From a virus, in IMG/VR virus record IMGVR_UViG_3300010885_022647, positions 1 to 32,559 of that record: 32,559 bases of DNA, one strand, 5' to 3'. Position 1 is the first letter of the stretch; each line of letters opens with the position of its first letter. Position numbers and translations under genes: made by a program. Below the pieces are notes generated by a model. The model worked only from the letters and a program-made list of their open reading frames with translations. It was not told where the DNA came from and did no database searches. Positions 1-32,559 of the stretch are shown one piece after another.

Positions 1-687
1 CAATTCTTCAAGCTTGCGGGAAGCGGCGTCGAGCCGATCATATGCCCCGTCTGGGACGTCATCTTCCAAGACCTCGACACGACCAACTTGGACAAGATCC
101 GCGTCGCGCCAAATTCCCGCTTCAATGAAATTGCGTGGTATTATCCCACCAAGGGCAATGGCGGCGAGATCAATGCCTATGTGAAGTACAACATTGCCCT
201 TGGGCAGTGGGACTACGGCACACTCTCGCGGACTGCGTGGATCAACGAAAGCGTTCTTGGGCCACCAATCGGCGCCGGAATTTTGCCCGGCGGCACAAAC
301 AATTTTATCATCCAGCACGAGACATCGACGGACGGCGTGAATGCCTCCAATGAGCCTGTCGCCCTCAACTCAAGTTTTGAAACCGGCTACTTTGCCCTGA
401 GCGACGCGGACTTTAAGATGTTCGTCGATCAGGTCTGGCCGGACATGAAGTGGGGGTATTTTGGCGGATCTCAGGGCGCCACGGTCAAAATGACTTTCTA
501 TGCGACCGACTATGCCGGGCAGACGCCTCTTTCGTATGGCCCGTTCACCCTGACGCAATCGACGACATTCGTGACGCCAAGGATGCGCGGTCGCCTTGTT
601 GCGATCAAGATTGAAAGTGAAGATATTGGGTCCTTCTGGCGCATCGGAAATATGCGCTACCGCATCCAGCAAGATGGAAAATACTGA
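1..687 (+). CDS. Head-completion / tail-junction structural protein, C-terminal part (P22 gp10-like)
   Basis: The frame is open from the first base, so this is the 3' part (228 codons) of a longer gene. An internal TTG at 88 is not a credible start. The sequence is rich in aromatic and beta-type segments, with the motif EIAWYYPTKG followed by a second element around WDYGTLSRTAWIN. Both are typical of the packaged-DNA stabilisation or head-closure proteins of short-tailed phages (P22 gp10 family), which sit below the portal and plug the tail channel. The location upstream of other virion genes agrees. The family name is from memory of the motif; the missing N-terminus prevents a length check. 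Confidence 0.65.
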   Translation, partial: QFFKLAGSGVEPIICPVWDVIFQDLDTTNLDKIRVAPNSRFNEIAWYYPTKGNGGEINAYVKYNIALGQWDYGTLSRTAWINESVLGPPIGAGILPGGTNNFIIQHETSTDGVNASNEPVALNSSFETGYFALSDADFKMFVDQVWPDMKWGYFGGSQGATVKMTFYATDYAGQTPLSYGPFTLTQSTTFVTPRMRGRLVAIKIESEDIGSFWRIGNMRYRIQQDGKY

Positions 688-1043
688 TGCCCGCATCGCT
701 TGACGACATCCTCACTACGCAGAAGAACGGCGTCGTTGCGATCAACAATCTTGCCCAAACGACGGCTCGGGGATTAGGTACGCAGACGTCTGTTACTGTT
801 ACTGCCGCCACTCTTATTTATGCTGGGACAGGATACCTCGTCAGTTTTTCAGTTATTGTTGCAGGGTCAACAGCCGGAACAATCAGCAATGCGGGGACTA
901 CTGCCACGGTATCCGCAGCCAATGCTCTTTGCGCAATCCCGGCAACTGTTGGCATCGTCAAGGTCGGGCAAATATTTTCAAAGGGCTTGGTTGTTACGCC
1001 CGGCACCGGCCAGTCCGTCAACATTACCTATTCTCCGGGGTAA
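687..1043 (+). CDS. Small hypothetical virion-region protein
   Basis: A 118-residue protein of unknown function. Its ATG overlaps the TGA of the gene before it (TGATG), so the two are probably translationally coupled. After a short N-terminal helix (about residues 1-28) the rest is rich in Thr, Ser, Ala, Val and Gly in alternating beta-like runs. It has no cysteine pattern, signal peptide or membrane segment. The composition suits a small beta-structured decoration or tail-fitting protein, but I recognise no family. The setting among structural genes is the only functional hint. Confidence 0.6.
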   Translation: MPASLDDILTTQKNGVVAINNLAQTTARGLGTQTSVTVTAATLIYAGTGYLVSFSVIVAGSTAGTISNAGTTATVSAANALCAIPATVGIVKVGQIFSKGLVVTPGTGQSVNITYSPG

Positions 1044-1046
1044 ACC

Positions 1047-1598
1047 ATGCCACTGACCAAAGGTTCCTCGCAGGCCACGATCAGCCACAACATCGCCGAG
1101 ATGGTCCACTCCGGCCACCCGCAGGCGCAGGCCGTCGCCGCCGCCCTCAACACGGCCCGCAATTCCAAGGCGGTGGGTGGCCCCATGCAGAAGTCCAAGC
1201 CGGTCACGGCGGCTTCTGGCGTCCACCTCGGCCCCATTCACAGCCCCGTCGCGGGCCGCACTGACCACTTGCCCATGCACGTCCCCTCGGGGGCCTACGT
1301 CATCCCCGCCGACATTGTGTCGTCGCTGGGCGAGGGCAACACGATGGCGGGCTTCAGGGCCGTCAAAACGATGTTCCGTGGTGCGCCCAAGGGGGCCTAC
1401 GCCGCCGGTGGCAATGTCGGAGAACCCGTTCCTATCGTCGCCGCCGGTGGAGAATATGTTCTTTCGCCCGACGAAGTGATCTGGGCGGGCGGCGGGGACA
1501 TTGACGCGGGCCACCGGGCGCTCGACAACTGGATCAAGGCCACGCGGAAGGATCTGATCAATACGCTCAAAAAGTTGCCGGGGCCACGTAAAGACTAG
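1047..1598 (+). CDS. Hypothetical virion-module protein with [10 protein letters not shown] motif
   Basis: 183 residues of unknown function, starting 3 bases after the previous stop. An N-terminal helical part (residues 1-45) is followed by a Gly/Pro-rich middle. Near residues 75-95 is a [16 protein letters not shown] stretch and near residues 125-140 a [11 protein letters not shown] stretch. Such motifs are common in uncharacterised proteins next to the tail genes of phages of alpha- and betaproteobacteria. It lies between head-closure and internal virion genes, so a morphogenesis role is likely. Its TAG stop lies in a CTAG tetranucleotide shared with the opposing HNH gene. Confidence 0.6.
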
Positions 1599-2086
1599 GG
1601 ATTAAAAAAATTACCATGCAATCGTTGGGCTGCATCACAATACGCCAAATGGGCTTCTTCCATGGTGTGAAAACACCCAAGGTAGATGACTTTTTTGTTG
1701 TGGGTGATCGAAGCTTGCCAACATTTATCAGTATCTTTCATCCAAGGAAGACGGCGCACACCCTTAACCCCGTGCTTGTTGGTGCTTCTGCTATTCGCCC
1801 TGTTTTGCCCATGGGTGGCTTCACGAAGGTTCTCAAATCTGTTGTCAGATTTGTTCCTGTTGATGTGGTCAATTTGTGTGGTTGGCACATTTTTAGTAAC
1901 ATAAAACCACGCAAGCCGATGGGCAGAATAAGATTTTCCGTCAATTTCAATGTAGACGTAGCCCTTGTTTTTTTTCAAATAGCCAGCCTGCTGACCCACT
2001 TGAACCCTTGGCCTTGGCGCAGACCATTGGAAAAAACCCGTTGCTGGATCATAGGCAAGGATGGATGTAAGGTACGAATGTTTCAT
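1595..2086 (-). CDS. HNH homing endonuclease with C-terminal AP2-like DNA-binding domain
   Basis: A 163-residue free-standing homing endonuclease, encoded against the direction of the surrounding virion genes. The HNH fold covers about residues 52-100: His56 in the HRLAWFY stretch, then [19 protein letters not shown] with Asp73-His74, Asn82 and Asn86. An AP2-type DNA-binding unit follows at about 105-158 (GVKGVRRL, then [16 protein letters not shown]). Such enzymes cut a homologous site lacking the gene and spread by repair. The frame is open to 2140, but that would run into the next gene's start, so Met at 2086 is preferred; its ribosome site is weak. The segment is clearly richer in A and T than its neighbours, as expected for a late arrival. 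Confidence 0.88.
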
Positions 2087-2139
2087 GCGTCTATTTTGCC
2101 AGAACATGAAACGGATTGCAAGGATGAGAGGGGATCTCA

Positions 2140-2631
2140 ATGTCCGACGAACTGAAAGTGTGGGTCGGTGGACCGGACGACGTCCACGACATGATGGATC
2201 TGGCGATGGCCGCCTGCGACGAGAATGGGTTCGTGACGCCCAACCCAGTCCGCCTCCTGCACGAGATCTGGCCCGCCCTCAACCGCGACCGGGGCATCAT
2301 GGGCATCGTCGGGGTCCCCGGCGAGAAGCCGCAGGGGGCCATCCTTTTGAGGATTGGCAACATCTGGTATAGTGACCAAGACATGCTTGAGGAGCGCGCC
2401 GTCTTCATCCACCCTGACTTCAGGGCCGCAAAGGGTGGGCGCGCTAGGAAATTGTGCGAGTTTGCGAAGAAAGTGGCCGATGAGCTTAAAATGCCCCTCA
2501 CCATTGGCGTCCTGTCTAGCCAGCGCACGGCTGGCAAGGTCCGCATGTATGAGCGCATTTTTGGCCAACCGTCGGGTGCCTACTTCCTCTATGGCGTCCA
2601 AACTGGCGAGTGGAAACACGCCGCTGAATAA
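2140..2631 (+). CDS. GNAT-family N-acetyltransferase-like protein
   Basis: 163 residues with the outline of a GNAT fold: a mixed N-terminal half, a central strand (GAILLRIGNIWYSD), then ERAVFIHPDFRAAKGGRARKL. In that stretch the R-x-x-x-G-G-R-A series resembles the acetyl-CoA pyrophosphate-binding loop, and it is followed by a long helix and a GVLSS strand. GNAT-like enzymes are frequent in the virion modules of short-tailed phages; substrates are mostly unknown. A GAGAGGGG ribosome site precedes the ATG. It could modify a virion or host protein, which is inference. The alternative is a GNAT-fold structural protein without activity. Confidence 0.65.
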   Translation: MSDELKVWVGGPDDVHDMMDLAMAACDENGFVTPNPVRLLHEIWPALNRDRGIMGIVGVPGEKPQGAILLRIGNIWYSDQDMLEERAVFIHPDFRAAKGGRARKLCEFAKKVADELKMPLTIGVLSSQRTAGKVRMYERIFGQPSGAYFLYGVQTGEWKHAAE

Positions 2632-2645
2632 AGTCGAGGTATAAT

Positions 2646-5600
2646 ATGGGCGGCGGCGGCGGAAAAACTCAGCAGACCACACAACAAACGCAGATCCCGC
2701 CCGAGGTTATGGCGAGGTACAACTCTGTCAACGCTCAGGCGCAAACAGTCGCCAATACGCCGTTTCAAAATTACAGCTCGAACCCCAACGCCTTCGTGGC
2801 GCCGCTGACGGCCACGCAACAGGCGGGCATCCAGAACACCAACGAAATGGCCGGGGGCGCGCAGCCCTACTTTCAGGGCGCCGCCGCGCTGACCGGCATG
2901 GGGGCGCAGAATGTCAACCCCACCGACCTCAACGTCGGGCAATACTACAACCCATTCACGCAGGCCGTCGCCGCCCCGACCCTTCAGGCGCTGCAACAGC
3001 AACAGGCCACGGAACGCTCCGGCCTGATGAACCCCAACTCAATGCGCTCCTATGGCGGCGACCGCTCGGGCATCGTGGCGGCCAATTTGGCCCGCCAACA
3101 GGCGCTCGGCACGTCGCAGGCGATGGCCCCAATCTACCAACAGGCCTACAATCAGGCCCTCCAGACGGCCATTGGGCAGCAAGGCGTGGGCCTGAGTGCC
3201 GAACAGGCCAACGCGCAGCGAATGCTGGCGGCTGGCGCGCAGCTCGGCAACCTCGGCACGGGCGCTCAGGCGGCTGGCCTCGCCGGTGCGCAGGCCCAGA
3301 TGGGCGCTGGCACGATGGAGCAACAGACCCAACAGGCGGGCTTGCAGGCCCTCTACAATCAATTCCAGCAGGCGCGGGCCTACCCGATCCAGATGGCGCA
3401 GATGCTCGCCGGGGTCGCGGAGGGCACCGGCTCCCTGTCCGGCCAGACCACGACGGGCACGTCGCCCGCCGGGTTCTTCTCGGACGAGCGCCTCAAGGAA
3501 AACATCAAGAAGGTCGGCGAGACCAACGACGGACAGCCGATCTACCGCTACAACTACAAGGGCGACCCGCGCACCCAGATCGGCCTCTTGGCGCAGGACG
3601 TCGAGAAGCACCACCCCGAGGCTGTTGGCCTCGCGGGCGGCTATAAGACCGTGGACTACAAGAAGGCCACGCAGGACGCCATCCACAAGGACGGCGGTGG
3701 CCCCGTGGAGGGGACGCTCCCCGCTGGCAATGACAAGTGGGACATTGCGGGCCCGACCGCCAAGCGCAGCGCGCTGCCCCTGAACCTTCAGGGCCTCGGC
3801 GCCGTCCACAAGTTCGCCGGGTCCGAGGGCCTGCCGATCATGGCCCACGCCTACGACGTGTCGGACATGCTCTCCCCCAAGTCCAAGGGCCTGTCACTTG
3901 GGGCCTTGGAGAGCATGCGCGCCGAGCGCGCCAGCCTCCCGGGCAATGCGCCCGGCGGCAACCCAGAGTATGAGAACTGGCGCATGGCCGATCTGGACAA
4001 GCAGATTGCCGCCGCCGGTAATGAGCCAGTCCTCAACGCCACCCCTTATACTTCTCAGGGCGGCCTCGTCGGCCCGCAGGGCGGCAACGACTTCAGTCGT
4101 GGCGGCTACGCCTACGGCGGCGCCCCCGACATGGCGGCGATCCTCGCCGCGATCCAACAGGGCGCCGCGCCCTATGGCGGTCAGGGCAAACCTCCCACCA
4201 GCGCCTACGGCGTCCAGCTCCAGCCCGCCGGTCAATATGCGTTGCCCAAGCAGCCCGACGTCCTCGGCAAGCAACAGCCCTCTGGCCTTGCGCAAGCGGC
4301 TGCGGCGGCGAGGACCGGGACTGACCTTGCTGGCGCCGCCAAATCTGCTCTTGACGCCCGTCCCAATTTTCTTCGCTCTGATGCTGATGTTGCCGCCCGC
4401 GACAAGGCCGAGGCGCTTCAGAAGTGGGAACAGGATCAAAAGATAAAAGAGGCCATGGATAAGGGCTTTGACCCTGAAAAATATCGCGCCTCTGGCGGCC
4501 TGATCCGTCCCCATTACGCTGGGGACGAGGGCAGCTACGTCTCTCCCGACGACGACCCGCTCGCCAAGGCCGCCCTGCAAGAGCAGAAGCACTACTCCCT
4601 GCCCGCCCCCGGCAAGGCCCCCGAGGGCGCTCCTTCCGGCCTCTCGCAGGTCAAGGATCTCGCCTCGACCGGGCTCGCGCTGAAGGGCGCCGCGACGGCG
4701 CTTCCCGAGGCAGCAAGTGCCGTTGGGTCGGGCCTTAGCGGGCTTGCTGGCTTTCTTGGAGAGCTTGGCCCCGCAGCCATTCTGCTTTCTACCGGCGGCG
4801 TGGCCGGTGGGCGCCACGGCTATCAATCGGCTGGCCTTGTCCGTGCCGTTGAGGGTGCGCCCGGCCTTGGGGTTGTCCCCGAGGACACCGGCTCCGGCAG
4901 TGACATCTCTCCCGAGATGTTGGCGAAGTACGAGCGCCAGTCGCCTGAAGACGTCGAGGCCGTCATCCAGAGGTTTCTGCCCAAGAACACAATGGCGGAG
5001 AGCGGCGGCCGAAATGTTCCTAACGAAGCCGGTGCAAGCACTGCATTTGGACCCGGTCAATTCACCAAGGGAACTTGGGCCGATGTCATCAAGCGCCACG
5101 CTGACCTAAAGGATCTAACCGAGGCCGACCGCTTCAATCCTGAGGCGCAGGCGCGAGCCATGCCTTATCATGCCCGCTATTTGGCAGAGCGCCTTCAAGC
5201 CGCAGAGCAGCCGGTAAATGAGGGCAATCTCCGGCTGGGTTGGGCTCTTGGCCATGCTGGCGGCCCCGCGTTTGCCAAAGCCGCGCGCGACAACCCGGAC
5301 GCCCCTGCATACACGGTCGCCGATCCCGCAGCCGTCAAGGCGAACCCGACTTGGTTCTTTGACGACAAGGGCAACCCCCGTACTGTCTTGGAGGCGCAGA
5401 GCCACCTTGTGTCGCAGTTGGACAGGAAGCCGGGCGTGGCCTCGGGCAAACCGTCCCAATCTTCGGGGCTGGCTGGTGGAAGCGCCGCAAACGCTGCGCG
5501 CTCGCCGTTTCAGGCTTTGTTCTCCGGCGCACTGCCCGACATGAGCCCCTCCACCAAGGCCGCCCTGACCTCCGAGAACCTCTGGGTTCCCGCGCTGGCT

Positions 5601-6932
5601 GGCATTGGCTCGATGCTGGCCTCGCAGCGCCCCACGCTCGGCGGCGCACTTGGTGAGGGACTTGTGGGCGGTACAAGCGCCTACACCAATCTGCAAAAAC
5701 AGCAGGCCGACATCGAAAAGAAGAACTGGGAGAATGAGCAAATCCGTGCTGGTATCGTCACGGCCAGCTTCACAACGGATAGTCAAGGCCGTCAAATCGT
5801 TCGGTATCTCAAGCCGGATGGAACCTACGGCATCATGCCTGCGTCTGAGTACAGGCTACTTAAAGATAAGCCGCGCCTTGACCCCGGTTCGCAACGCCAG
5901 TTCGAGGAATGGGAAAGCACCCAACCGGAAATTGCGAAACAACCTGCCGGTGGTCCTGCCGCTGGCGGAACATCTGGCACCGGCGCTGGTGCTGGCGCTC
6001 CTCTTCCCGGCGGCGCGACGCCTCCTGCGCCCGGTGGGACGCCCCCTGCACCCAATCCCCCCGCTCCCGGCGGCGCGGCCTCAACTCCGCCGCAAGAAGA
6101 GGCTGTGCCCGCGCCTGCAATTAATGTTTCAGATGAGCTGAAAAGAAAGGCCGTCGAAAAAGCGCGGCAACTTTACGACGCCGAAGCTTCGGCGACGAAC
6201 GCCTACCCGGACGTGACCAAGGCCGCCGTAGAGGGCGCCAGTCAGGCCCAGAACCAGCGCCAGCCACTTCTGTCGCTTGCCAATGACCTTGCGGCGCAGC
6301 CGCGTGGGGCGAACGCTCTTACGCCCGGAAAGGTGCAAGAGATCGCGCAGCCAGTCATGGCCGTCGCCAACAACTTGGCCACAATGTTTGGCGTTCGGGC
6401 CCCTGCTTTTGAGGGCGATCTCAGCAATACGGAAAGCATCAAAAAGAACATCAAGCTTCTTGCGAAAGAGGCGCAGGGCAATGCCATTGCGCATGCTGCG
6501 TTTGTGGACATGGAGCAGGCCATTCCCACAAATCTGAACAGCCCCGATGCTCAGGCCAAAATGATTGCGGACATTTTGGCGATTAACCAGCGCGTCATTG
6601 ATCGTGGAAAGTTCCACGGCATGCTCAGAGAGGCGGCGGCTGGCCCTGACGGAATGTTCATTGGCAAGGCGCCGCATGCGGCCTCTGCGCTTGACCCCGA
6701 TGCCCAGTTCAATCTTGTCCGGTCCCCTGCGGCTTACAACGCGGAAAAGACGGCGCTCATTAAGGCCTTTAAGGAGGGGCCTCCCGGTATGGAAAATGCT
6801 GCCGGACGTCCAATGTCGTGGTATGAATTTATCCACGAACACGGTTCCAAATTAACTCAAAAGCAAAAAAATGATGTGGCCAAGCGGCTCGGCTCGCCCA
6901 ACATCATGCGCTACTTTGGCCTTGGAGAGTAA
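2646..6932 (+). CDS. Giant internal virion protein with embedded S74-type chaperone motif and lysozyme-like domain
   Basis: 1428 residues. The N-terminal 270 are Gln/Ala-rich and begin with a Gly-rich leader. Residues 277-345 resemble the intramolecular chaperone (peptidase S74) of tail spikes: F-F-Ser279-DERLKENIKK, then IGLLAQDVEKHHPEAVG and KTVDYKKA. Ser279 is where S74 domains normally self-cleave. Residues 775-890 look like a lysozyme/transglycosylase fold, with Glu785 in MAESGG as candidate catalytic acid and GPGQF at 802-806. A Pro/Gly-rich linker lies near 1100-1158, before a helical C-terminus. The likely role is an ejected internal protein that opens peptidoglycan during DNA entry. 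An S74 unit is usually C-terminal; here it is internal. The ATG follows a GAGGTATAAT ribosome region. Confidence 0.8.
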   Translation: MGGGGGKTQQTTQQTQIPPEVMARYNSVNAQAQTVANTPFQNYSSNPNAFVAPLTATQQAGIQNTNEMAGGAQPYFQGAAALTGMGAQNVNPTDLNVGQYYNPFTQAVAAPTLQALQQQQATERSGLMNPNSMRSYGGDRSGIVAANLARQQALGTSQAMAPIYQQAYNQALQTAIGQQGVGLSAEQANAQRMLAAGAQLGNLGTGAQAAGLAGAQAQMGAGTMEQQTQQAGLQALYNQFQQARAYPIQMAQMLAGVAEGTGSLSGQTTTGTSPAGFFSDERLKENIKKVGETNDGQPIYRYNYKGDPRTQIGLLAQDVEKHHPEAVGLAGGYKTVDYKKATQDAIHKDGGGPVEGTLPAGNDKWDIAGPTAKRSALPLNLQGLGAVHKFAGSEGLPIMAHAYDVSDMLSPKSKGLSLGALESMRAERASLPGNAPGGNPEYENWRMADLDKQIAAAGNEPVLNATPYTSQGGLVGPQGGNDFSRGGYAYGGAPDMAAILAAIQQGAAPYGGQGKPPTSAYGVQLQPAGQYALPKQPDVLGKQQPSGLAQAAAAARTGTDLAGAAKSALDARPNFLRSDADVAARDKAEALQKWEQDQKIKEAMDKGFDPEKYRASGGLIRPHYAGDEGSYVSPDDDPLAKAALQEQKHYSLPAPGKAPEGAPSGLSQVKDLASTGLALKGAATALPEAASAVGSGLSGLAGFLGELGPAAILLSTGGVAGGRHGYQSAGLVRAVEGAPGLGVVPEDTGSGSDISPEMLAKYERQSPEDVEAVIQRFLPKNTMAESGGRNVPNEAGASTAFGPGQFTKGTWADVIKRHADLKDLTEADRFNPEAQARAMPYHARYLAERLQAAEQPVNEGNLRLGWALGHAGGPAFAKAARDNPDAPAYTVADPAAVKANPTWFFDDKGNPRTVLEAQSHLVSQLDRKPGVASGKPSQSSGLAGGSAANAARSPFQALFSGALPDMSPSTKAALTSENLWVPALAGIGSMLASQRPTLGGALGEGLVGGTSAYTNLQKQQADIEKKNWENEQIRAGIVTASFTTDSQGRQIVRYLKPDGTYGIMPASEYRLLKDKPRLDPGSQRQFEEWESTQPEIAKQPAGGPAAGGTSGTGAGAGAPLPGGATPPAPGGTPPAPNPPAPGGAASTPPQEEAVPAPAINVSDELKRKAVEKARQLYDAEASATNAYPDVTKAAVEGASQAQNQRQPLLSLANDLAAQPRGANALTPGKVQEIAQPVMAVANNLATMFGVRAPAFEGDLSNTESIKKNIKLLAKEAQGNAIAHAAFVDMEQAIPTNLNSPDAQAKMIADILAINQRVIDRGKFHGMLREAAAGPDGMFIGKAPHAASALDPDAQFNLVRSPAAYNAEKTALIKAFKEGPPGMENAAGRPMSWYEFIHEHGSKLTQKQKNDVAKRLGSPNIMRYFGLGE

Positions 6933-6933
6933 G

Positions 6934-9177
6934 ATGGCGGAGTTTGATCTTTCAAGTTCCCGGCCTATTGTTCCTGCCACTGAAGAACGGCCAAACATTC
7001 CTTCTTCATTCGGAGAGGGCTTGGATCTATCAACTTCCGTTCCGATCAAGGTCGAGGAAACGCCACCCGAAAAACAGACCCGCTGGGGTGAGGCCACCAA
7101 GTCTGGCCTCATGCGCATGGGCTCAGGGATCGTTGGTGGCCAAGGCGACATTGAGCAGCTCGTAACGCAGGCGCCCGTACTCGGGCATCAGGCGTATGCC
7201 TTTGCCCGCGAAAAGCTTGGCGTTCCCCTCTCACCAGAAGACCGCGCCGCCCAAGAGGCGTACTGGAAGGGCGTATCTGGGCGGCTTGAGGAGCGCAGGC
7301 AAAAGGGCCCATTCGCTGGGATACCCGGGGGCGAGCAGCTCTATGTCCCGGCCGTAACTTCCGAAGAGATCAACAAGGCCGTCAATCCTGCCGCTGAAAA
7401 AGCGTTTGGGGTTGGCCCTGAAATGAAGACCCGCACCCCGCAGGAGGCCATTGTTCAGGGTGGTCTTGGCTCGGCTGGCCTGAACATTCTGGGCCCCGTC
7501 AAAGGCGCTGCGAAGCGGTTGGCGACGGGCGTCATCGGTGGCGGGACATCTGAAGCCGCAGGTGAGGCCACGCATGGCACCTCGTGGGAGATCCCTGCGC
7601 GCCTTGCTGGCATGGTCGCGGGCAGCAAGGCCGCGCAGCCGGTTCTTGGCGCGGCGGAGACGGTCGCGAAGTCCGTTACGCCCTTGGGGGCCCAAGAGAG
7701 GCTTGCGGGCGTCCTTAGTGACCCGCTCGCCGAGTCATCTGCCGCCGCTCGGCGCATGGCGCAGTCCGGCGATATAAAAGATGTCGCCGCCGGGTTCCCC
7801 GCCCGCATGCGCGGCTTCGTCCAAAACGTCACCGGCGTTGACGCCAAGGGGCCCGCCTTTCAAGCCCGCTTGGAGGAGCTTGGGAAGGCCGAGCGCCAGC
7901 GCGTTTATGACGCCGCCCGGGCAACCCCCGCAGCTCAGGCCATTGACGATGCGCCCTTCGCCGCCCTTCGCGAGCGCCCCATTTTTCAGGAGGCCGAAGA
8001 GGCCGCAAAGAAAAATGCCGCCAATTTGCCGGACTGGGATCTGCGGGCCCCACAGAACGTCAAGGGAACGCCTCGTCAGGAAGCCCGTTGGGAGCAGACG
8101 GAGCGCGGGTTCCGTGAAGTCCCAGAAGTTGCGGAGGTGCCCGATAGGGTTTTGCCGGGCAACCTTCAGCACTACGACGAAACCAAAAAGCAGCTCGACT
8201 CCATCATTGAGCAGGCCAAGCGCACTGGCGACCAGCCGCGCCTGTCAGCCGCTATGGACGCCAAGAAAGAAATGCTCGACATCCTTGATCCGCTCATCCC
8301 GGAGTACAAGGCCGCGCGCGGCATCGCCAGCGACACCTTTAAGGCGGCTGATGCGCCCCAAGCTGGCGCAAGGTTCCTGACGACTTACGACATGTACGAC
8401 AAGGACGAGTTCACCAAGGCCTTCAAGTCGTATACGCCGGGCCAGCAGCAAGCGTTTGAAGTTGGATTGCTGGGGCAGTTGGAGGAGGACATTGTCAAAA
8501 ACCCCCAACTGATTTCGCAGCGGTTCATCAAGAACCCTGACCTGATGGAAAAACTTTCGCTGGTGTTTGGCCACGAAACGGCTCAGGCCATTCGGGGGAA
8601 GGCCCTGTCCGAGAACCTCCTGCAACAGGCCAACAAGATCCGTGCGGACATAACAAAGGCAGAGCAGACAAAGGCCGTAACAAGTTCGGCCCTTGGAAAA
8701 AGTGTAGCTACAGGCACCGGCCTATTGGGCCTCCCCGCCCTTTACGAAAACCTTCCGATGGTCGCTAATTTCCTGACCGCTCACGGGGTCCCGCAGACGG
8801 CTCAAATCTTGAGCGCCGCTGGCGCTGCGGCGGTCGGAAGTGGTGCATACGCCATGAACAAGGTCGAGCAGCGCATCGCCAACCAGATGGTCGCCCTCGC
8901 CAAGAAAAATGACGTCGCGTCCTTCACCAAGATCGCCAACATGATGGACGACTACCCGGGCGTCTACAACAAGGTCTTGGGCCCGCTGATGGTAATCAGT
9001 GAGGAGGCGAAGAAGCAGGCCGGTGAGCGCCCCGCCCGCGCCACTGGCGGCGCCGTCAACCTCATGGCATTGTCCAAGGCGGCGAAGAAACAAGTCACGC
9101 AGAGCACAGAGGGCCTCCTAAACGAGAGCGACGACACCGTCGCCCGCGCATTGGAAGTCGCCAACAAGCACATTTGA
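6934..9177 (+). CDS. Large internal virion / ejection-type protein
   Basis: 747 residues. The frame is open from 6871, but the ATG at 6934 lies one base after the previous stop, behind GGAGAG, and is the better start. Most of the sequence is predicted helical and rich in Ala, Glu and Lys. There is a Gly/Ala hydrophobic stretch (about residues 160-240) and a second around 610-665 that could insert in membrane. The C-terminus (ATGGAVNLMALSKAAKK, then ALEVANKHI) resembles the ends of uncharacterised proteins that follow the giant virion protein in related prophages. I infer a second ejected core protein; no enzyme motif is visible. Confidence 0.6.
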   Translation: MAEFDLSSSRPIVPATEERPNIPSSFGEGLDLSTSVPIKVEETPPEKQTRWGEATKSGLMRMGSGIVGGQGDIEQLVTQAPVLGHQAYAFAREKLGVPLSPEDRAAQEAYWKGVSGRLEERRQKGPFAGIPGGEQLYVPAVTSEEINKAVNPAAEKAFGVGPEMKTRTPQEAIVQGGLGSAGLNILGPVKGAAKRLATGVIGGGTSEAAGEATHGTSWEIPARLAGMVAGSKAAQPVLGAAETVAKSVTPLGAQERLAGVLSDPLAESSAAARRMAQSGDIKDVAAGFPARMRGFVQNVTGVDAKGPAFQARLEELGKAERQRVYDAARATPAAQAIDDAPFAALRERPIFQEAEEAAKKNAANLPDWDLRAPQNVKGTPRQEARWEQTERGFREVPEVAEVPDRVLPGNLQHYDETKKQLDSIIEQAKRTGDQPRLSAAMDAKKEMLDILDPLIPEYKAARGIASDTFKAADAPQAGARFLTTYDMYDKDEFTKAFKSYTPGQQQAFEVGLLGQLEEDIVKNPQLISQRFIKNPDLMEKLSLVFGHETAQAIRGKALSENLLQQANKIRADITKAEQTKAVTSSALGKSVATGTGLLGLPALYENLPMVANFLTAHGVPQTAQILSAAGAAAVGSGAYAMNKVEQRIANQMVALAKKNDVASFTKIANMMDDYPGVYNKVLGPLMVISEEAKKQAGERPARATGGAVNLMALSKAAKKQVTQSTEGLLNESDDTVARALEVANKHI

Positions 9178-9187
9178 GGAGCCCCTG

Positions 9188-10048
9188 ATGGCCAGCACCT
9201 ACACCACAAACAAGAACATTGAGAAGCCCGGGTACAACGATTATTCGTCAAACCCCACGGGCTGGTCGGGGCCGATCAATTCTGACTGGGATGTGGTTGA
9301 CCGCTCGCTGGGCGGCATTCAGGTCAAGAACCCGACGAGCGTCTCCGGGACGGTTGTCCTGACGGCCTCCGAGTATCAGGCGCCCATCCTTGTTATTGGC
9401 ACCTCGATCTCCGGCACGGCCACGTTGACTGCCAACGTGACCTATCAGATCCCCTCGGGCGTTGGCGGCATTTGGACCGTCTACAACAACACGACCGGGT
9501 CCTTCACGGTCACCATTTCAAGCGGCGGCGGCGGGACAAGCTTGGCGCTGACTCAAGGATTTCACACGCTGGTCTATTCCGACGGGACCAATATTTTCCG
9601 TGCAGAAAATGCTGTCCCCACGGTCATCCCGGCGGGCACGGTCATGCCATTCTATCAGGCGGCGGCGCCGACTGGCTGGACGCAGGTGACTACGGTCAAT
9701 GATCGCGCACTGCGTATCGTCAGCGGTACTGGCGCGGGGACGGGTGGCTCCATTAGCTTCAGCACCATGTTTACCGGGTCTTATTCGACGGGGTCTTTCA
9801 CCCTGACAATTAACGAGATGCCGAGCCACAGCCACAGTATTACAGACCCCGGCCATAATCATACATACGCTGCCTATCCAAACAGCAACGTAACTGGCGC
9901 TACAGCAGGCCAAAGTGGCGGCAGCAGCAACCTTACCAGCACTTCCACAACCGGCATCACGATCAATTCAACCGGCGGCGGTAACGGCCACGCCCACACC
10001 ATCCCCAGTCTGCAATACGCGGACGTGATCATCTGCTCGAAGAATTAA
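9188..10048 (+). CDS. Tail fibre / collar-domain receptor-binding protein
   Basis: 286 residues. The N-terminus (YTTNKNIEKPGYNDYSSNPTG) resembles virion-attachment ends of fibres. A beta-rich Thr/Ser/Gly shaft covers about 45-145. A phage tail-collar domain follows at 147-205 (IPAGTVMPFYQAAAPTGW). The C-terminal tip carries His-x-His motifs: HSH, HNH within the GHNHTY stretch, and HAH near residue 265. In fibres of the T4 gp37 type, such histidine pairs bind metal along the trimer axis. The role is host recognition. A GGAGCCCC ribosome site stands before the ATG. It is short for a fibre, so other adhesins may exist outside the window. Confidence 0.82.
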   Translation: MASTYTTNKNIEKPGYNDYSSNPTGWSGPINSDWDVVDRSLGGIQVKNPTSVSGTVVLTASEYQAPILVIGTSISGTATLTANVTYQIPSGVGGIWTVYNNTTGSFTVTISSGGGGTSLALTQGFHTLVYSDGTNIFRAENAVPTVIPAGTVMPFYQAAAPTGWTQVTTVNDRALRIVSGTGAGTGGSISFSTMFTGSYSTGSFTLTINEMPSHSHSITDPGHNHTYAAYPNSNVTGATAGQSGGSSNLTSTSTTGITINSTGGGNGHAHTIPSLQYADVIICSKN

Positions 10049-10051
10049 TCC

Positions 10052-10357
10052 ATGCAGCTTAAACAGGGAACATTCTGCCCGCTCATTAAGAAAGACTGCA
10101 TTCAGACGCAGTGTTCTTGGTTCACGCAGCTTCGTGGAACGCACCCGCAGACTGGTCAAGAAATTGATGAGTGGATGTGCGCCATCTCGGCCCTCCCGAT
10201 GCTTCAGATTGAGGTGGCGAAGCAGGCCCGCAGCGGCGCGGTGGCGACTGAAAGTTTCCGCAACGAGATGGTGAAGATGCGCGTCACGCCGATCACCGAC
10301 CAGCTCGACCTCATCATGTCCGCCGCGAAGCAGGACGCTCCAAAACGATTGGGGTAG
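10052..10357 (+). CDS. Small cysteine-containing hypothetical protein
   Basis: 101 residues of unknown function, starting 3 bases after the fibre gene. Cys9, Cys16, Cys21 and Cys43 sit in its first half (FCPLIKKDCIQTQCSW and WMCAI), a set that could bind a metal or an Fe-S cluster; the rest is helical. It is the last gene of the rightward virion block. Its final 44 bases overlap, tail to tail, the leftward GcrA-like gene. A role in fibre assembly is possible from position only. No signal peptide or membrane segment. Confidence 0.6.
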   Translation: MQLKQGTFCPLIKKDCIQTQCSWFTQLRGTHPQTGQEIDEWMCAISALPMLQIEVAKQARSGAVATESFRNEMVKMRVTPITDQLDLIMSAAKQDAPKRLG

Positions 10358-10571
10358 CGGGCAGGCCCTTGTAGCAGATCTTGTGGTGGGCCTTGCAGTA
10401 GGAGCCCCTGAAGGTTTGGGCGCCACAAAAAATGGCCCCAGCGTCTTCGCTGGAGCCAATTACAAAGCGGCACGAGAAGAGCCGCAGCTCCAGTATCGTC
10501 ACCCCAAATGTTGATTGACCCTCCCCCGTCTGGGGAAGATCCTCCTTGCGTGATCGGCTGAGATCATCCAT
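10314..10571 (-). CDS. GcrA C-terminal-domain-only protein (mini-GcrA)
   Basis: 85 residues from the ATG at 10571, which overlaps the end of the DnaA-like gene (ATG at 10571-10569, stop of that gene at 10566-10564). An in-frame ATG at 10577 is the alternative. The pattern TILEL, then CRFVIGSSEDAGAIFCG, then GSYCKAHHKICY is the signature of the C-terminal region of GcrA, where Caulobacter GcrA has CKWPIGD, FCG and YC-x-x-H. That region binds the sigma-70 factor. The N-terminal HTH domain of GcrA, which reads methylated GANTC, is absent (full-length GcrA is about 170 residues). The Cys-x14-Cys-x8-Cys-x2-His spacing would suit a metal site. I infer a sigma-70-binding competitor or adaptor. The GcrA match is by eye but strong. 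Confidence 0.72.
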   Translation of the reverse strand: MDDLSRSRKEDLPQTGEGQSTFGVTILELRLFSCRFVIGSSEDAGAIFCGAQTFRGSYCKAHHKICYKGLPATPIVLERPASRRT

Positions 10572-11088
10572 GATCATTTTGCGTCTGTGGTTCCACCTGA
10601 GTGACACAGGCGCTCGAAACGCACGACTTGCTCGCCCAAGGCCCCAAGCCAAGGGCGAGATTTTTTTCATAGCGGCGGATCGCGTGGAGGACGGTCGTGT
10701 GGTCCCGGTGGCCCATCAGGCGCCCGATCTGCGAGAGCGAAAAGTTCAGCTCATACTTGAGCCGATACGACGCCTCCTGACGACACAGGACGTAGGCCGC
10801 GTCCCTGCTCTTGCTGCGGAAGACCGTGGGCGGCATCCCGTACTTCTCGGCCACCTCAGACAAGATCTTCTTGGATGGCGTCTCAGTGACCGCCGGAGGG
10901 GCCGCAATGGCCACTTCGACGATCTCATTAAGTTCCTGAACAATGGCGGGGAGGCTGAGTGGGTCCGGGTATGGCTCCGGCTCTGGCTCGGGGTAAATGA
11001 GGCGGAAGGGAGGTTCCTTTTTAATTGGGTTATCTAAGCGGGCCCTGACGGCCTTGTAATGTGCGTGAAGTTCCTCAAGCGTTCTCAT
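10564..11088 (-). CDS. DnaA domain IV-like DNA-binding protein
   Basis: 174 residues from the ATG at 11088, chosen for a GGAG six bases upstream; the frame is open to 11187. An N-terminal helix and an acidic Pro-rich linker (PEPEPEPYPDP, residues 33-43) lead to a C-terminal module at about 74-142. There, FSLSQIGRLMGHRDHTTVLHAIRRYE is the DnaA signature (HRDHTTVLHA, residues 127-136) that reads the TTATCCACA box. The AAA+ ATPase and DnaB-loading parts of DnaA are missing, so it cannot act as an initiator by itself. It may block host DnaA or work as a phage regulator; perfect DnaA boxes occur elsewhere in the window. Its end overlaps the mini-GcrA gene. Confidence 0.78.
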   Translation of the reverse strand: MRTLEELHAHYKAVRARLDNPIKKEPPFRLIYPEPEPEPYPDPLSLPAIVQELNEIVEVAIAAPPAVTETPSKKILSEVAEKYGMPPTVFRSKSRDAAYVLCRQEASYRLKYELNFSLSQIGRLMGHRDHTTVLHAIRRYEKNLALGLGPWASKSCVSSACVTQVEPQTQNDHG

Positions 11089-11108
11089 TTCATTCTCCAT
11101 TTGAATTG

Positions 11109-11678
11109 TCAGTGAAATGTCAGGGCGACATAACGCTGCTTGTACCGCTCCGGGCGCCGAGCGAGCCTCACGTTCCAATTCGCCCACCCCGCCACATGGC
11201 AGGCCGCCATCTCACGGGGCTCACGGACACCGCCCTTTTCAATGCAGGCCTTCATGTGCGCCACCCCCGCGAAAATATTTTGTTCGCACTCGTACATTCG
11301 CGTCGGATCAAATCCCAACGACCGAGCCGAGCTGTCGATGAGCTGGAAGACGCCCTTGGCGTTGCCGTGGCGCGTCTTCGGCCCTCTGGCCCGGCAAGTG
11401 AAGTTGCTCTCCAATTTGGCAATCCGCAAGGCGGTATCGACCCACTTTGAGCCGATCTGGGCCGTGACGTGGTCCGCAATGGCGTCCGCCAGCTTCTGCT
11501 TCTCGGGCGTCATCTTGGAGAGCTTCACGAGCCTCCCGTAGGGGCTTGGAGTGTGAACCAGCTCGCCGGTCCACTTGTTGGCCTTATCTCTGGCGAAATA
11601 CTCGGCTGCGGACATTTCGTCTGCAACGGCGGGCGCCGCCATACTTAGGGCCACAAGGGCCAGCGCGGTGATCTTCAT
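11109..11678 (-). CDS. Secreted lytic transglycosylase-like endolysin
   Basis: 189 residues. A Sec signal peptide (residues 1-19, cleavage likely after AVA) is followed by a lysozyme-like fold of the SLT type: ALRIAKLESNF with Glu at about residue 90 as probable catalytic acid, KGVFQLIDSSARSLGFD, then CEQNIFAGVAHMKACIEKGG and AACHVAGWANWN. It would cleave glycan strands in the periplasm, for lysis or wall remodelling. AGGAG stands before the ATG. Signal-bearing endolysins need a holin only for timing; no classic holin was recognised, though tiny membrane proteins occur nearby. It is placed with regulators on the leftward strand, not with the virion genes. Confidence 0.8.
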   Translation of the reverse strand: MKITALALVALSMAAPAVADEMSAAEYFARDKANKWTGELVHTPSPYGRLVKLSKMTPEKQKLADAIADHVTAQIGSKWVDTALRIAKLESNFTCRARGPKTRHGNAKGVFQLIDSSARSLGFDPTRMYECEQNIFAGVAHMKACIEKGGVREPREMAACHVAGWANWNVRLARRPERYKQRYVALTFH

Positions 11679-11737
11679 TTACAACTCCTGTTGCGGGCAG
11701 GACCATTCTCTCCATCGGCCATGCGGTTTCGGGACGC

Positions 11738-11986
11738 CTACTTTAGCCTGTCGTCGAGCAACTTGCGATAGTAGGCGATCTGTTCGAGATCCTCATGTTT
11801 CTTGACAAGGGGCTCACTCTTGTAGGTCGTGGCGTTATATTCCCACTCCCCGAGGGCGTCATCAAGGGCCTGTTCGAGCATCACGATGCGGGTGATGGTT
11901 TTGTCTTCAAGCTCGCGCATTTCTTTGTGCAAATTGAAGTACGCTTCCCGCCACAGCTCGATGGACTTCTCTTGAAGGTCAACCAT
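11738..11986 (-). CDS. Small coiled-coil hypothetical protein
   Basis: 82 residues of unknown function, almost wholly helical, with heptad-like spacing of Leu, Ile and Met through residues 5-45 (IELWREAYFNLHKEMRELED, then VMLEQALDDALGEWEY). No signal peptide or membrane span. Its ATG overlaps the end of the Tat-leader gene upstream, so the two are probably coupled. The position just before the endolysin gene is that of a spanin or holin accessory in some phages, but there is no hydrophobic segment to support this. Confidence 0.55.
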   Translation of the reverse strand: MVDLQEKSIELWREAYFNLHKEMRELEDKTITRIVMLEQALDDALGEWEYNATTYKSEPLVKKHEDLEQIAYYRKLLDDRLK

Positions 11987-12278
11987 CTATCTCTCCCGCA
12001 AATATCGACTTCCACTGGCCGGGATGCTCTGCGTACATCTCGTCAAACATTTTCTGCGCGCCGGGCCTAAGTATCTCGCGCAGTTCGCTGAGACGGATGG
12101 CGCTGCCTGCGCGAACGGGATGCGCCATAGTTTGAAGCGGCAGACCATCAGCCAAATACCACTTCGGCTCAATCACCTTCACCGGCATGATGTTAGAAGC
12201 TTTGACAACAGCAGGCGCTGCTACAAGGCCAAACAGGCCGGTGAGGAACTTGCGCCTTGGCATTAAGAGATCAGTCAC
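11979..12278 (-). CDS. Small exported protein with twin-arginine (Tat) leader
   Basis: 99 residues starting with GTG at 12278, which overlaps the TGA of the gene before (GTGA) and follows a GAGGGAGAAGG ribosome site; an ATG at 12263 is less likely. The N-terminus PRRKFLTGLFGLVAAPAVVKA is a textbook Tat signal (R-R-x-F-L) with cleavage after VKA. The mature part, about 70 residues, has no known domain. A second phage protein (22437-22871) shares the leader and the following N-[IL]-MP-[IV]-KV stretch. Tat export carries folded proteins to the periplasm. The function is unknown; acting at the envelope during lysis or exclusion is conjecture. Confidence 0.6.
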   Translation of the reverse strand: MTDLLMPRRKFLTGLFGLVAAPAVVKASNIMPVKVIEPKWYLADGLPLQTMAHPVRAGSAIRLSELREILRPGAQKMFDEMYAEHPGQWKSIFAGEIDG

Positions 12279-12610
12279 AACCCTTCTCCCTCTTCAAAAT
12301 CCAATTCGACCTTGATGCAGGCGATGCGGTCAAAACGATATTGATCTGCCAATTCTTTCGACAGATGAGCTGTGGGCCTATTGTCCTCATATTCATTCAC
12401 CCACAACGTCCGCTTGTGGCGGGGGCGGACTTCGATGAGGTCGAGACTACTATCAACGGAATGAAGACCGTTTAAAGGCCAAGTTTCGGCGCGCCATCCA
12501 TAGGATCGTTTAACAGACCCATGTACTTCTTCGCCTTCAACGCCATCCGTCGCATAGATGCGGACTTCACGACCATCGCGGGTGCGATAGGTTTTAGTTT
12601 TGTCGATCAT
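12275..12610 (-). CDS. Hypothetical small phage protein
   Basis: 111 residues from Met at 12610, whose ATG overlaps the TAA of the 25-residue membrane peptide upstream (TAATG). An ATG at 12622 lies inside that peptide and is less likely. It starts with a beta-rich part (TYRTRDGREVRIYATDGVEG, then VHGSVKRSYGW), continues with DLIEV, and ends in an acidic tail. The DGREVRIYATD type of opening is common in small accessory proteins of phages of alphaproteobacteria; none that I know has a function. It is coupled at both ends to its neighbours. Confidence 0.55.
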   Translation of the reverse strand: MIDKTKTYRTRDGREVRIYATDGVEGEEVHGSVKRSYGWRAETWPLNGLHSVDSSLDLIEVRPRHKRTLWVNEYEDNRPTAHLSKELADQYRFDRIACIKVELDFEEGEGL

Positions 12611-12687
12611 TATACCCCCCATCCGATGATGATGTTAACGCCCACAAGGAGCACCAAAGACCCGACGATCTTCAATTCCATATCCAT
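12610..12687 (-). CDS. 25-residue membrane microprotein
   Basis: A short ORF of 25 codons: MDMELKIVG followed by an uninterrupted hydrophobic helix (SLVLLVGVNIIIGWGV), so one transmembrane span with the N-terminus short and charged. It has AAAGGAG seven bases before its ATG. It overlaps the stop of the previous gene (TGATG) and the start of the next (TAATG), which is what a real, coupled gene looks like. Too short for a classic holin; it may be a lysis or membrane-modulating peptide. Seen directly from the bases; the function is unknown. Confidence 0.55.
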   Translation of the reverse strand: MDMELKIVGSLVLLVGVNIIIGWGV

Positions 12688-12920
12688 CACTTCACTCCTT
12701 TAATGGCGGCATAACCGTGGCGCGTGATGCGCTCGTGGATGGCCTCGTCTTCGATGTGCTCAAAAGCAATGGCGATGATGTAGCCCATGTGCTTTTGAAA
12801 GTTGTCGATGTAGTCCGCCGCCTCAAGGCCGTCCGGGTTGATCAGGAACTCCCGCTTGGTGCGGTACATCGGGTCAACGAGGGTCTCGAACCGGCGGAGC
12901 TTGTTCTGAATGGTCTGCAT
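12687..12920 (-). CDS. Small helical hypothetical protein
   Basis: 77 residues of unknown function. The frame is open far upstream, but the ATG at 12920 is preceded by GGAGATCGAC, one copy of the ribosome-site cassette that recurs in this phage (GGAG, six bases, ATG), which settles the start. The sequence is helical (TIQNKLRRFETLVDP, then GYIIAIAFEHIEDEAIHERITRHG). A hairpin with 8-base arms (GTGACACC and GGTGTCAC) lies 20-50 bases upstream. The gene is coupled to the membrane microprotein downstream. No family recognised. Confidence 0.55.
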   Translation of the reverse strand: MQTIQNKLRRFETLVDPMYRTKREFLINPDGLEAADYIDNFQKHMGYIIAIAFEHIEDEAIHERITRHGYAAIKGVK

Positions 12921-12942
12921 GTCGATCTCCATATCAATGCTA

Positions 12943-12974
12943 GTGACACCCTCACTCTGGAGCAAAGGTGTCAC
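12943..12974 (-). promoter_or_regulatory. Hairpin in leader of the 77-residue protein gene
   Basis: Perfect 8-base inverted repeat GTGACACC / GGTGTCAC with a 16-base loop in the 97-base gap between two leftward genes. It could be an attenuator, processing site or operator. No T-run follows, so a strong intrinsic terminator is unlikely. Confidence 0.4.
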
Positions 12975-13017
12975 CAATCCATTAACGCGGACACTCGGAC
13001 GCTGTACCATTTCGGGA

Positions 13018-13287
13018 CTACTTGCTTTCCGGGGCGCTCCCCTTTTTGAAGAAGCTGACGTCCGCCGGGGTGTACGGCATGCCGAACTCGTCCGACACGT
13101 CCTTCGGCGCCGACCACGTCCTTCCGGGGTAATTGACGGCCTTGGCGACGAGCGCCACCGCCTCGCTGACGCGCCCCTGATTGACGCCGTAGAGGGCGGC
13201 AATGTGGTGCTGGGCCACGCCGTTGATCAGGTAGGCGTAGGCCGCCCTGAGCTTCTCGTCGTGGGTCAAGTCGCTCTTGCTGGTCAT
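13018..13287 (-). CDS. Small helix-turn-helix protein
   Basis: 89 residues. The N-terminal half reads as three helices with a plausible HTH at about residues 22-45 (VAQHHIAALYGVNQGRVSEAVALV), in which GVNQGRVSEA has the turn and recognition-helix pattern of small phage regulators. The C-terminal half is Pro/Gly-rich, with charged residues. AGGAGGG precedes the ATG, which overlaps the preceding stop (ATGA). It is probably a DNA-binding regulator of the leftward operon; the target is unknown. Confidence 0.55.
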   Translation of the reverse strand: MTSKSDLTHDEKLRAAYAYLINGVAQHHIAALYGVNQGRVSEAVALVAKAVNYPGRTWSAPKDVSDEFGMPYTPADVSFFKKGSAPESK

Positions 13288-13637
13288 ATGTTACCCTCCT
13301 GCGCCCTGAATTGATCAACAAGGTCGCGCATGCCGGAACTGATGATTGCGTCGCTGACCGCCGTATTGGCGGCGTCGGTCTGGGTCGCAAACTCCCCGGC
13401 GAAAGCGAGGTAATTGACGCCATCGACGTAGTTGTCTGGCTTCTGGGGCGACGTCCTGATGCGGGCCAGCTTCAGTGAGTGCATGAAGATGTTGGCTTCG
13501 TAGGGCGTCAGCTCTTTGCCCGTAATCATCTCAAAGATCTCACAAGCGCGGACCATCGTCTCCTCCATGTTTCCGTATTGATTGTCGCGGTCACGGAGGG
13601 TGAGGACAGATGCAGTCAAAATTTCAGTGTGGTTCAT
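13284..13637 (-). CDS. DUF6378-like phage protein
   Basis: 117 residues from the ATG at 13637, behind AAGGGG. The sequence L-x-D-RDNQYGNMEETMVRACEIFEM, then TGKELTPYEANIFMHSLKLARI, P-x-K-P-DNYVDGVNYLAFAGE matches by eye a widespread phage family (DUF6378) in which an R-D-x-x-Y-G motif and a conserved K-x-x-R-I and D-N-x-x-D are kept. The fold recalls MazG/dUTPase-like helical nucleotide hydrolases, so housekeeping of nucleotide pools is possible. That function is inference; the family assignment is from memory. Confidence 0.6.
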   Translation of the reverse strand: MNHTEILTASVLTLRDRDNQYGNMEETMVRACEIFEMITGKELTPYEANIFMHSLKLARIRTSPQKPDNYVDGVNYLAFAGEFATQTDAANTAVSDAIISSGMRDLVDQFRAQEGNI

Positions 13638-13647
13638 TAGGTTCCCC

Positions 13648-14637
13648 TTACTTGCTGGTGTAGATGTCAATCTTGCCCTTCGCGTCGGCGAGGGCGGCGT
13701 GAATTTTGGTGGCTTCCCCGGAGAGTGCGGCCTGCTTGGTCTCGTACTCCAAGAGGGTCCGGTCCATGGCGTCCCAAAGCTCGCGCATTGTCTTGATCAG
13801 CGTCTCCGCCTCGGCGCTGGCCGCCTTGAGCTTCTCAATTTCAACGCCAATTTGGTCGCCCCTCTCGGCGCCGAAATTGTCTTCTCGAATGGTGCGGACC
13901 CACTCAACTGGCACCTTGAGGCCAGTGGCCACCTTTAGGTCGTCCCAGTCCTTTGCGTAGCCGCGCAGCTCGTCAAGGTAGTGGCTGTCGATCTCGCTGA
14001 AGATGATGCGGCGGTCTTCTTTGGTCATGGCGGCTACAGGTATTATGGCCACTGGGGCGTCTCCTTCATTCAATAGGGGCTTGGGATCGTTAATTGGCGA
14101 AGCCGGTTGGCTCACTGATGGCTTGATCTTCAAGTGGAGCACCGGCCTCGGTGACACTTTGCGCATATCTTTAAAGGCGCGCTCTAAATCAACTTCTTTC
14201 ACACGGAGCATTTTTCCGTCCTCCTTTATGCAGGGGAGCTTGCCGTCTGAGATGTATCGGTAGATTGTGGGCTTACTCGCCCACCCGAGCCTGATGGCCT
14301 CAATGATCGTGAGGGTTTTTTCTTCAGCGGGAGGGGGCGGCGGGACTGCGCCAAGGCCGAGCGCCTTCACGTCGCTCACTGACAAGTCGCCGAGTTTGAT
14401 CGACTTGCGCGAGATTTTCTCCTTCGTGACGCACACTTCGCACACGTCCAGTTCAACGCGCTTTCCCAGTCGCCAGCCGCGCTGCTTGAACTTTTTCGCG
14501 ATCATCTCCGGGGGTAGATTGCCGGAGTGCGAACCGGCGCCGATGTTGTCCACATTCTTGCACCGGCAGCACGTTACTTTGTAGCCTGACGGGCGGCTCT
14601 CGCCGTCAAGCATTACCCTTTCGAAAGTTCTGTTCAT
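13648..14637 (-). CDS. Zinc-finger / MerR-type HTH / coiled-coil regulator
   Basis: 329 residues. The start at 14637 is fixed by GGAGATGGAT six bases upstream; the frame runs open to 14880. Residues 20-70 carry two cysteine clusters (CCRC at 23-26 and CEVC at 66-69), probably a zinc ribbon. A Pro-rich linker (99-104) is followed by a MerR/excisionase-type HTH at 109-155 (TIIEAIRLGWASKPTIYRYISDG, then LRVKEVDLERAF). The C-terminal 90 residues form a probable coiled coil. The combination suggests a DNA-binding regulator or a protein that gathers replication factors. It lies between the SSB-like and small accessory genes. No known family covers all three parts. Confidence 0.6.
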   Translation of the reverse strand: MNRTFERVMLDGESRPSGYKVTCCRCKNVDNIGAGSHSGNLPPEMIAKKFKQRGWRLGKRVELDVCEVCVTKEKISRKSIKLGDLSVSDVKALGLGAVPPPPPAEEKTLTIIEAIRLGWASKPTIYRYISDGKLPCIKEDGKMLRVKEVDLERAFKDMRKVSPRPVLHLKIKPSVSQPASPINDPKPLLNEGDAPVAIIPVAAMTKEDRRIIFSEIDSHYLDELRGYAKDWDDLKVATGLKVPVEWVRTIREDNFGAERGDQIGVEIEKLKAASAEAETLIKTMRELWDAMDRTLLEYETKQAALSGEATKIHAALADAKGKIDIYTSK

Positions 14638-14920
14638 ATCCATCTCCAAATTTAATGTTCTTCTGGGCGGTCGTGACTGTGCCCAGCTCCTTGACCTTGC
14701 CGATGACGCGATAATTGAGGGCCGTGAAACCGACCGAGTAGTAGGGGTCAACGCCAGTCGGCGCCTCAGTATTGCGGTAGAACTCCTCAACGAGGACGAA
14801 CTCGTTCTTCTCAAGAGCGCCGCAGAACTCGGCGAGGCTCCTCGCGGGATGCTCACAGGTGATCTGGTGAATTGGACCACCGCGATGCGCGGGCATGTTC
14901 ATCGTGAGCAAAAACTTCAA
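14606..14920 (-). CDS. Hypothetical protein overlapping the zinc-finger regulator
   Basis: About 104 residues of unknown function. Starts are uncertain: GTG at 14926 has its GGAG only one base away, TTG at 14920 has it at seven bases and is preferred, and ATG at 14902 has none. The protein has an N-terminal beta part (GGPIHQITCEHPA), a middle helix and a VDPYYSVGFTALNYRVIGKV segment. Its last 32 bases overlap the start of the next gene. No motif of known meaning. Confidence 0.5.
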   Translation of the reverse strand: MKFLLTMNMPAHRGGPIHQITCEHPARSLAEFCGALEKNEFVLVEEFYRNTEAPTGVDPYYSVGFTALNYRVIGKVKELGTVTTAQKNIKFGDGYEQNFRKGNA

Positions 14921-14942
14921 CGTCACTCTCCAGTTTGGTGGT

Positions 14943-14963
14943 GGGACGGGCCGTGGCCCGCCC
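14943..14963 (-). terminator. GC-rich hairpin after the SSB-like gene
   Basis: A stem CGGGC / GCCCG with loop CGTG, extended by GGG/CCC across one bulged base, in the gap after the leftward SSB-like gene. It has no T-run, so it may be an attenuator that sets high SSB against lower downstream expression, or a mRNA-stabilising hairpin. Confidence 0.4.
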
Positions 14964-14971
14964 CGGTTTAA

Positions 14972-15646
14972 TTAGCCGAAGTCCTCGTCATCGGCGGGAG
15001 GCGCAACCTTGGGTGGCGCTGCGCGTGTCGAGCCAGTGGAGGGCGGAGACTTGGGCGCCGCCATTGAGGGCTGGATGAACTTGTCCGCCTGCGGAGCAGC
15101 CGCCGTTTCGTTCAGGCCGCTGGGGCGCTTGACCCAGCCAATGATCTGAAACACGGGCCGATAGTTCGTGGACTTCTTCGCCCCCGAACCGCTCTCGATG
15201 GGGATGGTATCCTCAAGGACAACGACAGGCAGCTTGCCGGGGTTGGCGGCGGCGCCTGCAAGGTATTCGTCGTGCAGAAGGTCGATGCCATTCATCATGG
15301 CGCCAGATGTGCCAGCAAGCTCGCGGCAGTCACCACCGCACTCGCCAGACAGTTTGATCGACATGCGGATGCCGCCCTTGTGGTCGTCGGAAGGCTTGGG
15401 GCCGCGATCAGTCCCGAAGGGAACCATCCGAAAGTCGGGCGCCGACCCCGCGCTAAACAAGATCCAGCCCACTTCAAGGTTTTCAAAGTCAAAGACCGCC
15501 TTGAAGTTGCGGGTGATGTCGTGGGGCGTCGAGACGCCGTCCTCACGGTCCACACGGAAGAAGCGACCCGCACGGGCGTCGAACTTCACGATGGGGAGGA
15601 AGTCTGCGCCACCGCCGGTGCCGCCGTAAGAGAAACCCAATGCCAT
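14972..15646 (-). CDS. Single-stranded DNA-binding-like protein with acidic tail
   Basis: 224 residues from the ATG at 15646 (GGAG eleven bases upstream; the frame is open to 15697). A beta-rich body (about 1-175) holds FFRVDREDG, FKAVFDFENLEVGWILF and VFQIIGWVKRP. A flexible Pro/Ala/Ser-rich linker follows, and the end is acidic (DDEDFG), as in SSB and T7 gp2.5, where the acidic tip recruits partner proteins. It stands next to a RecB/Cas4-type exonuclease, as SSBs often do in phage recombination modules. No classic OB-fold signature can be proved by eye. A folded RNA leader (15714-15775) lies upstream, suggesting that expression is controlled. Confidence 0.65.
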   Translation of the reverse strand: MALGFSYGGTGGGADFLPIVKFDARAGRFFRVDREDGVSTPHDITRNFKAVFDFENLEVGWILFSAGSAPDFRMVPFGTDRGPKPSDDHKGGIRMSIKLSGECGGDCRELAGTSGAMMNGIDLLHDEYLAGAAANPGKLPVVVLEDTIPIESGSGAKKSTNYRPVFQIIGWVKRPSGLNETAAAPQADKFIQPSMAAPKSPPSTGSTRAAPPKVAPPADDEDFG

Positions 15647-15713
15647 TTTCCATACTCCATGATGGGGCCATATGGCTGGCCCCTTGCCTTCGCCCACATG
15701 GGCTGAACTTTAT

Positions 15714-15775
15714 CGGGCGAGTGGGGTCTCCCCACACCCCCGGTTTACCCGGCGTTCGCCTTAAACTACCGCCCG
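15714..15775 (-). ncRNA. Candidate structured RNA leader of the SSB-like gene
   Basis: On the minus strand the 133-base gap before the SSB-like gene folds into a compact branched shape. A closing stem CGGGCG (15775-15770) pairs with CGCCCG (15719-15714). Inside are an arm GTTTA (15766-15762) with TAAAC (15747-15743) topped by GGC-GAAC-GCC, and a hairpin GTGGGG-AGA-CCCCAC (15735-15721). A further arm GGGGCCA / TGGCCCC lies closer to the gene (15664-15683). Such an arrangement suggests a cis-acting element, for example a protein-binding site for autoregulation or a riboswitch-like RNA. Pairing was read by eye; no class was recognised. Confidence 0.45.
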
Positions 15776-15779
15776 AAAC

Positions 15780-16022
15780 TTAAAAGATCGGCCGCCCGGC
15801 CAATCCGCAGTATCCATCAAGATTTTCATGTGTATCGTTTTTGAAGCGCCACATCATGCAGCGGGAACCACGACAATTAGCTATTTCTTCATGCAATGTG
15901 TCAGCAGGCTGACCATCTTCCCATTGCTGAACAGCATTATACCCAACTGCCTTTTTGACGGGATCAAAAATACGAGCCAAAGGGCACCACATTTCGTGGA
16001 CATTCTCTTCATCTGTAAACAT
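15780..16022 (-). CDS. Small cysteine-motif phage protein
   Basis: 80 residues. Its ATG overlaps the exonuclease stop (TGATG). Cysteines fall in a fixed pattern: MWCPLAR near residue 13, NCRGSRCMMWRF near 50-55 and GYCGLAGRP near 71. This C-P-x-A-R, C-x4-C-x-x-W, G-Y-C-G-L pattern recurs in small proteins beside replication genes in many phages, and would suit an Fe-S cluster or zinc. Its coupling to a Cas4/RecB-type nuclease, a group that often uses Fe-S clusters, is suggestive. The function is unknown. Confidence 0.65.
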   Translation of the reverse strand: MFTDEENVHEMWCPLARIFDPVKKAVGYNAVQQWEDGQPADTLHEEIANCRGSRCMMWRFKNDTHENLDGYCGLAGRPIF

Positions 16023-16774
16023 CACAGCCCCCACACATCGAACGCGGCCTTGCGAGCCATCGGATCTGCAAAATAGAAGCTGTCCACCTCCGGGACAACG
16101 ATGGAGGCAAGCTCCAAGGGGTCGTCGGAGATCGACAGGAAACGCTGAATGGTCAGCGCAATCTTTTCCAGAGCCAGCACATGCTGCGCCACGTTCTCCA
16201 GATGGTACGTCGCAGACTTCTTGCTTGTGACGTAGGTGAGGCGCGCATCAAGATTGTTACCCCGTGCAGCGACATAGAGAGCAACTTGCCGTGCGTGGCT
16301 GGTGGAGATTTTCGAGGGAAGCGCGTGTGTAGTTTTGAGGTCCGTGAGGATGCCATGATTTGCCCATTCGAAGTCATAGAAGCCGATCATCGGGACCATC
16401 AGGCCCTCAATGCGGTACTCGATCTTGCCCTGCGTCGAGGTGGGCCTTCCATAGGGGCGCAGCTCGGACAGGCCCATCTTGACCATGTCGCCAATGGCGC
16501 CCGCCTCCTTCTCGCGGCGGCTGTCGCCTGACAAGGCGGTGAGCTTGTCAAACTCAACCTGAGCGATCTTGGCGCACGTCTCGTCATCGGAGCCATTCAG
16601 GAGGCCCTCGACGATACCCGCCTCGACGGCAGTGCCGCGATAGGCTGCGGCGCCGACAGGGCTGCGCTTCTTCAAGCACTTCTCAAGCACGAACATCGCG
16701 GGGCTGTTCGTGAAGAGATTGCAGGCGGAGGGGGAGAGATGCTGGAGGTCGTGGACCTCGAATGGATTTTTCAT
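16022..16774 (-). CDS. PD-(D/E)XK exonuclease (RecB/Cas4-like)
   Basis: 250 residues. The core motif is visible: GFYDFEW with Asp134, then ILTDLKTT with Asp145 and Lys147, and the QVALY motif with Gln163 and Tyr167 of RecB-family nucleases. Upstream, AYRGTAVEAGIVEGL takes the place of the usual G-x-x-x-H helix. Such phage enzymes trim DNA ends for recombination or replication. It is the first gene of the leftward operon, read from the divergent control region with GAAAGTGA before its ATG. A role in recombination with the neighbouring SSB-like protein is inferred from position. Confidence 0.8.
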   Translation of the reverse strand: MKNPFEVHDLQHLSPSACNLFTNSPAMFVLEKCLKKRSPVGAAAYRGTAVEAGIVEGLLNGSDDETCAKIAQVEFDKLTALSGDSRREKEAGAIGDMVKMGLSELRPYGRPTSTQGKIEYRIEGLMVPMIGFYDFEWANHGILTDLKTTHALPSKISTSHARQVALYVAARGNNLDARLTYVTSKKSATYHLENVAQHVLALEKIALTIQRFLSISDDPLELASIVVPEVDSFYFADPMARKAAFDVWGL

Positions 16775-16802
16775 GGGTCACTTTCAATTTCGAACTGTCC
16801 GC

Positions 16803-16832
16803 AGGGTAGGCTGATTTGCGAAACGGTGTCAA
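16803..16832 (-). promoter_or_regulatory. Candidate leftward promoter for the exonuclease operon
   Basis: On the minus strand a perfect -35 TTGACA (16832-16827) is followed after 18 bases by TACCCT (16808-16803), a weak -10. One arm of the long inverted repeat (TTCGCAAATCA on this strand) lies in the spacer, where a repressor would block it. The start of the exonuclease gene is about 30 bases downstream. Confidence 0.45.
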
Positions 16833-16895
16833 CGGACAATTTGTCTTTTCCCCCAGTTGACTTCGAAGACAAAATGTCTCAACCTTCGCAAATCA
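16812..16895. promoter_or_regulatory. Divergent operator region with nested dyads
   Basis: An 11-base perfect inverted repeat, TGATTTGCGAA (16812-16822) and TTCGCAAATCA (16885-16895), brackets two copies of a shorter dyad GACA-N3-TGTC (16835-16845 and 16868-16878), whose centres are 33 bases apart. The region separates the leftward exonuclease operon from the rightward replication operon. A TTGACT (16857-16862) could be the rightward -35. The spacing suggests cooperative binding by one regulator, perhaps the HTH protein encoded just downstream. Confidence 0.5.
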
Positions 16896-16908
16896 CTTGG
16901 AGGTGGCC

Positions 16909-17043
16909 GTGGCCGTCATTGTTGCTTCGATACTGATCTGGCTCGCGATCACAGTCGCGTTCGTGGTTGCGTCCGTCTGGATCGCCGACCTGTGCGAGGC
17001 CGCCTACAACTTCTTCTGGAAGGTGCATGATGATGAAGACTGA
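16909..17043 (+). CDS. 44-residue single-span membrane protein
   Basis: A short gene of 44 codons starting with GTG behind GGAGG (an in-frame GTG six bases earlier is less well spaced). Residues 1-25 form one hydrophobic helix (VIVASILIWLAITVAFVVAS), followed by WIADLCEAAYNFFWKVHDDED, probably cytoplasmic. It is the first gene of the rightward early operon and overlaps the HTH regulator gene. It could be a membrane-directed early protein, such as a superinfection-exclusion peptide; that is a guess. The ORF is seen directly. Confidence 0.5.
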   Translation: MAVIVASILIWLAITVAFVVASVWIADLCEAAYNFFWKVHDDED

Positions 17044-17230
17044 CTACGAGTGGGATCTGATCCTGCGCGCTGCGGAGAAGCTAGGCGTCAGCCGCCACGC
17101 CCGCACGAAGTGGAAGAACCGGCAGATGGTGCCCCACCGGTGGCGCCCGCAGATCATTGAGGCCACGCGCGGCGTGGTCAATTGGGATCACTTTACAGCC
17201 CTCGACGAGGCAGCAAGGACCGCAGCATGA
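17030..17230 (+). CDS. Small Cro-like HTH regulator
   Basis: 66 residues; three ATGs stand in a row (17027, 17030, 17033), with GGAAGG best spaced for 17030. LILRAAEKLGVSRHARTKWKNRQMVPHRWRPQIIEAT is a compact HTH of the Cro/YdaS type (helix 2 AEKLGV, recognition helix RHARTKWKN, then the VPHRWR element). Such proteins sit at phage switch regions and bind short dyads. Its gene lies about 140 bases from the dyad-rich divergent region, so it is the natural candidate to bind it. Confidence 0.62.
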   Translation: MMKTDYEWDLILRAAEKLGVSRHARTKWKNRQMVPHRWRPQIIEATRGVVNWDHFTALDEAARTAA

Positions 17231-17697
17231 TGTACGTTGGAATTGACCCCGGCCTGAATGGGGCCGTTGCATATTTTGATGTTGAGAATGGCCATCTGTC
17301 CATTGTTGATATGCCTACGATGGAAGTTAAGCGAAACAACAAAGTGAAGCGTGAGGTCCACGCCGCTGGTCTCGCGCATTTGCTTGCTATCGAATTTGAA
17401 GTTGGGGGCGTCATTCTTGAGCGGGTTGGGGCCATGCCGGGACAGGGGGTTACGTCCGTTTTCTCTTTCGGGCGCAGCACAGGCCTCATTGAGGGTGTTC
17501 TTGCCGCGTATGATCTGCCTGTAACTATCATCACCCCGCAAGAGTGGCAGAAGGCTGCGAAGGTTCGCGGGGGCAAGGATGGCTCACGCCTGCGCGCCTG
17601 TGAGCTGTTCCCCAACTACGCGGGCCTGTTCGCCCTGAAGAAGCATGATGGCCGCGCAGATGCCGCGCTGATGGCTTGGTATGCCGCAACACGTTGA
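17227..17697 (+). CDS. RuvC-like Holliday junction resolvase
   Basis: 156 residues, overlapping the HTH gene by ATGA, with AAGGA seven bases upstream. The RNase H-like fold shows YVGIDPGLNGA (Asp7), VILERVGAMPGQG (Glu65) and HDGRADAALMA (Asp141 and Asp145), the four acidic positions that bind Mg2+ in RuvC. The length suits the family (RuvC about 170). It would resolve branched DNA made in replication and recombination before packaging. It lies directly ahead of the primase-helicase. Confidence 0.85.
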   Translation: MMYVGIDPGLNGAVAYFDVENGHLSIVDMPTMEVKRNNKVKREVHAAGLAHLLAIEFEVGGVILERVGAMPGQGVTSVFSFGRSTGLIEGVLAAYDLPVTIITPQEWQKAAKVRGGKDGSRLRACELFPNYAGLFALKKHDGRADAALMAWYAATR

Positions 17698-17710
17698 AAT
17701 CGAGATAGAT

Positions 17711-19837
17711 ATGAGCCTCGCAATGTCATTTGATCCAGACTTCGCGGACCCTACAGAGTGGGCTCGCATGTATCGCTCGGTCGGGATGCAAGTTGTCCCG
17801 GCCATGAGCCACCGTGAGAACCGCAACCAGTGGAAGCGCCCGGCACTGCCGAAGTGGCGTGAACTGGAAAACGAGCTGATCCCCGACTTCACCTTCGAGC
17901 GTTGGTATGGCGAGGAAGGCGAACACGCCCGCCGCAACAACATGGGCCTGATCGCGGGCGCCTGCTCCAGCGGGGTCTTCGTCGTCGATCTGGACCTGCA
18001 CAAGGACGTGCGGGCGCAGGCTTGGTGGGACGACATGTTTCACATGAAACAGAGCGCCGGCGAGCTGGAAACGGTCGAGCAGGCCACGGGCGGCGGCGGC
18101 GTCCAGCTCTTTTTCCGGGCCCCTCTGGGGTGGGTTCCCCCGACATGCAAGACGAGCATCGGGGTGGACATCAGGGGGCAGGGAGGCTTCGCCATGATGC
18201 CGCCCAGCACCCACGAGAGCGGCAAGTCATACCGCTGGAAGGACGGCCACGAGCCGTGGGAGATGGACATCGCCACGGCGCCGCAGTGGTTCTGCGACCA
18301 GATCACCCAGCTCGCCATTGAGCACGGCGGATCTGGCGGGAACCGTGTAACAGGCGAAAAAACTGCGTCACCAAATAAAGCTGTGGATAACTTTGGCAAT
18401 ATTGTCGATGGCCGCGAGGACTACATGACCAAGCTGGTCTGGGCGGCGGTGGTCGATCTGAAGCGCGATTGCCCCGGAGATCTGGGGAGTTTGTCTGAAA
18501 AGCACATGCTCGAAAGCTTCGCCACCTACGAGCGCAAGGTGAAGAGCCGCATTCAGGGCGGGTACGGCGTCTCAAACGCCGACCTTCTGGAGCGCGAGGG
18601 GCGTGGCATCTCAATGTTCAGGCACAAGTGGCAGAACGCCATCGACCAGTGGGACACCAAGGTGGCCGAGCATGCGAAGGTGGAGCGCCCCGGCCGCCCT
18701 TTCGATCAGGCCGATGAGCCGCAGCCGGTCAAGTTCTACAAGGTGGACGAGGAAACCGGCGAACTTTTCGTCGATGTAATTAAGCCAACGACCGTTGATC
18801 TATTTGAGTTCCTCGACATTGAGGGGATTTTGTCCCTTCCCAAGCCCAAGTATCTGATCGACAAGTTGATGATTGAGGCGGCGCTCGGCTTCGTCTATGG
18901 CCCTCCGGGATGCGGCAAGAGCTTCATCACTATTGGCATGGGCCTGTCGATCTGCTCGGAGCGGGCGGAGTGGTTTGGGCGCAGGATCAACAAGACCGGC
19001 CCCGTCGTCTACATCTCGTCAGAGGGCGTGGGCGACATCGGCACACGCATCCTCGCGTGGGAGAAGGAGGCTGGCGTCAAGGTGCGCGGCCTGCCCTTCT
19101 ACCTGATCCAGCAAACGATCAACTTCATGGCGCAGGCGGACGTGGAGAGGCTCCTGCGCACCGTGGCCGAGATCGGCAAGGTCGCCGGGGGGTTCCCCGT
19201 CACCGTCTTCGTGGACACTGTCAGCCGCGTGTTGCCGGGTGCCGACGAGAACCTCCAGAAGGACATGACCCTCTTCATTGGCGCCTGCGACGCCGTCCGC
19301 ACGACCTTTGGCGCCACGGTCGTCGGCGTCCACCACACGAGCCGGGCGGGCAACCTGCGGGGGTCCACGGTGTTTGACGGCGCCGGTGACTTCCTGCTCG
19401 GCATTGAGCGGGAGGAGGGCGAGATGATCGGCGAGATCCACGCCCGTAAGATCAAGAGCGCCGAGGACGGCTGGCGGCAGGCCTTCGAACTGAAGAAGGT
19501 CGTCGTCAATGACATCACCGGCGAGACCAGCCTCTACGCGGGGCAGGCCAACGCCAAGGCCGAGGCCAAGAGCGTCTGGCCCGAGAAGCAGGCCTGCCGC
19601 GACATGCTCAACGTGATCCGGGTCGCGTGGTTCTCTGGGCGCCCGCTCTCCAGCTACTCCCAGACCCGCAAGCAGGGGCGGTACGCTTCGGCGGTCCTGA
19701 GCCAGCAATTCGACCTCCCCGAGAAGGTGGTCGAGATGATGGTGGACACATGGCTGTCCAACCAGATTTTGTCCTACGAGGTCGCGGACAAGAGCACCAA
19801 GATGCAAGGCCTCAAAGTAATCGGATCAATCGACTAG
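17711..19837 (+). CDS. Primase-polymerase / RecA-fold helicase fusion
   Basis: 708 residues from the ATG at 17711, inside the end of the resolvase frame region and behind GAGATAGAT. The N-terminal primase-polymerase (AEP) domain shows VVDLDLHKD (Asp93, Asp95), GGGGVQLFFRAP and VDIRGQGGFAMMPPSTH. A linker of lower GC content around 215-240 carries a DnaA box. The C-terminal ATPase shows Walker A GPPGCGKS (397-404), Walker B VTVFVDT (Asp502) and a GVHHTSRAGN motif (His541), as in RepA/AAA_25 ring helicases. It would prime and unwind at the phage fork, leaving synthesis to a polymerase not in this window. Confidence 0.88.
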   Translation: MSLAMSFDPDFADPTEWARMYRSVGMQVVPAMSHRENRNQWKRPALPKWRELENELIPDFTFERWYGEEGEHARRNNMGLIAGACSSGVFVVDLDLHKDVRAQAWWDDMFHMKQSAGELETVEQATGGGGVQLFFRAPLGWVPPTCKTSIGVDIRGQGGFAMMPPSTHESGKSYRWKDGHEPWEMDIATAPQWFCDQITQLAIEHGGSGGNRVTGEKTASPNKAVDNFGNIVDGREDYMTKLVWAAVVDLKRDCPGDLGSLSEKHMLESFATYERKVKSRIQGGYGVSNADLLEREGRGISMFRHKWQNAIDQWDTKVAEHAKVERPGRPFDQADEPQPVKFYKVDEETGELFVDVIKPTTVDLFEFLDIEGILSLPKPKYLIDKLMIEAALGFVYGPPGCGKSFITIGMGLSICSERAEWFGRRINKTGPVVYISSEGVGDIGTRILAWEKEAGVKVRGLPFYLIQQTINFMAQADVERLLRTVAEIGKVAGGFPVTVFVDTVSRVLPGADENLQKDMTLFIGACDAVRTTFGATVVGVHHTSRAGNLRGSTVFDGAGDFLLGIEREEGEMIGEIHARKIKSAEDGWRQAFELKKVVVNDITGETSLYAGQANAKAEAKSVWPEKQACRDMLNVIRVAWFSGRPLSSYSQTRKQGRYASAVLSQQFDLPEKVVEMMVDTWLSNQILSYEVADKSTKMQGLKVIGSID
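18382..18390 (-). promoter_or_regulatory. Perfect DnaA box inside the primase-helicase gene
   Basis: TGTGGATAA on the plus strand is TTATCCACA on the minus strand, the exact DnaA consensus. It lies in the linker region between the two domains of the primase-helicase gene, which is locally richer in A and T. Since it is inside a coding sequence (Ala-Val-Asp-Asn) it may be coincidental, but two more perfect copies lie in control regions. Confidence 0.4.
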
Positions 19838-19849
19838 AGGGGAAAGTTC

Positions 19850-20089
19850 ATGGAATTTGATAACGAACGTCTCGCGCGCGAATGCGAGAAGGTGGTGAGC
19901 CGGGTCCGCATCATCCTGAAGGACAAGGGCGGCCCGGTCATCATGAACAGCCTCGCCTTCATCTTGGCCGAGGCGATGTTCAACACCAGCACCCAGCCCA
20001 ACTGGGAGGGCAACTTGAAGAACGTCTTCAGGGCCGTCGAGGAGCACCTGAAGGAGTTTGCCGCAGAAACCGAACAGGTGAAGCAGTGA
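19850..20089 (+). CDS. Small helical hypothetical protein
   Basis: 79 residues of unknown function between the primase-helicase and the methyltransferase. GAGGGGAAAG stands well before the ATG. It is helical throughout (ERLARECEKVVSRVRIIL, then NLKNVFRAVEEHLKEFAAE), without cysteine pattern or membrane span. Its TGA overlaps the GTG start of the methyltransferase (GTGA), so the two are coupled; it may be an accessory to that enzyme or to replication, which is only a guess. Confidence 0.6.
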   Translation: MEFDNERLARECEKVVSRVRIILKDKGGPVIMNSLAFILAEAMFNTSTQPNWEGNLKNVFRAVEEHLKEFAAETEQVKQ

Positions 20090-21819
20090 CGGCCTTCTAC
20101 AACGAGATTGACCCCTACGCCGCACAGTGGTTGCGCAACTTGATCAAGGAAGGACTGATCCCCGATGGCGAAGTCTCCACCAAATCAATTGTCGATCTTC
20201 GACCTTCCGACCTTTCAGGATTTGACCAGTGCCACTTCTTCGCCGGGATCGGGGGATGGAGCCAAGCACTACACCTCGCTGGGTGGGCGCCTGATCGTCA
20301 TGTCTGGACAGGGTCATGCCCGTGCCAGCCGTTCTCGGTCGCGGGAAAGGGCGCAGGAACCGACGACCCCCGCCACCTCTGGCCCCACTTCCACCGCCTC
20401 ATTCAGGCATGCCGACCCCCTGTCGTCATGGGGGAGCAAGTTGCGGGAAAGGCTGGGTACGGATGGTTCGATGGAGTTCGAGCTGATCTGGAAGGAAGTG
20501 GCTACTCCAGCCGGGCGGCAGATATTCCGGCTCTCGCGGTCAACGCCCCGCACATTCGCCAGCGGCTCTACTGGGTCGCTACAGACTTGGAGAACGCCAG
20601 CCACCACAGAACCGGGGGTGACGCTGGAGCGTCTGGAGACGGCGGGCGGTCAGCCTTGGACACCGGGCCAGAGAGCTTACGACAGACACACGGGCAGGGT
20701 GGCACAGGTGGGCCTAACGCACGAAGTGTTGGCCACATGGCCGACCCCTACGAAGGCGGACGGGGACGGCGGTCACGGGATGGGAACGGCGAGCGTGACG
20801 GGGAAGCGGGAGAACGGCACGAAGATCACGGTCAGCTTGCCGGGGGTGGTGAAGATCGTGGGGACGTGGCCAACGCCGCTACAACAGGATTGCAGGGTTC
20901 CTGCAACGCCGGAGAGCGCCCAACGGGAATGGGATCACAGCAACCTTCGGGGCATAGCTGCGGTGACCACATGGCCAACGCCCAGAGCGTCGGACGAGAA
21001 GAACGGGAACGGAAAGACCGGCAACAGGACGCCGGAGGCTGCTGCCAAGGCGGGATGGACATTGCCAGAATTGATGAGAACAACATGGAAAACGCCAATG
21101 GCATTGGATGGGCATATGGCGAACACGCCAAGGACGGATGGCCGACAAGAACAATTGACCAATCAAGTGGCAGCGACGGTTCTTTCTGGTCCGACCACAT
21201 CTGGCTCGCCGGATCAGACGGGAAAGCCCGGCGCGTTAAACCCGGCCTTCCCTTGCTGGTTGATGGGGTTTCCAATTGCTTGGCAAATGTGTTATCCATA
21301 TGTGAAGAAGCCTCAAAAAGGATAACCGATCATGCCGAAAGAAGCCAAACAGACCCCGGCGAAATCTTGCGAATGGTGCGGGAGCATCTTTACAAGGAAG
21401 AGAGTAGGGAAAAACAACCAACTGGAGTGTGTGGCAAATTATATGCGCCGCAAGTTCTGTTCGATTTCATGCTCAGTCAAGCGACAACATGCAACGGAGC
21501 CGCCGACAGCGGCAGCGTCACGAAAGCGGGCAAAGAAAAAGTTGCAGGGGCAATGCGCATCATGCGGATGGACGGTGGATTTGTGTATCCATCATGTCAA
21601 TGGCAATCCAATGAACAACAGCGCGCCCAATCTTCAGACCCTTTGCACGAATTGTCATTCCTACTGGCATGCGATGCACAAGCGTTTGGGGAAGCCGTGT
21701 TTGACGCTCATGCCGCGATTAATCGAGTAGGCATGTTGCGCGCCTACGGAAACGCAATTATCCCGCCCCTCGCGGCGGAAGTCGTCAAAGCCGTGATGGA
21801 GACCTTGGATGAAGCCTGA
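20086..21819 (+). CDS. C5-cytosine DNA methyltransferase interrupted in frame by an HNH-bearing segment
   Basis: 577 residues from GTG at 20086. The family motifs are clear: CHFFAGIGGW (49-58, S-AdoMet binding), GSCPCQPFSVAGKG with catalytic Cys80, GEQV (116-119, in the place of ENV), IRQRLYWVA (157-165) and the C-terminal LRAYGNAI (551-558). It transfers methyl groups to cytosine, probably shielding phage DNA from restriction. The variable region (166-370) is low-complexity and shares its bases with another long ORF. After Asn397 an insert of 149 codons (21277-21723) stays open in this frame, carries the HNH gene in another frame, and precedes the last conserved motif. Activity with this insert is uncertain. 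Confidence 0.8.
   Translation: MTAFYNEIDPYAAQWLRNLIKEGLIPDGEVSTKSIVDLRPSDLSGFDQCHFFAGIGGWSQALHLAGWAPDRHVWTGSCPCQPFSVAGKGAGTDDPRHLWPHFHRLIQACRPPVVMGEQVAGKAGYGWFDGVRADLEGSGYSSRAADIPALAVNAPHIRQRLYWVATDLENASHHRTGGDAGASGDGGRSALDTGPESLRQTHGQGGTGGPNARSVGHMADPYEGGRGRRSRDGNGERDGEAGERHEDHGQLAGGGEDRGDVANAATTGLQGSCNAGERPTGMGSQQPSGHSCGDHMANAQSVGREERERKDRQQDAGGCCQGGMDIARIDENNMENANGIGWAYGEHAKDGWPTRTIDQSSGSDGSFWSDHIWLAGSDGKARRVKPGLPLLVDGVSNCLANVLSICEEASKRITDHAERSQTDPGEILRMVREHLYKEESREKQPTGVCGKLYAPQVLFDFMLSQATTCNGAADSGSVTKAGKEKVAGAMRIMRMDGGFVYPSCQWQSNEQQRAQSSDPLHELSFLLACDAQAFGEAVFDAHAAINRVGMLRAYGNAIIPPLAAEVVKAVMETLDEA
20165..21325 (+). CDS. Overlapping ORF with five TW-x-TP repeats, nested in the methyltransferase gene
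   Basis: 386 codons in the +1 frame of the methyltransferase gene. From residue 141 it reads as a sensible protein: the motif T-W-[PRK]-T-P recurs at 141, 191, 234, 269 and 307, followed by variable polar segments (for example PGQRAYDRHTGRVAQVGLTHEV), and it ends LNPAFPCWLMGFP. In a 60-codon sample (about 20588-20768) its third-base GC, counted by eye, is slightly above that of the methyltransferase frame. The first 110 residues are Ser/Arg/Pro-rich, as a shadow of conserved methylase motifs would be. The ATG has GGAAGG but 14 bases away. Either both frames are translated or this is an unusually protein-like shadow. Confidence 0.4.
   Translation: MAKSPPNQLSIFDLPTFQDLTSATSSPGSGDGAKHYTSLGGRLIVMSGQGHARASRSRSRERAQEPTTPATSGPTSTASFRHADPLSSWGSKLRERLGTDGSMEFELIWKEVATPAGRQIFRLSRSTPRTFASGSTGSLQTWRTPATTEPGVTLERLETAGGQPWTPGQRAYDRHTGRVAQVGLTHEVLATWPTPTKADGDGGHGMGTASVTGKRENGTKITVSLPGVVKIVGTWPTPLQQDCRVPATPESAQREWDHSNLRGIAAVTTWPTPRASDEKNGNGKTGNRTPEAAAKAGWTLPELMRTTWKTPMALDGHMANTPRTDGRQEQLTNQVAATVLSGPTTSGSPDQTGKPGALNPAFPCWLMGFPIAWQMCYPYVKKPQKG
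21277..21723 (+). mobile_element. HNH-bearing insert inside the methyltransferase gene
   Basis: 447 bases (149 codons) separate DGVSN from RVGMLRAYGN, two pieces expected to be adjacent in the C-terminus of C5-methyltransferases. The trinucleotide AAT stands at both borders (21274-21276 and 21721-21723). The insert is richer in A and T than its surroundings and carries a complete HNH gene, whose stop codon (GAGTAG) is supplied by the flanking methyltransferase sequence. Borders are inferred from motif continuity, not from an alignment. Confidence 0.55.
21332..21730 (+). CDS. HNH endonuclease with zinc-finger N-terminus
   Basis: 132 residues. The N-terminal part has CEWC (13-16) and CSISC (43-47), a likely zinc finger. 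The HNH nuclease lies at 75-113: CASC, then HHVNGNPMNNSAPNLQTLCTNCH, with His87-His88, Asn95, Asn100 and a second Cys pair (105, 108) typical of zinc-stapled HNH enzymes. AAGGA lies nine bases before the ATG, which comes six bases after the stop of the TW-x-TP ORF in the same frame. It is nested in the methyltransferase gene in another frame and is probably a homing endonuclease that targets that gene. Confidence 0.85.
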   Translation: MPKEAKQTPAKSCEWCGSIFTRKRVGKNNQLECVANYMRRKFCSISCSVKRQHATEPPTAAASRKRAKKKLQGQCASCGWTVDLCIHHVNGNPMNNSAPNLQTLCTNCHSYWHAMHKRLGKPCLTLMPRLIE

Positions 21820-22003
21820 AATTTACGCGATAGTCACGGCTGTCAATGAATTGACGCGGCAGATGGCCGTCGATGCCGACCGCATCGAGAAGCTGGAGGC
21901 GGCGCTGCGGTCGATCATCGTGCATTGTGAAGTGCCAGCACCGCCAAATGCTGAAGCATTAAAAATATTCGCCCGCAAAGCACTGGAGGGGAAAGATGAA
22001 TAA
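21809..22003 (+). CDS. Small coiled-coil protein, first of a tandem pair
   Basis: 64 residues; the ATG overlaps the end of the methyltransferase gene. It is helical with a charged segment DRIEKLEAALRSII and ends ARKALEGKDE. The next gene encodes the same RIEKLEAALR segment and a similar end (ARKALDDAP), and 30 of 31 bases agree over that segment, so the two arose by duplication. Similar short coiled coils are common in phage accessory regions; no function is known. Confidence 0.6.
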   Translation: MKPEIYAIVTAVNELTRQMAVDADRIEKLEAALRSIIVHCEVPAPPNAEALKIFARKALEGKDE

Positions 22004-22106
22004 TCGTTATATGGTTATCAGCCCAGATACGCTTGAGGCGATGCGCCGTGCTGTACATGCCGCTAAGTTAGAAGCCCGCATCGAAAAGCTGGAGGCGGCG
22101 CTGCGG
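21880..22106 (+). repeat. Direct repeat of 31 bases (21880-21910 and 22076-22106)
   Basis: Two copies of a 31-base segment encoding RIEKLEAALR differ at one base (GAG against GAA for the same Glu). They mark a recent duplication or conversion between the two adjacent small genes. Confidence 0.8.
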
Positions 22107-22229
22107 GAGATAGCTGCGGGCTATGAGACACCTTGGTCAACCAGCACTGTCGGCAATATGCTCGACGTGGCGGAAATCCTGTCAAAGCGCATCAACATCG
22201 CCCGCAAGGCCCTCGACGATGCCCCTTGA
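21996..22229 (+). CDS. Small coiled-coil protein, second of a tandem pair
   Basis: 77 residues, overlapping the previous gene by eight bases. Residues 26-40 (KLEARIEKLEAALREIAAGYE) repeat the coiled-coil segment of its neighbour; the remaining sequence differs. No membrane span or cysteine motif. A dimer or heterodimer of the two proteins is plausible from the shared helix, but that is inference. It ends just inside the following zinc-ribbon gene. Confidence 0.6.
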   Translation: MNNRYMVISPDTLEAMRRAVHAAKLEARIEKLEAALREIAAGYETPWSTSTVGNMLDVAEILSKRINIARKALDDAP

Positions 22230-22440
22230 GCCCATCAGCTTCAAGTGCGGCGCCTGCACGAAGACCTCAGCGGGCGAACTGGACTTTCGCTACAAGGCCG
22301 AGATCCGCAACCGCTGGCCGTGGCGCGTCCACGTCGAGCATGAGTACACCAACGAATATGCTCCATGTGAGCATTGCGGGGCAGTCAATCACGTCTGGCC
22401 CGAACATTCCCTAGATTTGAGATGGGAGAAGATAGCATGA
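22219..22440 (+). CDS. Small zinc-ribbon protein
   Basis: 73 residues, starting inside the end of the previous gene. Two Cys-x2-Cys pairs (FKCGACTK and APCEHCGAV) separated by about 40 residues form a likely zinc ribbon, with basic and aromatic residues (IRNRWPWRVHVEHEY) between them. Zinc ribbons of this kind bind nucleic acid or hold protein surfaces. Its TGA overlaps the ATG of the Tat-leader gene (ATGA). The function is unknown. Confidence 0.6.
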   Translation: MPLEPISFKCGACTKTSAGELDFRYKAEIRNRWPWRVHVEHEYTNEYAPCEHCGAVNHVWPEHSLDLRWEKIA

Positions 22441-22871
22441 GCTTAACATCATCAAGAAGAGACTTCCTTACCGGCATGGCGTCCCTGTTCGCGGCGCCCG
22501 CCATCGTCAGCGCCCAGAACCTGATGCCCATCAAGGTCATCCCGTTTGAGCCATATATGATCATCAGAGGATATAACCCTTTCACCGAGGTGTGGACAGA
22601 AACTAAGCTTTACGAAAAGGCTGGCGATCCTTTCGCCTTCCTGAACGATGACTTCTATCGACGCCTCGGGAACGCCACCGGCGACATGTCGCTGCGCGGC
22701 CTCCAGACTGCGGCCATCGAGAGCCGGGCGGATGAGAAGGCCATGCGGTTCTTTCAGCACCAAGAACCGCAGGCCTTCCGCCTGCACCATGAGGCGGAGC
22801 CCTTCGCCCACCAGATCATCGGTCAAGGGCGCGATAACCGCTGCTACATCATCCCGAAGGACTTTGCCTGA
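22437..22871 (+). CDS. Exported protein with twin-arginine (Tat) leader
   Basis: 144 residues from the ATG at 22437, behind GGGAGAAG. The leader SRRDFLTGMASLFAAPAIVSA has the R-R-x-F-L Tat motif and a cleavage site after VSA. It is followed by QNLMPIKV, closely like the leader and first mature residues of the protein at 11979-12278. The mature part (about 120 residues) is rich in Phe, Arg and Glu, without a recognised domain. Two Tat-type proteins in one phage imply an envelope task. It is coupled to both neighbours. Confidence 0.62.
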   Translation: MSLTSSRRDFLTGMASLFAAPAIVSAQNLMPIKVIPFEPYMIIRGYNPFTEVWTETKLYEKAGDPFAFLNDDFYRRLGNATGDMSLRGLQTAAIESRADEKAMRFFQHQEPQAFRLHHEAEPFAHQIIGQGRDNRCYIIPKDFA

Positions 22872-23086
22872 TGCGCTTCAAGTCCGTCTCCAAGCGCCAC
22901 TGGAAGGCCCGACTGAGGCGGGGGCTGTGGATACCCCGCCTCGTCATCGAACGGTGGTCCCTGACCGCCCCAGAGGGCTGCAAACTGGTCTGGCACCACA
23001 CCGAGGACTTCCTGCGCGTCATCCCCGGATACGTCGCGGAGGCCCGCGAATACCACCCCGACGACACGAAGAGGGCGTGGGAATGA
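22871..23086 (+). CDS. Small basic hypothetical protein
   Basis: 71 residues starting in the TGATG overlap with the Tat-leader gene. The N-terminal 30 residues are strongly basic (RFKSVSKRHWKARLRRG) and could bind nucleic acid; the remainder is mixed, ending DDTKRAWE. No known motif. It is the last clearly coded gene before a repeat-rich gap of about 350 bases. Confidence 0.55.
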   Translation: MRFKSVSKRHWKARLRRGLWIPRLVIERWSLTAPEGCKLVWHHTEDFLRVIPGYVAEAREYHPDDTKRAWE

Positions 23087-23268
23087 CCGGAACTCATGCG
23101 GAGGTTGAAAATCCCAGAAATCCGGGCGAAATCGACAGACCTCCGCTAACCTCCGCTAACCTCCGTAAAGTTTGCGGAGGTTGTGCGTGGTGTTGTGGTG
23201 TAATGTGTTACATTACACCCCCCGCTTCGGCGGGGTGTGAGTTCCGGTGGGGTCAATGGAGGGTCTAG
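23083..23268 (+). CDS. Possible 61-residue cysteine-rich ORF over a repeat region
   Basis: An ATG overlapping the previous stop (ATGA) opens 61 codons with a cluster CGGCAWCCGVMC. The same bases carry decanucleotide direct repeats and two strong hairpins, and the composition is odd for this phage, so translation may be incidental. Kept at low confidence because the coupled start is like those of its neighbours. Confidence 0.25.
   Translation: MTGTHAEVENPRNPGEIDRPPLTSANLRKVCGGCAWCCGVMCYITPPASAGCEFRWGQWRV
23197..23235 (+). terminator. Tandem hairpins: 10-base perfect stem, then UUCG-loop stem
   Basis: First hairpin: arms GGTGTAATGT and ACATTACACC with loop GTT (23197-23219). Second: CCCCGC / GCGGGG closed by the very stable TTCG loop (23220-23235). 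No T-run follows, so termination may be Rho-aided, or the pair may be a processing or binding site. Confidence 0.45.
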
Positions 23269-23374
23269 GGGCGCGCTTCGCGGCCCCCACTGCTGACCGG
23301 ACATTGTGGAGGGGGCGGGATCGGCCCTGCGCTGTCGCTCCGGGCCTCCCCCGCTTGAGGCGTTTGATGTTGAA

Positions 23375-23403
23375 TTGACGTGCTGAACAAACTGAGTTAG
23401 CGT
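23375..23403 (+). promoter_or_regulatory. Candidate rightward promoter
   Basis: TTGACG (23375-23380), a 17-base spacer, then TAGCGT (23398-23403); five of six matches to the -35 and fewer to the -10 of a sigma-70 promoter. It lies about 30 bases before the next gene and after the tandem hairpins, a sensible place for a new transcription unit. Confidence 0.4.
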
Positions 23404-23434
23404 TTTAACCTTAGCAATCGAAATGGAGGTCAGG

Positions 23435-24025
23435 ATGGAATATGTGACGGTGAGGGTGGGTGGCGCCCTGTTGAGGATGCACACGCACGAGGTGACGATC
23501 AGGCAGGCGGGTGACTGGCGGCTGGTCGAATGCACCAAGCACTCGCGGGACGGCTGGAAGAGCCTCAAGCTGTACCTCGACCGACCGGCGAAGAAGAATG
23601 TGTGGCGCCTCGGCGTGAAGGGCACATACATGGCCGGGACGAGCGACAGCGCGCTGCTCGTCGAGTTCTACCCCGCCATGCGCGGCTGGGTCGTGTCGCA
23701 GGCCAATGGCATTGACGTGGCGCTCCCCGAGGAGGGCGTGGGGGCGCCGGCGCCGGTGTGTGTCCCCGATGGGGTCAGGGACTTTGTGGTGGGGGGGATT
23801 TTGGAGCGCAGGCTCGCGGCGAGGCCCCCGCTCTCGCACAAGGCCCAGACGAGGACGCTGGGGCGCTATGTGGTGGACATGATCGCGCAGGAGTTCAAGG
23901 TGCCCCCGGCGCGCGCCAAGGCGTATGTGAACGCCCTGATCGACAATGGCGTCATTGAGTTCGCCATGATCGACAAGCACAACCGCATCAGCGGCCTGCG
24001 TCTGGTGGAGGTGGCCAATGGCTAA
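23435..24025 (+). CDS. Hypothetical protein with winged-helix-like C-terminus
   Basis: 196 residues from the ATG at 23435, five bases after GGAGG (an ATG at 23423 overlaps the ribosome site). The first 95 residues are beta-rich (EYVTVRVGG, VEFYPAMRGWVVSQANG). Residues 140-190 (RTLGRYVVDMIAQEF, PARAKAYVNALIDNGVIEFAMID) have the helix-helix-wing look of DNA-binding winged helices. It is the first gene after the candidate promoter, coupled to the next gene. It may be a regulator or a replication accessory. Confidence 0.58.
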   Translation: MEYVTVRVGGALLRMHTHEVTIRQAGDWRLVECTKHSRDGWKSLKLYLDRPAKKNVWRLGVKGTYMAGTSDSALLVEFYPAMRGWVVSQANGIDVALPEEGVGAPAPVCVPDGVRDFVVGGILERRLAARPPLSHKAQTRTLGRYVVDMIAQEFKVPPARAKAYVNALIDNGVIEFAMIDKHNRISGLRLVEVANG

Positions 24026-24665
24026 GGCGCCCAAGAAGCACGACTTCAAGCCATGGCCGCAGGGCACCCGGACCCACTTCGGCGTCCCCACGACCGACCG
24101 GGACTTCCCGGATTGGCACATGACGCCCGGCACCTACATCGCCGGTCGGGAGCACCTCGACGACCTCGACATGGTCGCCGTCGCGATGGAGGAGAAGTGG
24201 GGCCGGGACCGCCTGCGCCTCCTTGTAGATCGTGAATTGCGTGAAAAGTTTGACAGGCAACGCTACAAGACCAATCAGGCGATCTGGAGGGGCAACCTTC
24301 AGGACGTGAAGATTGAGGCCGACCGAATGATGAAGGCGTGGAGGGCTCTGGACCGGGCTGCGGAGGCCGCTGGAGCTCATGAACTCGCCCCGGAGGTATG
24401 GGAGTGCGTCACGCCCGACGGGACAGTCGTGGCGGTCGTTAAAAACGATCTGGACGCGCGTCTGGTCGTGGCGCAGGGCAGGCACGTCGAGGTCTACACG
24501 ATGTCAGAGGTGGGGAGGCTTCTGGCTAACTATCAGACGCTGGCGGCAGTGAAGGCGTCCTTCCCCGGTTGTCAGGTGGAGCTGGTCTCCGGGCCTCCCC
24601 GCGACCCTTTGGACGCCATCCCCGACAGCAAGGCGCACATAGACGACCCGCTTCCTTTTGATTGA
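24018..24665 (+). CDS. Hypothetical protein with SSB-like acidic C-terminal tip
   Basis: 215 residues. The N-terminus is basic and Pro-rich. A helical middle (about 60-120: MEEKWGRDRLRLLVDRELREKF) is followed by a beta-rich domain with WECVTPDGTVVAVVKNDLDA. The chain ends HIDDPLPFD, very close to the acidic D-D-x-[IL]-P-F tip by which bacterial SSB recruits repair and replication proteins, with one extra Asp. The protein may bind the same partners; this is inference from a short motif. The gene overlaps the preceding one by eight bases. Confidence 0.58.
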   Translation: MAKAPKKHDFKPWPQGTRTHFGVPTTDRDFPDWHMTPGTYIAGREHLDDLDMVAVAMEEKWGRDRLRLLVDRELREKFDRQRYKTNQAIWRGNLQDVKIEADRMMKAWRALDRAAEAAGAHELAPEVWECVTPDGTVVAVVKNDLDARLVVAQGRHVEVYTMSEVGRLLANYQTLAAVKASFPGCQVELVSGPPRDPLDAIPDSKAHIDDPLPFD

Positions 24666-24681
24666 CCCTCCATGCAAAATA

Positions 24682-24716
24682 CTTTAGATTTGATTGGGTA
24701 TCATATCTAAAGGAGG
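24682..24716 (+). promoter_or_regulatory. Hairpin that can mask the ribosome site of the NUMOD4-HNH gene
   Basis: CTTTAGAT (24682-24689) pairs with ATCTAAAG (24705-24712). The right arm includes the first four bases of the Shine-Dalgarno sequence AAAGGAGG (24709-24716), with the GTG start five bases later. In long readthrough transcripts the ribosome site would be partly closed. Confidence 0.5.
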
Positions 24717-24721
24717 TTCGT

Positions 24722-25150
24722 GTGGAGGGTGAAATTTGGAAAGATGTTCCCGAGGTTGATGGCTTCAAAGCGTCTTCCTTGGGAAGAACATGGGCGCCAT
24801 CGACTACTGCAGAAATGCCCAATGGTGGTTTTAGATCTTATGTAACAAAACCAACTTTTGGGACAAAAGGTAAATCATTTAAAAATGCTCGCCATATTTA
24901 TTTCATGACAAGCTATCGTGGAAAAAATTTTAAAGTTCATCGGCTTGTCTGTTCTGCTTTTCATGGCCCAGCCCCATTTCCCCGTGCCGTCGTAATCCAT
25001 ATTGACGAGGATGCTACTAACAATCGCCCCGAAAACTTGCGTTGGGGAACGCAGAAGGAAAATCTCAACTCACCCGGATTTATCGCCTATTGCAAGGCAA
25101 GAACCGGAGAGAACAGTCCCGGAGCAAAGGGGCGAGCGAAGAAATCCTAA
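24722..25150 (+). CDS. NUMOD4-HNH homing endonuclease
   Basis: 142 residues from GTG at 24722, placed five bases after a perfect AAAGGAGG; the frame is open further up but without a start as good. GEIWKDVPEVDGFKASSLGR is a NUMOD4 unit (usual form EIW-P-GY-VSN-GR). VHRLVCSAFHG then VIHIDEDATNNRPENLRWGT is the HNH nuclease, with His73, His93, Asn101 and Asn105. It is free-standing and much richer in A and T than its neighbours. It ends the rightward operon, followed by a strong hairpin. Confidence 0.88.
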   Translation: MEGEIWKDVPEVDGFKASSLGRTWAPSTTAEMPNGGFRSYVTKPTFGTKGKSFKNARHIYFMTSYRGKNFKVHRLVCSAFHGPAPFPRAVVIHIDEDATNNRPENLRWGTQKENLNSPGFIAYCKARTGENSPGAKGRAKKS

Positions 25151-25158
25151 ACGCAAAA

Positions 25159-25193
25159 GGGCCGGGGGGAACGCAAAACCAGCCCCCCGGCCC
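25159..25193. terminator. Strong hairpin between convergent operons
   Basis: Perfect 11-base arms GGGCCGGGGGG (25159-25169) and CCCCCCGGCCC (25183-25193) with a 13-base loop, between the stop of the rightward HNH gene and the stop of the leftward HTH gene. A second inverted repeat GCCTGAC / GTCAGGC (25199-25205, 25221-25227) follows. Symmetry suggests action in both directions; no long T-run is present. Confidence 0.6.
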
Positions 25194-25221
25194 CCTACGC
25201 CTGACAGCACCCCCTCGGGCG

Positions 25222-25443
25222 TCAGGCAATCTGCATTGATGCGATGATCTTGTCCTCGACCCACTCCATCGGGAGCAGGCCCTCGGAAATGCCCTCCAAC
25301 AGCATGACGGCTGAGGCTGGCGGGGGGCTGGCGCCGGCCAGCCAGAGTTGGACGCTGCGGCGGGTGACGCCCATGATCAGGGCCACGTCAGCCGTGCTGA
25401 AGTCCAGCTTGTGCATGATGTCTTTCAGCTTGTCCGGGGTCAA
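25222..25443 (-). CDS. Small XRE-like HTH protein
   Basis: 73 residues beginning with TTG at 25443, which overlaps the TGA of the gene before and has GGAG eight bases upstream. LKDIMHKLDFSTADVALIMGVTRRSVQLWLAG is an HTH with the pattern of Cro/XRE repressors (helix 2 TADVALIMGV, helix 3 RRSVQLWLAG), followed by a helical end. It closes the leftward early-type operon. It could be the regulator that binds the dyads in the two promoters of this operon, an autoregulatory arrangement that is inferred. Confidence 0.62.
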   Translation of the reverse strand: MTPDKLKDIMHKLDFSTADVALIMGVTRRSVQLWLAGASPPPASAVMLLEGISEGLLPMEWVEDKIIASMQIA

Positions 25444-25643
25444 TGGCTCATCTCCAACAGCGCGGCCCTTGCGGAGGCCTGTGAGCGGGCGTGGCGGAGG
25501 TCGCCGTTGGTTGTGAGGGCCCGCCAAATTGGCCTGCCCCCGCGCTTCATGGAGCCCTTGGCGATCCACCCGATCAGGCGGTCGAAGTAGTAGACCGAGA
25601 AGGTCCCGTCCGGGTTGAAGGACGTGTGGATGGGGTGGGGCAT
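25440..25643 (-). CDS. Small hypothetical protein
   Basis: 67 residues of unknown function. It has a beta-type N-terminal part (TSFNPDGTFSVYYFDRLIGWI), then a basic stretch (KGSMKRGGRPIWRAL) and a helix. Its ATG overlaps the previous stop (TGATG) and its own stop overlaps the HTH gene, so the three genes are coupled. No known motif. Confidence 0.52.
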   Translation of the reverse strand: MPHPIHTSFNPDGTFSVYYFDRLIGWIAKGSMKRGGRPIWRALTTNGDLRHARSQASARAALLEMSH

Positions 25644-25840
25644 CAGATGAACTCCCCGATGATGACGGCGTCGAGTTTTTTGACGAGGGGCTCAAGCTGC
25701 TTGCGGGCCTTGCCCAGCAATGCGGCGTCGGTGGCGGTCAGCATGGCCACGGCGCCGGGGTTCTTTTTGCAGTGGTGGGCAAACCGGAGCGCGTTCATGT
25801 CGGACGGGCTGGCCTTGTAGGCGTCGATGAGCTTCTGCAC
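25643..25840 (-). CDS. Small helical hypothetical protein
   Basis: 65 residues from GTG at 25840, which has GGAG seven bases upstream; the frame is open to 25936 but runs across a hairpin there. The chain is helical (QKLIDAYKASPSDMNALRFAHHC, then AALLGKARKQLEPLVKKLDAV). It is coupled to the next gene by TGATG. No family recognised. Confidence 0.52.
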   Translation of the reverse strand: MQKLIDAYKASPSDMNALRFAHHCKKNPGAVAMLTATDAALLGKARKQLEPLVKKLDAVIIGEFI

Positions 25841-25871
25841 GGTAATTCTCCATTTAATGGGGTTGTGGGCG

Positions 25872-25896
25872 TCTGGGGGAGTGTGCCTCCCCCAGA
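25872..25896 (-). terminator. Hairpin between genes of the leftward operon
   Basis: Perfect 10-base arms TCTGGGGGAG / CTCCCCCAGA with loop TGTGC. It lies after the 74-residue gene and before the 65-residue gene, so it could end or thin out transcription, or protect mRNA ends. No T-run on the leftward side. Confidence 0.5.
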
Positions 25897-25926
25897 GTGG
25901 ACGGTGGACGGGGTGGACGTAGAGCA

Positions 25927-26151
25927 TCAATCGCACGCCATGTGGGGAACGTCGAGGGCCGCGCGGTGGGCCTCGTCAAAGGTCTGGGTGGTGTAGACGT
26001 CTTCGATCTTGACCACGGACCAGTTGTCGCCGGTCTTGGCCTTGCGGCGGTCGGCCCACTCCCTCGCCGTCTTGAGGTAGAGGGTGGTGTCGCACTGGGC
26101 GATCTGCTGGGCGAGGGAGAGGCAGCTGTCGTTGTTGATGAGGTAATACAT
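25927..26151 (-). CDS. Small hypothetical protein behind a repeated ribosome cassette
   Basis: 74 residues; the start at 26151 is set by GGAGATTGAC directly before the ATG. Mixed helix and strand (YYLINNDSCLSLAQQIAQCD, then WADRRKAKTGDNWSVVKIEDVYT). Two cysteines, no membrane span. The function is unknown. It lies between two hairpins in the leftward operon. Confidence 0.52.
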   Translation of the reverse strand: MYYLINNDSCLSLAQQIAQCDTTLYLKTAREWADRRKAKTGDNWSVVKIEDVYTTQTFDEAHRAALDVPHMACD

Positions 26152-26174
26152 GTCAATCTCCATTCAGGGGTGGG

Positions 26175-26192
26175 CGGGGGCCGCAGCCCCCG
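26175..26192 (-). terminator. Short GC hairpin in the leftward operon
   Basis: Arms CGGGGGC / GCCCCCG with loop CGCA, in the gap after the 104-residue gene. Like the other hairpins of this operon it lacks a T-run and may act as an attenuator. Confidence 0.45.
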
Positions 26193-26199
26193 TTGATGA

Positions 26200-26514
26200 T
26201 TAGGCCGCCTTCTGGACCTTGCTGGGCTTCTTGGCCTTGATGCGGAACACCTTGTAGGCCTCTCCCTCGACCTTGCAGGAGTCGATCTGGGCCTGCGTCA
26301 GGCCCAAGGCGAGCAACATCTTTTCGTTGATGGTCTTGCGGGACTGCAAGGTGACTTCGAGGTCGGCGGTCTCGCCTTCGAGGAAGCCGTAGCCGCCCAA
26401 GATGTCTACGACGTCCTGCTTGGCGGCCTTCACGACGGCCTCGGCCTGATCAAGCTGCTCCTTGGCGGCGAAGTAGACTTCGGCGGCGGCGACGGTGTTG
26501 TTGAGAGCGGTCAT
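26200..26514 (-). CDS. Helical hypothetical protein with basic tail
   Basis: 104 residues from the ATG at 26514, preceded by GGAGATTGAT. The first 45 residues form a long Ala-rich helix (VAAAEVYFAAKEQLDQAEAVVKAAKQ), the middle is beta-type (GETADLEVTLQSRK), and the end is strongly basic (KVFRIKAKKPSKVQKAA), suiting nucleic-acid contact. It is the first gene after one of the two dyad-bearing promoters. The function is unknown; an early host-takeover role is inferred from position only. Confidence 0.55.
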   Translation of the reverse strand: MTALNNTVAAAEVYFAAKEQLDQAEAVVKAAKQDVVDILGGYGFLEGETADLEVTLQSRKTINEKMLLALGLTQAQIDSCKVEGEAYKVFRIKAKKPSKVQKAA

Positions 26515-26565
26515 ATCAATCTCCATCTGGTTAAGTGCCGGTCTACATCCAGACCGTGATTTAAG

Positions 26566-26594
26566 GTTGTAAACGAAGATATTTCGTCTGTCTA
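26566..26594 (-). promoter_or_regulatory. Leftward promoter with a perfect dyad in its spacer
   Basis: On the minus strand TAGACA (26594-26589), a 17-base spacer and TACAAC (26571-26566). The spacer contains the perfect dyad ACGAA-N5-TTCGT (26573-26587). The same architecture occurs at 27443-27471. A repressor bound to the dyad would sit exactly between -35 and -10. Confidence 0.55.
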
Positions 26595-26612
26595 GTCACC
26601 TCGACCCACAAA

Positions 26613-26627
26613 ACGAAAATAATTCGT
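26613..26627. promoter_or_regulatory. Additional operator dyad
   Basis: ACGAA-AATAA-TTCGT, a third perfect copy of the 15-base dyad. It is flanked by outer arms CCACA and TGTGG, so the dyad extends to about 29 bases with two mismatched pairs. It adjoins the DnaA box at 26630. Confidence 0.5.
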
Positions 26628-26629
26628 CC

Positions 26630-26638
26630 TGTGGATAA
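26630..26638 (-). promoter_or_regulatory. Perfect DnaA box in the leftward control region
   Basis: TTATCCACA on the minus strand, part of an 18-base segment (26628-26645) that is repeated exactly at 27484-27501 (CCTGTGGATAACTTTTTT). It lies upstream of a dyad-bearing promoter and just after the stop of the 87-residue gene. Confidence 0.6.
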
Positions 26639-26643
26639 CTTTT

Positions 26644-26907
26644 TTAGAGGATGACCTTCTGGTCAATCGCAATCGAGAACTGACCGGCGGCGCGGCGATT
26701 GACCGACTTGCCCACCTTCAGGGGACCGTTGAAGATCAGGCCGAACAGGCGCCCGCGCTCATAGTTCCACTGGCCATTGGCGTCATGTTCGAAGGCGTCG
26801 TAACGGATCGGCTTGCCCGCCTGCGCCTCCTTGAAGCCGTTCGAGAAGGGCGCGCTGCGCATGACGCCGAGGATGCCGGTTTGAGTGGTGTGAACTTGCT
26901 TGGCCAT
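26644..26907 (-). CDS. Hypothetical small protein behind a repeated ribosome cassette
   Basis: 87 residues from the ATG at 26907 (GGAGATTGAT in front). It has a beta-type pattern with RSAPFSNGFKEAQAGKPIRYDAF and GQWNYERGRLFGLIFNGPLKVG; the R-G-R-x-F-G run recalls small phage proteins of unknown role. No membrane span. The gene follows a strong hairpin, and its TAA is part of a T-rich run next to a DnaA box. Confidence 0.55.
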   Translation of the reverse strand: MAKQVHTTQTGILGVMRSAPFSNGFKEAQAGKPIRYDAFEHDANGQWNYERGRLFGLIFNGPLKVGKSVNRRAAGQFSIAIDQKVIL

Positions 26908-26936
26908 ATCAATCTCCAAAAGTGGGGGGATAACTC

Positions 26937-26964
26937 GGGGGAAAACCGGGTAGGGTTTTCCCCC
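26937..26964 (-). terminator. Strong hairpin between two leftward genes
   Basis: Perfect 11-base arms GGGGGAAAACC (26937-26947) and GGTTTTCCCCC (26954-26964) with loop GGGTAG, between the 144-residue and the 87-residue genes. It is the longest stem of the operon, probably a partial terminator separating a highly expressed first gene from the rest. Confidence 0.58.
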
Positions 26965-26971
26965 TACCTGA

Positions 26972-27406
26972 TCAGAAGTGGGGGTTCTGGCGCTCGATGT
27001 GGCCCTTCACCAAGGACCACGTCTTGTGCATCTTCCACTGGTTGGCGGCGCCCTGACGGTGGAAGGTCTGGCCCTCGGAGGTGGTGATCATCTTGAAGTT
27101 CTTGCTGATCTTGGTGACGACGCCGCAGGGGTAATAGTCGCCGTTGAAGGCGTAGGAGACGGGGTCGTTGACGGCGGGAAGCTTGGCCGCCCGCGCAGCC
27201 TTCAGCTCCTCCACACGGGCGTCAAAGGCGTTTGTGGCCGCACGGAAGTTTTCGTCGTTGGACATGCCCTCGTCGATCAGGGTGTCCTGAATGTTCAGGC
27301 GGTGACTGTCGATGGAGGTCTCAAGGTCGGCATAGTCGCTGGCGCAATCGAAGGCGAGGTTGGCGCTGGTGATGCCGAGGTCTTGGGCGAAGGTCAGGTC
27401 GGTCAT
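26972..27406 (-). CDS. Hypothetical protein, first gene of the leftward early-type operon
   Basis: 144 residues from the ATG at 27406, preceded by GGAGATTGAC; the frame is open far upstream but only by chance. The N-terminal 85 residues are helical and acidic (DLETSIDSHRLNIQDTLIDEG). The C-terminal part is beta-type (VSYAFNGDYYPCGVVTKISKNFKMITTSEGQ), resembling a small SH3- or KOW-like barrel. It is directly downstream of the second dyad-bearing promoter and ends before a strong hairpin, so it is probably made early and in quantity. The function is unknown. Confidence 0.58.
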   Translation of the reverse strand: MTDLTFAQDLGITSANLAFDCASDYADLETSIDSHRLNIQDTLIDEGMSNDENFRAATNAFDARVEELKAARAAKLPAVNDPVSYAFNGDYYPCGVVTKISKNFKMITTSEGQTFHRQGAANQWKMHKTWSLVKGHIERQNPHF

Positions 27407-27442
27407 GTCAATCTCCATGTGGTTAGAAGCAACCATGTCCCC

Positions 27443-27471
27443 CTTGTAAGCGAAGAAACTTCGCCTGTAAA
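27443..27471 (-). promoter_or_regulatory. Leftward promoter with a perfect dyad in its spacer (second copy)
   Basis: On the minus strand TTTACA (27471-27466), a 17-base spacer and TACAAG (27448-27443). The dyad GCGAA-N5-TTCGC (27450-27464) fills the spacer at the same offset as in the promoter at 26566-26594. The first gene starts about 37 bases downstream. Confidence 0.58.
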
Positions 27472-27483
27472 GCCCTCCAAGCC

Positions 27484-27501
27484 CCTGTGGATAACTTTTT
27501 T
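27484..27501. repeat. 18-base direct repeat with DnaA box (second copy at 26628-26645)
   Basis: CCTGTGGATAACTTTTTT occurs twice in the same orientation, each time about 30-50 bases upstream of a dyad-bearing promoter. It contains TGTGGATAA (27486-27494), the complement of the DnaA consensus TTATCCACA, followed by six T. Confidence 0.75.
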
Positions 27502-27547
27502 CAAAAATAATTTCGGTGGGCTTTCGAACGCCCGGAAATCCGGCGCA

Positions 27548-27576
27548 TTGACCGGGCGAGCGAATTGCGAGACACT
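27548..27576 (+). promoter_or_regulatory. Weak candidate promoter for the terminase operon
   Basis: TTGACC (27548-27553), 17 bases, then GACACT (27571-27576). The -35 is good and the -10 poor, so activation by another factor would be needed. It is the only promoter-like site in the divergent gap before the terminase genes. Confidence 0.3.
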
Positions 27577-27607
27577 CCTGCCTGCCCGTTTTACCAGTGG
27601 ATCTTCG

Positions 27608-28132
27608 ATGGTCAAGAAGCCTGTCCCCGACAATAAGCCGCCGAGCCTGACTGCGCGCCCGGTCGGGCGCCCGTCGTCGTACACCGACGAGATCGCCGAC
27701 ATCATCTGCGAGCGCATGATCAATGGTGAAAACTTTTCGCAGATCTGCAACGATCCGATGATGCCGTCGAGGGCGGCGTTGTATCGGTGGAGGGCGGCCC
27801 GCCCCGATTTCGATGCACGGTGCGCCCGCGCGCGTGAAGCTCTTGCCGACTTCCTGCTCGACAAGATCGAGGCGATGGCCGACGAGACGACCGAGGCCAA
27901 CGTGAACTCGCAGCGGCTCAAGATCTCGACCGCGCAGTGGCGGGCCGAGAAGATGGCGCCGCGCACCCTCGGGCCCCGCGTCAACACCGAGATCACCGGC
28001 GGCGCCACCGTCCACGTCCAGCACACGACCGTGGACGTGCGCCTCCTGACGCCGGAGGCCCGCGACGCCTTCAAGCAGGCGTTGCTGGCCGCCAAGACCA
28101 TCGAGCATGACCCGAACGAGGGGCAGGGCTGA
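27608..28132 (+). CDS. Terminase small subunit
   Basis: 174 residues from the ATG at 27608; the frame is open much further upstream, but over the opposite-strand gene. After a basic, Pro-rich leader (KKPVPDNKPPS) comes VGRPSSYTDEIADIICERMINGENFSQICND, then MPSRAALYRWRAARPDFDARCARARE, the HTH-bearing module of terminase small subunits. Later helices (LLDKIEAMADETTEANVNSQRLKI, WRAEKMAPRTLGPR) complete the family pattern. It recognises the packaging site and hands DNA to the large subunit encoded 409 bases on. Confidence 0.8.
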   Translation: MVKKPVPDNKPPSLTARPVGRPSSYTDEIADIICERMINGENFSQICNDPMMPSRAALYRWRAARPDFDARCARAREALADFLLDKIEAMADETTEANVNSQRLKISTAQWRAEKMAPRTLGPRVNTEITGGATVHVQHTTVDVRLLTPEARDAFKQALLAAKTIEHDPNEGQG

Positions 28133-28317
28133 TGTTGCAGCTTAACCCGCCCCTGCCCGTCCAGACGCCCCGTGGCCCCGGTCTGGCCCACGTCCTGATC
28201 GACTACGGCGCCGAGCACGATCTGGTCTGGGTCGTCTTTCAGAGCGACGGCGAGTGCTGGTCGTGGCGCAATCAGGACATCCGTGCGCAGACCAATGTGA
28301 CCTTCGGGAGGAAGTGA
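28132..28317 (+). CDS. Small hypothetical protein in the terminase operon
   Basis: 61 residues, joined by TGATG to the small terminase gene. Beta-type, with aromatic residues (LVWVVFQSDGECWSWRNQDIRAQTNV). Short proteins with a W-V-V-F and W-x-W-x-N-x-x-I-R pattern recur beside terminases of related phages. No known function, probably a small barrel. Confidence 0.6.
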   Translation: MLQLNPPLPVQTPRGPGLAHVLIDYGAEHDLVWVVFQSDGECWSWRNQDIRAQTNVTFGRK

Positions 28318-28541
28318 TGCCAAACCTGCCCATGATCGTCCGCTGCGGCTTCCACCACACGTTCGGGTGGCTCAGGCGCCCTGAACTCGATGGCCGCGAC
28401 GGCTACTGTTACGAGGCGCCGGACGGTGACTTGATATACAGCGCCATGTTCAATCACGAGAAGGCGATGCTCCTCTACGAGCTGGTGGACGCCGAGACCG
28501 GCGACCACTACCTCGTGGACAAAGTTGGATCGGACTACTGA
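28317..28541 (+). CDS. Small hypothetical protein in the terminase operon
   Basis: 74 residues of unknown function with AGGAAG before its ATG; its stop overlaps the ATG of the large terminase (TGATG). Mixed strand and helix (IVRCGFHHTFGWLRRPELDG, then GDHYLVDKVGSDY). The position between the terminase subunits suggests a packaging accessory, without other support. Confidence 0.58.
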   Translation: MPNLPMIVRCGFHHTFGWLRRPELDGRDGYCYEAPDGDLIYSAMFNHEKAMLLYELVDAETGDHYLVDKVGSDY

Positions 28542-30226
28542 TGGGCCGCTTCATTGAGTTCGATGGCCAGAAGATCGACGTGGACCGCCAGCTCTACGAG
28601 ATCGAGAAGGCCGAGTACGAGGAGAGCTTGGTCGAGTTCATCAAGGGCGCGTGGCACGTCATCGAACCCGGCGCTCCGTATGTCCACTCGTGGCATGTGG
28701 ACCTGATCGCGCTGCACCTTGAAGCCATCACTGACGGCGTCGAGCTTGAGGACGGAAGTCCCTACAATAGGCTTTTAATCAACGTCCCGCCGGGGACGAT
28801 GAAGAGCCTGATCACGAACGTCTTCTGGCCCTCGTGGGAGTGGGGCCCGCGAAACATGCCGCACTTGCGATACGTTTGTGCGGCGCACAAGATCGAGAAC
28901 CTCTCGGCGCGTGACAGCCGCCGCATGCGCCAGCTCATCACGTCCGACTGGTATCAGGAGCGGTGGGGCGACCGGGTCCGCCTCGCCCGCGACCAGAACG
29001 AGAAGCTGAACTTCGTCAACTCGGCGAGCGGCTTCAGGATCGCCACGGCCATCACGAGCCTGACCGGCATACGCGGTGACCGGGTGATCATCGACGACCC
29101 CCACAGCGTGGACAGCGCCGCGTCCGAGGCCATGCGCGAGACCGAGGTCAACACCTTCCTCGAAGCAATCCCGACGCGCCTCACGAGCCCGATCTACTCG
29201 GCGATTGTCGTGATCATGCAGAGGCTCCACGAGAGCGACGTGAGCGGCGTGATCCTCGACAAGCAGCTCGGCTACGACCACGTCATGCTGCCCATGCGCT
29301 ACGACCCCGTGCGGGCCCGACCCACGCTGCTCGGCATCGAGGACCCGCGCCAGTACGAGGGGGAGCTGCTCTTCCCCGCCCGCTTCCCCGAGGAGGTCGT
29401 GGACCGCGACGAGCGGTCGATGGGCCCCTACGCCACGGCGGGCCAGCACCAACAGGAACCGGCGCCCAGAGGCGGCGAGGTCATCAAGGCCGCTTGGTGG
29501 GAGACGTGGATGGAGGAGGCCTTCCCGCCCTTCGACTTTATCCTCGGCAGCTTGGACACGGCTTACACGTCCAAGCAGGAGGGCGACTTCTCGGCGCTCA
29601 CGATCTGGGGCGTCTTCAGCGGCGACATCTCGACCATGCGGGCCGACGCCTTCGTCAATGCGCGCGGCAAGCGCCGCGACCACGTCGAGGAGGCCGCCCG
29701 CTTCGACGAGGGCGTCCGCATCCGCGACATGCTGGAGTACAACCCGGAGAGCGTCCCCAAGGTCATGCTGATCGCGGCGTGGCAGGAGAAGCTGGAGCTG
29801 TCCGAACTCGTCGCCAAGGTCGCCGCGTCCTGCCGCAAGTGGCGGGTGGATAAGCTGCTCGTCGAGGGCAAGGCGTCGGGCCTGAGCGTTGCTCAAGAGA
29901 TCCGGCGCCTGCACGGGAACGAGGACTGGGGCGTCCAGATCATCAACCCCGGCTCGCTCGACAAGTTGGCGCGGGTCTATTCGATCCAGCACCTGTTCAG
30001 CGAGGGCATGATCTATGCCCCCGACCGGAGCTGGGCCGACAAGGTCATCCGCCAGTGCGAGATCTTCCCCAAGGGCAAGAACGACGATCTGGTGGACACC
30101 GTCAGTCAGGCCCTGCGCCACCTGCGCGAGACGGGCTTGCTCGTCCGGGCGCCAGAGCGTATGGCTGAGATCGACGCCGGTCGCCGCCACGTCGGCTCCG
30201 CCCCCGCACCACTCTACCCAATCTGA
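28541..30226 (+). CDS. Terminase large subunit
   Basis: 561 residues. The N-terminal ATPase shows a P-loop NVPPGTMKSL (81-90), Walker B GDRVIIDDPHS (Asp185-Asp186) and the coupling segment following it. The C-terminal RNase H-like nuclease shows GSLDTAYTSKQEGDF (Asp339), LLVEGKASG and KNDDLVDTVSQAL (Asp515, Asp516, Asp519). The length is normal for the family. It drives DNA into the prohead and cuts it. It follows the small subunit in a four-gene coupled operon. Phylogeny of this protein would tell the packaging type. Confidence 0.93.
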   Translation: MGRFIEFDGQKIDVDRQLYEIEKAEYEESLVEFIKGAWHVIEPGAPYVHSWHVDLIALHLEAITDGVELEDGSPYNRLLINVPPGTMKSLITNVFWPSWEWGPRNMPHLRYVCAAHKIENLSARDSRRMRQLITSDWYQERWGDRVRLARDQNEKLNFVNSASGFRIATAITSLTGIRGDRVIIDDPHSVDSAASEAMRETEVNTFLEAIPTRLTSPIYSAIVVIMQRLHESDVSGVILDKQLGYDHVMLPMRYDPVRARPTLLGIEDPRQYEGELLFPARFPEEVVDRDERSMGPYATAGQHQQEPAPRGGEVIKAAWWETWMEEAFPPFDFILGSLDTAYTSKQEGDFSALTIWGVFSGDISTMRADAFVNARGKRRDHVEEAARFDEGVRIRDMLEYNPESVPKVMLIAAWQEKLELSELVAKVAASCRKWRVDKLLVEGKASGLSVAQEIRRLHGNEDWGVQIINPGSLDKLARVYSIQHLFSEGMIYAPDRSWADKVIRQCEIFPKGKNDDLVDTVSQALRHLRETGLLVRAPERMAEIDAGRRHVGSAPAPLYPI

Positions 30227-30233
30227 GGCCCCC

Positions 30234-30440
30234 ATGATCCCCGCCCGCGCCATCGTCGATGCCCTCCGCGACCCGTCCCCCATCGGGATGGGCAGCTTCC
30301 GGGTCGAGGTCTGGGGCGACGAGCCCCACGACTATGTGCGCGTCTATACGATCAATGCCGCTTCTGATACACTTGCGGCCCAAGAGGGTCTCCGCCGCTT
30401 CGTCGATGAGATCGAGCTGATGCTGTCCAAAGAGGGCTGA
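30234..30440 (+). CDS. Small hypothetical protein between terminase and portal
   Basis: 68 residues starting seven bases after the terminase stop. IPARAIVDALRDPSPIGMGSFRVEVWG, then YVRVYTINAASDTLAAQEGLRRFVDEIE has a strand-strand-helix pattern that looks like a small folded domain. No family recognised. The place is right for a packaging or head accessory. Confidence 0.58.
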   Translation: MIPARAIVDALRDPSPIGMGSFRVEVWGDEPHDYVRVYTINAASDTLAAQEGLRRFVDEIELMLSKEG

Positions 30441-30442
30441 AC

Positions 30443-32559
30443 ATGCCGCTGCCCGGCCTCGTAAACCCGAACATCCGCCTCCCCGGCTTGGAGACGCGGA
30501 TGCCTGACGTGGCCGCTTCGGAGGCCGACGAGGCGCCGGAGGCCACCGAGGGCGACGAGCCAGTCCTTCGGATTGAGTACCCCGACGGGTCGGTCGAGAT
30601 CAGCATCGACGGCAAGAGCCTGCTCGGCGAGGCCCAGCGCAAGCCCACCGGCTGGTTCGAGAACCTCGTCGAGGACATCGACCAAGGCGCGCTCGGGACC
30701 ATCGCCGATGACCTCCTGCGCGGGATCTCCGACGATCTGGAGAGCCGCAAGGAGTGGATCGAGGGCCGGGCGACGGGCATCAAGCTGCTCGGCCTGAAGC
30801 TGGAGATCCCCGGCCTCGGCGGGTCCGCCGACGGCGCCCCGGTCGAGGGAATGTCAAAAGTCCGACACCCGCTCCTGCTTGAGGCCGTCCTGCGCTTTCA
30901 GGCCAACGCCCGGTCAGAGCTGCTCCCGACCGACGGGCCCGTGAAGGTCCGCGACGACAACGTCAACGGCAACCTGCAAGAGGACCGGCTCGCCGACGCG
31001 CTTGAGCTGGACCTCAACCACTACCTGACGACGACCGCCGCCGAGTATTACCCCGACACCGACCGCATGCTCCTGATGCTGGGCTTCGGCGGCACGAGCT
31101 TCAAGAAGGTCTACTTCTGCCCCCTGCGCGGGCGCCCGGTGTCCGAGAGCGTTGACGCCGACGACCTGATCGTCAACAACGCCGCGACCGACTTGCAGAA
31201 CGCCAAGCGCATCACGCACCGCTCGATGATGAAGGCCTCGACCGTCCGGCGCCTCCAGATCCTCGGGGTCTACCGCGACATCGACCTGCCGATGGCCAAG
31301 GAGCAGGACCTCGACTCCGCCCAGCGCGAGGAGCGTTCGGTGCAGGGGATCTCGGCGGGCTCTTTCCGCCCCGAGGACCGCGACCGCGAGATCTACGAGT
31401 GCTACTGCGAGCTGGACATCCCCGGCTTCGAGCACAAGTACAAGGGCAAGGTCAGCGGCCTCGAAGTGCCCTACCGCGTCACCATCGACCTCTCGTCCCG
31501 CGAGATCCTGTCCATCGTCCGCAATTTCGACGAAGATGACGCCGACCTCCCCGAGGCGCGAACAAACTTCGTCAAGTACACCTTCGTGCCGGGCCTTGGG
31601 TTCTACGACATCGGCCTGCTCCACATCCTCGGCAACACGACCAACGCCATCACGGCGGCGTGGCGCGAGATGCTCGACGCGGGCATGTACGCCAACTTCC
31701 CCGGCTTCCTGTACTCGGACGCTGGCGGGCGCCAGAACACCAACATCTTCCGCGTCCCGCCCGGCGGCGGCGCGCTGATCAAGACCGGCGGCGCCCCGCT
31801 GCGCGACGCCATCATGCCGCTCCCCTACAAGGAGCCCGGTCAGGCGCTCATGGGCCTCGTCGCCAACATGGCCGAGACGGGCATGCGCGTCGGCGGCACG
31901 AGCGAGATGCAGGTCGGTGAGGGCCGGGCCGATGCCCCGGTGGGCACGACGCTGGCCATGATCGACCAAGCGACCAAGGTCCTGAACGCCGTCCACAAGC
32001 GGATGCACTCGGCGCAGGCCGAGGAGTTCCGCCTGCTCGTCCAGTGCTTCCAAGAGCACCCCGAGAGCTTCTGGCAGCGCAACAAAAAGCCCGCCTATCA
32101 GTGGGACGAGCAGACCTTCTTGGCCGCCATCAACAACTGCGAACTGACCCCGCAGGCCGACCCAAACACGGCCAGCCAAGCGCAGCGCATGATGAAGATC
32201 ATGGGCCTGAAACAGCTTCAACAGGGCAACCCCAGCCTCTACGACCCAATCGCCATCGACACTGCGGCCTTGCAGGCGATGGGCTGGAGCAACCCGCAAC
32301 AGTTCATGGTGCCGCCCTCGGCGCTCCAGTCCAAGCCCCCGCCAGAAATTGAGTACGCCAAGGCGATGGTCGGCATCAAGAAGCAGGAGGCCGACGCCAA
32401 GACCGAGATGGTCAAGGTCAAGGCGCAGGAGGTCATGGCCAAGATGCAGGGCGACCAGCCGCAGGCTGACCCCAGCGCGCCCCCGAGCGTCCAAGATCAG
32501 ATCAAGATGGCCGAGCTGAAGATCAAAGAGCAGGAGCTTCAGGAGAAGCAGCAGGACTC
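30443..32559 (+). CDS. Portal protein, P22-like (3' end missing)
   Basis: The ATG at 30443 opens a frame of 705 codons that runs off the window. After an acidic N-terminal part come LLLEAVLRFQANARSELLPTDG, then MLLMLGFGGTSFKKVYFCPL, WREMLDAGMYANFPGFLYSD and NMAETGMRVGGTSEMQVGEG. These are hallmarks of the large portal of P22-type short-tailed phages. The C-terminal part is a long charged helix (from about residue 640), typical of the barrel segment. Twelve copies would form the DNA channel. The gene follows the terminase as usual. Confidence 0.88.
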   Translation, partial: MPLPGLVNPNIRLPGLETRMPDVAASEADEAPEATEGDEPVLRIEYPDGSVEISIDGKSLLGEAQRKPTGWFENLVEDIDQGALGTIADDLLRGISDDLESRKEWIEGRATGIKLLGLKLEIPGLGGSADGAPVEGMSKVRHPLLLEAVLRFQANARSELLPTDGPVKVRDDNVNGNLQEDRLADALELDLNHYLTTTAAEYYPDTDRMLLMLGFGGTSFKKVYFCPLRGRPVSESVDADDLIVNNAATDLQNAKRITHRSMMKASTVRRLQILGVYRDIDLPMAKEQDLDSAQREERSVQGISAGSFRPEDRDREIYECYCELDIPGFEHKYKGKVSGLEVPYRVTIDLSSREILSIVRNFDEDDADLPEARTNFVKYTFVPGLGFYDIGLLHILGNTTNAITAAWREMLDAGMYANFPGFLYSDAGGRQNTNIFRVPPGGGALIKTGGAPLRDAIMPLPYKEPGQALMGLVANMAETGMRVGGTSEMQVGEGRADAPVGTTLAMIDQATKVLNAVHKRMHSAQAEEFRLLVQCFQEHPESFWQRNKKPAYQWDEQTFLAAINNCELTPQADPNTASQAQRMMKIMGLKQLQQGNPSLYDPIAIDTAALQAMGWSNPQQFMVPPSALQSKPPPEIEYAKAMVGIKKQEADAKTEMVKVKAQEVMAKMQGDQPQADPSAPPSVQDQIKMAELKIKEQELQEKQQD

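Follow-up and report, generated by a model that had tools for sequence, protein, structure and literature searches.

An isolated DnaA domain IV gene coupled to an isolated GcrA sigma-interacting domain gene in a phage with DnaA-box promoters: a possible transcription-activation module

The window, that is, the whole stretch of viral DNA analysed here (IMG/VR record IMGVR_UViG_3300010885_022647, 32,559 nucleotides), carries on one strand two small genes whose products, P0001 and P0002, correspond respectively to one end of DnaA and one end of GcrA (Table 1). The two reading frames overlap by 8 nt (ATGGATGA), the ATG of the second being at 10571 and the TGA of the first at 10564-10566, which bears out the coupling proposed in the first-pass annotation.

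Table 1. Positions in the window of the gene pair, its neighbours, the exact DnaA boxes and the promoters that carry them
Feature	Coordinates	Strand	Remarks
P0002, GcrA sigma-interacting domain (SID)-only protein	10314..10571	(-)	85 aa, HTH absent
GC-rich hairpin	10517..10542	(-)	codons 10-19 of the SID gene; compensatory changes in relatives
P0001, DnaA domain IV-only protein	10564..11088	(-)	174 aa, AAA+ absent
SLT transglycosylase	11109..11678	(-)	directly upstream of the pair, same strand; conserved in closest relatives
Third exact DnaA box	18382..18390	(-)	within Prim-Pol coding sequence; not promoter-like
108-aa protein	26200..26526	(-)	downstream of the 26594 promoter; kept beside these promoters in relatives
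Promoter of the 26638 box	-35 TAGACA 26594-26589, -10 TACAAC 26571-26566	(-)	spacer palindrome acgaaatatcttcgt
Exact DnaA box TTATCCACA	26630..26638	(-)	35 bp upstream of -35; precedes ORF 26526-26200
Promoter of the 27494 box	-35 TTTACA 27471-27466, -10 TACAAG 27448-27443	(-)	17-nt spacer, palindrome gcgaagtttcttcgc
Exact DnaA box TTATCCACA	27486..27494	(-)	14 bp upstream of -35; precedes ORF ending 26972

P0001 begins with a helix (TLEELHAHYKAVRARL), continues through a proline/acidic linker, and reaches DnaA domain IV at residues 73-139, where its sole profile match is found (Bac_DnaA_C, PF08299, E 6e-17); in the profile search the 72 residues ahead of this match gave nothing for the AAA+ domain III. 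In the PDB its sequence matches 1j1v, E. coli DnaA domain IV with a DnaA box (E 6e-7), and the same entry is the best fold match of the predicted structure (rmsd 1.2 Å over 77 columns), whose pLDDT is above 90 across domain IV, so that the earlier description of a domain IV without its AAA+ part is upheld by sequence and fold alike. The residues which we take to be those contacting the DnaA box in 1j1v, R399, R407, D433, H434, T435 and T436, correspond in an ungapped alignment, with the numbering counted backwards from R432-DHTT, to R95, R103, D129, H130, T131 and T132 of P0001. Within the P0001 family these positions are invariant except for R95, which is conserved in at least 90%, and because of this conservation P0001 would be expected to bind standard DnaA-box DNA.

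P0002 matches the GcrA profile PF07750 (E 1.3e-7; 32.5 bits, exceeding the curated cut-off of 26.9) at positions 100-147 of 155, that is, in just the last third of GcrA, and has no match to profile positions 1-99, which hold the N-terminal HTH that reads methylated GANTC; the frame upstream of its start runs into the dnaA-like gene. The profile search thus agrees with the first reading of the protein as a GcrA C-terminal part lacking the HTH. Its match to chain B of 5yix, the GcrA SID in complex with sigma70, has an E-value of 1.8e-5 (1.9e-7 in the profile-based comparison). The cysteine/histidine signature of the Caulobacter GcrA SID is also there, although the middle spacing had been misread as x8: it is C-x14-C-x9-C-x2-H (C34, C49, C59, H62), with spacing identical to that in 5yix. 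The CxWPIG motif reads CRFVIG, both W and P being replaced, and the single-chain predicted model is poor (pLDDT 51). From homology across some 47 residues P0002 would bind sigma70. The hairpin within its gene (92.7% of cells paired; covariation 0.393 vs 0.229 in shuffled and at most 0.206 in slid controls) may affect P0002 expression.

Relatives were sought in IMG/VR by scans confirmed with tblastn, which gave 25 for P0001 and 27 for P0002, and in 23 other contigs an SID-only gene lies directly downstream of a DnaA-IV gene, overlapping or abutting it. The reading frames are open in these contigs and purifying selection acts on the two genes (median pairwise dN/dS of 0.38 for the SID gene and 0.28 for the DnaA-IV gene), which rules out a one-contig artefact or a frameshift and removes the doubt, raised with the original proposal, that the pair might be unique to this contig and frameshifted in its relatives. 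In six further contigs (L022, L023, L047-L049 and L073) the same DnaA-IV gene is followed by a GcrA-like protein of about 100 aa that has the HTH, and in L025 a full-length GcrA lies 1.5 kb downstream; given these HTH-bearing neighbours, the simplest history is that in the clade of the window the GcrA-like gene adjoining dnaA-IV lost its HTH. In L118 and L125 full GcrA genes overlap the DnaA-IV gene or lie just upstream of it, and in L080, L081 and L095 an SID-only protein of 55-70 aa precedes a diverged DnaA-IV gene. A scan with this SID alone, which made no use of DnaA although a DnaA search had supplied its three seeds, gave a second clade of 18 contigs, all 18 with the SID only, and all 18 with a DnaA-IV gene 0.3-0.8 kb downstream on the same strand (two of them cut by the contig end). 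The SID-only form of GcrA thus adjoins DnaA-IV in two clades that differ in gene order.

Phage proteins consisting of DnaA domain IV only are common, and 37 of 48 other such records have no GcrA match. No fusion of DnaA-IV and SID was seen among the loci compared, nor was any record of an annotated phage collection matched by both the GcrA and the DnaA-like searches. GcrA homologues in phages (phiCbK gp222, PMC3556154; Atu_ph08 gp5, PMC6630229) and DnaA-like proteins in phages are already known, each separately. The former differ from P0002 and from both SID-only clades, which lack the HTH reading methylated GANTC; the latter include short proteins of the Pelagibacter phages HTVC010P and Skadi and of Rhizobium phages, which share domain IV and its DnaA signature with P0001 and whose phage records yielded no GcrA-like gene. 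The pair itself appears in none of the papers searched, in keeping with the earlier statement that no description was known; these were open-licence papers, and an older description elsewhere is possible.

The window holds eight DnaA boxes, three exact and five with one mismatch, where 2.7 were expected, a number reached in 0 of 100 shuffles; its most over-represented 9-mer is TATCCACAG, and TTATCCACA is identical to the canonical high-affinity box of E. coli. Two of the exact boxes belong to promoters, both of which precede small genes and share one layout: an AT-rich tract, AAAAAAG-TTATCCACA-GG, a gap, a -35 element (TTTACA/TAGACA/TTGACA), a 17-nt spacer containing CGAA-n5-TTCG, a -10 element (TACAAG/TATAAG) and a leader ending in ATGGAGATTGACATG. 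This leader, with two in-frame ATGs (MEIDM), also stands before many other genes of the window, for example at 27420 and 26530. The inverted repeat between -35 and -10, which formed part of the pattern used to search for promoters of this class, resembles an operator, and an HTH protein encoded near 25222-25460 (-) is a candidate for binding it.

IMG/VR and the contigs already collected were scanned with a pattern that specified one box orientation, which yielded 37 distinct box-promoter elements. The gap between box and -35 is 14 bp in 23 of the 37, 25 bp in nine and 15, 30, 31 or 35 bp in the remaining five, with a second palindrome within the longer gaps; strict helical phasing accounts for only some of these gaps, as 14, 25 and 35 bp fit and 30-31 bp do not. 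When the promoters were collected without regard to the box, an exact TTATCCACA lay within 60 bp upstream in 24 of 31 (0.0085 expected), a fraction inflated by contigs that had been fetched for holding the element, and a box with at most one mismatch in 26 (0.37 expected; 0.31% of random positions). Among the 15 promoters of contigs fetched for the pair alone there are nine exact forward boxes and two exact inverted ones, and several promoters of the same class have no box. The box is not enriched in 44 records from other phages with DnaA-IV (six exact boxes, against six for the reversed control), and the stretches read of the second SID-only clade showed no such promoters. What is new is a repeated sigma70-type phage promoter preceded by a DnaA box, with 14 or 25 bp as the preferred distance from box to -35, a class not described in the open-licence papers searched, including for the Pelagibacter and Rhizobium phages with DnaA-like proteins.

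The pair and the box-promoter occur together in the window and in G053, G054, G059, G066 and G056 (in the last with one mismatch in the box), as judged on contigs in which the early region and the pair locus were both seen; G002 and G063, whose GcrA retains the HTH, have the pair locus and the promoters, with the box inverted. The remaining promoter contigs gave no match to the pair, but they stop short of its locus, which makes this result uninformative, and the same search does detect the pair in G053 and G056. In two related phages, L239 and L265, the promoter occurs with no box, on contigs that end before the pair. All box-promoter contigs belong to one related lineage sharing TerL, Prim-Pol and the gene of the 108-aa protein, so that the link between pair and promoters is without independent replication.

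GANTC, the site of CcrM and GcrA, occurs six times in the window (0.18 per kb), as against 144 in shuffles; the observed/expected ratio by a Markov model is 0.12, a depletion of about 8-fold by that measure and about 20-fold by composition. With so few sites, a normal GcrA that reads methylation would find little to bind on the phage DNA. The site is equally depleted in the HTH-bearing relatives G002, G063 and G067, and many 6-bp palindromes (ATCGAT, CCGCGG, GTCGAC, CTCGAG) are absent from the window where 10-18 would be expected; restriction avoidance is thus a sufficient reading of the loss of GANTC. That this loss drove the loss of the HTH was considered and set aside, because the HTH-bearing relatives are as depleted and the depletion is weaker in some SID-only contigs (G056, G066), as it is also in G085.

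If we accept the activities suggested by homology, the pair could form a transcription-activation module for the phage's own promoters, the reading we prefer, with a probability of roughly 0.4. P0001 would bind the DnaA box, which in most cases precedes the -35 element by 14 or 25 bp, and P0002, in the manner of the GcrA SID, would bind region 2 of sigma70 in the host RNA polymerase. In Caulobacter the SID binds sigma2 and GcrA acts in open-complex formation (PMC7403470); P0002 may similarly aid opening at promoters with a poor -10 (TACAAG, TAATCT, CTAAGG), hexamers that would fit a need for such help. Together the two proteins would bias the host polymerase toward phage promoters, and P0002 may simultaneously drive host GcrA off sigma70. 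A direct contact between them through the flexible P0001 linker of some 50 residues is conceivable and is not required; direct bridging would be strained, given the long distance to sigma region 2 from a box with its centre near -55 or -66. Both the activation and the cooperation are proposed here from the nature and the arrangement of the parts. A more specific form, to be held only tentatively, is a sigma appropriation in which DnaA-IV would read the box of the phage promoter and the HTH-less SID would engage sigma70, the GcrA cofactor having been redirected to DnaA boxes, in place of methylated GANTC, within a GANTC-poor genome.

The nearest parallel is phage T4, where MotA, of two domains joined by a flexible linker, binds its box and AsiA binds sigma70 (PMC6755090). 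Here too there would be a phage DNA-binding protein with a flexible linker and a separate N-terminal part, a small sigma70-binding protein (by homology), and a protein-specific box in phage promoters that retain the sigma70 -10, provided that P0001 binds it as expected. However, AsiA remodels sigma region 4, whereas the GcrA SID by homology would address region 2; the MotA box replaces the -35 at about -30, whereas the DnaA box lies upstream of a retained -35; and, unlike MotA and AsiA, both parts of the window pair resemble host cell-cycle proteins.

Recognition of these boxes by host DnaA is to be expected as well, and a serious rival, although on balance unlikely, is that host DnaA is their reader, in which case the phage genes would fire at host entry into S phase, P0001, free of the regulated AAA+ part, would later replace or block DnaA, and P0002 would act separately on sigma70. 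In C. crescentus DnaA activates the gcrA and mipZ promoters, each of which has a single DnaA box (PMC3193534), and activation by DnaA can operate via RNA polymerase, in the case of lambda via its beta subunit (PMC8203912), so that control of transcription by a promoter DnaA box has host precedents, to which the canonical high-affinity form of the phage box would be suited. Our case would differ from the Caulobacter gcrA promoter and from lambda origin transcription in two respects: domain IV is encoded by the phage itself, and the site recurs as a promoter element. Against the host as reader stand the absence of box enrichment from other DnaA-IV phages and the fact that DnaA-IV and SID genes are consistently coupled, which this rival leaves unexplained.

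The first-pass annotation had proposed a competitor device, in which P0001 would sit on the DnaA boxes of the host, P0002 would block the site of GcrA on sigma70, and the host cell cycle would be shut off or reprogrammed. Isolated DNA-binding and sigma-binding domains are indeed plausible dominant negatives, the SID should bind sigma70 independently of methylated GANTC, and with a phage nearly free of this site the cost of losing GcrA function would fall on host promoters only; a competition of P0002 with host GcrA is in itself possible. As the primary role of the pair, however, competition is rather improbable: the enriched boxes lie in the phage's own promoters, which makes phage DNA the obvious target of DnaA-IV, and a competitor would occupy these promoters too and does not explain their existence, while restriction avoidance accounts for the GANTC depletion equally well. 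A role of P0001 as an origin-recognition replication factor, with P0002 an unrelated neighbour, is more improbable still, for although in five phages (the window, G049, G051, G053 and G062) the Prim-Pol gene contains a conserved exact box and P0001 weakly matches a PHROG labelled replication initiation protein (E 0.0012), the boxes stand alone, each with a -35/-10 at the preferred spacing, and are not gathered in origin-like clusters, and the pair recurs across differing gene orders.

If the activation module is real, it would be a second route, beside MotA/AsiA, by which a phage redirects the host sigma70 polymerase, using a DNA-binding and a sigma-binding protein derived from domains of the alphaproteobacterial cell cycle. 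It would also offer a natural test of whether a GcrA SID works without its methyl-DNA reader. Even with host DnaA reading the boxes, a class of phage promoters would be tied to a host replication regulator. The promoter element is explicit enough for reporter testing.

The host of the phage is presumably alphaproteobacterial. A close relative of the phage region, L127 (CANBWJ010000128.1), was the single match among genome contigs and lies inside a metagenome-assembled genome bin named Opitutae; it looks like a phage contig, probably mis-binned, and the name of the bin therefore says nothing on the host. The 108-aa protein has a weak match to the C-terminus of a RecE-like exonuclease (E 0.0015). 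At 16800-16900 there is a divergent early-operon control region with inverted repeats (GATTTGCGAA...TTCGCAAATC, GACAATTTGTC) and no DnaA box, and at 23142-23182 short direct repeats (CCTCCGCTAA) lie near the start of a rightward operon.
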